From NCBI GenBank assembly GCA_010672825.2, contig JAAHFU020000005.1:1-64000 (forward strand): a stretch of 64,000 bases of DNA. The letters are read 5' to 3'. The DNA comes from Leptolyngbya sp. SIO1E4. GTDB lineage: Bacteria > Cyanobacteriota > Cyanobacteriia > Phormidesmidales > Phormidesmidaceae. Under the pieces are notes generated by a model. The model saw nothing but the letters and a program-made list of their open reading frames with translations. It did no database searches and was not told where the DNA came from. Below, one piece after another: positions 1 to 64,000 of this stretch. Made by a program: the position numbers and the translations under genes. Within the stretch, counting starts at the first letter, position 1, and each line of letters starts with the position of its first letter.

Positions 1-37
1 CTCTACCCCTAGTTCTCAATAGCCAGAACTGGGGGTT

Positions 38-1093
38 TTAAGTATTGCGATGAAGGTTAATTTCCTGAATTAAGGATGATAAGTGTTTGATAAGGCGATC
101 GCTCCCCAGCAATGCTTTGGCTTTTTCAATACCTTCCTTCAGACTCTGTGTGATGCCGCTTTGCCATAGATAGAATCCTCCGCTCCAGACAGTGGCAGGG
201 CTTAAGCCTGTAGATTTTCCATGCAGCGTTTCCTTTAAGGCTACAAGATAGTCAGGTAAAGCCTGTAAAGGTTCTTCACTTAAGCTGCCGAGATCATAAT
301 CACGAGCATGTAGTAATAGTCTGTCTTCGTTGGAACCTTGATGAATACCAATGATAGCGGTACGGGCGCGAGGCAAGTCGCTACTACCTTCTAGTCCTTT
401 TACTGTGATGAAGTGCTGGTTGCCGGTCAAGGTTAAAGTCTTTTTGGCCAGCTCCTCGGTGGGAGGGTGTACATACCCAACAACAACCTGACAGTTGCCT
501 TGGTAAGGACACCACATAAGTTCGATGGTGGCTAAAGGGGGGCGTTTGCCAATTTGATCCCGATAGGGAACCAGGCTATGGGCGCCGGGAAAATGATCGG
601 GTAAGTATATAAAACCCTGGCAGGTTCGCTGAAAAATTTCCTGTATGGCATCCAGAGACAACCCTTTCCAGTCAACCCCTAGGCTCTGCCAAATTTCTAT
701 GAGGGGGATACCGTATTTGGTCGGCATTCTACTGCCGCCATGAAGCAGCACAGGACAGCCCATTGCAGACAGCATCAATGAGACTAGTGGTTGTACTGGT
801 GCTGTTCGAGAGCGACCATCATAGGGTATCCCAAACACCATCGTTGGGTAGTTGGCTTTAACGCTTTTGATTTTGGGCCCGATTTTGTCATAGGCATCTA
901 AGAAGCCAGCTAATTCTTCTGCCGTTGGGCGTTTGATGCGATGAGCAATCATAAACGCCCCAATTTGGGCTGGGGTTGCTTCTTGGGTCAGCATCATCAA
1001 AGCCGCTTCGGTCGCTTCACTGCGGGTGAGGGATTCTGATGTGTGACGCCCGCTGCCAACTTTTTTAAGGAGTGCTCGAAATGCTTGACTCAT
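38..1093 (-). CDS. TrpD2-like glycosyltransferase family 3 protein
   Basis: The 351-residue product has the length and fold signature of anthranilate phosphoribosyltransferase (TrpD): a helical N-terminal part (QIGAFMIAHRIK near residue 45) followed by a nucleoside-phosphorylase-like alpha/beta part. The canonical TrpD phosphoribosyl-pyrophosphate loop GTGGD is missing: that place reads GIPYDGRSRT, and the usual KHGNR motif reads HGGSRMPTKYG. It is therefore more like the TrpD2/YbiB branch, whose characterised E. coli member binds nucleic acid, than a true tryptophan enzyme. It starts with ATG at 1093, 12 bases after the LysR gene, so the two are probably one transcript. Function inside the cell is not established; a link to nitrogen control is inferred only from the neighbour. 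Confidence 0.85.
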   Translation of the reverse strand: MSQAFRALLKKVGSGRHTSESLTRSEATEAALMMLTQEATPAQIGAFMIAHRIKRPTAEELAGFLDAYDKIGPKIKSVKANYPTMVFGIPYDGRSRTAPVQPLVSLMLSAMGCPVLLHGGSRMPTKYGIPLIEIWQSLGVDWKGLSLDAIQEIFQRTCQGFIYLPDHFPGAHSLVPYRDQIGKRPPLATIELMWCPYQGNCQVVVGYVHPPTEELAKKTLTLTGNQHFITVKGLEGSSDLPRARTAIIGIHQGSNEDRLLLHARDYDLGSLSEEPLQALPDYLVALKETLHGKSTGLSPATVWSGGFYLWQSGITQSLKEGIEKAKALLGSDRLIKHLSSLIQEINLHRNT

Positions 1094-1105
1094 GGAGTGT
1101 ATACA

Positions 1106-2041
1106 TCAATCGATAGACAGTAACTCTGACATATTGTGCTGAGGTAGAAAAATTGCACCTCGCTCAAGGACAAGTTGGCAAAATTGTTGAATTAACGGGA
1201 TTGTGAGCCGATCGCAGGTAGTCACTAACACCACCCGTCGTGTTAGAACAGGCACTTCTGTCTTACGAATTGCTAAGGTTGGATCGTTTCTGCTGTCAGT
1301 TAGAGCTGATTGTGGCAAGAGCGCTACGAGGTTGCCCTGGCGAACAACGCCGCGAAAAGCGTCTAAGGTATTCAGTTCTAAAGCAGCTTGAAGCTGTCCG
1401 CCGCTCTGCTCAAATTGTGCTTGAACAAGCCGTTGCATTCCATATCCGTCTTTAAAGACAACCTGGGGATACTTAGCAATCGCTGACCAGGGTACCTGGT
1501 CAAACGCTGTGAGAGGATGACTCGCAGCCATGAGAACTTCTATAGGCTCTTCGTAGAGGGTGGTGACACTCATTTCCGGACTCGTTGTGAGGCGCTCATT
1601 ATCCATCACGATCGCAACATCAACCAGTCCATCTCGTAATACTTTGAGAGAACGATCGCTCCCTAAGGCTGTTACCCGTAGCTGTACATGGGAGTAATCC
1701 TGACAGAACTGTTGCAGTACTGGCGGTAGGAGGTGAGAACACACAGAGTGAATGGCAGCAATACACAGCTCTGGTTGCTTACCAGACATCAAATCAGCAA
1801 TCTCACGGGTAACATTCCGCCAATCTTGGCAAATGCGGCGAGCCCTTGGCAGCAAGACTTCCCCCGCAACGGTGAGCTTAATTTGAGCGGTTCGATGAAA
1901 AAGGGGGGCATCCAGTTCAGTTTCTAATGCCTGGATCTGACGACTAATGGTCGACTGGGTAACACCGCACTTTTTTGCTGCCTGTTGGAAGCTACCTGTT
2001 TCTGAAACCAGTAAAAATGCCTCTAACTGTTCTAGGCGCAT
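1106..2041 (-). CDS. ntcB: LysR-family transcriptional regulator, NtcB-like
   Basis: The product is 311 residues, the normal LysR size. Residues 1-60 form the winged helix-turn-helix (GSFQQAAKKCGVTQSTISRQ), and residues about 90-295 form the periplasmic-binding-protein-like effector domain. From memory of the family, the effector domain (SVCSHLLPPVLQQFC, LRVTALGSDRSLKVL, VVFKDGYGMQRLVQ) resembles NtcB, the cyanobacterial activator of nitrate/nitrite assimilation. No nitrate genes lie in the window, so the NtcB name rests on sequence resemblance alone. It is the first gene of a probable two-gene unit with the TrpD2-like gene. No clear NtcA site (GTA-N8-TAC) was seen in the first 100 bases upstream. 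Confidence 0.8.
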   Translation of the reverse strand: MRLEQLEAFLLVSETGSFQQAAKKCGVTQSTISRQIQALETELDAPLFHRTAQIKLTVAGEVLLPRARRICQDWRNVTREIADLMSGKQPELCIAAIHSVCSHLLPPVLQQFCQDYSHVQLRVTALGSDRSLKVLRDGLVDVAIVMDNERLTTSPEMSVTTLYEEPIEVLMAASHPLTAFDQVPWSAIAKYPQVVFKDGYGMQRLVQAQFEQSGGQLQAALELNTLDAFRGVVRQGNLVALLPQSALTDSRNDPTLAIRKTEVPVLTRRVVLVTTCDRLTIPLIQQFCQLVLERGAIFLPQHNMSELLSID

Positions 2042-2665
2042 GCCTTTTCATTAATTTCAGACTAGAAGCCATCAATCCCACAAGGGCATCGATAGTTTCT
2101 GAAGTCTTAACAGATACTCATACACAACTTGGTATCAATGACTGCCAAAAAAGGTCTGAGGTTAAAAGTTCCCGAAAACTCATATCCAAATCAGGACTTA
2201 TGCTGCCGTCTCCGTTTTAGTAGCCGGGGGTGATTTTCAGGGTTAGGGACATATCGTAAGTGCATCAGCCAGTGGTACATCGGGAATTGTATGTCGTGAT
2301 ATGAAGCAAGAAGGTTTGATTTGATGACTCCCAGATTGCCATTGACCCGTGTGGCTTTTCGGCCAAAAGCTGGGCCTGTGTTGATCTAGGCCAGCTGTCA
2401 TATCGTGACGTCTCTGCCCTAGTAGAGCAATTGCACCACAGTCAGGCCGAGGCGTTTCAAGGGCTCCAATATGGAAACGAGGACGCAACGATAGACGGTG
2501 AGCGCACGATTACATTGATTGTGGGGCAAGCAGCGGCTGTGCAATACACAGAGGGGGTCGCCAGTCAGCTGCCTCATGCATTACAAGCGTTGCCCTGCAC
2601 CTACCTGGTTAACCTTAATTGCTGATCAATAACGGCTGATCGATAACGGGGTTTTTCTACCTTGA
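2042..2665. other. intergenic region with a possible gene remnant
   Basis: No complete gene is supported in these 620 bases. On the + strand one frame stays open from about 2317 to the TGA at 2625 and reads like decayed coding sequence (for example WACVDLGQLSYRDVSALVEQ near 2380), but it has no convincing start, with stops directly upstream. The short VDLG-L-Y piece recalls the start of octanoyltransferase LipB, but the rest does not match, so no function is assigned. The region must also hold the promoter of the LysR gene. Confidence 0.35.
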
Positions 2666-4294
2666 TTAGTTTTTAGAAGAGAGACGATCGCTACCATCTT
2701 GTGACTGTTTGAGCTGTTTAAGTACCTCGGCGGAGACTTCAATAGGAAGCTGCCCGCTGCGCACGTGAAGATCTCGTTGGGGAAAGGGAATTTCAATAGC
2801 GCGATCGCGCAGAGCCGCCTCAATAGCAAAATATAAATCGCTTTTAATGACCAACTGTTTTGGAGGGTTGGCGATCCACACTAACAGTTCAAACTCAAGG
2901 GCGCTCTCTCCAAACCCGGTAAAAAAGACGCGCGGAGGAGGGGTTGACAACACCCGAGGATGTTGGTAACTCACTTCTACCAAAATCTCTTTAACAACCT
3001 CTGGATCGGAGCTGTAGGCAACGCCGACCGGTAAGCGAATACGAGAAACTGGATTGCGGTGACTCCAATTAATCACTTCATGTTCTAAAAACCGAGAGTT
3101 TGGAACAATAATTGAAATTTGATCCAAGGTTTTAATTTCTGTGCTGCGTCCGCCAATCCGCTCAACAGTGCCTTGAAATTCGCCAAATTCTACAAAATCC
3201 CCCACCTGAATGGGGCGTTCAAATACTAAAATCAGGCCGCTGCCAAAGTCTTTGGCAATATTTTGTAACCCTAGACCAATCCCAACCCCGAGGGCACTGG
3301 CAATTAGCGCCAGTGAACTGAGATCAAGCCCCCAAATTTGGAGAAGAACCACCACCCCGATAAAAATCAAGGTGTATTTGGCCAAAATAGAAATCGCTTC
3401 TCCGGATCCTCGATCAATACCCGTGAGTCGCAGCACCCGCGATCGCAAAAAATTGGTGAAGATGCCAGAGAGCACAACAACTCCCAGCAACATCCCCATC
3501 AAAATCATCAAACTCAGAATCGAGAACTCATTTTGTCCTAACCGCAAGTTTGGTTCTAAAAAGCCAACGAGCACCTGCTGCCGGAGAAAATAGCTCCAAC
3601 GACGAGTAAAGGGAAATAGATTGGTGATATATGTGACAACACCAAACCACAGCCCTAAGCGCAGTATTGCTAGCAACAGCGCCAACAGCAAATTAAGCCC
3701 CACAGGGGGAGTTTGCCCCTCTTCTTGAGGCGCTGTCAGGCTTTCTAGAATAGGTTTCAATAATCGCCGGACGTAGCCAATCAAGCGATGCACAATTGTT
3801 GTGACGATGAGCGCTCCCATGGCAATGACGACGCGTTGCCGCAGCACTTCTTGACTACGTTCTTGTTGAGCGACCTTCAGTTCTCGGTTAAGCAGTTTGC
3901 TCCAGGCTGCAGCTTGTGCCCGGGCACTGCTTGCTCCTCCAACAACGGCATCATTTTGGGTAACCGTCATCAGGTATCGATCATTTACCAAGATGACTGG
4001 AGCTTTGTTGCGAAGTTCTGAGGTGACAACTAAGTCTCCGTCTGAGGTGACGAGTGTCGCCAATTGTTGACTAACAGCGTCTGCCCGTTCCTCCGCATTG
4101 ATTTGACTCGTTTGTGCAATCTCAAAGAGAGGACGCCCATCCACAACCACGGGGGCTTGTTCAGGAGATAACAGCTGAGCATGACTGGCAAGGGCAATCG
4201 ATAACAGGAAGCCTACGAGGCTAAGACCCCATCCTAGAGATCGCACCCTACGTCGCCAGTGGACTATACGGTTAGGTAGGCTCACCATGCTCAT
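2666..4294 (-). CDS. MscS-family mechanosensitive ion channel
   Basis: The frame is open to 4375, but the ATG at 4294 is the more natural start because it places a basic stretch and hydrophobic signal segment (GWGLSLVGFLLSIALASHAQ) at the N-terminus. Then come a periplasmic region, about four membrane segments, and the MscS core: a glycine/alanine-rich pore helix (ALGVGIGLGLQNIAKDFGSG) and the beta domain with RPIQVGDFVEFG, followed by a C-terminal alpha/beta domain ending near residue 540. Members release solutes on osmotic downshock. The extra N-terminal extension is common in cyanobacterial MscS paralogues. It stands alone, 200 bases from the thioredoxin gene. Confidence 0.92.
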   Translation of the reverse strand: MSMVSLPNRIVHWRRRVRSLGWGLSLVGFLLSIALASHAQLLSPEQAPVVVDGRPLFEIAQTSQINAEERADAVSQQLATLVTSDGDLVVTSELRNKAPVILVNDRYLMTVTQNDAVVGGASSARAQAAAWSKLLNRELKVAQQERSQEVLRQRVVIAMGALIVTTIVHRLIGYVRRLLKPILESLTAPQEEGQTPPVGLNLLLALLLAILRLGLWFGVVTYITNLFPFTRRWSYFLRQQVLVGFLEPNLRLGQNEFSILSLMILMGMLLGVVVLSGIFTNFLRSRVLRLTGIDRGSGEAISILAKYTLIFIGVVVLLQIWGLDLSSLALIASALGVGIGLGLQNIAKDFGSGLILVFERPIQVGDFVEFGEFQGTVERIGGRSTEIKTLDQISIIVPNSRFLEHEVINWSHRNPVSRIRLPVGVAYSSDPEVVKEILVEVSYQHPRVLSTPPPRVFFTGFGESALEFELLVWIANPPKQLVIKSDLYFAIEAALRDRAIEIPFPQRDLHVRSGQLPIEVSAEVLKQLKQSQDGSDRLSSKN

Positions 4295-4575
4295 CGACCT
4301 GTTTACTGAGAGTATCCTCGCAGGTTGAATAAACGTCCCTGAATCGATGTTGCACCCTGCCTGCAGGTATAGCAAAAACCGCTGAGTTTGGCCCCTTTGC
4401 GAGACAGACCAAAGTCACAGCCAGTCAGAGCAACAACTAGCTGCAGCAACTAGCGATGGACTAGTGAATCATCTGCTTTACGACTGCTGTATGCCACCGC
4501 TACTTATTGCCGATGGTTGCCCTCGCCCTTTAGTCAACAATTGGGGATCCAACCGTTGAGAATAGAAGGCGTTAT

Positions 4576-4911
4576 CTACGGCAGTAACGCATTAATTTTT
4601 TCAGTGATCGCGTCTTGAGGGATGACCCCCTCTGTACGATCAACCAAACTGCCACGCTTGAAAAACAAGAGCGTTGGCACGCCCATAATGTGATAGTGCT
4701 TGGCGACCGCATCGTAATCATCGATGTTGATTTTGGCTATCTTGGCCTTGCCTGCGAATTCAGTCGCCAACGCATCAATGATGGGATTGATCAACCGACA
4801 AGGGCCACACCAAGCTGCCCAGAAGTCAACCACAACAGGAACATCGCTCTCAAGGACTTCTGCTTCAAAATTTTCTTCGGTCAGCGTAATGTACTTTTCG
4901 GCTTCTGCCAT
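4576..4911 (-). CDS. trxA: thioredoxin
   Basis: A 111-residue single-domain thioredoxin with the redox motif WCGPC at residues 34-38, the buried Asp in VVVDFW and the cis-proline in MGVPTLLFF. It reduces protein disulfides in the cytoplasm, in cyanobacteria usually fed by ferredoxin- or NADPH-thioredoxin reductase. The sequence around the active site (CGPCRLINPIIDAL) is less typical than the standard m-type, so the subclass is left open. A second thioredoxin of a different class lies at 22263. The ATG at 4911 has a GGAG-like ribosome site immediately upstream (AGGAGAACC). Confidence 0.95.
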   Translation of the reverse strand: MAEAEKYITLTEENFEAEVLESDVPVVVDFWAAWCGPCRLINPIIDALATEFAGKAKIAKINIDDYDAVAKHYHIMGVPTLLFFKRGSLVDRTEGVIPQDAITEKINALLP

Positions 4912-5033
4912 GGTTCTCCTTTTGGGGTAGATGAAGGGATTTATGAAATAAGGGTCGATAATCCAACCCCTGCATACATAGAGAATACTCGTTGACCAGG
5001 GAATGATCGTGAGGAAATTTTCACCCGACTGGC

Positions 5034-5654
5034 TTAGCGTAAGAAGCTACTCTCAGCCCAAAAGACAATCAGCGTCAGAATGGCTGCAACTATCTGAACA
5101 ACACCTTGCTCAGGAATGCTAAAAGCAGCCGCTCCTGGGGCGGCCACGAGCTGCCCTAGTGCAATCCCAACGATGAGGCCGACAGCAAGCCCCAAGAGTG
5201 TGAGTAAGATGGCCCGCCAAAACCGATATTCTTTGCGGTTCAGGAAGTAAACCGTGCACCCAACCCCAACTGCTAGGGCCAAGGACGGAATGGCTAACCC
5301 GACTAATACCAGAACCGCAAATACTCCGGCTGGTAGCAAAATCTCGTTTCGAGAAGGTGTATCGAGGAAATCTGCGAGCCAAGCTGGCCCTGTGATCGCA
5401 TTATTACTGGGCTGCGATTCAGCTTTTTCTGCTGCTTCCTCAGCAAAGCGAATACGATCGGGAACTTTAATTTTGCCTTCCTGACGCAATCGTAGCCGTT
5501 CCATCAGGATGGCATCGTAGGCGGCTTCAATCGCATCCATCCGTTTGCGATCGCCCTCGCACTCTTCCAGCAGGCGTTCCCGCGCTTCCTGGATTTGTTC
5601 AAAGGAAGAGGATTCGTCTAATCCCAGTGTGTCGTAAGAGTTGCGGTCGGTCAT
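5034..5654 (-). CDS. CPP1-like J-domain-related membrane protein
   Basis: The N-terminal 60 residues look like a DnaJ-type J domain (YDTLGLDESSSFEQIQEARE) but lack the HPD tripeptide needed to stimulate Hsp70. The C-terminal half contains about four membrane segments (LLPAGVFAVLVLVGLAIPSL and others). This is the layout of the CPP1 family, described in plants as a chaperone-like protein that stabilises protochlorophyllide oxidoreductase, with homologues in cyanobacteria. The frame is open to 5684; the ATG at 5654 (MTDRNSYD) is preferred because the AAGGGA sequence sits about 6 bases upstream of it. Likely site of action is the thylakoid or plasma membrane. Confidence 0.85.
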   Translation of the reverse strand: MTDRNSYDTLGLDESSSFEQIQEARERLLEECEGDRKRMDAIEAAYDAILMERLRLRQEGKIKVPDRIRFAEEAAEKAESQPSNNAITGPAWLADFLDTPSRNEILLPAGVFAVLVLVGLAIPSLALAVGVGCTVYFLNRKEYRFWRAILLTLLGLAVGLIVGIALGQLVAAPGAAAFSIPEQGVVQIVAAILTLIVFWAESSFLR

Positions 5655-5684
5655 CGACATCCCTTCAGTAGCCTGGTGAACCAA

Positions 5685-6055
5685 CTGATTGAGCTATAAC
5701 CAGCTTAGCTAAACTGGCTCAAACACTCCTTCTGGGTGGCCTTATAGCCAACAGTTTAACTATACTAAGCGCACAAATAGGAATTTAAGCCCGTTGTCAT
5801 GAAGAACTTAGCTAAGATGCTGGGTATTCTTCATGAAGAGTCGATAAGCACGGCATTAAGTTTCCGCCAGTCTTATCAATACTTTACATAAAAATCCCTA
5901 TGAGTTGTGGCAAGGTTTGTTGAATGTTCGCTGATTTGCATGTTGTCCCCTAGAAAAGTGTTCTGAAGAAACATTACTGAAGCCCTTTCTTGTGGAATGT
6001 GCTCGGTCTAATGTGAAGAAATCATCATCTGTCCTTTCGGTAAGACGTTTACACT
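5685..6055. other. divergent promoter region
   Basis: About 370 bases separate the J-like gene (minus strand) from the response-regulator gene (plus strand). No open frame of note is present. The stretch is AT-rich and must contain both promoters; no operator could be assigned with confidence. Confidence 0.5.
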
Positions 6056-6766
6056 ATGGCCTCCGCCAAGATCCTCGTTGTTGATGACGATCCTGCCGTT
6101 CGTAACCTGGTCTTTCGGTTCCTGTCAAAACAGGACTACGAGATGGAATCTGCGGAAGACGGAAAGAGCGCACTGGCAGTTTTTGAACAGTTCAACCCTG
6201 ACTTGGTTGTGCTAGACGTCAATCTCCCAGACGCCAATGGGTATGACCTCTGCAAAGATATGCAAGAGCGGACAGGCGTGTTCGTGTTGATGCTCACCAG
6301 TCGTAGCGACGAAGCAGACAAAATTCGAGGGTTTAGCCAAGGTGCCGATGACTATCTCACAAAGCCTTTTAGTTTAGGTGAGTTAGAAGTCCGCGTAGGC
6401 GCAATCTTGAAGCGTCAGCGTCCAGTTACGACCGCAGAACAACAGCGCCTGACGTTCAACACCTTGGAAATTGATCCGGTGCGGCGAGAGGTCACGCTCG
6501 ATCAGGAACCGGTTCCCCTCACGGCGTTGGAGTTTGACTTGCTGCACTTCTTAGCCAGTCATCCAGGTCGAGTTTGGCGACGGGCTGAACTGATTCAAAA
6601 AGTCTGGGATTATGAATATGTTGGCGACCAGCGAGTCGTGGATGTCCATATTGGGCAGATCCGCAAAAAAATCGAGCCAGACACGACCCAGCCTCTCATG
6701 ATTCAAACTGTCCGAGGCGTTGGGTATAAGTTTGAACCCCCTGAAAGTGTTGTTGTTCAAGCCTGA
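6056..6766 (+). CDS. OmpR/PhoB-family two-component response regulator
   Basis: The 236-residue protein has a receiver domain (residues 1-120) with the acidic pocket DDD at 10-12, the phospho-acceptor Asp54 (LVVLDVNLPD), a conserved Thr81 and Lys103 (LTKPF). A winged-helix DNA-binding domain follows (about 130-232), ending in VRGVGYKFEPP. It therefore binds DNA in response to phosphorylation. No histidine kinase is adjacent, so it is an orphan regulator, as is common in cyanobacteria. The partner kinase and regulon cannot be read from the sequence. It starts at ATG 6056; the Shine-Dalgarno match is weak. Confidence 0.95.
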   Translation: MASAKILVVDDDPAVRNLVFRFLSKQDYEMESAEDGKSALAVFEQFNPDLVVLDVNLPDANGYDLCKDMQERTGVFVLMLTSRSDEADKIRGFSQGADDYLTKPFSLGELEVRVGAILKRQRPVTTAEQQRLTFNTLEIDPVRREVTLDQEPVPLTALEFDLLHFLASHPGRVWRRAELIQKVWDYEYVGDQRVVDVHIGQIRKKIEPDTTQPLMIQTVRGVGYKFEPPESVVVQA

Positions 6767-6786
6767 TGTCGCTCCCCGTTTAGGGC

Positions 6787-6882
6787 TATCGCAGTGTGAA
6801 TGCGAATAAAGCGCACCCTAGACCCCAAACCCTGGATCCTGTCTTGACCCAGATTGACTAGACTCAAATGAACAAGGCCATA
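6787..6882 (+). repeat. 96-bp MITE-like element, copy A (diverged)
   Basis: This is the most diverged of six copies. It keeps the central block (ACCCTAGACCCCAAACCCT) and the right part (GACCCAGATTGACTAGACTC), but the ends are TATCGC and CCATA instead of TATAGC and GCTATA. One of the four C-runs has decayed (TGGATCC), so the G-quadruplex motif of the other copies is not intact. Confidence 0.75.
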
Positions 6883-7155
6883 TCTTCGCGAGTCTGTGCG
6901 GTGTGCCATAGCTAGTTCATGTTATGGATTAAAGCTATGAATTGAAGTCTCTCATTTCTCGAGATATCGATGGAGTGGGAGGCTTTTCAGTTACTGTAGA
7001 CTCGGCCCAGAAAAATCGGTGTTGTTTCCTGCGCGCACTCATCACGCAGCCAAAAAGTCTTCAGAAAGACCTGATTTTTTCATACAGACAACAATCATCA
7101 GATTGCCTAACATTTTCCCGTCACTCTCCTTTCAAATAGTGGTCGGGAGACTCCC

Positions 7156-7302
7156 ATGACATTAAACGGAAAGGGTGCCCTCGTTATAGGCAGCAGCCAG
7201 GGTATTGGCCAGGCGATCGCGATTCGCTTAGCCCAAGAAGAAACAAAAGCAGAGATTGATATTCCGCCACAGGTGTATCGCAGCAAGACTTGGGCTGGAT
7301 GA
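7156..7302 (+). pseudogene. truncated short-chain dehydrogenase/reductase
   Basis: An ATG at 7156 opens a 48-codon frame whose first 30 residues are a clear SDR cofactor-binding start (GALVIGSSQGIGQAIAIRLA). The next 18 residues do not match the family and the frame ends at TGA 7300-7302. A normal SDR is about 250 residues, so over 80 percent is missing. The stop overlaps the left edge of the 96-bp element at 7301, which suggests that the deletion or the element insertion occurred here. The original gene may have been a sugar or glucose dehydrogenase, but too little remains to tell. Confidence 0.75.
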
Positions 7303-7396
7303 CAGGGGTGTGCATTTGGATCACGTACACCCTAGACCCCAAACCCTAGGCCCTGCCTTCACCAAAACGTACTGGATTGAACTGAATAGGGCTATA
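7301..7396 (+). repeat. 96-bp MITE-like element, copy B
   Basis: The left end has drifted to GACAGG, and the right end keeps GCTATA. The middle carries four C-runs at 7330-7353, so the opposite strand has a complete G-quadruplex-type motif. It lies between the SDR fragment and the GH13 gene, upstream of that gene's start. Confidence 0.85.
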
Positions 7397-7454
7397 TACT
7401 TGACCGTTTGATCTACGCTATGCAGTACTGCGTCTTCTGCTGAGGAGTGAACTT

Positions 7455-9140
7455 ATGGTAAGAACAGCTGAGCTAGCATCCCAAAATTGGTGGGAAGAAG
7501 GGGTGCTTTATCAGATTTACCCCCTCACCTTTGCAGACGGTAATGGGGATGGTACCGGTGATCTGCGCGGCATTATTGATCGGCTGGATTATTTGAATGA
7601 TGGCAATCCAGACAGCAAAACGTGTCTAGGTGTGGATGCGATTTGGCTCTCTCCTATCAATAAATCTCCCATGATTGATAATGGTTACGATATTACTGAT
7701 TACACCGATATTTGCCCGACGTTCGGGTCTTTAGCAGATTTTGATGAGCTGTTAGAAAAAGCCCATCAGCGAGGCATTAAAATCATTTTGGATTTAGTGG
7801 TAAATCACACCTCTAACCAACACCCTTGGTTCGTGGAATCCTCTTCTAGTTCAGATAACGCTAAAGCCGACTGGTATCTTTGGCAAAACCCTCTGGAAGG
7901 GCGAGATGTACCCAATAATTGGCAGTCGTATTTTGGCGGCACAGGCTGGACCTATTGCTCGAAACGGGGCCAGTTTTACTTCCACACCTTTAATGAAAAT
8001 CAGCCGGATTTGAACTGGCGAAATTCTGACGTGAGGGCCGCAGTTTACGACATTGTCCGATTCTGGCTCGATCGCGGTGTAGATGGGTTTCGCCTAGACG
8101 CCTCCAGCGTTTACAGCAAAGACCAATACTTTAGAGACAACCCTATGAAGTACGGGGCCTCTGACAAAAATGATTACAACAACTATCACCACCTTTACGA
8201 CAAAAACCTGCCAGAAAACCATGAAATCATTAAAGAGATCCGCGCAGTTTTAGAGGAATATAGCGATCGCGTTCTGATCGGTGAAACCTTCATCGACAAT
8301 CGCCTTTATGACTCCGTGATTTTTCACGGGGTTGACAATGATGAACTGCATCTCCCGCTCACGTTTGAGTTTCCTTTTAGCCCTTGGTATCCGGGTTATT
8401 TACAGCGGGAAATTGAGAAAAAGGAAAAAGTTACTCCAAAAGGGGCTTGGCCCACCTACTTTCTGGACAATCACGACATTCCTCGTCACTTATCTCGCTG
8501 GATTGAATGCAGCTTGTGTGTGGATTCTAATGCGATCGCCAAAGCCGCCGCCACCCAACTCCTTACCGTGCGAGGTACGCCCATCCTCTATTACGGGCAA
8601 GAGCTCGGCATGGTGGACAACATCCACATTCCTGCCGATAAGCTTCAAGACCGTGCCGTGACCAAGAGCGACACTGGAGAAACACCGCCGCCCCGTGACG
8701 GAGCCCGCACACCCATGCAGTGGGATGATTCCCCTCAGGCAGGGTTTAGCTTTGGCAAGGACGTTGAGCCCTGGCTGCCGGTACATCCTAACTATCCCAA
8801 GCTGAATGTGCAGGTGGCCCAGCAAGACCCAAATTCGATTTTGAACTTCTATCGGAACCTCATGCGAGTCCGGAAACAAAGTGAAGCCCTCCGGCGCGGA
8901 AGCTGGCGCACGCTCATCTACTACCCCCATGAGCACATCGCCTATTTGCGAGAAACCGAGGCCGAAACGGTGCTGGTGGTCATCAATTTTGCCTACGAGC
9001 AGCCGTTCGAGTTGGATGTGCCGGTTGAGCGTGACAACTGGGCGGTGCTCCTATCCACCCACTACGAAGCGGATAAGCAGATCGATGTGGCTGAAACCCT
9101 GCACCCGTTCGAGGTGTCCATTTTGCAGAAAAAACGTTAG
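7455..9140 (+). CDS. GH13 alpha-glucosidase / alpha-amylase family enzyme
   Basis: A 561-residue cytoplasmic glycoside hydrolase of family 13 with no signal peptide. The (beta/alpha)8 barrel motifs are all present: DLVVNHTS (region I), GFRLDASS with nucleophile Asp215 (region II), LIGETF with acid/base Glu277 (region III) and FLDNHD with Asp341 (region IV). A C-terminal beta domain follows (about 480-561). The overall layout (WWEEGVLYQIYPLTFAD at the start, NGYDITDY) matches oligo-1,6-glucosidase or alpha-glucosidase relatives that act on short alpha-glucans or disaccharides; exact specificity cannot be read. A GAGGAG ribosome site precedes ATG 7455. The debranching gene follows 123 bases downstream, so the two probably work together in glycogen turnover. 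Confidence 0.93.
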   Translation: MVRTAELASQNWWEEGVLYQIYPLTFADGNGDGTGDLRGIIDRLDYLNDGNPDSKTCLGVDAIWLSPINKSPMIDNGYDITDYTDICPTFGSLADFDELLEKAHQRGIKIILDLVVNHTSNQHPWFVESSSSSDNAKADWYLWQNPLEGRDVPNNWQSYFGGTGWTYCSKRGQFYFHTFNENQPDLNWRNSDVRAAVYDIVRFWLDRGVDGFRLDASSVYSKDQYFRDNPMKYGASDKNDYNNYHHLYDKNLPENHEIIKEIRAVLEEYSDRVLIGETFIDNRLYDSVIFHGVDNDELHLPLTFEFPFSPWYPGYLQREIEKKEKVTPKGAWPTYFLDNHDIPRHLSRWIECSLCVDSNAIAKAAATQLLTVRGTPILYYGQELGMVDNIHIPADKLQDRAVTKSDTGETPPPRDGARTPMQWDDSPQAGFSFGKDVEPWLPVHPNYPKLNVQVAQQDPNSILNFYRNLMRVRKQSEALRRGSWRTLIYYPHEHIAYLRETEAETVLVVINFAYEQPFELDVPVERDNWAVLLSTHYEADKQIDVAETLHPFEVSILQKKR

Positions 9141-9263
9141 GCGCCCAGTCGGAGCAAACGGTCATGTGCCCCTACCTGCTGTCGCATGTCCTAACGCTCA
9201 ATCAATCTGTCCCCCAACCAACAATAAATTTTGCCTTCTGCCCTCTGACTTCTAACTTCTCCT

Positions 9264-11321
9264 ATGGTTCTTCAATTCGGACGGGATATTTGCGGTAACC
9301 TCTCCACAGCTCAACAGCGAGAATGGCTGGTGACCAATGGAATCGGAGGCTATGCCTGTGGCACGGTGGCGGGACTGTTGACGCGCCATTACCACGGGCT
9401 GCTGGTGGCGGCACTGAAGCCGCCGTTAGAGCGGACGCTGCTACTGACCAAGCTGGACGAGCAGGTCACTTACGGGGGGCAAGCCTATTCCCTCCATACA
9501 GATCGCTGGGCCGATGGGACGGTGAGCCCTGAAGGCTATCGCTACATTGAACGATTCATCTTGGAAGGAACTATCCCGACCTGGACCTATGCCTTTGGAG
9601 ATGCCCTATTGAAAAAGCGCATCTGGATGGAGCCGGGGGCGAATACGACGTACATTCGCTACAGCCTAAAGCGCGGCAGCGAGCCAGTCACGTTGTTTTT
9701 AAAGGCACTGGTGAACTATCGCAACCACCACCACAGTACCCGTGGGCAAAACTGGTCGATGCAGATACAGCCGATTTCTCAAGGCATAAGAGTCACTGCT
9801 TTTAAGGGAGCATCCCCGTTTTATGTGCTGGCTGATGGAGGATCCTGGATGCCACACCATGACTGGTATCGAGGCTACGATCTGGCGGTTGAGCGCTATC
9901 GGGGGATTGATCCCTATGACGACCATCTGCACGGAGCCACGTTTGAAGTCGAGCTATCGGCAGAGCAAAGTTTTACGATCGCGGCCAGCACGGAAGCCCC
10001 GGAATCTATCCAATTTCAAGCGGCCCTCAAACGACGGCGACGGCATGAGCAACAGCTTTTGGGCCAATGGTACTCGGCTCGGTATTTGACTGCGAAGGAA
10101 GCGCCTCTGTGGATGGAGCAATTGGTGTTAGCTGCCGATCAGTTTGTAGTGGCACGCCCGGTTGAAGGGGAGCCCGAGGGCAAAACGATCATTGCTGGCT
10201 ATCCCTGGTTTGGGGACTGGGGCCGCGACACGATGATTGCCCTGCCAGGCCTCGCGATCGCCACCGGACGCCCAGACATTGCCCGCCCAATTCTGAAAAC
10301 CTTTGCAAAATACCTAGATCAAGGCATGCTCCCGAACTTGTTTCCAGAGGCGGGGCAAACCCCTGAGTACAACACGGTAGATGCCATTCTCTGGTATTTT
10401 GAGGCGATTCGCGTTTACTACTCCGTTACCCACGATTGCCTGTTGCTAGAGGAGTTGTTTTCAGCCCTAGCAGAGGTGATTCGTTGGCATCAACAAGGCA
10501 CCCGCTACAACATTCACTTAGATTCGGATGGCCTGATTTACGCAGGCGAAGTGGGAACCCAGCTGACCTGGATGGATGCCAAAGTTGGGGACTGGGTCGT
10601 CACCCCCCGTATCGGCAAACCCATTGAAGTTAATGCTCTCTGGTACAACGCTCTGCTGACCATGGCGCGATTTGCTGACCTGCTCGGTGTTTCTGGCAGT
10701 GACTATCGCCTGATGGCCGAACAGACTCGGCACGGATTCCAGCGATTCTGGTCTGACGAATTGGGTTACTGCTACGACGTGCTTGATGGGCCAGAGGGGA
10801 ATGACCCTAGCCTGCGACCGAATCAAATCTTTGCGGTCGCCTTCCCTGCTGCTGATTGCTGGAGGTCAGATTTATACACGAAAAAGCCAGCAGGCACTCA
10901 GCTTTTGGGCCCCCCCTTACTTTCCACCGATCAACAAAAGGCCGTTGTCGATCAGGTGGCCCGACAGCTACTGACTTCCCATGGGCTGCGATCGCTGGAT
11001 CCTCGCCATCCTAAATACAGTGGCCACTACGGCGGCAACCCGCTGCAGCGTGACGGCCATTACCACCAAGGCACCGTCTGGGGCTGGCTCATAGGCCCCT
11101 TTATCCAGGCGCATCTCCAGGTTTACCAAGACCCCGCCATCGCCCGCAGCTTTCTGGAGCCCCTGGCCGATCACCTCCGCGACGGTTGCATCGGCACCCT
11201 CAGCGAAATCTTTGACGGCAACGCCCCCATGATTCCCCGAGGTGCCTTTGCCCAAGCCTGGACAGTCGCCGAAGTCCTCCGGGCTGGATGCCTAATCGAT
11301 AACGATTCGGCGGCGTTGTGA
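9264..11321 (+). CDS. amylo-alpha-1,6-glucosidase (glycogen debranching enzyme, GDE type)
   Basis: 685 residues with the two-part architecture of bacterial and archaeal GDE proteins: an N-terminal beta domain (about 1-260; REWLVTNGIGGYACGTVAGL, TRHYHGLLVAAL) and a C-terminal alpha/alpha toroid glucoamylase-like domain (about 280-680; AGYPWFGDWGRDTMIALPGL, GHYGGNPLQRDGHYHQGTVW). It hydrolyses alpha-1,6 branches in glycogen or its limit dextrins. It lies 123 bases after the GH13 gene in the same direction. No strong Shine-Dalgarno is visible before ATG 9264. Confidence 0.94.
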   Translation: MVLQFGRDICGNLSTAQQREWLVTNGIGGYACGTVAGLLTRHYHGLLVAALKPPLERTLLLTKLDEQVTYGGQAYSLHTDRWADGTVSPEGYRYIERFILEGTIPTWTYAFGDALLKKRIWMEPGANTTYIRYSLKRGSEPVTLFLKALVNYRNHHHSTRGQNWSMQIQPISQGIRVTAFKGASPFYVLADGGSWMPHHDWYRGYDLAVERYRGIDPYDDHLHGATFEVELSAEQSFTIAASTEAPESIQFQAALKRRRRHEQQLLGQWYSARYLTAKEAPLWMEQLVLAADQFVVARPVEGEPEGKTIIAGYPWFGDWGRDTMIALPGLAIATGRPDIARPILKTFAKYLDQGMLPNLFPEAGQTPEYNTVDAILWYFEAIRVYYSVTHDCLLLEELFSALAEVIRWHQQGTRYNIHLDSDGLIYAGEVGTQLTWMDAKVGDWVVTPRIGKPIEVNALWYNALLTMARFADLLGVSGSDYRLMAEQTRHGFQRFWSDELGYCYDVLDGPEGNDPSLRPNQIFAVAFPAADCWRSDLYTKKPAGTQLLGPPLLSTDQQKAVVDQVARQLLTSHGLRSLDPRHPKYSGHYGGNPLQRDGHYHQGTVWGWLIGPFIQAHLQVYQDPAIARSFLEPLADHLRDGCIGTLSEIFDGNAPMIPRGAFAQAWTVAEVLRAGCLIDNDSAAL

Positions 11322-11340
11322 GTGCGAAATTAGAAAGCAG

Positions 11341-11442
11341 AAGGCTGAACTTTACGGGTGGATTAATCGCAAGGATGCAGACGGCAGCAACGTTCTCGAA
11401 GGCGGATTCCTGGGGCTCAACAGCATCGGCATGTTGATCGCT
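11341..11442 (+). pseudogene. fragment of a GH63/MGH1-type glucosidase
   Basis: Directly after the debranching gene, one + frame reads KAELYGWINRKDADG then GSNVLEGGFLGLNSIGM. This matches the NRKDxxGNNxFxGGFLGLDNIG block of the MGH1-type (GH63-like) glycoside hydrolases, which in cyanobacteria are about 880 residues long. Only about 34 codons are left, without start or catalytic residues, so this is a relic. It suggests that the glucan block once had a third enzyme that was largely deleted. Confidence 0.6.
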
Positions 11443-11469
11443 GATGCAGCTATGCAGTCAGGCTTCTGC

Positions 11470-12489
11470 CTAAAACGTGGCGCGTTTGCTCAGGAGTTCT
11501 CGAATGGTGAGCCCCGGCTGCAGTTGCCCGTCAAAGACGGTGCCAACTTTCCCCCGATAGAACTGGGTCATGGCCACCTCGTAGCCTTCTTGGGGCAGAG
11601 GAACATAGCCAACATCTTGAACAGCTGTCGGGGCATTTTCTAGATAGAACTGCACAAAGGCCTGCAAATTAGGGTTCTCTTGAGCTGCCTGGGCATTGAC
11701 GTAAATAAATAAAGGACGAGAGAGAGGATGATATTGCCCCTGCTCAACCATTTCTCGTGAAGGAACGACGGCCCCTTCACCGCTATCAACCCCGAGTGCT
11801 TTGAGCAACGTCTGGTTCTCTTCGTAGTAAGCAAATCCAAAATAGCCCAGGGCATCGGGATCGTTGCTGATGCCGTCAACTAATAGCTGATCATCTTCGC
11901 TGGCGATGTAGTCACTCCGGCCCGTGGTTCCGTCTTCAAGGATGACTTCTGTAAAGTAGTCGTAGGTTCCAGAAGCGGTTCCTGGCCCATACAGAGTGAT
12001 ATTCCGATTAGGCCAGTCACTGCGAATCTCGTTCCAGGTGGTGACTTGGCGCTGGGCCGACTCCGCCCAAACCATTTTGAGTTCTTCAACAGTAATATCT
12101 TCGGCCCAGGTATTTTCAGGATTGACCGCGATCGTAATTGCGTCAAAGGCCACGGGTAGCTCAAAGTAGCGAATATCCGCATCCCGACAGGTTGTCATTT
12201 CAGCTTCGCTAATGGGGCGGGAGGCGTTGTTTACAACCGTTTCACCGGCACAGAATTTCTCAAAACCATCGCCAGTTCCAGAGAAGGCGACTTCTAAAGC
12301 AATTTCCTCAGACTCGGCGGCTAAAAAGTCTGCCGCGATCGCATCTGTAATCGGGTAAACCGTACTAGACCCATCAATTCGAATCACCTGATCGGCAGAC
12401 CCAGTCGACCCTGACGGTGCAGAGCAGCTTACGGAAGCAACTCCAACGAGCATGAAAACCAGTGAGGCTTGGCGATTTAAAGTCTTCAT
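11470..12489 (-). CDS. sphX: SphX-type phosphate-binding lipoprotein
   Basis: The 339-residue protein has a lipoprotein signal with Cys near residue 22 (GVASVSC) and a PstS-like periplasmic binding fold: IDGSSTVYPITDAI near residue 40, GTGDGFEKFC, and GPGTASGTYDYFTEV with phosphate-binding Ser/Thr residues. The match is to SphX, the cyanobacterial phosphate-starvation-induced binding protein, rather than PstS. It is transcribed divergently from pstSCAB across a 650-base region with Pho-box candidates. SphX presumably delivers phosphate to the same PstCAB permease; induction by the SphS-SphR system is inferred from the Pho-box candidates. Confidence 0.92.
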   Translation of the reverse strand: MKTLNRQASLVFMLVGVASVSCSAPSGSTGSADQVIRIDGSSTVYPITDAIAADFLAAESEEIALEVAFSGTGDGFEKFCAGETVVNNASRPISEAEMTTCRDADIRYFELPVAFDAITIAVNPENTWAEDITVEELKMVWAESAQRQVTTWNEIRSDWPNRNITLYGPGTASGTYDYFTEVILEDGTTGRSDYIASEDDQLLVDGISNDPDALGYFGFAYYEENQTLLKALGVDSGEGAVVPSREMVEQGQYHPLSRPLFIYVNAQAAQENPNLQAFVQFYLENAPTAVQDVGYVPLPQEGYEVAMTQFYRGKVGTVFDGQLQPGLTIRELLSKRATF

Positions 12490-12655
12490 CTTTTCTAGAG
12501 TTAGCGTTTCGAGATGCCGTCAAAAACAATACTCACAGATGACGCCTTTGAAAATAGAAAAGCCATCAAAAAAATTTATGTTCTTTACAGTTTTCAATCA
12601 AAGGTCTTGACTCGCTGAAGTTTGAATTCCGATCTCAATTTTTCTAGGCAATAAA

Positions 12656-12674
12656 GTTAACCGTTAGTTAATTT
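12656..12674. promoter_or_regulatory. Pho-box-like direct repeat near sphX
   Basis: GTTAACCG and GTTAATTT, 8-mers separated by 3 bases (11-bp period), fit the cyanobacterial Pho-box pattern of PyTTAAPyPy(T/A) repeats. It lies about 170 bases upstream of sphX. The arrangement is nearly symmetric, so orientation is uncertain. Confidence 0.5.
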
Positions 12675-12860
12675 ACAAGATCCTAAAAATAGCTGGATTT
12701 TCCTCCGATTTCCTCCTGACTAAAAATTTTCAGGCGCTAAATAGCAAGATATCAATCAGACCTAATCGCTTTCTTACAGGGGTCTCTACAGCAATAGTCA
12801 GTCTGGGAAATCAGGGTCTTTGGAAACTTCATCGATAAAAATAGCGATAAATCTAGCGGC

Positions 12861-12879
12861 CTTAACCTGTTCTTTACCA
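12861..12879 (+). promoter_or_regulatory. Pho box upstream of pstS
   Basis: CTTAACCT-GTT-CTTTACCA gives two 8-mers with a 3-base spacer; the first is a perfect Pho-box unit and the second differs at one or two positions. A weaker third unit may follow at 12883. It lies about 280 bases upstream of the pstS start, oriented toward pstS, and would bind the response regulator SphR under phosphate limitation. Confidence 0.6.
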
Positions 12880-12971
12880 GAGCCAATTATCCTACTCAAT
12901 TTAGGGTGGAAAATCCTTCCTGAAATTAAATGAATCGAGGGTTGCTTAAGGCGACGAGGAGGCAGCTATGT

Positions 12972-12987
12972 GTGATATAGATATCAC
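12972..12987. promoter_or_regulatory. 16-bp dyad GTGATAT-AG-ATATCAC
   Basis: Perfect 7-base inverted arms around AG. It resembles a Crp/Fnr-family operator by its GTGA...TCAC ends, but the spacing is N8 rather than the usual N6, so the cognate regulator is not named. Confidence 0.4.
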
Positions 12988-13155
12988 TGAGTTGTCTCTG
13001 AACCCTGCTTTAATAGGTACCGAGGTTTGAACCTCTGGCTTATGAGTGCTGGGTCTTCAACACTTCATTAAGGGCTATCTCCTAAGGTAGTTGCTTGCTT
13101 TCAGGGATTGTCTGTAACGTTGGACTGCTTTTAAGCAAACAGAGTGGAATTGGCT

Positions 13156-14307
13156 ATGCTTCAAAAATTTGCCGCACAAATCGATTTACGTAAGGTTGCT
13201 GCATTAGCTCTGGTTGTGGGCATAACCGCTTGCGGTGGTGGCACAACTACGACTGAAACCCCTACCGAGGGTGGTGAAGAGACTGCTGCCGCGGGCGGCG
13301 AAGCTGCTGGTGAAAAGATCTTTGATGGCAACGTTGCTTTGACCGGTGCAGGTGCATCTTTCCCCGCACCTATCTATCAGAACTGGTTCGTTGAACTCAA
13401 TAAAAAGGTGCCTGAACTTCAGGTGAACTACCAGTCCGTGGGTAGCGGTGCTGGGGTTGAGCAATTTACCGCTGAGACCGTGAACTTCGGTGCCAGTGAT
13501 GTCGCAATGGAAGATGAAGAGATCGCGGCTATCGAGAAGGGCGTGCTTCTCCTCCCGATGACTGCAGGGGCCATCGTCATGGCGTACAACCTGCCTGGGG
13601 TTGATTCTGGTCTGAACCTCACCCGTGACGCTTACGTCGACATTCTGCTGGGCAACATCACCAACTGGAATGATCCAGCGATCGCGGATGCCAACCCGGA
13701 TGCCACCCTGCCTGACCTGCCGATTACGGTAGTTCACCGCTCTGACGGTAGTGGGACAACTGGCGTCTTCACCAAGCACCTGAGTGCTATCAGCGAAGAC
13801 TGGGCATCTGCCATTGGTGAGGGTAAGAGCGTTGAGTGGCCCACCACTGGGACATTTGTCGGCGGTAAAGGGAACGAAGGTGTCACTGCTCAGATTCAGC
13901 AAACTGAGGGTGCCATTGGCTACGTCGAGTACGGCTACGCTACCAACAACGGTTTGGCTGTTGCTGCCCTAGAAAACTCCTCTGGCAACTTCATTGAGCC
14001 AAGTGGTGAGTCTGCTTCGGCTACTTTGGATGCGGTGGAACTGCCTGAGAACCTGCGGGCCTTTATCACCGATCCAGAAGGGGCAGAATCTTACCCCGTT
14101 GTGACCTATACCTGGATGATGGTGTACGAAACCTATGATGACCCCGAGCTTGCCAAGGCGGTTGAAGTCATGGTTGAGTACGGCCTGAACGAAGGTCAAG
14201 AAGCCGCTCCTCAGTTGGGCTATATTGCGCTACCGAAGAGTGTGCGTGACCGTGTTGCTGAGATTGCTGATGGCCTGAGCCCTGATTACGAAATCACCGT
14301 TCAGTAG
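13156..14307 (+). CDS. pstS: phosphate ABC transporter substrate-binding protein PstS
   Basis: About 383 residues with a lipoprotein signal (VVGITACGGG) followed by a low-complexity linker rich in Thr, Glu and Ala, then the PstS domain: LTGAGASFPAPIYQNW, NYQSVGSGAGVEQF and HRSDGSGTTGVFT carry the phosphate-contacting residues. The frame extends to a GTG at 13144, but ATG 13156 is preferred because a GAGTGG sequence sits 8 bases upstream. It is the first gene of pstSCAB and captures periplasmic phosphate for the permease. A strong terminator after it likely reduces read-through to pstC, giving excess binding protein. Confidence 0.97.
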   Translation: MLQKFAAQIDLRKVAALALVVGITACGGGTTTTETPTEGGEETAAAGGEAAGEKIFDGNVALTGAGASFPAPIYQNWFVELNKKVPELQVNYQSVGSGAGVEQFTAETVNFGASDVAMEDEEIAAIEKGVLLLPMTAGAIVMAYNLPGVDSGLNLTRDAYVDILLGNITNWNDPAIADANPDATLPDLPITVVHRSDGSGTTGVFTKHLSAISEDWASAIGEGKSVEWPTTGTFVGGKGNEGVTAQIQQTEGAIGYVEYGYATNNGLAVAALENSSGNFIEPSGESASATLDAVELPENLRAFITDPEGAESYPVVTYTWMMVYETYDDPELAKAVEVMVEYGLNEGQEAAPQLGYIALPKSVRDRVAEIADGLSPDYEITVQ

Positions 14308-14318
14308 ATAGCTTGACA

Positions 14319-14341
14319 CAAGGGGGCTACGGCCCCCTTTT
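14319..14341 (+). terminator. intrinsic terminator between pstS and pstC
   Basis: The stem AAGGGGGC / GCCCCCTT closes a TACG tetraloop (the C(UACG)G type, extra stable in RNA), followed by a short T-run at 14338-14341. Its place just after pstS suggests partial termination inside the operon. Confidence 0.8.
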
Positions 14342-14382
14342 AAGTGATAACGATCGCTGATCTATAGAGGAGAGATAGGACT

Positions 14383-15336
14383 GTGACCGCTTCGGACACC
14401 CCCAATACGAGAAGTCGTTCAGCAGGTGAAAAATCGTTTGACAAATTCTTTGTTGGCCTGACGGTGGCCTTCGCAGTAGGAACCGGTTTGTTGCTGCTGG
14501 CGATCGCGATTGTCATCCTGCTGCAGTCGGTGCCTGCCATTGGGGAATTTGGTCTCAACTTCCTCTGGAACAGCGCTTGGAACCCAGTCGAGGGGCGGGA
14601 GGAATACGGCGCACTCCCAATGATTTACGGAACTTTGGTGAGTTCCTTCATTGCGCTGCTGATTGCAGTGCCTCTGGGCATCGGAACCGCAATTTTTCTG
14701 AGTGAGAATTTCATTCCCCTCAAAGTTCGCACCGTTCTGGTTTTCATGGTTGAACTGCTGGCCGCGATTCCGAGTGTGGTGTACGGGCTCTGGGGAATTT
14801 TCGTGCTGATTCCGTTTCTGAAAGGAATTGGGGATTGGCTCTACGGCAATTTTGGCTGGTTTCCGCTCTTTAGCACCGCTCCTGTAGGCCCTGGAATGTT
14901 ACCTGCTGGGGTAATTTTGTCGATTATGATTTTGCCCATTATCACCGCTATCTCCCGCGATTCGCTGGCGGCGCTGCCCCCTGACTTGCGGCAGGCGTCT
15001 CTGGGCATTGGGGCAACCCGTTGGGGCACGATCTTTCGGGTTTTGATTCCAGCTGCCATCTCGGGGATTGTAGGCGGTATCATGCTGGCGATGGGCCGAG
15101 CCATGGGTGAAACAATGGCCGCCACCATGATTATTGGTAACTCTAACCAGCTCAATGTGTCTCTATTGGCTCCGGCCAATACCATTGCCTCTCTGTTGGC
15201 CAACCAGTTTGCCGAGGCCAAGGGCTTGCAGGTATCAGCACTGATGTATGCAGCCTTTGTCTTAATGGTGATGACTTTGGTCGTCAACGTTTTGGCGGAG
15301 GTGATTGTGAATAAAATTCGCGCTAAATACGACTAA
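14383..15336 (+). CDS. pstC: phosphate ABC transporter permease PstC
   Basis: 317 residues with six predicted membrane helices and the ABC permease coupling motif (ALPPDLRQASLGIGATRWGT). It forms the inner-membrane channel with PstA. GTG at 14383 is chosen as start because it follows the purine-rich GAGGAGAG sequence. pstA begins 37 bases downstream. Confidence 0.96.
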   Translation: MTASDTPNTRSRSAGEKSFDKFFVGLTVAFAVGTGLLLLAIAIVILLQSVPAIGEFGLNFLWNSAWNPVEGREEYGALPMIYGTLVSSFIALLIAVPLGIGTAIFLSENFIPLKVRTVLVFMVELLAAIPSVVYGLWGIFVLIPFLKGIGDWLYGNFGWFPLFSTAPVGPGMLPAGVILSIMILPIITAISRDSLAALPPDLRQASLGIGATRWGTIFRVLIPAAISGIVGGIMLAMGRAMGETMAATMIIGNSNQLNVSLLAPANTIASLLANQFAEAKGLQVSALMYAAFVLMVMTLVVNVLAEVIVNKIRAKYD

Positions 15337-15373
15337 TGTTCCCTGTCCGTAATCGTTCTGGATTGCTGTAATC

Positions 15374-16270
15374 ATGACAAGTTTTCCTGCAAATTCAGCA
15401 GAACCTCTAGACCTTAAGGGGCTACGGAAAGATCCGTCTCGCTCCCGCGACTTGTTTAACATCGTCATGACGGTCATTTCAGGGCTCTGTCTGCTGCTCA
15501 CCCTCGTTCCACTCGTGTTGGTGTTGGCTTTTGTAATGGTTCAGGGGTTTAGTCGTATTAATGTAGGGCTGTTTGTTGAGCTGCCCCCACCCCCAGGGCT
15601 AGACGGCGGGGGGATTGCTAACGCCATTCTTGGTACCATCATTGTGGTAGCTATCGCTACCCTGATTGCCGTCCCGTTTGGGGTGATGGCAGCTGTCTAT
15701 CTCTCAGAATTTAGTGAAGGTAGTCAGATTGCTCGCTGGGTGCGCTTTTTTACCAACGTCTTAAGTGGCGTACCGTCTATTATTTCTGGGGTGTTTGTGT
15801 ATGCGCTATTGGTGCGAACCGGCTTCACAGGGTATTCTGCCGTTGCTGGGGGCGTAGCGTTAGCGGTGTTGATGTTGCCTACGATTATTCGCACGACAGA
15901 CGAAGCGCTGCAGATTATTCCTCAGGAAATTCGCTGGGCGTCGGTTGGCGTGGGGTCTTCCCGCTATCAAACGGTGCTGCAAATTGTCTTACCAGCGGCG
16001 GTGCCGTCTATTTTGACCGGAGTGACCCTGGCGATCGCACGGGCAGCCGGAGAGACCGCCCCGTTAATTTTCACCGCTTTGTTCTCGCCATTTTGGCCCA
16101 GTGGCGCCTTCAACCCCATTGCCAGCCTGTCTGTGTTGGTTTACAACTTCGCGATCGTACCGTTCAAACCCCAGCAGGAGCTTGCTTGGGCTGGCTCTTT
16201 GATTTTAGTGCTGCTGGTGTTGGTGACGAGTATCACTGCTCGTGTCGCCACCAGCCGCAAAACCTTCTAG
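15374..16270 (+). CDS. pstA: phosphate ABC transporter permease PstA
   Basis: 298 residues with six predicted membrane helices and the permease loop IPQEIRWASVGVGSSRYQTV. It pairs with PstC to form the phosphate channel. It is followed after 40 bases by pstB in the same operon. Confidence 0.96.
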   Translation: MTSFPANSAEPLDLKGLRKDPSRSRDLFNIVMTVISGLCLLLTLVPLVLVLAFVMVQGFSRINVGLFVELPPPPGLDGGGIANAILGTIIVVAIATLIAVPFGVMAAVYLSEFSEGSQIARWVRFFTNVLSGVPSIISGVFVYALLVRTGFTGYSAVAGGVALAVLMLPTIIRTTDEALQIIPQEIRWASVGVGSSRYQTVLQIVLPAAVPSILTGVTLAIARAAGETAPLIFTALFSPFWPSGAFNPIASLSVLVYNFAIVPFKPQQELAWAGSLILVLLVLVTSITARVATSRKTF

Positions 16271-16310
16271 ATCTTCTAGAGACGATTCTGACCAACAGTA
16301 GAGTGTAGTC

Positions 16311-17126
16311 ATGGTGAACCAAACAGCAGTCCAACCAACCACAGAGACTGTTTTTAGCGCCGAAAATTGCGACGTCTATTACGGCAGCTATAAGGCGTTG
16401 CGAGATGTCTGGATGGACATTCCTCGAAATAAAATTACGGCGTTTATTGGCCCCTCTGGTTGTGGTAAGAGTACGCTGCTGCGCTGTTTCAATCGGCTCA
16501 ACGATCTGATTGAATCGTTTCACCTGGAGGGCAAGATTGCCTACCACGGTCAAAACCTCTACGATCCTGACATTGACCCGGTTGAAGTCCGCCGTCGGAT
16601 TGGCATGGTTTTCCAGCGTCCGAACCCTTTCCCTAAAACTATTTACGACAACATTGCCTACGGACCTCGGGTCAACGGCTTTAAAGGGGATAAAGACGCG
16701 ATGGATGAAATCGTCGAAACCTCTCTCAAACGAGCTGTTCTATGGGATGAAGTCAAAGACAAGCTCAACGAGAGTGGCTTTTCTCTCTCGGGGGGGCAGC
16801 AACAGCGATTGTGTATTGCCCGAGCTGTTGCGGTTGAGCCGGAAGTCGTGCTGATGGACGAACCTTGCTCAGCGCTGGATCCGATCTCGACCCTCAAGAT
16901 TGAGGAACTGATGATGGAGCTGCGAGAGAAGTACACCATCATCATCGTCACTCACAACATGCAGCAGGCGACTCGGGTTGCCGACAGAACCGCTTTCTTC
17001 AATGCTGAGGCCACCGAGTCTGGCGGGAAGATTGGTTACCTGGTGGAATATGACGACACACGGGTCATCTTTGGAGAACCGAAGGAACAGGCCACCCGCG
17101 ATTACGTAACTGGGCGTTTCGGGTAG
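16311..17126 (+). CDS. pstB: phosphate ABC transporter ATPase PstB
   Basis: 271 residues with Walker A (GPSGCGKST), Q-loop ([11 protein letters not shown]), ABC signature (LSGGQQQRL), Walker B ([13 protein letters not shown]) and H-loop (IIIVTHNM). It drives phosphate import through PstCA. It is the last gene of the operon; a strong hairpin terminator follows. No phoU is present in the window. Confidence 0.98.
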
Positions 17127-17146
17127 TCGGGACACAATATCTTCGG

Positions 17147-17182
17147 AAAAGGAGGGACGCGAGTGCTCATGTCCCTCCTTTT
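17147..17182. terminator. terminator after pstB, bidirectional
   Basis: A perfect 12-bp stem (AAAAGGAGGGAC / GTCCCTCCTTTT) around a 12-base loop. The T-run on the plus strand and the A-run at the other side would make it work in both directions, so it may also stop transcripts from the threonine aldolase gene. Confidence 0.85.
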
Positions 17183-17202
17183 CGTGTCTCTATCTTTCAG
17201 CC

Positions 17203-17298
17203 TATAGCGGTATGCAGGCTAATCAAGCACACCCTAGACCCTAAACCCTAGACCCTATCCTGACCTAGATGTACTGGACTCAACTGAACAAGGCTATA
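17203..17298 (+). repeat. 96-bp MITE-like element, copy C
   Basis: Intact ends TATAGC and GCTATA. The C-runs at 17232-17255 give a complete four-run G-quadruplex motif on the minus strand. It belongs to the same sub-type as copy D (GTACTGGACTCAACTGAACA near the right end) and lies between the pst terminator and the end of the threonine aldolase gene. Confidence 0.9.
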
Positions 17299-17302
17299 TC
17301 TT

Positions 17303-18346
17303 TCAACAAGATGAGAGGGCATGCATTTCAGCTTTGATGTCAGCGACCAGGGCATCAATGCGATCGCGGGTGGTATTCCATCCGCACATGAGCCGCACCC
17401 CGCCCTTACCGATGAAGGTATAAAACTGCCAGCCTTTTTGATGCAGCGCCTGAATCACCGGCTCCGGCAACTCTATAAACACAGCATTCGCCTGTTGGGG
17501 AAACAGCAGCTTGATTTGGGGAATTTGAGAAACCTGCTCTGTCAGATAGGCGGCACAGGCATTGGCGTGCCGTGCATGGTGCAGCCAGATGTCATGTTCC
17601 AGCACCCCTAACAGCGGGGCCGACATAAATCGCATCTTAGAGGCTAGCTGACCAGCCTGTTTGCAGCGATAGTCAAAATCTTCAGCCAGGGCTTTGTTGA
17701 AGAAAATAACCGCCTCTCCTAAGGCCAGGCCATTTTTGGTGCCGCCAAAGCACAGCACATCAACCCCCTGCTGCCAGGTCGCCGCTGCTGGGGTGCAGCC
17801 CAAGGCCGCGATCGCATTAGCAAAGCGGGCTCCATCCATATGAATTTTGAGGTCATAGCGATCAGCCACCGCACGAATCGCCGCTAACTCTTCGAGAGAA
17901 TAGAGGGTGCCCACTTCAGTGGGCTGGGTCAGGCTAACAACCTTGGGTTTGGGGTAATGAATGTCGGTGCGCTTGCGCACAATGGCCTCGATCGCCTCAG
18001 GGGTGAGCTTGCCATTCAGCCCATGCCCCAGCAGCAGCTTCGCCCCATTAGAGAAAAACTCCGGTGCCCCACACTCATCCGTTTCGATGTGGGCCAGCTC
18101 ATGACAGATGACGCTGTGATAGCTCTGGCAAAGAGACGCCAATGCCAGGGAATTCCCCGCCGTGCCATTAAAGACAAAAAAGACCTCACAGTCCGTCTCA
18201 AAAATTTCTCGAAAGCGATCAGCCACTTTCTGTGTCCATGGATCTTCCCCATAGGCAGACACATGACCCTGATTCGCCGCCAACAAGGCCGCGATCGCCT
18301 CCGGACACATCCCCGAATAGTTATCGCTCGCAAATTGCTCAAGCAA
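17303..18346 (-). CDS. low-specificity threonine aldolase
   Basis: 347 residues, a fold-type I PLP enzyme of the GLY1/LtaE type: FASDNYSG at the start, the substrate-loop HxE motif (HELAHIETDECGAPE), KIHMDGARFANA with the PLP-ring Asp, and FGGTKNGLALGEA with the Schiff-base lysine. It cleaves L-threonine or L-allo-threonine into glycine and acetaldehyde. The start is TTG at 18346, supported by GAGGGAG 7 bases upstream and by the family-typical N-terminus. It lies 93 bases downstream of sdhB in the same direction, separated by a purine-rich tract on the coding strand. Confidence 0.92.
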   Translation of the reverse strand: MLEQFASDNYSGMCPEAIAALLAANQGHVSAYGEDPWTQKVADRFREIFETDCEVFFVFNGTAGNSLALASLCQSYHSVICHELAHIETDECGAPEFFSNGAKLLLGHGLNGKLTPEAIEAIVRKRTDIHYPKPKVVSLTQPTEVGTLYSLEELAAIRAVADRYDLKIHMDGARFANAIAALGCTPAAATWQQGVDVLCFGGTKNGLALGEAVIFFNKALAEDFDYRCKQAGQLASKMRFMSAPLLGVLEHDIWLHHARHANACAAYLTEQVSQIPQIKLLFPQQANAVFIELPEPVIQALHQKGWQFYTFIGKGGVRLMCGWNTTRDRIDALVADIKAEMHALSSC

Positions 18347-18351
18347 GTTTA

Positions 18352-18440
18352 TTCTCCCTCTATCCCCTATTCCCCTCTATCCCTTACTCCCTTCTATTCC
18401 CCCATCCCCTAATTCCCTTCCCCTTATCCCCGACTCCCCC
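18352..18440. repeat. degenerate CT-rich short tandem repeats between sdhB and threonine aldolase
   Basis: The gap is almost pure C/T on the plus strand, built of degenerate 7-9-base units such as TATCCCC, TATTCCCC and TTCCCTT. It resembles the short tandemly repeated repetitive sequences of cyanobacteria. On the coding (minus) strand it is G/A-rich with many GGGG runs and supplies the ribosome site of the aldolase gene. Confidence 0.65.
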
Positions 18441-19177
18441 TAAAAATGCGCCCGAATATACTCCCGTCTCATCCGCGCGATCGCATCAATAGAAATTCCC
18501 TTAGGACAGACCGCCTCACATTCCCCATGGTTAGAACAATCCCCAAAGCTTTCGGCAGCCATTTGCTCAGTCATTGCCTTAACCCGCTGCGTCCGTTCGG
18601 GATGACCTTGAGGGAGCAGAGACAGATGAGCGATTTTAGCGGCTGTGAACAGGGAGGCAGACGCATTGGGGCAGGCAGCAACACAGGCACCACAGCCAAT
18701 ACAGGCCGCGTAATCAAAGGCTAAGTCCGCATCGTTTTGGGGGATCGGTAGGCTGTTAGCCTCAGGAGCCGACCCTGTTTTCACAGAAATGTAGCCCCCA
18801 GCAGCCATGATGCGATCGAAGGCCGAGCGATCGACCACCAGGTCTTTAATCACAGGGAACGCTCGGGCTCGCCACGGCTCCAGCGTAATCATGTCGCCGT
18901 CCTGAAAGTGGCGCAGATATAGCTGGCAAACGGCTGTCTGGGCCTGCGAACCGTGAGCTTGTCCGTTAATCATCATCCCGCAGGAACCACAAATGCCCTC
19001 TCGACAGTCATGGTCAAACTCTACAGGGCTCTCCCCCGTCTGGATAAGCTGTTCGTTCAGCACATCCAACAGTTCTAGAAACGACATGTCAGGGTCAGCA
19101 TTCGGAACCGTGTATTCCTCGAACTTTCCAGGTTGATTCGAGCTGGCTTGACGCCAAATTTTAAGACGAATTTTCAT
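18440..19177 (-). CDS. sdhB: succinate dehydrogenase/fumarate reductase iron-sulfur subunit
   Basis: 245 residues with an N-terminal plant-type ferredoxin fold for the [2Fe-2S] cluster (CREGICGSC, then one more Cys in [10 protein letters not shown]) and a C-terminal helical domain with two cysteine clusters ([12 protein letters not shown], and [12 protein letters not shown]) for [4Fe-4S] and [3Fe-4S]. It passes electrons from succinate to the quinone pool at the thylakoid or plasma membrane. In cyanobacteria the sdhA and sdhB genes are often unlinked, and no sdhA is seen here. Confidence 0.94.
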
Positions 19178-19534
19178 GATGTGCAGCTACATCTCTGCGA
19201 GGGTATCGGTTCCTTCAGCGCCATTTTATTTTTCTCCCTAGAGAATCAACCTATCTTAAACGGGCGGTTGGGGGATCTACACGCGAGCAACGAATCAAGA
19301 ACTTATCCCAGTTCTTGGTTCTCAAGCGACAGATCAGCCCCTTCCCAACCGCCCTTTGCCAAGGGGCGGTGCCGCAGGCGGTGGGGTGGCGATAGGTAGC
19401 ACTGCTTTGGAGAATGGGTATTAACTGAAGCTGTCATCGGTTCATTATAAAAAATTGAAGGGCGGCAAAATTACCGCACTGGTCATTTTGATGAAGACAC
19501 CGATTCAGACAGGGAATCTTGCAGCTTGCAGCGC
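19178..19534. other. intergenic region with one hairpin element
   Basis: About 360 bases between sdhB and the CAP-protein gene, both on the minus strand. It includes the sdhB promoter and a GC-rich hairpin at 19349-19369. No gene is seen. Confidence 0.6.
19349..19369. repeat. small hairpin element, type CCGCCCTT-TGCC-AAGGGGCGG
   Basis: An 8-bp stem with one bulged G and a TGCC loop. A second element with the same architecture (CTCCCCTT...AAGGGGGAG) lies at 39197-39217. These look like members of a small dispersed palindromic repeat family, common between cyanobacterial genes. Confidence 0.5.
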
Positions 19535-20863
19535 TTATTGCTCCTCATAATCGCTGGCATAGGTCACCACACACACCAGCCGAAACACAGTATGGGGTGC
19601 GCAGGCTGAACCCGCTAACCGATATCTGGGGCGTAGCATCGCTTCACGGTGACCGCGACTAGGAAAATCATCATCCACCAAGAGTTGGATAACATGCCAC
19701 TCCGCCAGGGTCGGCGGCCCAAAGCTAATGTTTTCTCCGAGCAAATTTCCGGGGGGGACGGTGCCGTATCGGGTGGCTCGATCGAGGGGAGCGCTGGCGT
19801 CTAAGCCATAGTGCCCCTGTCCGCCTCTGGGGCCAATGTCATTCGCATGGTCGGCAGCACCTTGACTGAGCCCTGAAGACACTTCAAGGGTGGGAACTGG
19901 CGCGGTAGATTTAAGCGCCGCGATCGCCTCATCTAAAGCCGCCACCCCTTCTACCGTTCTAACCGTCGGCTGCCCGGGGATTCTCACCAAATCCCTTTGG
20001 TAATAGGGGCGCAGCGCTTCTAATTTAGTGGCATAGTTGGCTGGATCAGCGCGTACTCGGTTTGTTTCAGCGATCACATCGGCTGCCAGTTGGGCTAAAA
20101 CTTCAGGGGTGAGGGGGCGCGTAAATGGGTCATCATCTTCAATCGTGACGGTTTCTCCAAAGGGCGTATCGGCCACTTCGCCAAAGGCGGTGTAGACGAC
20201 TGCAAAGTTAGTCACGCATAACGCCAGGCTGCCCCGGGGCAAACACTGAATTCCGGCATACCGAAACTCTTCTTGGAGTAATGCCCGCCGATAGCTGCGA
20301 CTGGTATTCCCATCATCCACAACCAGGCCAGCCACGATCGCGGCTGGGCTTTTCAAGCCTTCACTCACGAGCTCCTGGAAATTTCCTTCATAGATGCCAT
20401 ATTGGCCCACCCGATCGTGGGCTGTGCTGTCATCACTGCCCTGGGAACTCAAGCGATTGTGCTGCTGTAGATCTTGGACATGGTCATTGGCTGCCTGTGA
20501 CAGACCCATGGACAGCTCGATGGGAGGGAGAGGCTGCGTTTGACGCAGAACAGCAATCGCATTCTCCAGGGCGCGGGTGCCTTCCACCGTGCGAATGCGA
20601 GGTTCCCCCGGCCAGCTTAAGACATTCCCCTCGTAGTACGGTCGTGTCTCTTCGAGCCAGTCAGCATAGGCCGCTGGGTCGCGCCGCAAGCGGTTGATTT
20701 CTGCCAGAATGGCTTCGTTGGAAATCGGGCTGGCTTGCGCTGAAAGTACTGGAGCAGAAGGTGTGAAGGATATAGAGGGAATGGTAACGGTTTCTGGCAC
20801 AAGACCTGTGCCTCCTATCCACAGCCAAGGCAAAACCGTTGCACTGATCAATCGTTGCAGCAT
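19535..20863 (-). CDS. secreted protein with two tandem CAP (SCP/PR-1-like) domains
   Basis: 442 residues with an N-terminal signal segment, then two homologous CAP domains (about 48-240 and 265-440). Each starts with a helix such as ILAEINRLRRDPAAYADWLE or VIAETNRVRADPANYATKLE, and each carries the same RTVEG..AL.EAIA.L block. The second domain keeps the conserved GENISFGP and SRGHREAMLRPRYR regions. In the first the corresponding GEN motif reads VSEGLKSP and the HR segment is SYRRALLQ, so it looks degenerate. CAP proteins are extracytoplasmic with diverse, mostly unknown roles. The internal duplication is visible directly. Confidence 0.85.
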   Translation of the reverse strand: MLQRLISATVLPWLWIGGTGLVPETVTIPSISFTPSAPVLSAQASPISNEAILAEINRLRRDPAAYADWLEETRPYYEGNVLSWPGEPRIRTVEGTRALENAIAVLRQTQPLPPIELSMGLSQAANDHVQDLQQHNRLSSQGSDDSTAHDRVGQYGIYEGNFQELVSEGLKSPAAIVAGLVVDDGNTSRSYRRALLQEEFRYAGIQCLPRGSLALCVTNFAVVYTAFGEVADTPFGETVTIEDDDPFTRPLTPEVLAQLAADVIAETNRVRADPANYATKLEALRPYYQRDLVRIPGQPTVRTVEGVAALDEAIAALKSTAPVPTLEVSSGLSQGAADHANDIGPRGGQGHYGLDASAPLDRATRYGTVPPGNLLGENISFGPPTLAEWHVIQLLVDDDFPSRGHREAMLRPRYRLAGSACAPHTVFRLVCVVTYASDYEEQ

Positions 20864-21001
20864 AACTGTTAGGTCTGAATTTCTAGAGCGATTTTTCTGG
20901 AGCGAGGTGCGGCACTGCGAAACCTAAAACCGGTTTTCCGAAGGGTTGGACGCTGGCGAGACACGAGATATCCTGTCTCTAAACGAGAGAGTTCCCTGCC
21001 A

Positions 21002-21367
21002 ATGCCTGGCTTTGATACCCGTGTAATAAAAAGATTTGCCCAAAGTTTAATGGGACGCGTCTTGCCTGTTGTGGTCATTGGGGCCGTGATCGCCCTCTTT
21101 CTGACCACTGTTCCTTTCCCTGCCCAGGCCAGATCGTGTTACCCCCGGAACGGGCATGAGATTTGCCTGGAGCGCGTTCAGCGCAGCGCCAAATATCACT
21201 TGCAATATCAGGTGAAAGCAACCATTGATGGCAAGCCTCAGCCACTGATGCTCTACAACTGCCGCGATCGCTTCAAAACTCCGTTAGAGGGGCCTGAAAA
21301 AGGCTTCCCTATTAAGTTTTCACCCGAGGGGATTGGCGAGCGGCTGTGCGCATTGGTAGGCCGCTAG
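21002..21367 (+). CDS. small secreted protein of unknown function
   Basis: 121 residues with a basic N-terminus and hydrophobic signal segment (VLPVVVIGAVIALFLTTVPF) followed by an AQA-type cleavage site near residue 43. The mature part is about 78 residues with four cysteines (SCYPRNGHEICLE, YNCRDRF, ERLCALVG), which could form two disulfides. The family is not recognised. The gene is divergent from the CAP-protein gene and ends 3 bases before the end of fabG on the other strand. Confidence 0.7.
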   Translation: MPGFDTRVIKRFAQSLMGRVLPVVVIGAVIALFLTTVPFPAQARSCYPRNGHEICLERVQRSAKYHLQYQVKATIDGKPQPLMLYNCRDRFKTPLEGPEKGFPIKFSPEGIGERLCALVGR

Positions 21368-21370
21368 TCC

Positions 21371-22156
<786 letters not shown>

Positions 22157-22262
22157 TTATCTTACGCTATTGGGTCATCCTCCTGTTAAAGGATTTGGAT
22201 CACTCCCCAACAATCCTCAGAATGCCGCGTAGCATAGGAGCGTCGAATGCCCGTCGCTGACC

Positions 22263-22580
22263 ATGGCTACTAAACAACAATTCAAAAGTTTCGCTGATTT
22301 ATTGGCCCATAGCGATCGCCCTGTACTGGTCGATTTTTACGCTACCTGGTGTGGCCCCTGTCAGATGATGGCCCCCATTTTAGAGCAGGTGAATACCCAG
22401 CTACAGGGACAGATCACGGTCGCCAAAATTGATACGGATCGCTATCCCCAGATTGCGTCGCAATATCAGATTCATGCCTTGCCGACGCTGGTTTTGTTCA
22501 AACAGGGGCAGCCGGTTGAGCGTATTGAGGGGGTGCTAGTGGCTGAGCAGTTGATGCAGCGGTTACAGCCTCATCTGTAG
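22263..22580 (+). CDS. thioredoxin, y-type
   Basis: 105 residues with redox motif WCGPC (residues 30-34) and cis-Pro in ALPTLVLFK. The stretch VDFYATWCGPCQMMAPIL together with KIDTDRYPQIASQYQI is characteristic of y-type thioredoxins of chloroplasts and cyanobacteria (called TrxQ in Synechocystis), which serve peroxiredoxins and oxidative-stress defence. It differs clearly from the thioredoxin at 4576. It is divergent from fabG. Confidence 0.92.
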   Translation: MATKQQFKSFADLLAHSDRPVLVDFYATWCGPCQMMAPILEQVNTQLQGQITVAKIDTDRYPQIASQYQIHALPTLVLFKQGQPVERIEGVLVAEQLMQRLQPHL

Positions 22581-23054
22581 GGATAGCATCTGCAGGGGCA
22601 GTAAATTTGAGGTTGCAAAGCTCGGAGGTTCTTCAGCATTGATACTAATGGCGAAATCAACATTTAGAAACATTGGCAATGGCATCAAGGTTTCCGAGGC
22701 CCCCCAGCCCCTAGGGATGATTCTCTGCTAGAAGGAAATCGCGTTGACGTTAGAAAGGAAGGCTGATGGCACTTCTGGTGAAGGCGGTAAGGCGAAGAGT
22801 CAGGTCTAATTAAGGGGGGTTACCTGGGGGTATTTCGCTACCCCCAGACCCCGTCAACCAGGACGTTCCGCCGTCCTGGACCTCGCGGAAGGGAGGGGGT
22901 TAATGAGGATGATTAAACGGTTGGTTCCAGTTGACGGTTGGTTGAGTCATTGGCAGTTTGGCAGAGGTTAGTCACCTCAGAAGGCATTAAGAGCATCTTT
23001 ATCTGTTGAACGAATCAGCCCTAGGATTGCAGGGGGGCGATGCATCGGTGCTCA
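22581..23054. other. intergenic region with tandem hairpins
   Basis: About 470 bases between the convergent trx and ltrA-like genes. No gene is supported. Two perfect hairpins lie 10 bases apart at 22824-22847 and 22858-22879. Confidence 0.6.
22824..22879. repeat. two adjacent perfect hairpins with 6-base loops
   Basis: The first has 9-bp arms CTGGGGGTA / TACCCCCAG around TTTCGC. The second has 8-bp arms CCAGGACG / CGTCCTGG around TTCCGC. Neither is followed by a T-run, so they are not ordinary terminators. They may be a palindromic repeat pair or part of a non-coding RNA. Confidence 0.6.
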
Positions 23055-24221
23055 TTAAGCCCTCGACAAGGGAATGCCGTCGAATCGGTTGAGGGCGGTC
23101 AGTGACAGGCTCAGCAGCAATACAATTCCCCAGGGAGCAATGACTGCCCCGAGGGGAATCAGGCAAAGTGCCAGGAGTGCCAGGAGCGATCGCGCCACTA
23201 TCACCCGCTGGGGTAGGGAGCAGGGAGCAGCCCACTGCAGTGTGGTCACCCCGGTTAAAAAGAGGGCAACCCCGCCGCAGAGAACGGTGCGGGCCTCAAC
23301 AATAAACCCGTGGCCAGCGGCGGCTTCAATCGCAAACTGGATGCCCACGCCCGTAGCGACAATGCCCATAAAGGCCAGCACATGGCTATAGCCGTAAATG
23401 TAAGACCGCAACAGGGCGCGTTTGCCCCCTCGTAGAGCCCAGTTAATGGTTGAGTCATCGGCGCGCTCAAAATACATCCACCAGAGGCTGACGGCGGTTA
23501 AAAAGCCCCCCATGCCCGTCAAGACACTGGGCCATTGCCAGTCTGTTTCAGAAACCCCCGTCGCCACTGCAACCATGGCTTCCCCCAGGACGATGATGAC
23601 GAATAAGCCAAAGCGCTCATCCATATGGGATTTGTGGGTCGGGACAGTGCGAATGGTGAGGTGGGTAATGGGGCCGTTGCTGATTTCGATGAAGAGGGCC
23701 ACTGCCCATATCCAAAAGCGAGCCGGTTCTGGCACCGCGATTGACAGCACCCACAGCAAAAACGCCACTGAAAAACTCACGACATATCGAGCCGTGAGTT
23801 CTCGCGCTTGGGGAACAAATCGCCATGCCTGTAGATAAAGCGCAATGATGACTAGCCGCAGGGTCGCATAGATGGTGGCAAACTCAGCAGACCCACCGTG
23901 CAGCGCATTTTGAATCGTGAGGGCCATGACTACCAGCCCAAACATCACCCCCAGGATGACCAGACGATAGGGGCCATCATCGACGTCGAACTGGTCAGCG
24001 TAGTAGCTAAAGTCAATCCATAACCACCACACCGGCACAAAGAGCGCTGTAAAGCCCGCGATGCCCGCCCAGCTCAAATCGCTGTGGAGCAGGTGGGCCA
24101 GCTCGGCGATCGCAAAGACAAAGACCAGGTCAAAAAATAGCTCTAGCCAGGTAGCATGGCGGTCAGGCTCGCGGCCTTCTCCCAGGTGTAGCCGCAGCAA
24201 TTGAAGCGGGTGGCGAGGCAT
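23055..24221 (-). CDS. low-temperature-requirement A (LtrA) family membrane protein
   Basis: From ATG 24221 the product has 388 residues and about ten to twelve hydrophobic segments. The N-terminal signature WLELFFDLVFVFAIAELAHL is diagnostic for the LtrA family. The family is named from a Listeria gene needed for cold growth, but the molecular function is unknown. The frame is open to 24311, yet the extra 30 residues do not look native, and ATG 24221 gives the normal family start. It is divergent from the aminotransferase gene, with 135 bases between the two preferred starts. Confidence 0.88.
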   Translation of the reverse strand: MPRHPLQLLRLHLGEGREPDRHATWLELFFDLVFVFAIAELAHLLHSDLSWAGIAGFTALFVPVWWLWIDFSYYADQFDVDDGPYRLVILGVMFGLVVMALTIQNALHGGSAEFATIYATLRLVIIALYLQAWRFVPQARELTARYVVSFSVAFLLWVLSIAVPEPARFWIWAVALFIEISNGPITHLTIRTVPTHKSHMDERFGLFVIIVLGEAMVAVATGVSETDWQWPSVLTGMGGFLTAVSLWWMYFERADDSTINWALRGGKRALLRSYIYGYSHVLAFMGIVATGVGIQFAIEAAAGHGFIVEARTVLCGGVALFLTGVTTLQWAAPCSLPQRVIVARSLLALLALCLIPLGAVIAPWGIVLLLSLSLTALNRFDGIPLSRA

Positions 24222-24356
24222 GGGTCTGTTGATAAGCAGGATCACTGCCCACCATACACCAGGTGCTGGGCTCTCACAGAGAGCATCAGAAAGCGGCCCG
24301 GCGTATGGCACAGTAAATCCATATCAACCGGTGCAATGGCAGGTGAGGTGACGGCG

Positions 24357-25523
24357 ATGATTCCTTTTGCCACCAGAATGGCGCGATTGGGCACTGAATC
24401 TGCATTTGAATATCTGGCCAAGGCCAAACAGCTAGAAGCCCAGGGCCAAGACATCATTCACCTGGAGATTGGGCAGCCTGATTTTCCCACCGCACCGCAC
24501 ATTTGCGAGGCCGCCTACCAGGCCATGCAGGCAGGCTACACCGGCTATGGCCCCGCTGCCGGGCTACCCGAATTGCGATCGGCCATTGCTGAGCACATCG
24601 CCACCACCCGCCAGCTATCGGTGCAGCCCAATCAGGTGGTGGTGATGCCGGGGGCAAAGCCGGTTATCTTTTTCACGATTTTGGCTCTGGTCGATCCCGA
24701 GGATGAGGTGATTTATCCAGATCCGGGCTTTCCGATTTATGAGTCGGTGGTGAATTTTGTGGGGGCCAAAGCAGTACCGCTGCCCCTTCAAGAAACGGTG
24801 GATTTTCGTTTTCAACTCGAAGAACTGCGGGCCCGGGTCTCCGCGCGCACTAAGCTGCTGATTCTCAATTCTCCCCAAAACCCCACTGGGGGCGTGCTAA
24901 CCCCTGAAGATTTGGCCGCGATCGCCGCCTTAGCCCAGCAGTATGACTTTTACGTTCTGGCGGACGAAATCTATTCCCGCATTCTCTACAACCCGCCCCA
25001 CCACAGCATCGCCAGCCTGCCCGGCATGCAAGGGCGGACGATTTTGCTGGATGGCTTTTCTAAAACCTACGCCATGACGGGCTGGCGGCTGGGCTATGCC
25101 GTGGCCCCCACCGCGATCGCTGAAAAGCTGACGCAGCTGATGATCAATTCCAACTCTTGCACCTGCTCGTTTACCCAAATGGCAGGGGTCACTGCGCTGC
25201 AGGGGTCCCAAGCCATTGTTGAAGCGCGGGTGAATGAATTTCGCCAGCGCCGGGATGCGATCGTTGCGGGGCTCAACCAAATCCCTGGGATTACTTGCCT
25301 GTCGCCCGCCGGAGCCTTTTATGTATTTCCTAATGTGTCGCAGCTGCCTTTGGGTGATCGTGCCCTGGCTGACTATTTGATAACAGAGGCCGGGGTAGCG
25401 GTGTTACCCGGCTCGTCGTTTGGGGCCTCCGGCCAGGGCTACTTACGTCTGTCTTACGCCAACTCGCTGACCAATCTTGAACATGCCTTAGAGAATATAG
25501 ATCGGGCCGTGCGGCAGCTTTAG
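24357..25523 (+). CDS. class I/II pyridoxal-phosphate aminotransferase
   Basis: 388 residues from ATG 24357, which has GAGGTG about 5 bases upstream; the frame is open further upstream but without family similarity. Fold-type I features: DIIHLEIGQPDFPTAPHI at the start, NSPQNPTGGVL, the PLP-ring Asp and Tyr in VLADEIYSRI, the Schiff-base lysine in LDGFSKTYAMTGWRLGY, and the carboxylate-binding Arg in YLRLSYA. It resembles aspartate-type aminotransferases; the amino-acid substrate cannot be fixed from sequence alone. Confidence 0.93.
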   Translation: MIPFATRMARLGTESAFEYLAKAKQLEAQGQDIIHLEIGQPDFPTAPHICEAAYQAMQAGYTGYGPAAGLPELRSAIAEHIATTRQLSVQPNQVVVMPGAKPVIFFTILALVDPEDEVIYPDPGFPIYESVVNFVGAKAVPLPLQETVDFRFQLEELRARVSARTKLLILNSPQNPTGGVLTPEDLAAIAALAQQYDFYVLADEIYSRILYNPPHHSIASLPGMQGRTILLDGFSKTYAMTGWRLGYAVAPTAIAEKLTQLMINSNSCTCSFTQMAGVTALQGSQAIVEARVNEFRQRRDAIVAGLNQIPGITCLSPAGAFYVFPNVSQLPLGDRALADYLITEAGVAVLPGSSFGASGQGYLRLSYANSLTNLEHALENIDRAVRQL

Positions 25524-25652
25524 GGGGTGGTCAGTGGGGCTTTGAGTCAGTCTTTAGATCAGCCCATGCCAATCGCTATGATAGAACCTATAGCAAAAGG
25601 CAGAATGAAATGCTGGCTGCAAGGGGTATACAGCTGTCTAGATGTCTCAACC

Positions 25653-25748
25653 TATAGCCTTGTTCAGTTGAGTCCGGTACATCCGGGTCAGGACAGGGTC
25701 TAGGGTTTGGGGTATAGGGTGTGCTTGATTAGCCTGCATACCGCTATA
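25653..25748 (-). repeat. 96-bp MITE-like element, copy D
   Basis: Reverse orientation, intact ends TATAGC and GCTATA. The plus strand has four G-runs between 25696 and 25719. It is closest to copy C. It marks the left side of the Uma2/NACHT island and ends 61 bases before the first Uma2 start. Confidence 0.9.
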
Positions 25749-25765
25749 AGTGGCGACTGCTATCT

Positions 25766-25780
25766 CAAGACAACCCCATC
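25766..25780 (+). promoter_or_regulatory. 15-base leader motif shared by both Uma2 genes (copy 1)
   Basis: CAAGACAACCCCATC lies 28 bases before the ATG of the first Uma2 gene. The identical 15-mer is found 10 bases before the second Uma2 gene. Role unknown: it may be a shared 5' regulatory element or a trace of duplication. Confidence 0.5.
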
Positions 25781-25808
25781 GGATCCACATGGTGTTTCCC
25801 ACTCTATT

Positions 25809-26426
25809 ATGGTTCAAGCACTTTCTCAGCTGGTCACCTTTGAAGAGTTTATTGAGTGGTATCCCGAGCACAGTGAGTACCGCTATGAATTACGCCGGGG
25901 CACCGTCATTGCAATGCCTAAACCCAAAGGAAAGCACTCTGAAGTTGCAGGCTTTCTGAGCGGGCTGCTTTTTCTCCATATTCAGCAGGGCAAGCTGCCG
26001 TACTTTATCCCTAAAGAATGCATCATTCGGGCTGAGGGTGAATCGGGTTATGAGCCTGACATTATTGTGCTAAGCACTGCAGCTGTGACGTCAGAACCAA
26101 GCTGGGAGTCGAGTTCTGTCATCACTCAGGGGCGATCGGTGCAGCTGGTGATTGAAGTGGTTAGCAGCAACTGGCGAGACGATTATTATTTCAAGCTGGC
26201 GGATTATGAAGCGCTGGAGATTCCAGAATATTGGATTGTTGACTATGCCGCGTTGGGAGGGCGCAGGTTTATTGGCAATCCTAAACAGCCAACCCTGGGG
26301 GTCTATACCCTGGTTGAGGGCGAATATCAGGTAGCCCAGTTTCGAGGGTCAGACAGGATCCAATCCCCCAATTTTCCAGGATTAACGCTCACCGCAGAGC
26401 AGGTCTTTGCAGCGGTCAGTGAGTAG
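25809..26426 (+). CDS. Uma2-family (DUF820) putative PD-(D/E)XK protein
   Basis: 205 residues from ATG 25809; the frame extends upstream to 25707 but would run into the 96-bp element. The family core is clear: FIEWYPEHSEYRYELRRGTV, GYEPDIIVLS (active-site Asp), LVIEVVSSNWRDDY (active-site Glu) and the typical end EYWIVDYAALGG. Uma2 proteins have a restriction-endonuclease-like fold and are greatly expanded in cyanobacteria; their biological role is unsettled. It is followed after 119 bases by a second Uma2 gene. Confidence 0.9.
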   Translation: MVQALSQLVTFEEFIEWYPEHSEYRYELRRGTVIAMPKPKGKHSEVAGFLSGLLFLHIQQGKLPYFIPKECIIRAEGESGYEPDIIVLSTAAVTSEPSWESSSVITQGRSVQLVIEVVSSNWRDDYYFKLADYEALEIPEYWIVDYAALGGRRFIGNPKQPTLGVYTLVEGEYQVAQFRGSDRIQSPNFPGLTLTAEQVFAAVSE

Positions 26427-26520
26427 GGGTGGGCTCTTCCTGCTGATGCCAATGAAAAGCCTCGCTTGGTAAGAGGAATGGCCGCCGCCCAGGGTCTCAA
26501 GCGATATCATGGAGTCTAGC

Positions 26521-26535
26521 CAAGACAACCCCATC
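26521..26535 (+). promoter_or_regulatory. 15-base leader motif shared by both Uma2 genes (copy 2)
   Basis: Identical CAAGACAACCCCATC, 10 bases upstream of ATG 26546. Flanking bases differ from copy 1. Confidence 0.5.
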
Positions 26536-26545
26536 AGGTCTGCCG

Positions 26546-27229
26546 ATGGCCCTCTTTTTGGACAATGCTAGCCAGACGGCGCTCTCATATCAGCGCCACG
26601 ATGCCACCTGGCAAGACTACTTGGCAGTGCGAGATAGCGCAGATGTTGATTGGCAGAAAATTGCATTTAACAACGGGTGGTTGTGGGTTGATATGGGTAA
26701 GGAAGGGCCAAACCACGCTTCTTTTAGCGACTTGATGACTGCAATTTTCTTCGTCTGGGCCTTTTTGCATCCCGATGTAGTGCTGCAATCCTATGGGCGT
26801 TGTCTGATTGAAAAACCAGAAACCCAAGCCTGTGCCCCAGATTTAGTGCTCTATCAAGGCGCAAACATCCCGCGATGGCAACCCGGTGAGCCCCGTCGCA
26901 TTAGTTCAACCCGTCATCGCCTGCCAGATTTGGTCGGCGAAATTGCCGATACGACCCTGAGTGTAGATCTCGATGAGCAAAAGCAACTCTATGCCACCTT
27001 AGCGATTCCCGAATACTGGGTGATTGACGTGAAAGGAAAGCGGCTGTTTGCATTTGGCTTAACCGCAACAGGCATATACGAACCTATCCAGATTTCACAG
27101 GTGTTGGCAGGTCTCCCCATTGCCCTGGTGGAACAAACCCTGGAACGGCTGACAACGGAAACGAATACAGCCGCCGCGAATTGGTTAATGCAGCAGTTGC
27201 AAACCCAAGTTTCAAAAGATTCACAATAG
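26546..27229 (+). CDS. Uma2-family (DUF820) putative PD-(D/E)XK protein
   Basis: 227 residues, longer at the N-terminus than the first Uma2 and clearly a different subfamily. Key positions: CAPDLVLYQG (Asp), LPDLVGEIADTTLSVDLDEQ (Glu) and IPEYWVIDVKGKRL. It ends 4 bases from the end of the convergent NACHT gene. Both Uma2 genes lie inside the island bracketed by 96-bp elements. Confidence 0.88.
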   Translation: MALFLDNASQTALSYQRHDATWQDYLAVRDSADVDWQKIAFNNGWLWVDMGKEGPNHASFSDLMTAIFFVWAFLHPDVVLQSYGRCLIEKPETQACAPDLVLYQGANIPRWQPGEPRRISSTRHRLPDLVGEIADTTLSVDLDEQKQLYATLAIPEYWVIDVKGKRLFAFGLTATGIYEPIQISQVLAGLPIALVEQTLERLTTETNTAAANWLMQQLQTQVSKDSQ

Positions 27230-27233
27230 CGCC

Positions 27234-29564
27234 CTAGCTCCCCTTCTCTCCCTCTTCCACCGGCAACAGCAGCGTCTCCTCAATATGCTGCCGCGTGGCT
27301 TTGGTGACATAGCAATCGCTGTTGAGGCAATCGACCAGCAGTTGGTTGGCGTCGTAATACTGCAGCAGCTTTTCGATTTGGACGTTGTTAAACTGCCAGT
27401 CGTGACCGATATTGCGATGCTCTATCATCGCGGAGCGTAACGCTGCTGCCCAAGCCTCTCCCTTCTCTTGCCACCAGGTTCGAAACGCCTCTCGATCATC
27501 GCGCCTGGGCATCTGAGCTTGCAGCGTCTCAAGTTTAAGCTTTAAGTCGGGATCACACCGGTCTGTTTTCTGAATGGCGAGGGAGAGGGAGAGGGCGAGG
27601 GAGAGGGCGAGGTCGAGGGCGTGGGAGAGGGCGAGGTCGCGGGCGAGGGAGAGGGCGAGGTCGAGGGCGTGGGAGAGGGCGAGGTCGAGGTCGAGGTCGA
27701 GGGCGAGGTCGCGGTCGAGGTCGAGGTCGCGGTCGAGGTCGAGGTCGAGGGCGCGGGCGAGGGCGAGGGAGAGGGCGCGGGCGAGGGCGCGGGCGAGGGA
27801 GAGGGCGCGGGCGAGGTAAAAGACGCGAACCGCCACGGGTTTATAGGGAGCTGCGACTGACTGAGATTTCTCATTCACCCAAGTCAGCAACGCTTGCAGG
27901 TGAGGTTCATCTGCCATCAGCAGGTCAATCTGTTGCTTCATCAGCACCAGCAAATCATCCGCTTCAGGCAGCATCCCCACCGCCAGCAAAAAGATTTCGC
28001 GATAGCGCGGCTCAGTGATGTGGGTGGCTAAATTCCCCAGGGTCAGCGAGATCTGGGCCGTTGGGCGGGTAATCTGCCTGGCGGTGAAATATTCCTGAAA
28101 GGTCAGGTGAGAAAAGGAATAAATGCCCCTGGCTCGCTCTACCAGTAAGCCGTGCTGCGCTTCGATAGATTTGAGCACGGCTTCACTGTCAAGCTGTAGC
28201 GCGTCTTCATCGTCGCTGGCGCCGGGCAAATTGCGGATGTAGTTAATGATGTGCTGCTCGACAACTTTTTGCTTAAAGAAGTAGTCTCCTTTTTCAAAGG
28301 TCTGAAAGGCGAGCTGGCTCAGCAGGTCTTCTTTACGCTTCAGGGACAGCTTCTTATAGACCTGATCGCGTTCAATGTTGCGCTTGGCGTCCCATTTTTT
28401 CAGCAGCACATCCAGCCCTTCTTTGTACAGTTCGGATCGATTGGCAGGGAAGTCATTACCCTCCCCAAATACCAGGCACAGCAGTGTCAGCAGCAATGGA
28501 TTGGTCGCGAGTTCTTGTATGGGCTTATTAGCCTTTAGCCGCTGGATAAAGTTCTGGCCCTTTTCTGGATCTTGTTTGGCTGCGAACCACTTCGTGGCAA
28601 ATTCGGCAATCTGCTCTGGGTTAAAGTCAGCCACCTCCACTTCGGTAAATTGCTGAAAGGTATATTCCCGCGCTGCAATGCGGCAGGTCATAACAAACTG
28701 ACAGCTGCGAAATTGCTGGGTAAAATCTTTGATTTCTTGCAGAATGCGGTTATGGTCGTCTGCCTGCACTTCATCCAGGCCATCCAGCAGCACCAGCGCC
28801 CGCCCCTGCTCTAAAACGTCAGCTAGCAAGTCAACCGCTTTTACCTGGCAAGCCTGCCACTGTTTCACAATAAAAGCCTGTACTCCAGGCTGACCCTTGG
28901 CTTCGGCAAATTCCTTCAGCGTTATAAACACCGGTACCCGATGGGCCTGAAACTCACCCTGGTTGCACAGCGTGGCCAGTCGCTTCATAAATGTGGTCTT
29001 GCCCGCCCCCGGCTTGCCCAAAATTATCAGCTTGTCGTAGCGCTCAACTGCTTCTAACCCCGGCACTCGCTCATGGCGCACCTGCCCCAGCGTGAAGCGG
29101 TCAAAGTTTTCCAGGTTGCAGTCCTGCAGCAGCTCATCTATGGCGAGCCGTCGTCGCCCTGAGAGCTTTTCCAAAATGTTGACGCTGGTGTAAATGTCGC
29201 CGATGCCAATGGGCTGCTCCATATCCAGCACGCGCATGGTGCCGCAGCGATGGCGAATGTCGGCTTTGACCTTGTTGCGAACACCTTGAACGATCGCCTC
29301 AATATCGGTTTTAGTTCGCGTGGGTTTGATGCTAGCGCTCAGCGGTTTTGAGCCAGCAATGGCTTCCCAGTCCAGCCCCAGGGCTTTGCAAAAGCTGACA
29401 AATAGCTTTTTGCTCACAGCTTTGCCCGAGCAAAATTTCACCGCTGGCTGACGGCTACAGTCGCAATGATTCGCCAAATCCTCACGGCTCCATTCCTTTT
29501 CGGTGAGGGCTCGATTGATTTGTTCAATGCCATCGGGGGTTGCCGTTAGCGATCGCACTGCCAT
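27234..29564 (-). CDS. NACHT-domain STAND NTPase with N-terminal HTH-like domain
   Basis: 776 residues from ATG 29564, which has GAGG about 6 bases upstream. Residues 1-70 resemble the small HTH-like domain of cyanobacterial NACHT proteins (EWSREDLANHCDCSRQPAVK). The NACHT ATPase follows: Walker A LGKPGAGKTTFMKR, Walker B ALVLLDGLDEV, a sensor Arg in FVMTCRIAAREY, and the helical part RSELYKEGLDVLLKKW. A low-complexity alternating Leu-X region (about residues 583-662) is encoded by a hexanucleotide microsatellite. The end (HDWQFNNVQIEKLLQYYDAN, LLVDCLNSDCYVTKATRQHI) matches the C-terminal helical domain often found in cyanobacterial NACHT proteins. Bacterial NACHT proteins include NLR-like anti-phage sensors; a defence role is inferred. 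Confidence 0.88.
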   Translation of the reverse strand: MAVRSLTATPDGIEQINRALTEKEWSREDLANHCDCSRQPAVKFCSGKAVSKKLFVSFCKALGLDWEAIAGSKPLSASIKPTRTKTDIEAIVQGVRNKVKADIRHRCGTMRVLDMEQPIGIGDIYTSVNILEKLSGRRRLAIDELLQDCNLENFDRFTLGQVRHERVPGLEAVERYDKLIILGKPGAGKTTFMKRLATLCNQGEFQAHRVPVFITLKEFAEAKGQPGVQAFIVKQWQACQVKAVDLLADVLEQGRALVLLDGLDEVQADDHNRILQEIKDFTQQFRSCQFVMTCRIAAREYTFQQFTEVEVADFNPEQIAEFATKWFAAKQDPEKGQNFIQRLKANKPIQELATNPLLLTLLCLVFGEGNDFPANRSELYKEGLDVLLKKWDAKRNIERDQVYKKLSLKRKEDLLSQLAFQTFEKGDYFFKQKVVEQHIINYIRNLPGASDDEDALQLDSEAVLKSIEAQHGLLVERARGIYSFSHLTFQEYFTARQITRPTAQISLTLGNLATHITEPRYREIFLLAVGMLPEADDLLVLMKQQIDLLMADEPHLQALLTWVNEKSQSVAAPYKPVAVRVFYLARALSLARALARALSLALARALDLDLDRDLDLDRDLALDLDLDLALSHALDLALSLARDLALSHALDLALSLALSLSLAIQKTDRCDPDLKLKLETLQAQMPRRDDREAFRTWWQEKGEAWAAALRSAMIEHRNIGHDWQFNNVQIEKLLQYYDANQLLVDCLNSDCYVTKATRQHIEETLLLPVEEGEKGS
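27577..27816 (-). repeat. hexanucleotide microsatellite inside the NACHT gene
   Basis: 240 bases made of 40 hexamers of the form G(A/C)GNGG such as GCGAGG, GAGAGG, GTCGAG shifts, uninterrupted in phase. On the coding strand every second codon is CTC (Leu), with GCC, TCC, GAC, CGC or CAC between, giving runs like LDLDLDRDLDL and ARALARALSLALARALD. The length is a multiple of three and six, so slippage by whole hexamers keeps the frame. Confidence 0.9.
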
Positions 29565-29714
29565 GCCATCCTCACATCGCCTGCCGACAATTCTACTCAA
29601 CCCAACTCATCCCCAAGTCATCCATAACTCATATGTTTTGAAACCCCTTTGGGGACTGAACTTTCGCGATTTTTTGCAGACCATGAACCCATCCAACCCA
29701 TCGCGGAGTTCACT

Positions 29715-29945
29715 ATGCGATCGCCTTCCTTTAATCTCATTTTCGTTGCTGTGTTGTCCCTAACACTCACCTCCGGCGGCACCGCCTTTCACCTCGCCAG
29801 CCAGCCCCCCCTCACCGAGCCGCAAGAACGCGTTCTCAACAGCGCGATCGCCCTATGGACAACGGGCATGACAACCATCATCGGCCTACTCAGCAATCGT
29901 TCGAATGATGATGATGAACACCCTGAAGAAGATAACCAGAGCTGA
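29715..29945 (+). CDS. small two-helix membrane protein next to the NACHT gene
   Basis: 76 residues from ATG 29715. Two hydrophobic segments are seen: SFNLIFVAVLSLTLTSGGTA and NSAIALWTTGMTTIIGLLS, joined by a short polar loop (SQPPLTEPQERVL), with a very acidic tail (SNDDDEHPEEDNQS). No family is named, though small two-helix proteins of this look occur beside cyanobacterial NACHT genes. It is divergent from the NACHT gene with 150 bases between starts. A role as membrane partner or effector is inference from position only. The frame is open upstream to 29649, but the 29715 start fits the membrane topology better. Confidence 0.6.
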   Translation: MRSPSFNLIFVAVLSLTLTSGGTAFHLASQPPLTEPQERVLNSAIALWTTGMTTIIGLLSNRSNDDDEHPEEDNQS

Positions 29946-30024
29946 TACTGCCTTGATCTGTCGCTACACATCTCGACCTCCCCTGTCGTCCTAGGGATGA
30001 TTCATTGCAATAGCGACAATGTTC

Positions 30025-30120
30025 TATAGCCCTATTCAGGTCAATCCAGTACGTTTTGGTGAAGGCAGGGTCTAGGGTTTGGGGTCTAGGGTGTGCTTGA
30101 TCCAAATGCACACCGCTATA
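30025..30120 (-). repeat. 96-bp MITE-like element, copy E
   Basis: Reverse orientation, intact ends TATAGC and GCTATA. The four G-runs lie at 30068-30091 on the plus strand. Closest to copies B and F. It lies 79 bases after the small membrane-protein gene and forms the right side of the Uma2/NACHT island, in the same orientation as copy D. Confidence 0.92.
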
Positions 30121-30537
30121 AGTGTCTCCCGTGACGGCTAACCTCAGCGATGCCTCGAATGACCAAACCGACATTGAGCTAAAACGATCCATGAGATCTG
30201 CCTCACCAAAAGTGTTACCCATCTGAAACGCCTCAAACCCTATCCCCCGCAAAGCCGCAGATCTCCGCAATCGCCGCCAACAGCATCACAGGAGAGACCT
30301 TTCAAACAACCCCCAAGGAAGGCCGTAAACTTCTGGCCCATTAACCTTTTCCTACAGGTTCCTTAGAACCTTAATTCTCACTATAGAACCCCCACTAATT
30401 TAGGCCTTAGGGGCAGTGCCTGGATCTTTATTCTCTCTATAGTGAAAATAAGAAGAATTAATCTGTAAACAAAAGTTTAAAAACTTGGAGCATTTACCGC
30501 TAAGATTATTTAGAATTGTTACGCATCTAGCTGAACC

Positions 30538-30557
30538 CCTTGCCGGGCAAGGTTTTT
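30538..30557 (+). terminator. intrinsic terminator with no upstream gene
   Basis: CCTTGC-CGG-GCAAGG followed by five T residues. The nearest upstream plus-strand gene ends 590 bases away at 29945, with a 96-bp element in between, so this may end a small non-coding RNA or a premature transcript upstream of chlH. Confidence 0.65.
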
Positions 30558-30725
30558 CTGATACAAGGTCAGTAGGCTTCTCAAGCTTCTTTGGGTCTGC
30601 TGGTGTGGTTTCAATACAGTATTTGAGTGCCTTTGTAAACATGATTCATGTTCTTTAAGGGATGTTTATTTAGCAACATCTTTTTTGAAACTACAGGGAG
30701 TAGTGAGGCGATAATTACCCCAAAC

Positions 30726-30741
30726 ACCCTTGCGGGTTTTT
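30726..30741 (+). terminator. weak terminator-like hairpin in the chlH leader
   Basis: ACCC-TTGC-GGGT followed by a run of five T residues, 65 bases before the chlH start. The stem is only 4 bp, so it may be fortuitous or an attenuator. Confidence 0.35.
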
Positions 30742-30806
30742 AACGCTTCCTTGCTAGCTGACCACGACACCTAGGAATAGATACGTCATTAAGGAGTCAT
30801 CACTGC

Positions 30807-33800
30807 ATGTTCACCCACGTTAAGCCCACTGTGCGCCACATCGCGCCCGATGACCTGAACGGGCGATCGCTGGTCAAAGTGGTCTATGTGGTGCTGGAGC
30901 CCCAATATCAAAGCTCCCTCTCAGCGGCAGTTCGCGCCATCAACGCCAGCAATCCAGAAGTGGCGATTGAGGTGAGCGGTTATCTTATTGAAGAGCTGCG
31001 CAGCCATGAAAACTACGAAGCATTTAAGCAAGACATCGCTGCGGCCAATATTTTCATTGCATCCCTAATCTTTATTGAAGACTTGGCCGACAAACTGGTA
31101 GAGGCGGTGAAGCCCCATCGCGATCGCCTGGATGCGGCGGTGGTTTTCCCCTCGATGCCCCAGGTAATGCGCCTGAATAAACTGGGCAGCTTCTCGATGG
31201 CGCAGCTGGGCCAGTCTAAGAGCGTCATTGGCGAATTCATGAAGAAGCGTCGCCAGAAGAAGGGCAGCGGCTTTGAAGATGCCATGTTAAAGCTGCTGCG
31301 CACGCTCCCTAACGTGCTCAAGTATTTGCCCGTTGAAAAGGCTCAAGATGCTCGCAGCTTCATGCTCAGCTTTCAATACTGGCTGGGGGGCTCTCCTGAG
31401 AATCTGGAAAACTTCCTGCTGATGTTGAGCGATCGCTATGTGTTCAAGAAGGCAGAGACCGGAGAAGAGACCCCCGCAACGGCGTCTTTAGAATACGCTG
31501 ACCCGGTTACCTTTGCCGATGTGGGCATCTGGCACCCCATGGCCACCCAGATGTTTGAAGACATCAAGGAGTATCTGAACTGGTACGACTCCCGCAAGGA
31601 CCTCTCAGATGATCTCAAAGATCCCCTGGCCCCCTGCATTGGCCTGGTGCTACAGCGGACTCATCTGGTCACCGGAGACGAAGCCCACTATGTGGCCATG
31701 GTGCAAGAGCTGGAATATCTCGGGGCGCGGGTGGTGCCTGTATTCTCCGGCGGTTTGGACTTTTCTAAGCCGGTGGATGCGTTCTTCTTTGACCCGCTCG
31801 ATAAGGAGCGGCCCATTGTCGATGCGGTGGTGTCGCTCACGGGCTTTGCCCTGGTGGGTGGCCCAGCTCGGCAAGATCATCCCAAAGCGATTGAAACCCT
31901 GAAGCGCTTGAACCGTCCCTACATGGTGGCGCTGCCCCTGGTGTTTCAAACAACCGAAGAGTGGGAAGAGAGCGATCTGGGGCTGCATCCAATTCAGGTG
32001 GCGCTGCAGATGGCAATTCCTGAGCTGGATGGGGCGATCGAGCCGATTGTGCTCTCAGGGCGCGACGGCATGACCGGACGGGCCATTTCCCTGCAAGATC
32101 GCATTGGCTCCATCGCGCAGCGGGCCATCAAGTGGGGCAACCTGCGCCGCAAACCCAAGTTAGACAAAAAGCTGGCCATTACCGTGTTCAGTTTCCCCCC
32201 TGATAAGGGCAACGTGGGCACGGCGGCCTATCTAGATGTATTTGGCTCCATCTATAAGGTGATGGAGGCGATGCAGCAAAACGGCTACGACGTGCAGGAT
32301 CTGCCCGAATCACCGGAAGCCTTGATGCTAGAGGTGATTCACGATGCCCAGGCTCAGTACAACAGCCCAGAGCTGAATATCGCCTACCGCATGTCTGTAC
32401 CCGAGTATGAGGAACTCACCCCTTACTCCGTGCGCCTGGAAGAAAACTGGGGTCCCCCGCCTGGACATCTGAACACCGACGGTCAGAACCTGCTGGTGTA
32501 CGGCAAGGCGTTTGGCAACGTGTTTATCGGCGTACAGCCCACCTTTGGTTACGAAGGTGACCCGATGCGGCTGCTGTTTTCGCGATCGGCCAGCCCCCAC
32601 CACGGCTTCGCCGCCTACTACACCTATCTAGAGAAAATTTGGGGCGCAGACACGGTGCTGCATTTTGGCACCCACGGCTCCCTGGAGTTTATGCCAGGTA
32701 AGCAGATGGGCATGTCAGGGACCTGCTACCCCGACAACCTAATCGGCACGACCCCCAACCTCTACTACTACGCTGCCAACAATCCCTCTGAGGCCACGAT
32801 CGCGAAACGCCGCGGCTACGCTGAAACCATCAGCTACCTCACCCCCCCCGCCGAAAATGCCGGGCTGTATAAGGGGCTCAAGGAACTCAGCGAACTGATT
32901 GGCTCTTACCAATCTCAGAAGGACAGCGGTCGGGCCATTCAAATCGTCAACGCCATCATTGAGACCGCCCGCCAGTGCAACCTCGATCGCGACGTAGACT
33001 TGCCAGAGGTGGATGCTAGTGAGCTGTCTGCAGATGAGCGCAGCAACCTGGTGGGTAAGATTTACATCAAGCTGATGGAAATTGAGTCGCGCCTGCTGCC
33101 CTGTGGCCTGCACGTGATTGGCAAGCCGCCGAGCGCTGAGGAGGCGATCGCCACCCTGGTTAACATCGCCGGGCTCGATCGAGAGGAAGAGGGCATCAAG
33201 AGCCTGCAGCGCATTATCGCTGAGAGCCTGAACCGCGACATTGACGAGATCTACGCCAATAGCGATAAAGGCGTCCTCGATGATGTGCAGCTGCTGTACG
33301 ACATCAATCAGGGCGTCCGTGAGGCAGTGTCGGCTCTGGTGCAAGAGCAGATTGATGCCGAAGGCCGCGTCTCTATGGTTTCTCGCCTGAACTTCTTGAA
33401 TATCGGGCGCAAGGAACCCTGGATCAAGGCCCTGCATGATGCGGGCTACAGTGCCGTTGATCCTGAAGCCATCAAGCCCTTGATGGAGTATCTGGAATTC
33501 TGCCTGGAGCAGGTGTGTGCCGATAACGAATTGGGAGCTTTGCTGAAGGGCCTAGAAGGGGAATATGTGCTCCCTGGCCCCGGTGGCGACCCGATTCGCA
33601 ACCCCGACGTGCTGCCCACCGGCAAAAACCTCCACGCGCTGGATCCCCAGTCCATCCCGACTCTGGCGGCAGTCCAGTCTGCCAAAATCGTGGTCGATCG
33701 CCTGCTAGAGCGACAGCGGCAAGAGAATGGTGGGCGCTATCCCGAAACCATTGCCACGGTGCTCTGGGGCACCGACAACATCAAGACCTACGGTGAATCG

Positions 33801-34808
33801 CTGGCTCAGATGCTCTGGTTTGTCGGCGTTAAGCCCGTGCCTGATGCCCTGGGCCGGGTCAACAAGCTAGAGCTCCTCTCCCTGGAGGAGCTGGGTCGCC
33901 CTCGGGTTGATATTGTGGTCAACTGTTCCGGTGTCTTCCGTGACTTGTTCATTAACCAAATGGCCCTGCTGGATCGGGCGGTGAAAATGGCCGCTGAAGC
34001 CGACGAGCCTCTGGAGATGAACTTTGTCCGCAAGCATGCGTTAGAGCAGGCAGAACAGATGGGAGTAGACCTGCGTACTGCCGCCACGCGCATTTTCTCG
34101 AATGCCTCTGGTTCCTATGCCTCCAACGTGAACCTGGCGGTGGAAAACAGCAGTTGGGAAGATGAGTCAGAACTCCAGGAGATGTATTTGAAGCGCAAGT
34201 CTTTTGCCTTCAACTCTGACAACCCTGGCGTGATGGATGATTCTCGCGAACTGTTCGAGGCGTCTTTGAAGAAAGCAGAGGTGACCTTCCAAAACCTGGA
34301 CTCTTCGGAGATTTCCCTCACGGACGTTTCCCACTACTTTGATTCTGATCCAACCAAGGTGGTGGCCAGCCTGCGGGAAGATGGCAAACAGCCCACTGCC
34401 TATGTGGCTGATACCACCACGGCCAATGCCCAGGTGCGATCGCTCTCTGAAACGGTACGGTTGGATGCCCGCACCAAGATGCTGAACCCCAAGTGGTACG
34501 AGGGCATGCTCTCCCACGGTTATGAAGGGGTGCGGGAACTCTCGAAGCGCCTGGTGAATACCATGGGCTGGTCAGCCACCGCTGGCGCGGTGGACAACTG
34601 GGTCTATGAAGACACCAACGCCACGTTCATCCAGGATCCTGAGATGTGCAAGCGCCTGATGGATCTGAACCCCAACTCTTTCCGGCGGATGGTTTCGACC
34701 CTGCTGGAGGTGAATGGGCGCGGCTATTGGGAAACCAGTGATGAAAACCTGGAGCGGCTGCAGGAGCTGTACCAGGAGGTAGAAGACCGCATTGAAGGTG
34801 TTGAGTAG
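30807..34808 (+). CDS. chlH: magnesium chelatase subunit H
   Basis: 1333 residues, the normal ChlH length. It starts at ATG 30807 with AAGGAG 10 bases upstream. The N-terminal porphyrin-binding part ([20 protein letters not shown]) and the cobaltochelatase/CobN-type body ([20 protein letters not shown], with conserved His and Glu) are complete to the end [14 protein letters not shown]. It binds protoporphyrin IX and, with ChlI and ChlD, inserts Mg2+ as the first committed step of chlorophyll synthesis. ChlI and ChlD are not in the window, as usual in cyanobacteria. A long-stem hairpin follows at 34837. Confidence 0.98.
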
Positions 34809-34836
34809 TCTGTTACTCGTTAAGAGGTGAGCTTTG

Positions 34837-34867
34837 GACCCGAGTGTTCTTGAAGAACACTCGGGTC
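34837..34867 (+). terminator. long hairpin after chlH
   Basis: A perfect 13-bp stem GACCCGAGTGTTC / GAACACTCGGGTC with loop TTGAA, 29 bases after the chlH stop. The following T-run is poor (TGCCGTTT), so it may act as terminator or as an mRNA 3'-end stabiliser. Confidence 0.7.
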
Positions 34868-34930
34868 TGCCGTTTAGGCAACATAAGCCAAGATTCACCT
34901 CTTTTAGCTATATTCGAGCAACATCACTGA

Positions 34931-35119
34931 AACCACTTTTGTGGAGAATTTCAAGAAATCAATATCGAGATCCCGTTTCACGATCTTCAGTTTCTACAGG
35001 CGTTAGCAAATCAAACTGAAACGCCTCTACAGATAGTTATCACTAATTTGTTACATCAATTTGTTGTGCACAACCTTGAAGATGGAACGTCTACCCAAAC
35101 CCAAGCCGTTGATCACTGA
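34931..35119 (+). pseudogene. open but startless coding remnant
   Basis: The frame is open from just after a TGA at 34928 to a TGA at 35117-35119 and has amphipathic, protein-like composition (DLQFLQALANQTETPLQIVI). There is no ATG, GTG or TTG with a plausible ribosome site at its head, so it is read as the 3' end of a lost gene. No family assigned. Confidence 0.4.
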
Positions 35120-35316
35120 TCGGTTGAGGTCACACCAAAATTGTCAATTAAATTCGTCAGTCGTAGGTTGGATGGTAAGAGAAGCGATCGACTTTAAGAT
35201 CTCAATGATTGTTGGATTATCATGAGCAACTTGATTTGCCAGAAACAGTTGAAATTGTTCAAATTCTCTATAGTTCACAAGATATTAGAAGCATTCTAGA
35301 CCGAGAGAGGTAGTTT

Positions 35317-38300
35317 TTAGGGAGCTGAGGGAAGCTGCAGCTCGATACCCACTTTGCTGCCTAAATCGATGACATCATCAGCAAATTCATTTGCTGCCGC
35401 AACACTACCAGCAATCATTGAGGCAGCTGTGACTAGAGCTGCCAAGCGCTTTTTCAGGCGAGGAATGTTGCGCTGTTCTGCTGTTTTTTTTATTTCTTCC
35501 TCAACGTCCTCGATATCGATGATGATGTCTTCTTGCACGTCCTGAGGAAATTGCGTGGCGGTTTGACGCAGATTATTGATGATTTTTAGGAGGTCAGCGG
35601 TGCTAGTGCCGCTGGTTTGAGTGAAGTTAGAAGCCGTGACTTGAGCGCTGTCTTTGGCTTCATTGACTAGATTGGCGATATTGGCTCTTTGATTATTATT
35701 CGTGATTTCAGTCACGGGTTGATAGTCTCCTTGCTTTTGTTGATTGGTGTTGTAAATGTTGTTGACAATCTCAATACGACGGCTTAAGCCTTCTTCCTGG
35801 AACCATCTCTCTTCTCTATTTGCAAAACGTTTATGCTGACGGCTTTTAAGGGATTCGTAGCCGTTGAGGAGTTGGCGCAGATTGACTTTGATGCGGAGCT
35901 TGCCAATGGGATAGTCCAATTCGCCCATTGCCTCTAGGCCCAGGAGTTCCTGATAGTCCAACGGGGGATGATCAGGATAACCGGGGACAGGGACCCATTC
36001 GGTGACTTCCAGATCGGCAAAACTGCGGTGGATTTTGGTGAAGGTGTCGCGGATGAGGGAGAGAAAGACTCGGCGAGTGGGTTCTCGACCGCTGACAGAA
36101 ATGAAAATCTTTTTATCTTCAGGGTCAGCTCTGATGCGGGCAATGTTGTAAATCTCGTCACCTTCCCGATACTCCAGCATGACGCCGCTACGCCAGCAAG
36201 TCTGGTTATGAATTTTCTCGTGGGCAAGGACGATGAACCGTGACAGAACACTCTCTGGCAGGATGCGGTAATGGTATTGAAATTCTAAGGTGTCGCCTCG
36301 CAGACTGGTGTCGTCTGGTTCGTCCTTGGGCAATAGGCCCGGAATCAGGAATTTGGGGTTGGGACAGTTGGGTAAGGCAAAGCAGAGCTGAAATTCTTGC
36401 ATGAGTTCAGTGAGGTAGCGATGGCGATCGACTGGGTAGCGCTCTGGGCTGAGCACACGGCTGAGGTCGTCATCGATAAGGATGCCTTTGGATTGGGTTT
36501 TGAGGGTTTCGTCGCTGAGGAGGGCATAGATGCCTTGGGTGACCCAGTCAGGGTTGAGGACGTTGGTGCTTTGCAAGAAGGCATGGTCGCGAAAGTTAAG
36601 CACCAAGCCCAGGTTGTGGAGCAAATTGATGAGCTGCTCTTGATTGGGCTCTTCGGAAATTTTGTTTTGATGGCAGATGCCGATGTATTCGTTGTAGGTA
36701 ATGAAGTCTTTCTCCATGGCTTCAAGCTGTTCTTTCACCTGAAACCAGGAGAGGGGCAGTAGGTTATAGACATCATGGAGCTTACCTACCTCCCGAGTGA
36801 TAGCAGCACGGAGATCTTGGATGCCATCTCCAGTTTGGCAAGAGGTTTCGAGGATGGCGCAAATGTTGGGATATTTTTGCTGCAGAGCTTTGCGGTTGAT
36901 GTCGAGGGGCTGTTCGTCTTTTTTGTTGCCGACGATGATGACGGGGGAAGCCCCACCAAAGCTCTGAATTAACTTGAGCCAGTATTCGATACGGTTTTCG
37001 TCTTCGCTGGTGCGGCAGTTGCAGACCAGCAGATAAAGGCTGCGCTTGGTGAGAAAAAACTGATGGGTAGCGTGATAAATCTCTTGCCCACCAAAGTCCC
37101 AGACATTGAGGCGCACATCTTTAGCGTTGACGTGGACGCCCCACTTGTAGACTTTGAGGCCATCGGTTTGGGGCTCGTTGGCATTGAAGCTACCGTCAAT
37201 TAACTGTCTAACTAGGGAGGTTTTACCCACACTGCCTTGACCGACCAGTAAGAGTTTTGCTTCGTTGAGGGGTTTTACTTCGTCACTGTGAAGTTTGTTC
37301 AAATAATTGAAGATGGCCTCAATTGGGCCAGGATCATCACTGAGTTTAGTTGGCCCTAGAACTTCAGGAGAAATTGGAAGCGGGTTGCGGCGCAAATCCA
37401 GAGTTTTAAGGTTAGGTAGATTTTCTAGCCAATTGGGGCAGGCTTCAATTTCATTATTCTCAAGATCTAGTTTTTCGAGACTTTTGAGTTGACCAATGCA
37501 GGCTGGAATCTCGCTGATTTGATTGCTAGAGAGATAAAGTGTTGTCAGGTTAGAGAGTTGACCAATGCAGGCTGGAATCTCGCTGATTTGATTTCTATAG
37601 AGATAAAGTGTTGTCAGGTTAGAGAGTTGACCAATGCAGGCTGGAATCTCGCTGATTTGATTGCTATAGAGATAAAGTGTTGTCAGGTTAGAGAGTTGAC
37701 CAATGCAGGCCGGAATCTCGCTGATTTGATTGCTAGAGAGATAAAGTGTTGTCAGGTTAGAGAGTTGACCAATGCAGGCCGGAATCTCGCTGATTTGATT
37801 GCTAGAGAGATAAAGTTCTGTCAGGTTAGAGAGTTGACCAATGCAGGCCGGAATCTCGCTGATTTGATTGCTAGAGAGAGAAAGTGTTGTCAGGTTAGAG
37901 AGCTGACCAATGCAGGCTGGAATCTCACTGATTTGATTGCTATCGAGAGAAAGTGTTGTCAGGTTAGAGAGTTGACCAATGCAGGCTGGAATCTCGCTGA
38001 TTTGATTTCTATAGAGATAAAGTGTTGTCAGGTTAGAGAGTTGACCAATGCAGGCTGGAATCTCACTGATTTGATTGCTATCAAGAGAAAGTGTTGTCAG
38101 GTTAGAGAGTTGACCAATGCAGGCTGGAATCTCGCTGATTTGATTGCTAGAGAGAGAAAGTGTTGTCAGGTTAGAGAGTTGACCAATGCAGGCTGGAATC
38201 TCACTGATTTGATTGCTAGAGAGATAAAGTTCTGTCAGGTTGGAGAGTTGACCAATGCAGGCTGGAATCTCGCTGATTTGATTGCTATCGAGATAAAGTT

Positions 38301-39099
38301 CTGTCAGGTTAGAGAGTTGACCAATGCAGGCTGGAATCTCGCTGATTTGATTGCTATCGAGATAAAGTTCTGTCAGGTTAGAGAGTTGACCAATGCAGAC
38401 TGGAATCTCGCTGATTTGATTTCTATAGAGAGAAAGTGTTGTCAGGTTAGAGAGTTGACCAATGCAGACTGGAATCTCACTGATTTGATTGCTAGAGAGA
38501 GAAAGTGTTGTCAGGTTAGAGAGTTGACCAATGCAGGCTGGAATCTCGCTGATTTGATTGCTAGAGAGATAAAGTGTTGTCAGGTTAGAGAGTTGACCAA
38601 TGCAGACTGGAATCTCACTGATTTGATTGCTATCGAGATAAAGTTCTGTCAGGTTAGAGAGTTGACCAATGCAGGCTGGAATCTCGCTGATTTGATTGCT
38701 ATCGAGAGAAAGTGTTGTCAGGTTAGAGAGTTGACCAATGCAGGCTGGAATACTAGCTAAGTTTGTGCTTACGCACCATACAGATGTGAGAGAAACAAGT
38801 TGAAATGCACTCTGCGGGATTTTTCCCAGGGGATTGCCACTCAGATCAAGATGTTTGAGGTTTTTGAGATTCGATAATTCTGTAGGCAGCGTTGTCAGTG
38901 CATTAGTGGTCAATAACGGCTGAACCTTACTATCAACCACCTCCCATTTCTCTACCCGCCCAAGTATGAGAGTCTCAAGCTGGGTTAATTTACCAATCTC
39001 CGGCGGTAATTCCGTTAACCCCTGTCCCGAGAGATCCAGCTCCGTCCAGCCCTCTTCCGCCGCCTGGTCAATCAGCGCCAACAACTCATCCTGCGTCAT
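35317..39099 (-). CDS. LRR-Roc-COR (ROCO family) protein
   Basis: 1260 residues from ATG 39099. Order: capping LRRs (about 1-118), 18 near-identical 23-residue LRRs (119-532), one diverged LRR (533-555), then a Roc GTPase with P-loop LLLVGQGSVGKTS (about 620), switch II WDFGGQE and the base motif VGNKKD. A COR domain follows (about 770-930). The C-terminus is a predicted helical region ending with a hydrophobic segment (LAALVTAASMIAGSVAAANE). Bacterial ROCO proteins are GTP-regulated dimers related to human LRRK2; their ligands are mostly unknown. The repeat homogeneity is extreme (see findings). The gene stands alone with no obvious partner. Confidence 0.93.
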   Translation of the reverse strand: MTQDELLALIDQAAEEGWTELDLSGQGLTELPPEIGKLTQLETLILGRVEKWEVVDSKVQPLLTTNALTTLPTELSNLKNLKHLDLSGNPLGKIPQSAFQLVSLTSVWCVSTNLASIPACIGQLSNLTTLSLDSNQISEIPACIGQLSNLTELYLDSNQISEIPVCIGQLSNLTTLYLSSNQISEIPACIGQLSNLTTLSLSSNQISEIPVCIGQLSNLTTLSLYRNQISEIPVCIGQLSNLTELYLDSNQISEIPACIGQLSNLTELYLDSNQISEIPACIGQLSNLTELYLSSNQISEIPACIGQLSNLTTLSLSSNQISEIPACIGQLSNLTTLSLDSNQISEIPACIGQLSNLTTLYLYRNQISEIPACIGQLSNLTTLSLDSNQISEIPACIGQLSNLTTLSLSSNQISEIPACIGQLSNLTELYLSSNQISEIPACIGQLSNLTTLYLSSNQISEIPACIGQLSNLTTLYLYSNQISEIPACIGQLSNLTTLYLYRNQISEIPACIGQLSNLTTLYLSSNQISEIPACIGQLKSLEKLDLENNEIEACPNWLENLPNLKTLDLRRNPLPISPEVLGPTKLSDDPGPIEAIFNYLNKLHSDEVKPLNEAKLLLVGQGSVGKTSLVRQLIDGSFNANEPQTDGLKVYKWGVHVNAKDVRLNVWDFGGQEIYHATHQFFLTKRSLYLLVCNCRTSEDENRIEYWLKLIQSFGGASPVIIVGNKKDEQPLDINRKALQQKYPNICAILETSCQTGDGIQDLRAAITREVGKLHDVYNLLPLSWFQVKEQLEAMEKDFITYNEYIGICHQNKISEEPNQEQLINLLHNLGLVLNFRDHAFLQSTNVLNPDWVTQGIYALLSDETLKTQSKGILIDDDLSRVLSPERYPVDRHRYLTELMQEFQLCFALPNCPNPKFLIPGLLPKDEPDDTSLRGDTLEFQYHYRILPESVLSRFIVLAHEKIHNQTCWRSGVMLEYREGDEIYNIARIRADPEDKKIFISVSGREPTRRVFLSLIRDTFTKIHRSFADLEVTEWVPVPGYPDHPPLDYQELLGLEAMGELDYPIGKLRIKVNLRQLLNGYESLKSRQHKRFANREERWFQEEGLSRRIEIVNNIYNTNQQKQGDYQPVTEITNNNQRANIANLVNEAKDSAQVTASNFTQTSGTSTADLLKIINNLRQTATQFPQDVQEDIIIDIEDVEEEIKKTAEQRNIPRLKKRLAALVTAASMIAGSVAAANEFADDVIDLGSKVGIELQLPSAP
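37504..38745 (-). repeat. 18 tandem 69-bp LRR-coding units
   Basis: Each 69-bp unit encodes one 23-residue LRR with the frame (A/V)CIGQLSNLT followed by four variable residues and NQISEIP. The units are almost identical at DNA level; differences cluster at the codons for the exposed beta-strand positions, at Ala/Val of the first residue, and at a few silent sites. Total 1242 bases, an exact multiple of 69. Confidence 0.95.
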
Positions 39100-39196
39100 G
39101 GGCCATCCCTCTCAACCTCGCCCCATGCTAGCCCACCCCCCTTATTTGAACCCCCTTAATCGCCCAAAACATCACAAGGATCTAGACCCCCTCTAA

Positions 39197-39217
39197 CTCC
39201 CCTTTGTTAAGGGGGAG
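39197..39217. repeat. small hairpin element, type CTCCCCTT-TGTT-AAGGGGGAG
   Basis: Same plan as the element at 19349-19369: an 8-bp stem with one bulged G and a four-base loop starting TG. It lies in the 285-base gap between the divergent LRR-Roc and aroE genes. Confidence 0.5.
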
Positions 39218-39384
39218 AACTGGATTTCCCTCCTTACGTTTGGCGCAGCCTGCCCGGAGGGCTTAGGAGGGATTAAGGGAGGTTATCTCGAATGTCTGCG
39301 ACTTGAACGAGATGTGATAACAATCCGTCTGAGAGTACCCTTTTCACGGGATGATAGGCAGGTGTTGATGATTCTCCTGAGCGC

Positions 39385-40269
39385 ATGGCCCCTTCTCAAC
39401 CCCTCGTAGACCTCACAGGTGCGACCCAGGTTTTGGGCATTATTGGCAACCCGATCGCCCATTCCCTCTCGCCTCCGATGCAGAACGCCGCCCTGCGAGA
39501 GCTGGCCATCAACGCGGTGTATGTACCCTTTCAAGTGCCGCCCGATCAAATCGAAGCCGCGATCGCCGGGCTCTGGTCTTTAGGCGTTCAGGGGTTCAAC
39601 GTTACCATTCCCCATAAGCAGGCGGTGATGCCTCACCTGGCAACCGTGACAGATATTGGCCAGGCCGTGGGTGCAGTCAACACTGTGTGGCGCACAGACA
39701 CAGGCTGGGCAGGCACCAACACCGACGTGATTGGGGTGGTGTCACCCTTGCAGGCCCGCGATCGCGACTGGCCTCAATGCCGCGTCGTGATTTTGGGGAA
39801 CGGCGGCGCCGCGCGGGCAGTGGTGGCAGGCTGTGCCAGCCTGGGCTGTTCTGACCTGTGGGTGGTCGGGCGAGATGCCGCAAAACTCCAGCGATTTGCC
39901 GAGAGCTGGCCAGGCTCGCCTCCGCAGCCCAAAATTCAAACCTGCTTGGGGTCAGCCTTAGAGACTTTACTGCCAGAGACGACCCTTCTGGTCAATACGA
40001 CCCCCTTAGGCATGCACCCTCACACCGAGGCAACCCCTGTCACAGCCGCCCAGTTAGCGCTGTTGCCAGAAACGGCGATCGCCTATGACCTGATTTACAC
40101 CCCCAGCCCCACCCAGTTTCTGACGCTGGCTGCCCAACGGGGGTTGGCAACCCTGGACGGGGTCGAAATGCTCGTACAACAAGGCGCGGCAGCCCTGAAA
40201 ATTTGGACTCAGCAGACACCCCCGGTAGAGACTATGCGGCGGGTGCTAAAAGCCCAGCTCAACTCCTGA
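39385..40269 (+). CDS. aroE: shikimate dehydrogenase
   Basis: 294 residues. Substrate-binding part: GNPIAHSLSPPMQNAAL (shikimate Ser pair) and NVTIPHKQAV with the catalytic Lys; NTDVIGV supplies the Asp. The NADP Rossmann loop is ILGNGGAARAVV, followed by VVGRDAAK. It reduces 3-dehydroshikimate to shikimate in aromatic amino-acid synthesis. A secreted-protein gene follows after 74 bases. Confidence 0.96.
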   Translation: MAPSQPLVDLTGATQVLGIIGNPIAHSLSPPMQNAALRELAINAVYVPFQVPPDQIEAAIAGLWSLGVQGFNVTIPHKQAVMPHLATVTDIGQAVGAVNTVWRTDTGWAGTNTDVIGVVSPLQARDRDWPQCRVVILGNGGAARAVVAGCASLGCSDLWVVGRDAAKLQRFAESWPGSPPQPKIQTCLGSALETLLPETTLLVNTTPLGMHPHTEATPVTAAQLALLPETAIAYDLIYTPSPTQFLTLAAQRGLATLDGVEMLVQQGAAALKIWTQQTPPVETMRRVLKAQLNS

Positions 40270-40343
40270 TATTTCACCCTGCGATGCCTTTCGCGATAGG
40301 CTGAACTGAGAAGATTTTTTCAAGTTCACCCCAGAGAAAAGCC

Positions 40344-40784
40344 ATGATGCGGACTGGATTGCGGGCTGTTTTTACGACCCTTATCGTTCTAGGCGTATAC
40401 GCACTGACATTTTTCAGCGCGCCAGTGGCCCATGCCATGACTCAAATTGAGCTGAAAGACATCACCTATACCCACTGTCCAGAAGAATTGGCAGAAGGAA
40501 TGGTGACCCCCGGCTCTAGTCAGCGTGCCAACTGTTTCCTGATTCAGGGAACCGCGGTCAATCGCTCTGGAAAACCCGTCCTCAATGCCGACATTTTTGG
40601 CCGCATCTATGACGCCAATGACAATCCGGCCATGCAAAACCGCACTCGCCTGGGGGCGATCGAAGAAGTTCCCCCCGGTGAAAGCCCCTTCGAACTGCGT
40701 ATTTCTGTCGCCGCCAACCAACCCGAACCGCTCAAGTTAAAGCAGTTTAAAGCCGCCGGCTTTACCGGACAGGTCAGACGATAG
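40344..40784 (+). CDS. secreted protein of unknown function
   Basis: 146 residues with a clear Sec signal (FTTLIVLGVYALTFFSAPVA ending in HAM). The mature part (YTHCPEELAEGMVTPGSSQR, CFLIQGTAVNRSGKPVLNAD) looks like a beta-sandwich with FxLYD-type character (GTAVN-SGKPV-NADIFGRIYD), a fold often found on the bacterial cell surface. No function is known to me; the assignment to a beta-sandwich is inference. It lies between aroE and the membrane glycosyltransferase-like gene in the same direction. Confidence 0.78.
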   Translation: MMRTGLRAVFTTLIVLGVYALTFFSAPVAHAMTQIELKDITYTHCPEELAEGMVTPGSSQRANCFLIQGTAVNRSGKPVLNADIFGRIYDANDNPAMQNRTRLGAIEEVPPGESPFELRISVAANQPEPLKLKQFKAAGFTGQVRR

Positions 40785-40833
40785 GGGAGACCTGGGCAAA
40801 GGCTAAAAAGATTGCTCGTGAACACACTGTTCG

Positions 40834-42399
40834 ATGGCACATAAGCGTTTGCCAAAGTATTTCAGAGGCTTCCCCCGGCTCTCTTCCCCCTGGAGTGTGC
40901 TGACCCTATTTGCTGTGCTGGGGCTGATAGGTGTTCTGAACCATGTCATGTGGCGAGATGAGTTTAATACCTGGCTGATTGTGCGAGACAGCCAGTCTCT
41001 CGGCGAAATGTTAGGACGGGTGAAATACCAGGGGCATACAGCACTGTGGGCGTTATGTATTTCGTTTCTGAGGAATTTTTCGCAGTCGCCGCTGATTATG
41101 CAGCTATTCCACTGGGCGATCGCGGTGCTTTCAATGGCAGTTTTTTGGGTCTACAGCCCCTTTAGGCATCGTCAAAAAGTCCTCTTTACCTTTGGCTATT
41201 TACCCTTTTATCAATATCTTTTAATTGCCCGTCCCTACGTCTTAGGGATGCTTTTTTTATGGGTATTTTGTGCCCTCTTTCCGATGCGGAAGAAAAGCTA
41301 TATTCCCGCTGCTGTCATCTTGGCTCTGATGGCCAATAGCAACGCCTACGCGCTGTTTATTGCAACCGCACTGGTGGCCACCCTGGCCATCGAATTTATG
41401 GTGGATTCAGAGCAGCGATCGCACTATTTAAAGCAGGCTAATCGCTACGATTTAATCCTGAGCCTGCTCATTATTGCAGCCAGTTATGGTTTTGCTGTCT
41501 ATATTTTGACCCCGCCCACCGACAGCTATAACCACGGCGGCCTTGATGCCTGGCAGCAAACCCTGGAGTTAAGACGAGGCTTGCGGGCCTGGGGTCGTAT
41601 CTTTGGGGGCTACACCCTGATTTTGCCAGACCATCGTAAATGGATAGATCTGATTGTCTGTGGCCTCCTGAGTCTGTTTGCCGTCGTCATCTTCATGCTG
41701 AAACTGGTCAGAAAACCCCTGGCCTGTTGTTTCTTTACCCTGGCCTATCTGGAAATGTTGGCCTTCACCTATTTCCGCTTTATGGGAATTGGCCCCCGTC
41801 ACTTTGGGCACTTCTTTTTGGTGTTGATTGCTGCGGTCTGGTTAGCAAGCACCCTACCTGAATCAGATGCCTTATCAAAACGGTTATCGCTGCCTCCCCG
41901 ATGGTTGAGGATAGGGCACCAATGGCACCAACCATTGCTGAGTGCCATTCTAATGTTTCAGTTTTTGGGGGGGCTATATGGGCTGCCCCGAGACTTACTC
42001 ATTCCGTTTTCGGCATCTCGAGAAACTGCAACCTATATTCGGGCCGCTGGCTGGCAAGATGCTTTTATTGTGGCCAGTCGTGATGCCAACATGGCCCCGA
42101 TCGCGGGTTATTTGAACCGCAAACTCTATTACCCAGAAATCCAGGCGTTAGGAAGCTTTACTTTATTTGGGGGTGAGCGCCAGTGCGACAACCACGAAAC
42201 CTTTATGAGCCATGCCGAGGTATTAGGGCAAGTGCAGAATTTGCTGATAACGCAGCAACAGACGGAGAGAATACTTTTGCTATTGCACCAACCGCTGCAG
42301 TCTGATCTTGACGCCCTATCCATCACCCCCGTTCGAGAATTTACGCGATCGTGGACCGACTCGGAACGATACTATCTCTACTGGGTTACTTTGCAATAG
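40834..42399 (+). CDS. polytopic GT-C-like membrane protein
   Basis: 521 residues with about ten to twelve membrane helices. After the first helix the loop holds the acidic motif VMWRDEFNTWLIVRDSQSLG, which is the position of the catalytic Asp/Glu in GT-C glycosyltransferases using polyprenyl-phosphate sugars. The length and soluble C-terminal part (residues about 400-521) also fit. Donor and acceptor are unknown. Its end overlaps by 14 bases with the end of the gene at 42386 on the other strand. It begins a run of six genes that look devoted to surface glycans. Confidence 0.75.
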   Translation: MAHKRLPKYFRGFPRLSSPWSVLTLFAVLGLIGVLNHVMWRDEFNTWLIVRDSQSLGEMLGRVKYQGHTALWALCISFLRNFSQSPLIMQLFHWAIAVLSMAVFWVYSPFRHRQKVLFTFGYLPFYQYLLIARPYVLGMLFLWVFCALFPMRKKSYIPAAVILALMANSNAYALFIATALVATLAIEFMVDSEQRSHYLKQANRYDLILSLLIIAASYGFAVYILTPPTDSYNHGGLDAWQQTLELRRGLRAWGRIFGGYTLILPDHRKWIDLIVCGLLSLFAVVIFMLKLVRKPLACCFFTLAYLEMLAFTYFRFMGIGPRHFGHFFLVLIAAVWLASTLPESDALSKRLSLPPRWLRIGHQWHQPLLSAILMFQFLGGLYGLPRDLLIPFSASRETATYIRAAGWQDAFIVASRDANMAPIAGYLNRKLYYPEIQALGSFTLFGGERQCDNHETFMSHAEVLGQVQNLLITQQQTERILLLLHQPLQSDLDALSITPVREFTRSWTDSERYYLYWVTLQ

Positions 42400-44194
42400 T
42401 GGAGGGGCGGGCAGCGGCAAATGCCCCGATACACTCGGCTTCAAGGATAAGCCAGTCTTCGGTTGGCAGTGCTGTACAGGTCTCAATGGATTGCTGCAAC
42501 ACAGGCGTCGCCCCTTGCCTCAAGTTAGAAACTGCGTCATCAGCCATCGGCTGAAACTGCTGCAGCCATGAATTTTCAGCAACGTAGGCATCTTGAAACG
42601 CATAACGATCTAGCAGCCAAAAATCGACTTGATAGGTTTCGATAAAGTCTAAAAGCACCGCCGGATCATCTGAATACTGGGCATTAATGAGATCTTCAGT
42701 TCGTTGACGAAACTGGCGATAATACGCTTTGTGATAAGCAAGGCTATGCTCTCTAGAAACGAGCACCGATCGCCCTGAAAACGTTGGCAAATTACTGGCT
42801 TCATCCGACAAAGATGCAATCAACGTGTCTTTTGGCTGGGCGGCAAAGAATTCATAAATCGGTTGAGCCTCGCTAAAGTCATAATAGACAGCCTTAGGAA
42901 AGTCATTGAGAAAGAGAGGATAGTAGAAAAAAAGGCTGATAAAGAGTGCTGCTGTGAGGGTCAGGGGCACCGTCTGACTAAACGTTAAAAATACGCTGCG
43001 AATCACCCCGCGTCTACGCCCTAAAAAAACAGACCGCTTCCAGGACTGACAGGCCCTAAACGTATTCTCTAAAATCAGGGTCCAAGCCAGGCCCGCTGCC
43101 AGTACCAGCACCACACGAATCGTATGGCTGGTGTAACGACTGGGGAGGTGCAGTTGAAACAGCAGCAGATGTGCTAGCCCGTACAGAATGAAAGAAATCA
43201 GCAGCAGCTGCGTCAGCATGTGGATGCCAGCCTTGACCTGTTGCCTGATTGGCGATTTTGGACGTAACCACAGTAACGGTGGTAAAAATAGCCCGGCTAA
43301 CACAGTGATGGGCAAAGCCGTTCGACGATGCAAGATGCCGCTGCGACCTGGATAGCCATCCAGCCAGTAGCGAATTCCAGGCAAGAAAAAAGCATTGCGC
43401 CCCTTTTCCTGAAATTCAGGCATGCTTTCAGCCTCTGCTCGGGTCACAATTGCGCCAAATTCTGACAGGCCTCTGGTGTAAAGTGCTAAGCATAAAACCA
43501 TACAAAACCCGACGATTAACAGTAAATAGTCTTGCCGGTTTTGAGAGAATGAAAATTTTCCATCTTGCCAGTGAACCAGCCTGATGGCTACGAGCCCGAG
43601 GGAAACCAGGGCAGCCTGTGGATAGAGGAGGACTTGTAGGCCGATTAGGACTAAGCAGGCCAGAAGAGATCGACGCAGTAAGTAATATAAGAACGCTATC
43701 AGTAGAGGATATAAAAAAGCCCGAGGCGTTGCCGATGAAAGCTCATCTGAGGCCCATAGGGTTTGGCTTAAGACAGCTGACGAGATGAATCCCGACACGG
43801 GCACCGGGAAGATTTCTAGACACAGAAAGAAGCCATATCCAGCCGTAATGATACCTAAAAACGGTGGCAAAATCTTGCTAAAAAACGCTGGCTCGACTCC
43901 AAGTGCGGCCATCAATCTGTAAAGCCCAGAATAGCCTAACGGGGCCGCCGACTGAAAATAGTCGGCAATTAAATCACCTGGAAATAATTCTGGATCAAGA
44001 TATCTTTGCATCCAAAAAATGTGCTGGCGAGCGTCATCTTGCACGACATAGGCGCTCTCAAACGCTTGCCGAACAGCGAGTAAGCCATATACCGTTGCCA
44101 ACACTAAACTAAGGCCAAGCCAGAACGCTCGACTTTGCCTGGATTGCTGAGTCAAAAAAGTAAAAATCTTCGAAGATGGATTAACGATTAACAT
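42386..44194 (-). CDS. polytopic GT-C-like membrane protein, DDAR type (paralogue 1)
   Basis: 602 residues with about twelve membrane helices and a C-terminal soluble domain from about residue 440. It is paralogous to the gene at 47841: both have the first-loop motif VQDDARQHIFWMQR or IPDDARQYVFWMHR, then DLIADYFQS, and both share QPKD(T/S)LIASLS and SNLP.F in the C-terminal domain. The paired Asp in DDAR occupies the usual GT-C catalytic position. Family name and sugar are not known. Confidence 0.72.
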   Translation of the reverse strand: MLIVNPSSKIFTFLTQQSRQSRAFWLGLSLVLATVYGLLAVRQAFESAYVVQDDARQHIFWMQRYLDPELFPGDLIADYFQSAAPLGYSGLYRLMAALGVEPAFFSKILPPFLGIITAGYGFFLCLEIFPVPVSGFISSAVLSQTLWASDELSSATPRAFLYPLLIAFLYYLLRRSLLACLVLIGLQVLLYPQAALVSLGLVAIRLVHWQDGKFSFSQNRQDYLLLIVGFCMVLCLALYTRGLSEFGAIVTRAEAESMPEFQEKGRNAFFLPGIRYWLDGYPGRSGILHRRTALPITVLAGLFLPPLLWLRPKSPIRQQVKAGIHMLTQLLLISFILYGLAHLLLFQLHLPSRYTSHTIRVVLVLAAGLAWTLILENTFRACQSWKRSVFLGRRRGVIRSVFLTFSQTVPLTLTAALFISLFFYYPLFLNDFPKAVYYDFSEAQPIYEFFAAQPKDTLIASLSDEASNLPTFSGRSVLVSREHSLAYHKAYYRQFRQRTEDLINAQYSDDPAVLLDFIETYQVDFWLLDRYAFQDAYVAENSWLQQFQPMADDAVSNLRQGATPVLQQSIETCTALPTEDWLILEAECIGAFAAARPSTIAK

Positions 44195-44259
44195 GAAATT
44201 TTAGACAATAATTTCACTCAGCTATAGCTGTATTCAATTGAGTTGCAGGCTAAAACTGC

Positions 44260-45204
44260 TCATTTGGAGTTCCAGCGAGCTGTCCTCAGGTAATGCTCTA
44301 AAAACGGGAGCCCCCCGATCGCGGGTAGAAAATAACGAGAAGTGCAGAGCAACCCTAAAGCTGCCCCAGTCGCCGCATTAAAATAGGGGGCATAAAACAG
44401 AATTAAAGCGGCATCCCGTGTGCCCACCCCTGCGAAGGTCAGGGGCAAAAGGCCGACCAAAATGGCCAGGGGGGAGAGGGCCAGGCTCGATAAAAAAGGC
44501 ACCCAAGCTTTCAACGCCAGGATAAAAAACCAGATTTGTAGCAGGTGCAGTAACCAGATAAAAATTGAGCTGCCCACTACTTTTTGTAACCGGCGTTTAT
44601 CTTGCCAAAAGTAAGCATGCATTTCGCTCCAGGCATGCTGCAGCTGAGTGAAGCGCAATTTCAACTTTTTAGGGGCAAACTGATGCCCCAGCCTGAATAT
44701 CGCTTTGGCGAAGCGAGTAGAACTTAAGAGCAAAATCCCCCCGGCCAACCCCAGGAAGATGCAGACAGTCATGCCCCAAAAAAGGGCGTCTTTTTTGGGA
44801 TACAGCAAGAGCCCAAACAGACACCACAGCAGGAGCGACAGCATGTCGCAAGCCTTCTCAAAGACGACTAGCGATAGCGCTAACGACCCGTTTAAATGGC
44901 CGCGATCGCGCATAAAGTAGGCTTTAGCAATATCCCCCGCTTTAGAAGGCAACACCATATTCAGGACGCTGGCCGCCAGAATGAGGCGGGTCGCTTCCCA
45001 AAACGCCAGGGTTTGCTGGGGCGGCATTAGATAACGCAAGCGCTGGGACGTAAACAGGGTAATGGGGATCACCATCCCTAAGCTAATGACCATCCACAGG
45101 GGGTCACCGTTGCTAAAGACCTGCATCAGGCTGTCAATCTCGATTTGCCAATAGAGCAAAGCCAGAATGACCAAACTGATCAGGAGGGAAATCAGACGTT
45201 TCAT
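44260..45204 (-). CDS. UPF0104 / lysylphosphatidylglycerol synthetase TM-like membrane protein
   Basis: 314 residues, eight predicted membrane helices, with family landmarks: FTSQRLRYLMPPQ, LPSKAGDIAKAYFMRDRG, and PLTFAGVGTRDAALILFYAP. These are seen in the integral membrane (flippase-like) domain shared by MprF and AglD relatives. It lacks the MprF synthase domain, so it probably moves or handles a lipid-linked intermediate. It lies 29 bases downstream of the toroid-protein gene and is probably in its operon. Confidence 0.85.
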   Translation of the reverse strand: MKRLISLLISLVILALLYWQIEIDSLMQVFSNGDPLWMVISLGMVIPITLFTSQRLRYLMPPQQTLAFWEATRLILAASVLNMVLPSKAGDIAKAYFMRDRGHLNGSLALSLVVFEKACDMLSLLLWCLFGLLLYPKKDALFWGMTVCIFLGLAGGILLLSSTRFAKAIFRLGHQFAPKKLKLRFTQLQHAWSEMHAYFWQDKRRLQKVVGSSIFIWLLHLLQIWFFILALKAWVPFLSSLALSPLAILVGLLPLTFAGVGTRDAALILFYAPYFNAATGAALGLLCTSRYFLPAIGGLPFLEHYLRTARWNSK

Positions 45205-45233
45205 CAGAATTTCATCGCAGCAGGGCTGGTAAG

Positions 45234-46826
45234 TTACAGAGAACGGGTTACGGTTAAGGGCTGGCCTTCTTTCAACATCTTGACGCGATCGGTGAGCTCT
45301 AAATCAGGGTGCAATTGCCCCGCTTGAAAAACGCGACTCATCACAACATAAATGGAAGTTTGATGGCTACTAATCCCTACAGACTGGACGGTGCGCCAAG
45401 ACGGTGCTTTGAGCTGATCGGTAATCTGCCACTGGCCATTTTGCCAGTCTATTTGACGCATAAATTCAAAGGGAGCCTGGCGTTTGCCCGTAATCAACAT
45501 TTTTTGTAAAAGACTGCGAATTAAATTGGGAAAGAATCGACCAAAACTCAACATGACCGCCCGTAAGATAATCAGCTTAAAGGGGGTCATTTGAGTCTGC
45601 TTTGACCAGCCTAGCTGTCCGCGAACACAGATTCTATTCTCCGTGATGTCAGTGTCGTAGTCTCCGATTAGGTGCCCGACTGCGTTTCGGAGCTGCTGCC
45701 CCTGCTGTACCTGGACGGAAATTTGCGTGTCTGAGGCCACCAGGTTGCCGTTACGAAAAAGCTTAAACACCCCGCCCTTATTGAGGGCCAGGTAGAGTTC
45801 AACATTCTGCCTGCGATCAATCAAAATGCCTGCCTGGGGGAACTGAACTTGCCCGGTGGGTCTTGCATTGGGTGCAGGGCGATCGCTGACAAAATCTTGC
45901 CACGCGAACAGATAGTTCCAGGCGTGGTGCCCCACAATGTGATCATCGCTGTAGCAGGGCTGCTTGCCTGTTGCCATCCCCGCTAAAAAGGCATCGTTCA
46001 CGCGCAGGGCAGCCGGGTACCACCGCCCCACTAACTCAAACCCATGGGGAAAAAAGTTGTAGGTATTCCGGCTGCCATATTCCCCCCCATAGGAGCCATC
46101 AGGGTGGATAAATTGACCAGCTAAGTCCACCGCTTGAATTAAAACCTGTTTAAGGGTGTCATCCGGGCGCAAGGTGTACAGACGCGCCAGGCAAGAAATC
46201 GTCAGGGTATGGTAGCCCGGATCAAACCCCCCATATTCTTGAAACCAGCCTTCAGAACTTTGCCAGCTTAAAAGTCGGGCCAGGCGTTGAGCTTTTATCG
46301 ATGCCCATTGGGATGTTTTCAAGCATGTGCCGAGCAATTCCAGGCACAGCACAATTAAGGCTTCATGGTTAGCTAAGCGGCCACTTTCACGGTGGTGGGC
46401 TAGCCAATTCGCTCGGGTTTCAAAAAACCGTAAAATTCGATCATTTTTGAGGTCTAGAAGACGATAACTTTCAAGGGCGGCGAAGAGTGAAAAAGCAGCC
46501 GCTCCACTGGCCCGCTCAAAGGGAAAATAGTCATCGCAGGAGCCGTCAGGGTGAGCACTTTGTGCGGCAAAATTGAGGCTGGCATGCACCCATTCCCGCA
46601 CAGCAGCTTGCTGATAAAAAGGATTTTGAGGCAGGTTTAACCCATAGGCTAACGCCAGCGGCAGGGCAAATTCTTGAGCCATGCCGCTGGGAAAGTCAAT
46701 GATCTTATATTGCCAGAAATTGCGATCGCAGCACCCATAGGTTGGGCTGTGGGGATTGCGATCCATCAGGGTTAAGATTTTAGGAATTTCTGCGAGAGCA
46801 GCCTGGGCAAACAGATCACGACTCAT
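45234..46826 (-). CDS. alpha/alpha-toroid protein, heparinase/uronate-lyase-like
   Basis: 530 residues. The first 330 consist of helical repeats with tryptophan- and aromatic-rich loops (FWQYKIIDFPSGMAQEFALP, GWFQEYGGFDPGYHTLTIS, HPDGSYGGEYGSRNTYNFFP), typical of alpha/alpha toroids of glycan lyases, hydrolases or epimerases. The rest is beta-rich. No signal peptide. It overlaps the start of the GT2 gene's 3' end by 11 bases, so the two are co-translated. Function is inferred only in broad terms, as handling a polysaccharide made or moved by the neighbours. Confidence 0.65.
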   Translation of the reverse strand: MSRDLFAQAALAEIPKILTLMDRNPHSPTYGCCDRNFWQYKIIDFPSGMAQEFALPLALAYGLNLPQNPFYQQAAVREWVHASLNFAAQSAHPDGSCDDYFPFERASGAAAFSLFAALESYRLLDLKNDRILRFFETRANWLAHHRESGRLANHEALIVLCLELLGTCLKTSQWASIKAQRLARLLSWQSSEGWFQEYGGFDPGYHTLTISCLARLYTLRPDDTLKQVLIQAVDLAGQFIHPDGSYGGEYGSRNTYNFFPHGFELVGRWYPAALRVNDAFLAGMATGKQPCYSDDHIVGHHAWNYLFAWQDFVSDRPAPNARPTGQVQFPQAGILIDRRQNVELYLALNKGGVFKLFRNGNLVASDTQISVQVQQGQQLRNAVGHLIGDYDTDITENRICVRGQLGWSKQTQMTPFKLIILRAVMLSFGRFFPNLIRSLLQKMLITGKRQAPFEFMRQIDWQNGQWQITDQLKAPSWRTVQSVGISSHQTSIYVVMSRVFQAGQLHPDLELTDRVKMLKEGQPLTVTRSL

Positions 46827-47784
46827 GGGAATTCGGCTTAGGTTGAGTCCAATTAAGACGACGAAGATGCAGTTGATTTTCTTCTAAAATTTTACGATTT
46901 ATTGTCAGTAAATCTGCCACGAGTCCTAGAATCCAGAGTTGAAAGCCCATCAGCATGAGGATAGCAGACAAGATGAGGCTGGGAACGTGAGATTTAGGCG
47001 TGCCTGCAAAGTAAAGAATCAGCCAGCGAACGCCCAATAAAAATCCCAGACTGAAGGGGGCACTCCCTAAGATTAAAAAGAATCTTAGGGGGCGATAGGC
47101 CATAAAAATGCGCAGAATGGTGAACATCGATCGCTGCACATAGGCGGGAATACTCTTGACCAGACGAGACGGGCGCAGATAGCCGTTTGTCCGAATCGGC
47201 ACTGAGGCGACCACCATGCCGCGCTGACCGGCCTGAATAATGGTTTCTAAGGTGTAGGTATATTCGTTAAAAACATTCAGCTTAAAGGCAGCTTCTCGAC
47301 TGAACGCCCGAAATCCACTGGGGGCATCTGGAATTTGGGTATTACTGGCCAGCCGCACCACCCAACTGCCCAGCCCCTGCAAGCGTTTTTTCATGGGTGA
47401 AAAGTGCTTGGTGTCCTTAATGGGGCGGGCACCCACCACCATATCAGCTTCACCCTTCAAAATCGGCTCAATCAGCCGGGGAATATCCGCCGCACAGTAC
47501 TGGTTATCGGCATCCGTATTCACGATGATGTCAGCCCCGGCTTTGACAGAGGCCTCTAAGCCAGCCATGAAGGCTTTGGCGAGTCCTTGATTGTTGTTAA
47601 AGCGGACAACGTGATCAACCCCACAGGCCCGCGCCACCTTAATGGTGTGATCCAGGCTGCCGTCATCGACGATCAACCACTCCACCACATCGACCCCTGC
47701 CAAGGTTTTTGGCAGCTCTGAGAGGGTCAAACCCAGGGTATTTTCTTCGTTGTAGCAGGGGATTTGAATGATCAGCTTAACCAT
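46816..47784 (-). CDS. GT2 glycosyltransferase, polyprenyl-phosphate mannose/glucose synthase-like
   Basis: 322 residues from ATG 47784; a GTG further up at 47802 is less likely. The GT-A domain has LIIQIPCYNEENTLGLTLSE at the start, EWLIVDDGSLDHT and the DAD motif in VNTDADNQY. Two hydrophobic segments follow near residues 230-310. It resembles the dolichol/undecaprenyl-phosphate hexose synthase group, whose product is the donor for GT-C enzymes. This fits the three GT-C-like genes beside it. It is co-translated with the toroid-protein gene. Confidence 0.87.
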   Translation of the reverse strand: MVKLIIQIPCYNEENTLGLTLSELPKTLAGVDVVEWLIVDDGSLDHTIKVARACGVDHVVRFNNNQGLAKAFMAGLEASVKAGADIIVNTDADNQYCAADIPRLIEPILKGEADMVVGARPIKDTKHFSPMKKRLQGLGSWVVRLASNTQIPDAPSGFRAFSREAAFKLNVFNEYTYTLETIIQAGQRGMVVASVPIRTNGYLRPSRLVKSIPAYVQRSMFTILRIFMAYRPLRFFLILGSAPFSLGFLLGVRWLILYFAGTPKSHVPSLILSAILMLMGFQLWILGLVADLLTINRKILEENQLHLRRLNWTQPKPNSHES

Positions 47785-47840
47785 GAATGGGGGGCCACAC
47801 ACTGACGTATAGAGAATATATAGCGTGAATTTGGGCGCAG

Positions 47841-49709
47841 TTAGGCGGGATCAATGGCGGCTAGGAGGCATTGAGCATCCAGAACTTGATAGTCAGCTGA
47901 GGCAAACACTGCGCAGCGATCGCCCAAATTCAACAAAACGGGGCGTTGCCCGGTGGCCAACACCGAACTCGCGTTGCCCGCCTCTGGCTGATATTGCTGC
48001 AGCCAGCGATTGCCATTGAGCGTCCACAAATTAAACGCGTCGGCCTGCAGCAGCCAGTGAGTAATGCCATAGCGGGTAATCACCGCGCGTAAATCGCCTG
48101 GATCAGGGCTGTATTGGGCCACCAGCAAGTCTCTCACCCGCTGTTGAATGGCTCGGTAATAGCCCACGTGATAGGGAATCGTCACCTCTGGGCTGACCAA
48201 AACAGAGCGGCGGGCAAAGTTAGGTAGATTACTGGTCTCGGCGCTGAGGCTGGCAATGAGGCTGTCTTTGGGCTGCGACTCAAAGAACCGATAGAGGTCT
48301 GGCTGAGTCCCTTGGGCCAGCGAGGTTTTCGGAAAGCCTGGAAACGTTAATGGGTAGAGGATTAACACTGAAGCCAGGGCAGCGGCCGCCGCCGCCTTCA
48401 GGGCCGCCGGTATCCAGCCCCAGAGTTGGTTGACACGACCTGCGGGCTGCGTTAATCCCTGAATCGCTCCCTGCAGCAGAGCATCGATCAAAATGACTAC
48501 GGTGATGCCGGTGGCCAGCACAAACAAAATCAGTAGGTAACGCCCCGTATAGCGATTAGGCAGGTGCAGCTTAAACAGCAGCATGTGAGCGGCTGTAAAC
48601 CAGAAGGCTGAGGTCAGGGCCAACTTCGGCAAGATACTGATACCGGGTCGCACCGATGCTGCTAAGGGAAAGCGCTTGGGGGCACGCAACAGGGCGGGTA
48701 ACGCCAGGGCCAGCAGATTGGTAACGGGGGTAAAGGCGGCATCTAACCGCAGGCCGCTACGCCCATGGAGCAGAAAGTCCCACGGGTCAGGACGGAAAAA
48801 TTTATTGCGTCCGCCCGCATAAAACTCTGGCATGGTGTGGGCCTCAGCGGCGGTGAGGGTCGGCCCAAACCCACTGGAGGACAAGGCATATTGCAAAATA
48901 ACGGCGGTTGAGATCGCCAACCCACCCAGGGTCAAGATCCACAGGGCGCGATCTGAGTTGAGCCGCCACCGCCCCTCTTGTCGGTCGATCAGACCCAGCA
49001 CCAACAGCCCGGACGAAATCAGCACCGTCTGGGGTTGCAATAGCCCTTGTAAAACAATTGCCAGCCAACTCAACCCGCAAGACCGTCGCAGCCAGCCATA
49101 GAGAAACAGCAAAGTCAGTCCGTAAACAAATGCCTTAGGGGTGCCCGAGGCGACTGCGCTGGTAAAGCCCACGGACTGAGCGAGTAAGAGGGATGCCGCA
49201 AACCCCGCTGCTGGCATAGCACACAGCTCAAAGCAGGTTAAAAAGGTCAAGGCTGCCGTCAGCACAAACAAAATTGCGGGCAAGAGTTGGTTGAATAACA
49301 GCGGCGACAGGCCCAGAAAGGCCGCCCCTCGATAGAGCCACACGAACCCCGTCGGCGACACCGACTGAAAATAGTCTGCAATCAGGTCATCAGTAAAGAG
49401 GTCGCGATCGACAAAGCGATGCATCCAAAACACATACTGACGCGCATCATCTGGAATCAGGTAAGGCTCTGCGGTGCCCTTGGCATAAGCCAACACGGCC
49501 AGCAGCACCGCACTAGCGAGGGTCAGACAAAACCAGGGCCACACGCGCGGATGACGCAGGCTAAGCGGTGTCGGGGCCAGTATCTGCCGTCCCTTGTTGA
49601 GCAGGGCAATCCTTTGAGTTCGGGCCAATGGATGACTCCAATAGCTGCTGCAAGAAGAGTCTACCAATCGGGTGAGCCCCGTTATGAGACCTCCTCTGCT
49701 GATTCCCAA
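47841..49709 (-). CDS. polytopic GT-C-like membrane protein, DDAR type (paralogue 2)
   Basis: Up to 622 residues, twelve or so membrane helices, and the same plan as the gene at 42386 (PDDARQYVFWMHRFVDRDLF, LIADYFQSVSPTGFVWLYR, MPEF..GRN.FF, PKDSLIASLSAETSNLPNF). The C-terminal domain likely faces outside. The precise start is uncertain: the first 40 residues are not membrane-like, and a start further in is possible. It is 57 bases upstream of the GT2 gene. Confidence 0.72.
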   Translation of the reverse strand: MGISRGGLITGLTRLVDSSCSSYWSHPLARTQRIALLNKGRQILAPTPLSLRHPRVWPWFCLTLASAVLLAVLAYAKGTAEPYLIPDDARQYVFWMHRFVDRDLFTDDLIADYFQSVSPTGFVWLYRGAAFLGLSPLLFNQLLPAILFVLTAALTFLTCFELCAMPAAGFAASLLLAQSVGFTSAVASGTPKAFVYGLTLLFLYGWLRRSCGLSWLAIVLQGLLQPQTVLISSGLLVLGLIDRQEGRWRLNSDRALWILTLGGLAISTAVILQYALSSSGFGPTLTAAEAHTMPEFYAGGRNKFFRPDPWDFLLHGRSGLRLDAAFTPVTNLLALALPALLRAPKRFPLAASVRPGISILPKLALTSAFWFTAAHMLLFKLHLPNRYTGRYLLILFVLATGITVVILIDALLQGAIQGLTQPAGRVNQLWGWIPAALKAAAAAALASVLILYPLTFPGFPKTSLAQGTQPDLYRFFESQPKDSLIASLSAETSNLPNFARRSVLVSPEVTIPYHVGYYRAIQQRVRDLLVAQYSPDPGDLRAVITRYGITHWLLQADAFNLWTLNGNRWLQQYQPEAGNASSVLATGQRPVLLNLGDRCAVFASADYQVLDAQCLLAAIDPA

Positions 49710-49736
49710 CTTCCTAAGGAGGTGACTTAGGGCGAC

Positions 49737-50978
49737 TTAGGTGGTGTACTCCGCATTAATCCGCACGTAGTCATAGCTAAAGTCACAGCCCCAGGCCGTC
49801 CCCGTGCCGCTACCGGGTCCAATGCCGACCTGAATAGACACCGTATCTGTCTTTAAGTACTCACCTGCTGCCGCCTGCTTCAGATAAGCACTGGCTGCAG
49901 CGCGATCAAAGGGCTGGGGTTGGCCGTGTTCTAGCAGCAAAAAGTCGCCCAGTTGAATGCGCAGGTCACTTTGATTAAAGGGAATGCCGGCTTTGCCCGC
50001 AGCCATGGCAATACGACCCCAGTTAGGGTCGCGGCCAAAAATGGCGCATTTCAGCAGAGAAGAGCCCGTGATTTCCTTGGCGACTCTGCGGGCTGAGGCA
50101 TCGTCAGGGGCACCACTGACCGTCACCTCCAATAGGCAGGTGGCCCCTTCGCCGTCCCGCGCGATCGCCTTGGCCAGATAATCACACACCGCTGTCAGCA
50201 TCGCCTCCAGGCGCTCAGCCTCCGGGCCGGGGGCCGTAATTGCGGGGGTGCGAGAGGCTCCATTAGCCAGGGCCAGCACACAATCATTGGTGCTGGTATC
50301 TCCATCCACCGTGATTTGGTTAATGCTGTGGGCGATCGCGCGGCGCAGCATCGACTGCCATAGGGACGAAGAAACCGCCGCATCACAGGTGACAAAGGCC
50401 AGCATGGTGGCCATGTTGGGGTTAATCATGCCAGACCCCTTAGCAATGCCGCCAATGCGTACCGGGCGCCCCTCCCAGTCCATTTCTAGGGCGATCGACT
50501 TGGTCACCAGATCCGTAGTAAGAATGGCGTGAGCAGCCTCATCTGAACCAGTTTCAGACAGACCCGCAACAACTTTGGGAATGCCTGCGATTAACGCCTC
50601 CATCTTGATGCGTTCACCAATCACCCCCGTGGAAGCAACCAAAATTGATTCCACCGGAATCTGTAGAGTCTCCGCAAGTGTTTCACAGCTCAACACAGCA
50701 TCTTGCCAACCTTGAGGGCCAGTGCAGGCATTGGCCTGTCCGGCGTTCACCAAAATAGCTTGCGCTGAGGATTTGGCTTCGAGCCGCTGCTGGCAATACT
50801 CTACGCAGGCTGCCCGAACCTGGCTCGTAGTAAAGACACCCGCCGCGATCGCGTCTGTATCCGACACAATGAGCGCTAAATCCGATGCCCCTGAAGGCTT
50901 CAAGCCAGCGACCACCCCTGCTGCCCGAAACCCCTTCGGCGCGGTGACTCCCCCGTTAACCACCTGCCAGTTTGCCAT
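49737..50978 (-). CDS. argJ: bifunctional ornithine acetyltransferase / N-acetylglutamate synthase
   Basis: 413 residues from ATG 50978, which has TTGAGG 5 bases upstream; an upstream frame to 51125 is not family-like. The self-cleavage site is present: KGSGMINPNMATMLAF, where the Thr of ATML becomes the N-terminal nucleophile of the beta chain. The oxyanion-hole region LVASTGVIGERI and the C-terminal GRDPNWGRI also match. It transfers the acetyl group from N-acetylornithine to glutamate, recycling acetyl in arginine synthesis. Confidence 0.96.
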   Translation of the reverse strand: MANWQVVNGGVTAPKGFRAAGVVAGLKPSGASDLALIVSDTDAIAAGVFTTSQVRAACVEYCQQRLEAKSSAQAILVNAGQANACTGPQGWQDAVLSCETLAETLQIPVESILVASTGVIGERIKMEALIAGIPKVVAGLSETGSDEAAHAILTTDLVTKSIALEMDWEGRPVRIGGIAKGSGMINPNMATMLAFVTCDAAVSSSLWQSMLRRAIAHSINQITVDGDTSTNDCVLALANGASRTPAITAPGPEAERLEAMLTAVCDYLAKAIARDGEGATCLLEVTVSGAPDDASARRVAKEITGSSLLKCAIFGRDPNWGRIAMAAGKAGIPFNQSDLRIQLGDFLLLEHGQPQPFDRAAASAYLKQAAAGEYLKTDTVSIQVGIGPGSGTGTAWGCDFSYDYVRINAEYTT

Positions 50979-51262
50979 GTGCCTCAACTCTCTTATGCGG
51001 TTGCCAAAAACCTGATTATACGCTTCGCTTCCCTGACACAACCGCCAGAATGTATCCCGAAAAATCCGTGCGATTGAGAGCAGGGCGTCCCCGGCATTCC
51101 CCCCACTGACACACCTGCTCGGCATTACAGAATCTACAGCAGTATCTAGCCGTATTTAAAGTTGGGTGCAAAATTTTGGCGACGAATCATTGGCGGCTTA
51201 AAGAGGGCACGCCGCGGCGATAATCAGCGCGATGTATCTCTAACTGATGACCGCTCGTTTGG

Positions 51263-51699
51263 GATCACCTCAAAACAGAATGACACAGAAAGAAGACATT
51301 GCTTAACTGAAGCATAAACTTTGGTCTCAAGGATGCTTAAAGTCGAGTTTAAGGCCCTATATTACTAATCAAGGAGCCAATAGCTCCGAGTTCAAGTAAA
51401 GGTTCAGTCCACATTAAATAGGAGGTTAAGCATCGATTTAACGTCTGATTTGGTTTCACTAAAGGCAACAGCATCCAGTCAGGTTTTTGATATTTCCTCT
51501 TTTTGAGTAAGCGGAAGCACTGTTATCAGTAATCAGTGGCACAAGATTGTTTAAGTGCCTGTGCTGAAACATCTTCATTTAGGCTTAATTTTCCTGAGGA
51601 GATCACTCAAAACAACCGATATGGATGCTGTTGCCGTATTCTATAGAAATAAACACAAGCCTTAAATACGACAGTCATATTGAAATCGCTATTTTGAAT
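51263..51699 (+). repeat. long non-coding repeat, copy 1
   Basis: Runs from GATCACCTCAAAACAG to GCTATTTTGAAT. Conserved inverted repeats inside: CTTAAA/TTTAAG (51336-51353), GGAGC/GCTCC around CAATA (51373-51387), GTTAA/TTAAC around GCATCGAT (51425-51442). The start of the first block differs from the others by one T (GACATTGC versus GACATGC), which breaks the only tiny reading frame shared by copies 2 and 3. After it comes a tail (51700-51777) that pairs with the tail of copy 2 but lacks the 96-bp element. Confidence 0.88.
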
Positions 51700-51774
51700 G
51701 ATTAACAGCTGAGCCTGAGCTCGCGGCCCAAAATTTGTGACCCAGGCTTGAGGGGACTGATTTAGCTCCCTCGG

Positions 51775-51860
51775 GCAGGGACGCGATGTCGTGCTACAGA
51801 CGCTCAGCAGGGAGCACTTGTAACACGACTTCAAGGGGTATCGGATAACGGGGCATTTGC
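51775..51860 (+). repeat. head segment of repeat copy 2
   Basis: About 85 bases (CGATGTCGTG...GCTCAGCAGGG...ACACGACTTCAAGGGGTAT) shared with 52624-52709 in front of copy 3. In front of copy 1 only a short end (CCGCTCGTTTGG) is related. Confidence 0.75.
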
Positions 51861-52299
51861 GATCGCCTCAAAACAGAATGACACAGAAAGAAGACATGCT
51901 TAACTGAAGCATAAACTTTGGTCTCAAGGGTGCTTAAAGTCGAGTTTAAGGCCCTATATTACTAATCAAGGAGCCAATAGCTCCGAGTCCAAAGTTAAAG
52001 GTTCAGTCCACATTAAATAGGAGGTTAAGCATCGATTTAACGTCTGATTTGGTTTCATTTAAAGGCAACAGCGTCCAGTCAGGTTTTTGATATTTCCTCT
52101 TTTTGAGCAAGCGGGAGTTCTGTTATCGGTATTCAATAGCACGCTATGGCTCAAGTGCTTTTATCGAAACATCTCCATTTAGGCTTAGTAGGTGTGAGGA
52201 GATCGCTCAAAACAACCGATATGGATGCTGTTGCCGTATTCTATAGAAATAAACACAAGCCTTAAACACGGCAGCCATATTGAAATTGCTATTTTGAAT
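51861..52299 (+). repeat. long non-coding repeat, copy 2
   Basis: Full-length copy with the same three inverted repeats, ending with GCTATTTTGAAT. It is the most diverged copy in its last third (GCTATGGCTCAAGTGCTTTT). Its tail is longer than that of copy 1 by about 150 bases (52300-52450) and contains the 96-bp element. Confidence 0.88.
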
Positions 52300-52520
52300 A
52301 GGCCTCTTGTATCAATCCTGGATAGTTCCCTTAATCCCTTAAAATTGAGGGGCTTCTAGGCACGTTCTTCCTATCTTTTGACCGTTGAAGTACAGCTTCC
52401 CTCAGAATTGAGAGACAGGAGGGGGCTTTATTCGTATAAGACGTCTAGTGATTGACGGTCAAGCATGAGCCTGTGACCCAACAGTTGTGATCCAAGCTTA
52501 AGCTGCTAACTTATGACTTT

Positions 52521-52615
52521 ATAGCGGTGTGCATTTGGATCAAGTACACCCTAGACCCCAAACCCTAGACCCTGCCTTCACCAAAATTACTGGATTGAAC
52601 TGAATAGGGCTATAA
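52521..52615 (+). repeat. 95-bp MITE-like element, copy F
   Basis: Ends TATAGC and GCTATA intact, C-runs at 52550-52573 give the complete four-run G-quadruplex motif on the minus strand. One base shorter than the others (CAAAATTACT versus CAAAACGTACT). It sits in the tail of non-coding repeat copy 2; the paralogous tail after copy 1 has no element at this place. Confidence 0.92.
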
Positions 52616-52623
52616 CGCCTTGG

Positions 52624-52709
52624 ACAGGGGCTCGATGTCGTGGTGCCAGGGCTCAGCAGGGGATGCTTGCAACACGACTTCAAGGGGTATCGGATAACGG
52701 GTCGTTTGC
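52624..52709 (+). repeat. head segment of repeat copy 3
   Basis: Matches 51775-51860; the last 30 bases (ACACGACTTCAAGGGGTATC) are identical. Confidence 0.75.
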
Positions 52710-53088
52710 GATCGCCTTAAAACAGAATGACACAGAAAGAAGACATGCTTAACTGAACCATAAACTTTGGTCTCAAGGATGCTTAAAGTCGAGTTTAAGG
52801 CCCTATATTACTAATCAAGGAGCCAATAGCTCCGAGTTCAAAGTTAAAGGTTCGGTCCACATTAAATAGGAGGTTAAGCATCGATTTAACGTCTGATTTG
52901 GTTTCACTAAAGGTAACAGCATCCAGTCAGGTTTTTGATATTTCCTCTTTTTGAGTAAGCGGAAGCGCTGTTATCAGTAGTCAGTGGCACGAGATTGTTT
53001 AAGTGCCTGTGCTGAAACACCTTCATTTAGGCTTAATTTTCCTGAGGAGATCACTCAAAACAACCGATATGGGTGCTGTTGCCGTGTT
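52710..53088 (+). repeat. long non-coding repeat, copy 3 (3'-truncated)
   Basis: Very close to copy 1 and keeps the three inverted repeats. It ends abruptly at GGTGCTGTTGCCGTGTT, about 60 bases short of the full length, where unique sequence starts. Confidence 0.88.
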
Positions 53089-53790
53089 TATGTCATATTT
53101 ATGTCACTGTGTGGAAAGGGTGCTGACTCAAGCCTTTATGCATGAGTAAAGGTCTTGAGATTTCCGAGGGTGGGCATTGCCCGCTGACCTGACATCACTG
53201 CTATTCAGGTAGATCTCATGAAATATTACCCGATTAAACATTAAGGAGATGTAGGGGGTAGTTGAGGGCTAAAACTCAACGATTGCATGGTTAAGGCAAT
53301 CCATTTCATTATCTAATTTTTATTGATGATTTCCCTCTCTAAATTTTCCTTTTATCGTTAAAAATCGACGCTCACATCTTGTCTTGATTTCAAATTAAGG
53401 TATTGACTTTTAAGCGGGTTTCTGTAAGTGAAGCCAGCTTGAGTCATGGGTTATCCAGAACGGCCACAGTTCAAGGCCTAAGTTTTGTCTGGTGTCTTCT
53501 CGTGCACCTGACAAAGAGCAAGAGCGGGCGGCTGTCTGCTTTAGGATTGTTATCAATATTAAAATAAAGTTAATTAGCCTTTCATATATAGTAAGGCAAT
53601 AAAGAAAGTGCAATTTGGGCACAAGAGTTTGGGGGTTGACCGGGTGGTTAACGGTATTGCCTAGACTCACGTTTGTCCTCTAACCTCAGCCTCTTTTGCA
53701 AGCTAGATTTGCATCGGTCTCAGGTGGGTGATTCAGCTTTGTTAAGGCCGCAAGTTGTGCTTTTAGATGGCCGATTAAGGGGGCTTAGGT

Positions 53791-54774
53791 ATGACGTATT
53801 CAGGGGCATCTTTAAAGAATCGAGATTCTGCTGCAGAATTACCGTCTCTGTCGGAGCTATGGGCTAAGAAGTATGTTGCCAAGCTCAAGGAACAGGACAA
53901 TCGTCACCAGGGTTTGAGCAGTGCACAATTCCGAGCAGATGCCGCGCAAGCGCTCACTGAACTCTTGCGTCCCATCAGTGCCAAAGCCTGGCACACGACA
54001 GAATCTTTGCTATCGCAAGAAATTCACCGCCACCAAATCAATCCTGAGTTGATTGATCCCTGGGCAATTGCTAAAGACGTTCACCAAGTCTACGAAAAGT
54101 CTCTGTCGGCCTACGCAAATCACGTTTCCCCGCAGCGGTTCTCGGTAGCGATCTCGTCAGATATTGGCAAAATTCGCCAAAAGCATACCGCCCATGACCC
54201 CAGGGTCATTGGGTTTGTCAGCATGCAGTTCCACTACTGTGGTCAAATTCTGGCTGCCCAAGTAGAAGGCGCTGAAAAGGAAACGTTAGCCGCCTACTTT
54301 AAGGTGATTGATGATCATCTTTATATGCCACTGCAGCGAGCCTACGAAGCTGCGGCCAATTACAACTATGAAGACCCTCAGCTCAAAACAGTTCATCACC
54401 TGCTGCCCCACAGCAGCAAAATTGCCATAGAAATTGTAGATACGGTTCATCAGCGGTATCCAAACTGCGCCACCCATACAGGGCTGTTGAGTAGTCGGGC
54501 TGTTCGTATTTCCAGCATTCGCGATGTTGAAATGTTTCAGGTCTACCTATTGACCTGTGTCTTAGAACAGAACATTTCAGCCATCAAACAAGAACTGTTT
54601 CCGCTGTGTGTGATGCTATATCCCACGCTGAATGTCGATTGGGAGCTCGTACGAGAAATGTTGAGCCTTCTCCAACAGGCTTTTTCAACCTACGGCCAGC
54701 CCCAGGATGCAGCCTACTACCAGCCTTATTCTGAATCCCTCTGGAAGATGTTTTCCTCTGGGGTTTTGGGGTAG
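53791..54774 (+). CDS. cytoplasmic alpha-helical protein of unknown function
   Basis: 327 residues, no signal or membrane segment, predicted mostly helical. The start ATG 53791 has AAGGGGG about 8 bases upstream. Readable landmarks: LPSLSELWAKKYVAKLKEQD, DPRVIGFVSMQFHYCGQIL and VEMFQVYLLTCVLEQNISAI. I do not recognise the family; it looks like a conserved cyanobacterial protein. It is separated from the gene-free repeat region by its own promoter region and is convergent with the CHASE2-cyclase gene. Confidence 0.75.
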   Translation: MTYSGASLKNRDSAAELPSLSELWAKKYVAKLKEQDNRHQGLSSAQFRADAAQALTELLRPISAKAWHTTESLLSQEIHRHQINPELIDPWAIAKDVHQVYEKSLSAYANHVSPQRFSVAISSDIGKIRQKHTAHDPRVIGFVSMQFHYCGQILAAQVEGAEKETLAAYFKVIDDHLYMPLQRAYEAAANYNYEDPQLKTVHHLLPHSSKIAIEIVDTVHQRYPNCATHTGLLSSRAVRISSIRDVEMFQVYLLTCVLEQNISAIKQELFPLCVMLYPTLNVDWELVREMLSLLQQAFSTYGQPQDAAYYQPYSESLWKMFSSGVLG

Positions 54775-54821
54775 CCATTGCCGACAAACACGACGATAAC
54801 CAAAATGGCCAGCGCACTGTC

Positions 54822-56798
54822 TTAGGCCATGCCCAGGTGCTGCCGTAGATCCTGTTGCACCTGCCTATAGAGCAGGGCGTCAGCGTCATCAAACCCAATT
54901 ACGCTATAGACTTTGACTAATTCTCCTTCCCGGCCAGCGAGGCGATGTTCGCCCATGGTCATCACTTGAACATCGTCACTCACCAATTCGTATAAAGGTG
55001 CCGTGATCAAAAAGTCGGTTCCTAAGTGCTTAGTCAGGCCCTCAATGCGGCTAGCAACATTCACGGTATCGCCGATCGCCGTATATTCTAAGCGCTGTAC
55101 AGACCCGATGTTACCCGCAATGACTTTGCCATAACTAATGCCGATGCCGTGGAATAAAGCAGGCTGCCCGGCTGCGATGAGCCGCTGTCGCAGCTCTGCG
55201 AGCGATCGCCGCATTGCCAACCCGGCCCGAATCGCATTTAAGGCATCCTCATGGGCGCCTTGGGAGGTGGGTGAGCCAAACTCCGCCATCACCGCATCAC
55301 CAATAAATTTGTCGATGGTGCCCCGATACCCCATGATGGCCTGCACCATCGCTTCTAAATAGGTGTTGAGCAGCGACACCATCGCCTCTGCAGGCAGCTG
55401 ATATGAGAGTCTGCTGAACCCCCGGATGTCTGCAAAGAGAACAGCGGCAGACAGTTCTTTGCCGACCACGAGTTCGGTATAGTCATCGGGCTGATTCAAA
55501 ATTTCGGCCACCACCGGGGGGGCCATATAGTGCTCTAGGGTGCGGCGGATGCGCTGCTGCTCTAAGCGATCGCTGAGCGCCCCCGCCGCCGTATAGTTAA
55601 TGCCCCCAATCCCCAGTACAGCGACGGGCACCGCCAGGGGGATCCAGGTGTAACCCCACGCCATTAACAGATAGGCGATTCCCCCCCATACGATCGCCGC
55701 AATGGCAAACCCAACGGGGCGACCTAGCGGGCGCACAATGCGGTATCCCAACCCTAACCCGACCCCTGCCATGAGCAAGCCTGTGACCAGACCCCGGATA
55801 GGAGGCTGGGGAAACGCCTGGGCCATGGATTGCCCTTCTATCATTGTGGCCAGGGTATGGGCATGCACTTCAATCCCCGGCATGGCATCGGAGGTAGGGG
55901 TGCGTTTAATGTCCTGTAGGGAGTTGGCCGTAGGGCCAATCAAGACGAGTTTGTCGCGAAAGGTGCCCGCTTCTTCATGGAGGGCCCAATTTTGGGGTTC
56001 TAGCAGATGCCAGAACGGCACCGTAGGAAACGTATTCTCAGGACCATAGAAAAAAATATGGTCTCCCTGCAGAGGCACAGTCGGAATCTGCGCCGCCGTC
56101 AAGATGGCATTAGGAAAGGCAGGCATCTCCACACTGATTCCTGACGCCGCCGCCAACTGCTGCAGCGTGTCAGCCGGCAATGCCCGCACCCGTTGATCGG
56201 GGTCTGTGGTCACATTAATGAGGCCTGGCCGAAAAGAGGTGTCCTCAAAAATGGGTTGAATTAACTGTGTCAGATTCCCCCCGGTGGCCACCGAGACTTC
56301 AAACGCAGCCGCCAGCACTACCTGGTCTGCCCGCTGGGACAAGACCGCTTGAAGGCGATCATCATCTTCAGGGCCATAAACGCTGGGGGTGACTAATAAC
56401 ACATCCAGCGCCACCACTCTGGCCCCAGCATCCGTCAGTTTCGTAATCGCCTCTGCATAGGCTGATCGCTGCCATGGCCAGGTTTGGAGAGGTTCTAGGT
56501 AGGCATACTTTTCAGGCTCTGCCAGATAAAAATCTCCCTGAGAAAGAGACTCTTCATCAATGGCCAAAATGACGATGTCCTGTGGGGGCACCACAGGCCC
56601 CCGCAAGGCGAGTAAAAAGGCTTGGGCTTGCCCTTCAATACGTTGAATCCAGGGGGCTTGTACAGCGATCGCTCCAGCCCCCACTGCGGCCCAAATTGCC
56701 ATCATCCAATGACTCCACCGGGGCACGCGGCCTGGCTGATGGGCGGTTTGGGTCATCCCCCGATGGGAGTGCAACACAGAAAAGATAGAGCGAGACAT
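54822..56798 (-). CDS. CHASE2-domain class III adenylate/guanylate cyclase
   Basis: 658 residues from ATG 56798 (a TTG 12 bases upstream is unlikely). Order: one N-terminal membrane helix, an extracytoplasmic CHASE2 sensor (about 45-330; DIVILAIDEESLSQGDFYLA), three C-terminal membrane helices (about 340-410), and a class III cyclase domain with metal-binding AAVLFADIRGFSRLSY and GDAVMAEFG, and the TAIGDTVNVASRIEGL block. It would make cAMP (less likely cGMP) in response to an external signal. The FecR-domain gene is 50 bases upstream on the same strand, a common cyanobacterial pairing. Confidence 0.94.
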   Translation of the reverse strand: MSRSIFSVLHSHRGMTQTAHQPGRVPRWSHWMMAIWAAVGAGAIAVQAPWIQRIEGQAQAFLLALRGPVVPPQDIVILAIDEESLSQGDFYLAEPEKYAYLEPLQTWPWQRSAYAEAITKLTDAGARVVALDVLLVTPSVYGPEDDDRLQAVLSQRADQVVLAAAFEVSVATGGNLTQLIQPIFEDTSFRPGLINVTTDPDQRVRALPADTLQQLAAASGISVEMPAFPNAILTAAQIPTVPLQGDHIFFYGPENTFPTVPFWHLLEPQNWALHEEAGTFRDKLVLIGPTANSLQDIKRTPTSDAMPGIEVHAHTLATMIEGQSMAQAFPQPPIRGLVTGLLMAGVGLGLGYRIVRPLGRPVGFAIAAIVWGGIAYLLMAWGYTWIPLAVPVAVLGIGGINYTAAGALSDRLEQQRIRRTLEHYMAPPVVAEILNQPDDYTELVVGKELSAAVLFADIRGFSRLSYQLPAEAMVSLLNTYLEAMVQAIMGYRGTIDKFIGDAVMAEFGSPTSQGAHEDALNAIRAGLAMRRSLAELRQRLIAAGQPALFHGIGISYGKVIAGNIGSVQRLEYTAIGDTVNVASRIEGLTKHLGTDFLITAPLYELVSDDVQVMTMGEHRLAGREGELVKVYSVIGFDDADALLYRQVQQDLRQHLGMA

Positions 56799-56848
56799 GG
56801 CTTGCACCAATGCGCGAAGATATCGCGACTAAGCTTACAAAGACAGGG

Positions 56849-57805
56849 TTAGAACGGCGACGGAATCGGAATCGGCGGTGTCGGAATTGACGGTTTTGGA
56901 ATCGGCGGTGTTGGAATCGATATCCTGGGGAATTGAAGATCCGGGAACAAGCGTTCGAAGGCTCCTCGTAAATCTTCGAGGCCAGGCAATTCTGTCGTAA
57001 AGTCAGCCACAAGTGGCCCGTTGATCAGTTGTTCAAAGTCATCTGCAGAAAGCTGCTGGATAAAGCCTTGTCTCGATTCCGGATCGTAAATCAGGCTTTG
57101 CCCTTCCTCGACTAAAACAATCTCATCGGTACTTTTGAGGGTGTCTCCTTTAATATCCCCATGGCTAACATCCTTGTAAATATCACCATAGATATCACCA
57201 GAGGGAATCGGCCCATAGGCGATCGGGCGTGGCCCCCATAGTGCCGGTGGAGCACTCGTTTCGCCCGGTGGCGTCTCAGGATCTTCCGGCGGCGGCACGG
57301 TCTCGTCTACGGGGTGCGTGACCTCAACGGCACCTTCAAAAACCTGCAGGGTTTCTACACCGGCTTGATCGACTGTGAGCGTGTAAAGGGTGCCCCGCAC
57401 TCCCGCCACCGTAGAGCCTGTGCACCCGTTCAGCGTCCCATTGACCAACAGGGTCCCTTGCTGCAGGCGGGCACATTGCCCCACTGTGAGGCTAGAGTTA
57501 TGGGCTAACCGAGCCACTGCCCCCGTGTTGAATAAGAGGGCTGCCCGTGCAGTCCCAGTCCGAACCCGCTGCTGCTGTCTGGCAACGCTATTGACTTGGA
57601 CCTGGCGATCTTGAATGTAAACCTGATTCCCTTCCAGAATTTCAGTGATGGTGGCTTGGGTCACGCTCTGAGCGTAAAGAGGGCTGCCCAAAAAACTCTG
57701 AACACCGAAAACTAAAAGGCCTCCCAATAGCAGGAGGCTGCCGCGAAGGCAAACTCGTCTATGACTACGTCTCAATCGCCCTCGAAAAAAAGGCAAACGC
57801 CACAT
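56849..57805 (-). CDS. FecR-domain secreted protein
   Basis: 318 residues with a basic start and a signal segment (GSLLLLGGLLVFGVQSFLGS). The FecR beta domain covers about 60-165 (VRTGTARAALLFNTGAVARL, STVAGVRGTLYTLTVD, VFEGAVEV). Proline-rich linkers follow, and the C-terminus is a short tandem repeat of the IPTPPIPKPS type. It is the first gene of a pair with the CHASE2-cyclase and may be its periplasmic partner; this is inference from repeated co-occurrence in cyanobacteria. Confidence 0.88.
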   Translation of the reverse strand: MWRLPFFRGRLRRSHRRVCLRGSLLLLGGLLVFGVQSFLGSPLYAQSVTQATITEILEGNQVYIQDRQVQVNSVARQQQRVRTGTARAALLFNTGAVARLAHNSSLTVGQCARLQQGTLLVNGTLNGCTGSTVAGVRGTLYTLTVDQAGVETLQVFEGAVEVTHPVDETVPPPEDPETPPGETSAPPALWGPRPIAYGPIPSGDIYGDIYKDVSHGDIKGDTLKSTDEIVLVEEGQSLIYDPESRQGFIQQLSADDFEQLINGPLVADFTTELPGLEDLRGAFERLFPDLQFPRISIPTPPIPKPSIPTPPIPIPSPF

Positions 57806-58196
57806 AGGTCAAAACCCATACTGAAGAACATTCTTGCGTACTGATACCCAAAAAGGTATTTAACGATACTAATCTCTCAGAGCCAGCCTAAAAATAGAAA
57901 TGACCGATTTATATAGCCTGAGAGACAAACACCTCAGGAATGAAGTTCCACTCCTACCCTGAATTGCCCTAGCTCGCAGGCATTTTTATAACTTGGGAGA
58001 CACTGGCTTAAACCAGCTCAGGGAGCGTCTCGCTGAGGAGTTGTCAACGGGTGGGTGACTCTGAGGAACCCGCATGTGCTGCTCAGTAACTTCAACCAGC
58101 CATCTATCGTTTCAGGATGAAGTTGCGCTACTTTCTGGAAGGTCTTCAGTTACCTGAGAATGACCCAGCATGAAGTTACTTTAGTTTGAAGGTATA
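57806..58196. other. intergenic region
   Basis: About 390 bases with the FecR-gene promoter. The 8-mer ATGAAGTT occurs three times on the plus strand (57940, 58117, 58170), twice after CAGG(A) or CAGC; its meaning is unclear. No gene is seen. Confidence 0.5.
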
Positions 58197-58433
58197 TTAA
58201 TTAACCTCAACACAAAATAGCTGGGAGCGACTGTTCTCCTTCATATCAGGAATTAACGCGTTAACTGCCGCGATCCATTGCCTGAAATCCCCTTCGAATA
58301 TGGCGCTTTCACGCCCTTGAAACTCTATTAAATAAGTTTGATTGGTGTCACAGGCATGAAAGCGCATGCCTTGGCGATCGCGGGGCATATCTAGCAGCAG
58401 GTCAAAGTCTAATGGTGTGATCCAATCGCCCAC
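58197..58433 (-). CDS. small protein of unknown function
   Basis: 78 residues with an apparent GTG start at 58433. The composition is protein-like (WITPLDFDLLLDMPRDRQG, FHACDTNQTYLIEFQG, FEGDFRQWIAAVNALIPD) with an acidic, soluble character. No ribosome site is evident and no family recognised; it could be a real short gene or the end of a decayed one. An in-frame stop lies just upstream at 58449. Confidence 0.5.
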   Translation of the reverse strand: MGDWITPLDFDLLLDMPRDRQGMRFHACDTNQTYLIEFQGRESAIFEGDFRQWIAAVNALIPDMKENSRSQLFCVEVN

Positions 58434-58579
58434 ACAACAGCAGTGCCACTACCGACGTAAAGCCCCCATCGCTGAATTTGACGTGAGTTTTGCATCGAGA
58501 TACCCATCATTAGGAGTTCTCTGGCACAGTTGAAGCAGCCCTTATGGGATGCTCCACTGCGCCCCCCGCCGATTTCAGG

Positions 58580-60802
58580 ATGGATTTATTTGCTCACCAC
58601 CGCGACGCTCAAATTGAGGCAGAAGCACCCTTAGCTGCGCGGATGCGGCCTCGCACCCTGGACGAGTTTATCGGGCAGGATGCGGTGGTGGGGCCAGGGC
58701 GGCTCTTGCGGCGGGCCATCCAGGCTGATCAGCTGTCTTCTCTCATTTTCTATGGGCCGCCGGGGACGGGTAAAACGACCCTTGCGCGGATTATTGCCAA
58801 TACCACCAGTGCTCACTTCATTGCCCTGAATGCGGTGCTGGCTGGGGTTAAAGATATTCGAGACGCGATCGCCCAGGCCCAAGATCTGCGGGGACAGTTT
58901 GGGCGGCGGACCATTTTGTTTATTGATGAGGTGCATCGCTTTAATAAGGCTCAGCAAGATGCGCTGCTGCCCTGGGTGGAAAACGGCACCGTGATTTTGA
59001 TTGGGGCCACCACTGAGAATCCCTTTTTTGAGGTGAACAAAGCCCTGGTGAGCCGATCGCGGGTGTTTCAGCTCAAGTCTTTGGCCCTGGCAGATTTGTA
59101 TCGGGTGGCTCACCAGGCCCTCCAGGATGGGGAGCGGGGCTATGGGCAGCGACCCGTGCAGGTAGACGAAGACGCCCTGGCCCATTTAGTCAAGGTCGCA
59201 AACGGAGACGCCCGTGCCCTACTTAACGCTCTGGAATTAGCCGTGGAAACCACCGCGCCTGATGCAGAAGGGGCCTTTCACATCACCCTGGCAGTTGCAG
59301 AAGATTCGATTCAACAGCGGGCAGTGCTCTACGACAAGGAGGGGGATGCCCACTTTGATACCATCAGCGCCTTCATCAAAAGTGTGCGTGGATCCGATCC
59401 AGATGCGGCACTCTACTGGCTGGCGCGCATGCTCTATGCCGGGGAAGACCCCCGCTACATTTTTCGACGGCTGGTGATTTTAGCCAGTGAAGATGTTGGC
59501 CTGGCTGACCCCCAGGCAGTGACAGTGGTAACCAGCTGTGCGACAGCCTTTGACCGGGTAGGCATGCCGGAAGGTCGCTATCCCCTCATCCAGGCAACCC
59601 TACATTTGGCAACGGCGGCGAAATCTAACAGCGTGATGGCCTTTTTTGACGCCCTGGCCACGGTGGAAAAAGAGCAGCAGCAAGACGTCCCCAATCCACT
59701 GCGGGATGCCAATCGCGACAAGCATGGATTTGGCCACGGGCAGGGCTACCTTTACCCCCATGCCTATCGCGATCATTGGGTGGCGCAGCAGTATTTGCCC
59801 ACTGGCCTGCAGGGGCAGGTGTTTTATCAGCCCTCGGATCAGGGATATGAGGCTCAGATTCGCACCCAGGTCATCCAGCAGCGGGAAGCCCAACTAGCGG
59901 CTCTGGTGGAGGCAGAGGCGGCATTACCTGAAGAAGCCCTGACCGTGAGCCCTCAAGATGCTGGGCTCGATCGCTGGCTCCAGCGCACCCTGGGGCAGGC
60001 GGGGGAACAGTTGGGACAGGTGCGCGATCACCTGTTTGCGGCCTTACAGCCCCAGCGCCACCATATCGTGTTAGACCTCAATGCTCGCAGCGGCCTGCTG
60101 ACCTGGGAAGCCGTGCGCCAGGTGCCGGAAGGGGGCGTCTATGCCCGTGTGGAGACGGCTCAAGATTTAGCAGCGCTGACAGAACAGGCGGCACTGGTGC
60201 CCGACCTGAATCGCCCTGTGATTTTTCAGGCGACGCTGGCCACCCTGGCCCCGACCCTGCCAACGGTGGCCCCAGGGGTGATGTTTGATCGCATCGTCGG
60301 ACGTCAGGTGTTTCAGGCGATCGCGCCCACCCCTGAGGTGATTCAATCGCTGGTGGCATGCTTAGCCCCCAGGGGTCGCCTGGCCCTGGCAGAAACGGTG
60401 CCCCGAGACACCCAGCGGCTGTGGGCACTGATGCCTGCCGAACGATTGCCAGCAGACCTGCGCGATCGCTGGTGTCAGGCCGAAGAGGCGCTCTACACAG
60501 ACGCAGCCGATCCGCGTTTTGGCTGGGAAGGGGCCACGCTGGTCGCCCTGTTAGAGGCAGCTGGGTTAACGGTAGGCTGGTCACAGGAAACGGTTCAGAG
60601 CGACCTGTTTGTCAGCCAGAGGCTATGTGATCGCTGGTTCGATCGCACCTTGGACACCAGCTACCGGCACCGTTTAGCTGCCCTGCTACCCGAGTCAGAC
60701 CTGACCCAGATAGAAAAACAGATCCGGCGAGGGGTGCAAAATCAAACCGTTTCTTGGCAAACAACGCGGGTGATGCTGACCGCTCGCGATTCATCTCCCT
60801 AA
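58580..60802 (+). CDS. rarA: RarA/MgsA AAA+ ATPase fused to a methyltransferase-like domain
   Basis: 740 residues from ATG 58580; the frame is open to 58544, but the family start is MDLF. The N-terminal part (about 1-430) is RarA: LAARMRPRTLDEFIGQ, Walker A YGPPGTGKTT, Walker B ILFIDEVHRFNKAQQD, sensor GATTENPFFEVN, and the conserved SAFIKSVRGSDPDAALYWLA. It acts at stalled replication forks. The extra C-terminal domain of about 250 residues (from HHIVLDLNARSGLLTWEAV) looks like a degenerate SAM-methyltransferase fold without a clear GxGxG motif. This fusion is typical of cyanobacteria. A DUF5996-like gene follows after 5 bases. Confidence 0.92.
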   Translation: MDLFAHHRDAQIEAEAPLAARMRPRTLDEFIGQDAVVGPGRLLRRAIQADQLSSLIFYGPPGTGKTTLARIIANTTSAHFIALNAVLAGVKDIRDAIAQAQDLRGQFGRRTILFIDEVHRFNKAQQDALLPWVENGTVILIGATTENPFFEVNKALVSRSRVFQLKSLALADLYRVAHQALQDGERGYGQRPVQVDEDALAHLVKVANGDARALLNALELAVETTAPDAEGAFHITLAVAEDSIQQRAVLYDKEGDAHFDTISAFIKSVRGSDPDAALYWLARMLYAGEDPRYIFRRLVILASEDVGLADPQAVTVVTSCATAFDRVGMPEGRYPLIQATLHLATAAKSNSVMAFFDALATVEKEQQQDVPNPLRDANRDKHGFGHGQGYLYPHAYRDHWVAQQYLPTGLQGQVFYQPSDQGYEAQIRTQVIQQREAQLAALVEAEAALPEEALTVSPQDAGLDRWLQRTLGQAGEQLGQVRDHLFAALQPQRHHIVLDLNARSGLLTWEAVRQVPEGGVYARVETAQDLAALTEQAALVPDLNRPVIFQATLATLAPTLPTVAPGVMFDRIVGRQVFQAIAPTPEVIQSLVACLAPRGRLALAETVPRDTQRLWALMPAERLPADLRDRWCQAEEALYTDAADPRFGWEGATLVALLEAAGLTVGWSQETVQSDLFVSQRLCDRWFDRTLDTSYRHRLAALLPESDLTQIEKQIRRGVQNQTVSWQTTRVMLTARDSSP

Positions 60803-60807
60803 ATACC

Positions 60808-61719
60808 ATGTCGAATCCCTGGCCCAGCCTCCCCCTTGACGCCTGGCAAGACACCTATACCACCCTGCACATGTGGACCCAGATTGTCGGGAAAATCCGG
60901 CTAGTGCAAACCCCCTGGATTAATCACTCCTGGCACGTGCCGCTGTATCTGACGGCGCGAGGGTTAACCACCGGCACGATTCCCCATGGCAGCCACATTT
61001 TTCAGATCGAGTTTGACTTCATCGATCATCAGCTGCAAATTGCCACCCGCACCGGGCAAACGCAAACCGTTGAGTTACGGCCCCGTTCGGTCGCAGATTT
61101 TTATCGAGCGGTCATGGCTGCCTTGGCCACCCTTAAGATTGATATCGTTATCCACACGACCCCGAACGAAGTCACCGACCCCATTCCCTTTGAGCAAGAT
61201 GAAACCCACACCGCCTATGATGCCGACTATGCCCATCGGTGTTGGCAGGTACTGCTGCAGAGTGAACGCGTCTTTCGTGAATTTCGCGCCGACTTTAGGG
61301 GCAAGGTTAGCCCGGTGCATTTTTTCTGGGGCAGTTTTGATCTGGCCGTGACGCGGTTTTCAGGGCGATCGGCACCGGAGCATCCTGGGGGTGTCCCTAA
61401 CTTGCCAGATGCTGTTGCTAAAGAAGCCTACTCCCAAGAAGTCAGCAGCGCCGGATTCTGGCCGGGGGCCGGGTTAGGCTATCCTGCCTATTACGCCTAT
61501 GCTTACCCCACACCAGAGAACTTTCAAGCAGCGCCTGTGCACCCTGAGGCGGCTTTCTTCCACGAGGCGCTAGGGGAATTTATTTTGCCCTATGACGCCG
61601 TACGCGGGGCGGAAGATCCCGATCAAACGCTGCTAGCCTTTCTCCAGAGCACCTATGAAGCCGCAGCCACCCTGGCCGATTGGGATCAGGCCGCACTCCG
61701 GCAAACCTGGTTCAAATAA
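60808..61719 (+). CDS. DUF5996-like protein
   Basis: 303 residues from ATG 60808, 5 bases after the rarA stop and therefore in its operon. Soluble, rich in aromatic residues (WPSLPLDAWQDTYTTLHMWT, HSWHVPLYLTARGLTTGTIP, SPVHFFWGSFDLAVTRFSGR, GYPAYYAYAYPTPENF). It matches my memory of DUF5996 proteins, whose function is unknown. The conserved HFFWGSFDLAVTRFSG segment suggests a ligand or active site. The cotranscription with rarA may be only positional. Confidence 0.82.
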   Translation: MSNPWPSLPLDAWQDTYTTLHMWTQIVGKIRLVQTPWINHSWHVPLYLTARGLTTGTIPHGSHIFQIEFDFIDHQLQIATRTGQTQTVELRPRSVADFYRAVMAALATLKIDIVIHTTPNEVTDPIPFEQDETHTAYDADYAHRCWQVLLQSERVFREFRADFRGKVSPVHFFWGSFDLAVTRFSGRSAPEHPGGVPNLPDAVAKEAYSQEVSSAGFWPGAGLGYPAYYAYAYPTPENFQAAPVHPEAAFFHEALGEFILPYDAVRGAEDPDQTLLAFLQSTYEAAATLADWDQAALRQTWFK

Positions 61720-61739
61720 AAGCAGTTGGGCAAGTCAGA

Positions 61740-62684
61740 TTAAACATCTCCTTGAGGAGTTTGAATAAGAACTTCGACCCGGCGATTTTTCTGTCGGTTT
61801 TCGGGATGATCTGAGCCATCAGCATGAGTATTGGGAGCCACCGGATTTGACTCACCCAACCCCTCTGTTTGTAGACGACTTGCGTCAACTCCAAAATTTT
61901 GGACAAGGTCGTTTTTTACAGCTTCGGCGCGTTTTTCAGACAGCGCCTGATTATACTGAGAGATCACCCCTGGCGCAAGATGACCACTGAAAACAAACCG
62001 CCCTTCTAGGGTGGTTCCAGGGTCAATGCGCACCTCTTCATTGTTCGGGGGCGCGGCCAAGTTGTATTGGTTCCCAGCACTGTCGACGATCACCATACTG
62101 TCAACCCGATTCAGCTCAATCGGATTCTTATAGCCATTGGTTACGGTGAGATCGGCCACGATGCTGTTATCAGTAAACGTCAGCCCTGTGAGTTGAGCGG
62201 TAGAGCCGTTGGGATGATTGATTTGCAGATCAACCGCTGGTGCTGGGGGTAAATTACTGCGGCTGGCCTGGGAGGGCTGGGCATCAGAGCCGATCGCACT
62301 TTGAGCGTCGGCTTCAGAACTTGCTGCTTCAGGCACCGTCTCTTCAGGAACGCTGCCTTCAGAGTCTGCCCCATCAGGAATGGTCTCTACAGCTTCGGAT
62401 TCAGAAGTGGAGGGGGAAACGGCGGCTTCTTGAGGAGGGCGCCGGGCGAACAAAAACCAGCCGATCCCCACTAGCCCTAGCAAAGCCATTGACACCATTC
62501 CGAACAGAAACCCTCGCAATGCTCCCCCTGACTGGGGTGGAGCTGGGGGCTGATCAGAGTAATAACTCCAGTCGTTACTGGCGGGGCGGGTATTGCCGTT
62601 ATGAATGGCGCGATCGGAGATCCCATCTTGGGCAGGCTGGGGAACGTCAGCTTCGTAGGAATTGTGCTCTTTTGGATATGTCAT
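61740..62684 (-). CDS. membrane-anchored protein with a truncated OmpA-type C-terminal domain
   Basis: 314 residues from ATG 62684 (the frame also opens at 62759). N-terminal soluble part, one membrane helix (GFLFGMVSMALLGLVGIGWF), an acidic Ser/Glu linker, a beta domain (GSTAQLTGLTFTDNSIVADL to LEGRFVFSGHLAPGV), and then only the second half of an OmpA peptidoglycan-binding domain (QYNQALSEKRAEAVKNDL, NRRVEVLIQ). The first half with the diagnostic GHTD peptidoglycan-binding Asp is absent. The junction is near 61965. It may still be made, but peptidoglycan binding is doubtful. Confidence 0.8.
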   Translation of the reverse strand: MTYPKEHNSYEADVPQPAQDGISDRAIHNGNTRPASNDWSYYSDQPPAPPQSGGALRGFLFGMVSMALLGLVGIGWFLFARRPPQEAAVSPSTSESEAVETIPDGADSEGSVPEETVPEAASSEADAQSAIGSDAQPSQASRSNLPPAPAVDLQINHPNGSTAQLTGLTFTDNSIVADLTVTNGYKNPIELNRVDSMVIVDSAGNQYNLAAPPNNEEVRIDPGTTLEGRFVFSGHLAPGVISQYNQALSEKRAEAVKNDLVQNFGVDASRLQTEGLGESNPVAPNTHADGSDHPENRQKNRRVEVLIQTPQGDV

Positions 62685-62759
62685 AACAGTTTTTTTGAAT
62701 GCGGGTTGCAGTGGGTTTAACGAGCATCTTGATCGTCGCTGTAGACTCTCTGTCTTCAT

Positions 62760-63071
62760 TGAGAGAGAGGCAAGTTTAAGGTCAGGTTAATGAGGTGAAT
62801 TCCCTCAAAAAATGCTGCAGCGCCGTAATTGAATTAGAGTCAGTCAGACAACACAAAATGTACAGATAGTTGCGATCAGATTAACTTGATCGCAATTGAA
62901 AAGATGTCTCAAGAAATGATCATTTTATTTTTGTAGACATAGCAAATTCAAGGCTGTGACCGATACTCCAATGGCGACGAAACCTCTTTTTCGTTATTTT
63001 GAGAACGAGCATTAAAACGCATGAGGCCATCGCCTGGCTTAGAGGCATTCTCACATGGAGGAAACAAAAAA
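62760..63071. other. divergent promoter region
   Basis: About 310 AT-rich bases between the OmpA-type gene and the TfoX-N gene. Nothing further is recognised, apart from the GGAGGA ribosome site of the latter. Confidence 0.5.
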
Positions 63072-63440
63072 ATGGATTCTGAGAAAGTGCGCTTTCGAGA
63101 CGACATCGTCCATTGCCTGAATCAGGTGGCGCCCGTTAACGCTCGCGCTATGTTTGGCGGCTATGGTCTTTACATTGAAGGGGTGATGTTTGCCTTGATC
63201 GCATACAACACGCTGTACTTCAAAGTGGATGACAGCAACCGGCAAGACTTTGTTGAAGCGGGTATGGGGCCATTCGTCTATGACGGCAAAGGCAAACCTG
63301 TTCAAATGTCTTACTATCAGATTCCAGACGAGGTACTTCACGATGTCACCCGCTTAGCAGCATGGGTAGAGAAGGCCCACAGTGTAGGCCGTCGCGCTAA
63401 GCAAGCGAAATCCCGACGGCGCGCTCGGGTGCAATCGTAG
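63072..63440 (+). CDS. TfoX N-terminal domain protein
   Basis: 122 residues from ATG 63072, which has GGAGGA 9 bases upstream. It matches the TfoX/Sxy N-terminal domain: VNARAMFGGYGLYIEGVMFA, TLYFKVDDSNRQDF and PVQMSYYQIPDEVL. The full Sxy regulator has a second helical domain that is missing here. Stand-alone TfoX-N proteins are common and of unknown function. The C-terminus is strongly basic (RRAKQAKSRRRARVQS), which could bind nucleic acid. Confidence 0.85.
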   Translation: MDSEKVRFRDDIVHCLNQVAPVNARAMFGGYGLYIEGVMFALIAYNTLYFKVDDSNRQDFVEAGMGPFVYDGKGKPVQMSYYQIPDEVLHDVTRLAAWVEKAHSVGRRAKQAKSRRRARVQS

Positions 63441-63562
63441 GTTGTTGGTTGAGTTGGCGTGAAGACTCCTGTGCAGGTGGGAGCCTGGATTAAATAGCGA
63501 TGGGCAAAGCTGCGCCGTATAATCGCAGTCTTGATGATCATTGCTTTATATCGGGTCTATTC

Positions 63563-64000
63563 ATGGTGCGCCCATCCCTTGAACACATTCGAATTGTGCT
63601 GGTGGAGCCTGCAGGGGCTTTGAATGTGGGGTCAGCAGCACGGATTATGGCCAATATGGGGCTGACTCAGCTCGTGCTGGTGAACCCTCACTGTGATCCG
63701 CTGGGAGATGAAGCAAGGCGCATGGCGGTTCACGCGGCAAACTTGCTGACCCAGGCCACGGTGGTGAAGACCTTGCCGGAGGCTTTGACCGGCTGTGTAC
63801 GGGCGATCGCAACCACAGCCCGACCCCGGACCCTAGACGTGCCGTTAGAACTGCCTGAGGTCGCCTTACCCTGGCTTTTGCGAGAACCAGAGACAGAGGT
63901 CGCGACAGCCCTCATCTTTGGCCCAGAAGATCGCGGCTTGAGTAATGAAGAACTCAATTACGCCCAGCGGTTTGTTTGCATTCCCAGTGATGCCGACTAT
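63563..64000 (+). CDS. TrmJ-type tRNA/rRNA methyltransferase (SpoU family), cut by the window end
   Basis: 146 codons from ATG 63563 are visible. The SPOUT fold is clear: IRIVLVEPAGALNVGSAARI (motif 1), MGLTQLVLVNPHCD, and ALIFGPEDRGLSNEELNY (motif 2, knot). TrmJ methylates 2'-O of residue 32 in tRNA; the alternative is another SpoU RNA methyltransferase. The 3' end lies beyond the window, so length cannot be compared. Confidence 0.9.
   Translation, partial: MVRPSLEHIRIVLVEPAGALNVGSAARIMANMGLTQLVLVNPHCDPLGDEARRMAVHAANLLTQATVVKTLPEALTGCVRAIATTARPRTLDVPLELPEVALPWLLREPETEVATALIFGPEDRGLSNEELNYAQRFVCIPSDADY

Follow-up and report, generated by a model that had tools for sequence, protein, structure and literature searches.

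What does a bacterium do with an LRR array whose scaffold is almost uniform while its exposed face varies from unit to unit? The question is raised by a gene in a 64,000-nucleotide stretch of Leptolyngbya sp. SIO1E4 DNA (the window), which encodes an LRR-Roc-COR (Roco) protein of 1260 aa (35317-39099, minus strand). Roco proteins have been studied chiefly for the Parkinson's-disease protein LRRK2, of which the window gene is a cyanobacterial relative; very little is known on what bacterial and archaeal Roco proteins do (PMC6337361). With a probability of roughly two in three, the gene encodes a modular intracellular immune-type receptor that combines a variable LRR sensor with a conserved GTPase switch and an exchangeable effector.

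The gene was delimited by its ORF, Pfam and structural matches, and all its features lie on the minus strand. An N-terminal helix and diverged capping LRRs, which are not homogenised (38752-39099; translation, with helix 3-16 and then strands in the model), precede 18 homogenised units (37510-38751). A diverged 19th LRR (IPACIGQLKSLEKLDLENNEIEA, 37441-37509) starts the C-terminal cap. The Roc GTPase domain (aa 615-728; 36916-37257) carries intact G motifs (P-loop GQGSVGKTS, DFGGQE, NKKD). It is directly followed by COR-A (aa 782-923) and COR-B (aa 936-1080), which form the dimerisation module (35860-36756; PDB relatives 4wnr, 3dpu and 6hlu). Pfam detects LRR_4/LRR_8, Roc (PF08477, 5.4e-31), COR-A (9.7e-42) and COR-B (1.6e-32), the last two above cut-off. 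The C-terminal module (35317-35814) comprises, in the AlphaFold model, a low-confidence linker and a four-helix bundle, one helix of which is Ala-rich and hydrophobic. CtRoco from Chlorobium tepidum (6hlu) is the top structural match (E 8e-45); it shares domain order and fold with the window protein, as does LRRK2. CtRoco serves as the model protein in which GTP drives monomerisation, and GTP also moves it about its LRR-Roc linker (PMC11052575); a hypervariable array is not mentioned in the passages on CtRoco that were consulted. The Pfam search yielded LRR and Roc-COR only and no STAND domain (NACHT or NB-ARC), so that an identity as NLR receptor was rejected. The type III effectors and Leptospira proteins matched in NCBIfam score far under cut-off and reflect LRR cross-matching. 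Against an immune role, the gene is solitary, flanked by housekeeping genes and outside a recognised defence island, although a NACHT gene is located about 6 kb away. No PADLOC model matches the Roco itself. Among close homologues (>60% identity), none is plasmid-borne.

The array is not a chance product, as its Tandem Repeats Finder score of 2196 (period 69, 18.3 copies, 94% matches) indicates. An earlier note on this DNA had described 18 near-identical 23-residue LRRs at 37504-38745. Unit number and length were borne out; the phase is different, with 18 in-phase 69-bp units running from 38751 to 37510 within the ORF 39099-35317. Their mean pairwise identity amounts to 94.2% for DNA and 90.5% for protein, with 98.5% at scaffold residues vs 52% at the four concave residues. 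The note had further confined the variation to exposed positions and called the remaining DNA almost invariant. Both statements hold for the most part: 12 sites vary, and six of the seven nonsynonymous ones but none of the five silent ones fall into the concave codons, i.e. LRR positions 3, 5, 7 and 8 (Fisher p = 0.015). The exceptions are an Ala/Val exchange at scaffold position 16 in three units and the five silent sites, which belong to the scaffold. In the array, pN is 0.276 for concave codons, 0.031 for other non-motif codons and 0 for motif codons; pS is 0.096 in the scaffold, and silent change inside concave codons is 0. Mapping onto the AlphaFold model, as the note had proposed, places the four positions on the concave beta-strand or next to it (strand residues 129-131 correspond to LRR positions 3-5; LRR pLDDT 93-98). 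Concave residues are drawn from a small set (T/E, S/Y, D/S/Y, S/R) in eight combinations, in line with the note's shuffled cassettes. However, these are not fixed: the four-gamete rule is broken even for sites 6 bp apart, which means that, within a unit, the 'cassettes' are recombined or arise repeatedly by mutation. A higher-order periodicity is not claimed, since nothing beyond a weak lag-6 excess (p = 0.029, uncorrected) was seen.

The same pattern is found in 42 homogenised orthologous arrays of this Roco family. By pairwise Nei-Gojobori counts on related units, which are counts rather than a codon model, nonsynonymous differences at positions 3, 5, 7 and 8 exceed those elsewhere in all 42. 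Mean pN is 0.375 for concave, 0.080 for other non-motif and 0.014 for motif codons, with a pS of 0.132. Concave pN is higher than pS in 41 of the 42 arrays (sign test p = 2e-11; average ratio about 2.8), and in one array (L214) 11 units are without any change outside the four concave codons. Silent change is not raised in concave codons (0.127 vs 0.128 elsewhere). This sequence pattern points to diversifying selection at the four concave positions rather than to a mutation hotspot.

The arrays also turn over between species. Orthologues with 93-98% identical Roc-COR carry their concave residues in nearly random order and usually differ in array length. In 37 close pairs, all from different species and some from draft assemblies in which repeats may be miscounted, unit order barely beats shuffled order (mean z 0.76). 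Two loci, L183 and L184, are 95.9% identical at the DNA level in Roc-COR and 93.4% in the N-cap; only 11 of 52 concave residues match at the same ordinal, and no unit's concave quartet recurs. Different loci have none of 436 distinct 69-bp units in common, and a transfer of whole units between species was therefore rejected. A six-unit block is duplicated in L195, which on its sequence is probably the mark of unequal crossing-over. The closest orthologues of the window gene (80% in Roc-COR) have less homogenised arrays. With a single genome for the window organism's genus, array comparisons are all between species, and it is at this level that the modular, diversified concave surface on a homogenised scaffold, joined to a Roc-COR switch, which the earlier note had proposed, stood up: variation is not spread evenly over scaffold and surface of homologous arrays, and arrays of relatives are not identical but reshuffled.

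Brown algae possess LRR-ROCO proteins regarded as candidate immune receptors (Zambounis et al., 2012, as reported in Teng et al., 2024, PMC11378527). They too are LRR-ROC-COR proteins, and their LRR units, 23 aa long, are shuffled from gene to gene. Positive selection acts on unit sites 14, 16, 18 and 19 of the concave face (PMC11378527), which by distance from the conserved Asn equal LRR positions 3, 5, 7 and 8 of the window array. Concave diversifying selection (from pairwise counts) and changes in repeat number and order between close relatives are likewise seen in the window gene's family. An algal LRR occupies an exon of its own (72 bp, phase-2 introns) and is subject to alternative splicing, whereas the window array is intronless. 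With one uninterrupted bacterial ORF instead of one exon per LRR, the window gene resembles this hypervariable type in its working without belonging to it. C-terminal effector swapping, found among the window gene's orthologues, is not described for brown algae in the passages of this source consulted.

The changing ligand might belong to kin, a host or a partner rather than to phage, and a function in allorecognition or symbiosis, albeit unlikely, would suit the filamentous habit of many cyanobacterial carriers of this Roco family. Fungal NLRs such as HET-D and HET-E, which show near-identical repeats, repeat-number polymorphism and positive selection at ligand-facing positions as the window family does, act in heterokaryon incompatibility (PMC4986451, PMC12222747). 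They differ in that WD, ANK or TPR repeats, not LRRs, are joined to a STAND NTPase instead of Roc-COR. Allorecognition is, however, a special case of the immune-type receptor and not its opposite, and sequence alone cannot separate it from defence.

An ordinary recent amplification, in which a handful of LRRs with minor differences were copied and concave residues are merely free to vary, without selection for diversity, is improbable. It draws on the fact that few positions of any LRR are under less constraint than the x positions of LxxLxLxxN and that the window array by itself has just 12 variable sites. Yet free positions predict pN close to pS, at odds with the concave excess over the 42 arrays; the non-motif scaffold, likewise free in principle, has pN below pS in 29 of the 42. 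Amplification also predicts an array order common to orthologues, and the order is not shared.

Very improbable, and largely refuted for the source genome and the orthologue genome G155, is a targeted hypermutation of concave codons, e.g. by a diversity-generating retroelement. Variation in fixed codons, as in L214, A among the variants at 108 of 114 variable second bases of concave codons and two reverse transcriptase genes in the source genome (RVT_1 search) would agree with it. Against it, third bases of concave codons are no more variable than others, 46 of 133 variable first bases are without A, and the A excess matches the use of Asp, Asn, His and Tyr as hydrophilic residues. In addition, a whole-genome search with the array in the source genome and G155 revealed neither a template repeat nor donor cassettes nor a second copy of the array DNA: at length, only the array itself matches. 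Lamprey VLRs are secreted or surface receptors somatically assembled from donor cassettes. They resemble the window array in their LRR modules and varied concave face, but the earlier note's analogy is unsupported as far as programmed somatic assembly is concerned; the brown-algal LRR-ROCO proteins and fungal NLRs with high internal repeat conservation are better analogues. Collapse or shuffling of repeats by the assembler can practically be dismissed: drafts do occur among the orthologue genomes, but the source genome consists of 12 contigs, the pattern is repeated in complete or few-contig genomes (G155, G397, G417, G418), and misassembly cannot put changes mainly into four codons.

In contrast to the conserved switch, the C-terminus is interchangeable. 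Orthologues end in TIR (TIR_2, 1.5e-13), CHAT (3.1e-9), a helical tail or a short Gly-Asp motif (GDN class) with a downstream partner gene, and this class was switched at least 23 times in a tree of 75. In L017, L029, L034, L037 and L042 a GDN-type motif is present both on the Roco C-terminus and in the downstream protein. This arrangement might be akin to bacterial amyloid-signalling (BASS/Bell) pairs, in which receptor and adjacent-gene effector carry the same short motif; the window Roco has its tail fused instead. This tail, modelled with a pLDDT of ~90 over most of its residues 72-154, is a putative effector or adaptor. Tails of its type also occur on pentapeptide-repeat proteins and, in related operons, on companion proteins with DUF4926. 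PADLOC PDC-M14B matches it weakly; a literature search on the family PDC-M14 returned nothing relevant. Foldseek (E >0.7) and VIA-align (best Z 11.9) gave generic four-helix matches only, and no fold family was assigned, since this Z lies within the range of helical bundles without kinship. The architecture of LRR, GTPase, COR and variable C-terminal effector domain found in the window gene's family is that of the prokaryotic AP-GTPase conflict systems that Kaur et al. (2021) predicted, with 'rapidly evolving' N-terminal LRRs and at least 24 different domains in the C-terminal slot; their role in counter-invader immunity is a prediction there, too (PMC8195603). What is added here is that arrays are homogenised, that selection is concave-only and that orthologues lose their unit order, none of which is reported in the passages of that source consulted.

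For the window gene as an immune-type receptor, the following course can be envisaged. The long LRR solenoid would be the sensor, with recombination, in the form of unequal crossing-over or gene conversion, as the probable process that holds its units near identity, while diversifying selection would keep altering the four concave side chains per unit. A ligand on the concave face, presumably a fast-changing invader or non-self molecule, may shift nucleotide and monomer-dimer state of the conserved Roc-COR GTPase and dimerisation switch via the LRR-Roc hinge, by analogy to CtRoco. The exchangeable C-terminal module (four-helix tail here; TIR, CHAT or Gly-Asp motif in orthologues, the last plausibly recruiting the partner) would convert this into an output, probably defence or cell death.

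Taken together, these quantitative data are evidence of immune-receptor-like evolution in a bacterial Roco family, with a diversified sensor face, a conserved switch and an interchangeable output. Selection at the same four concave positions in brown-algal ROCOs suggests that recognition by LRR-Roc-COR is either ancient or convergent. With this family, two questions become tractable: which ligands Roco LRRs bind, and by what means a bacterium holds an array scaffold uniform and its surface diverse. More tentatively, and at somewhat less than even odds, cyanobacteria may own a fast, recombination-driven receptor repertoire: the LRR-Roc-COR array would very quickly be rewritten from strain to strain, perhaps even inside one strain; recognition would evolve on the concave face, and the response would depend on which of the interchangeable effectors (TIR, CHAT, helical tail or motif-recruited partner) is in place. 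If true, this would be a prokaryotic counterpart of the hypervariable receptors of plants, algae and fungi.

The LRR-Roc-COR (Roco) gene is located on the minus strand (ORF, 39099-35317) and encodes a protein of 1260 aa. Pfam assigns LRRs to residues ~65-600, Roc to 615-728, COR-A to 782-923 and COR-B to 936-1080. The GTPase motifs are intact. Sequence relatives in the PDB are 4wnr, 3dpu and 6hlu, and the last of these, which shows the LRR-Roc-COR part of the Chlorobium tepidum Roco protein, is also the top structural match. In a predicted model of 1095 residues, the LRR array forms a single unbroken solenoid (pLDDT 93-98), and Roc-COR is modelled with lower confidence than the LRR part. The organism is a cyanobacterium: its nearest matches in named genomes come from cyanobacteria, and family loci coincide with these matches. 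The genome contains at least five other Roc-containing loci, the majority with LRRs. L002, L003, L004, L005 and L007 are LRR-Roc paralogues in this genome, and the ten homogenised LRR units of L003 vary with a similar concave bias. A second receptor-like gene ~6 kb from the Roco gene (NACHT ORF, 27234-29600, minus strand) carries ~40 copies of the hexamer GGCGAG at 27576-27816, which encode a linker of low complexity (Leu/Ala/Ser/Asp/Arg) joining the NACHT domain to NCH2. Furthermore, the genome has two reverse transcriptase (RVT_1) genes (C5:244206-244835 and C6:171798-172436), both distant from the array.

The array is composed of 18 in-phase LRR units of 69 bp each (38751-37510, minus strand), followed by one diverged unit. 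The units follow the pattern LxxLxLxxNxLxxIPxxIxxLxx and amount to 17 different sequences at the DNA level and 10 at the protein level. They vary at positions 3 (T/E), 5 (S/Y), 7 (D/S/Y) and 8 (S/R), which lie in or beside the concave beta-strand, and additionally at position 16 (Ala/Val). Model beta-strands span positions 3-5 (residues 129-131 in the first unit); given the known LRR geometry, positions 3 and 5 project from the concave sheet, and 7 and 8 come after it. The concave codons hold six of the seven variable sites that are nonsynonymous; the five silent ones all lie elsewhere. This upholds the observation in the earlier note that a near-identical array varies at exposed positions. 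A 423-aa antisense open frame across the array (37489-38760, plus strand) is a by-product of the stop-free 69-bp period and does not indicate a gene.

Relatives were collected mostly via the Roc-COR module rather than the repeats (one search used array DNA), and 75 loci with a Roc-COR at least 57% identical were kept. Among them, 42 arrays had at least 5 units and a mean unit identity of at least 80%. Differences were counted pairwise between units of one array. Mean pN was 0.375 at the four concave positions, 0.080 at other non-motif positions and 0.014 at motif positions, and mean pS was 0.132; these are Nei-Gojobori counts on related units rather than a codon model, with arrays, some of them related, taken as replicates. 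Concave pN exceeded other non-motif pN in all 42 arrays and pS in 41. In a wider set including more distant Roco proteins, it exceeded scaffold pN in 49 of 49. Concave codons are not mutation hotspots, since silent change in codons for the same residue is equal (0.127 in the concave set vs 0.128 in the rest). Diversity is 0.33-0.51 at their first and second bases, and the third bases are unremarkable (0.12-0.19). The extreme case is L214, whose 11 units are identical in nucleotide sequence apart from the four concave codons. This locus (G155:C1:1-3900) lies close to the start of a single-contig genome, and its Roco gene bears at the upstream end a dispersed repeat (L214:100-297) that recurs wholly or partly at many sites of this genome.

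Among close orthologues, caps and Roc-COR are kept and the array is not. Across 37 pairs whose Roc-COR sequences are 92.8-98.2% identical, even the best alignment of concave residues by unit hardly beats a control with the order of units randomised in one array of each pair (mean z 0.76). L183 and L184, with 13 units each, share 95.9% DNA identity in Roc-COR and 93.4% in the N-cap. Their arrays have 210 of 247 scaffold residues in common vs 11 of 52 concave ones, and no unit's four concave residues are found again in the other array. Across loci with complete N-termini, the LRR number ranges from ~5 to 25. Block duplications within arrays, e.g. a six-unit repeat in L195, together with four-gamete violations inside units of the array studied here, point to unequal crossing-over plus short-tract conversion or recurrent mutation as the likely source of turnover.

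The C-terminal module is exchanged as well. The protein ends in a 165-aa tail with a predicted four-helix bundle in its second half; this tail also terminates pentapeptide-repeat proteins of related genomes. At the same position, eight orthologous loci from the genus of genome G356, probably Nostoc, have a TIR domain instead (L188, L190, L194, L195, L196, L199, L200 and L161; TIR_2, 1.5e-13), two have a CHAT domain (3.1e-9), and 21 have a short tail containing a QHGxGDNxxGDxxxGxK-like motif. Five loci of this motif class were examined (L017, L029, L034, L035 and L042). In these, two conserved small genes lie downstream of Roco, the first assigned to DUF6883 in the loci tested (L034 and L042) and the second to DUF4926 (tested in L017, L034 and L042). 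The second gene encodes a related Gly-Asp motif followed by the same helical tail that the Roco protein studied here has as a fusion. At L037, a small protein directly downstream of Roco has the motif at its N-terminus. In the five loci, Roco and the second product possibly constitute a motif-mediated receptor-effector pair. A tree of 75 Roc-COR sequences requires at least 23 changes of C-terminal class, a rough count as the class 'other' is a mixture including truncated or unassigned tails. A swap even separates the close relatives L183 (helical tail) and L196 (TIR), which share 94.9% of Roc-COR. The occurrence of the helical tail either fused or on a partner gene suggests an output role for this module; its hydrophobic helix prompts the guess that it might target membranes or be lethal.

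For CtRoco, two reports describe how GTP drives a large movement about the LRR-Roc linker and how the protein switches between monomer and dimer (PMC11052575, PMC6337361). By this route, a ligand on the concave face might be coupled to the GTP-driven LRR-Roc movement, which in turn would expose or cluster the C-terminal module. Changing concave residues would imply that the ligand changes too, with phage proteins or non-self molecules as obvious putative candidates.

This kind of system is already known. Brown-algal LRR-ROCO genes have units of 23 residues that are reshuffled, with sites 14, 16, 18 and 19 under positive selection (PMC11378527). Domain order, unit length and reshuffling are common to both groups, and by distance from the conserved Asn the algal sites equal cyanobacterial positions 3, 5, 7 and 8. 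Fungal NLRs evolve in the same mode, although on other repeats (PMC4986451). Furthermore, Kaur et al. 2021 predicted conflict systems of the LRR-GTPase-COR type in bacteria, in which the LRRs evolve rapidly and many different domains occur at the C-terminus (PMC8195603). In the literature searched, with partial coverage, bacterial arrays shown to be homogenised, concave-diversified and reshuffled between near-identical orthologues were not found. This negative result does not prove novelty.

The earlier note had read the array as a modular ligand-binding surface on a Roc-COR switch. This interpretation is partly supported and at the same time extended. The evolutionary pattern is held with high confidence, an immune or non-self-recognition role with moderate confidence, and any particular ligand with low confidence.
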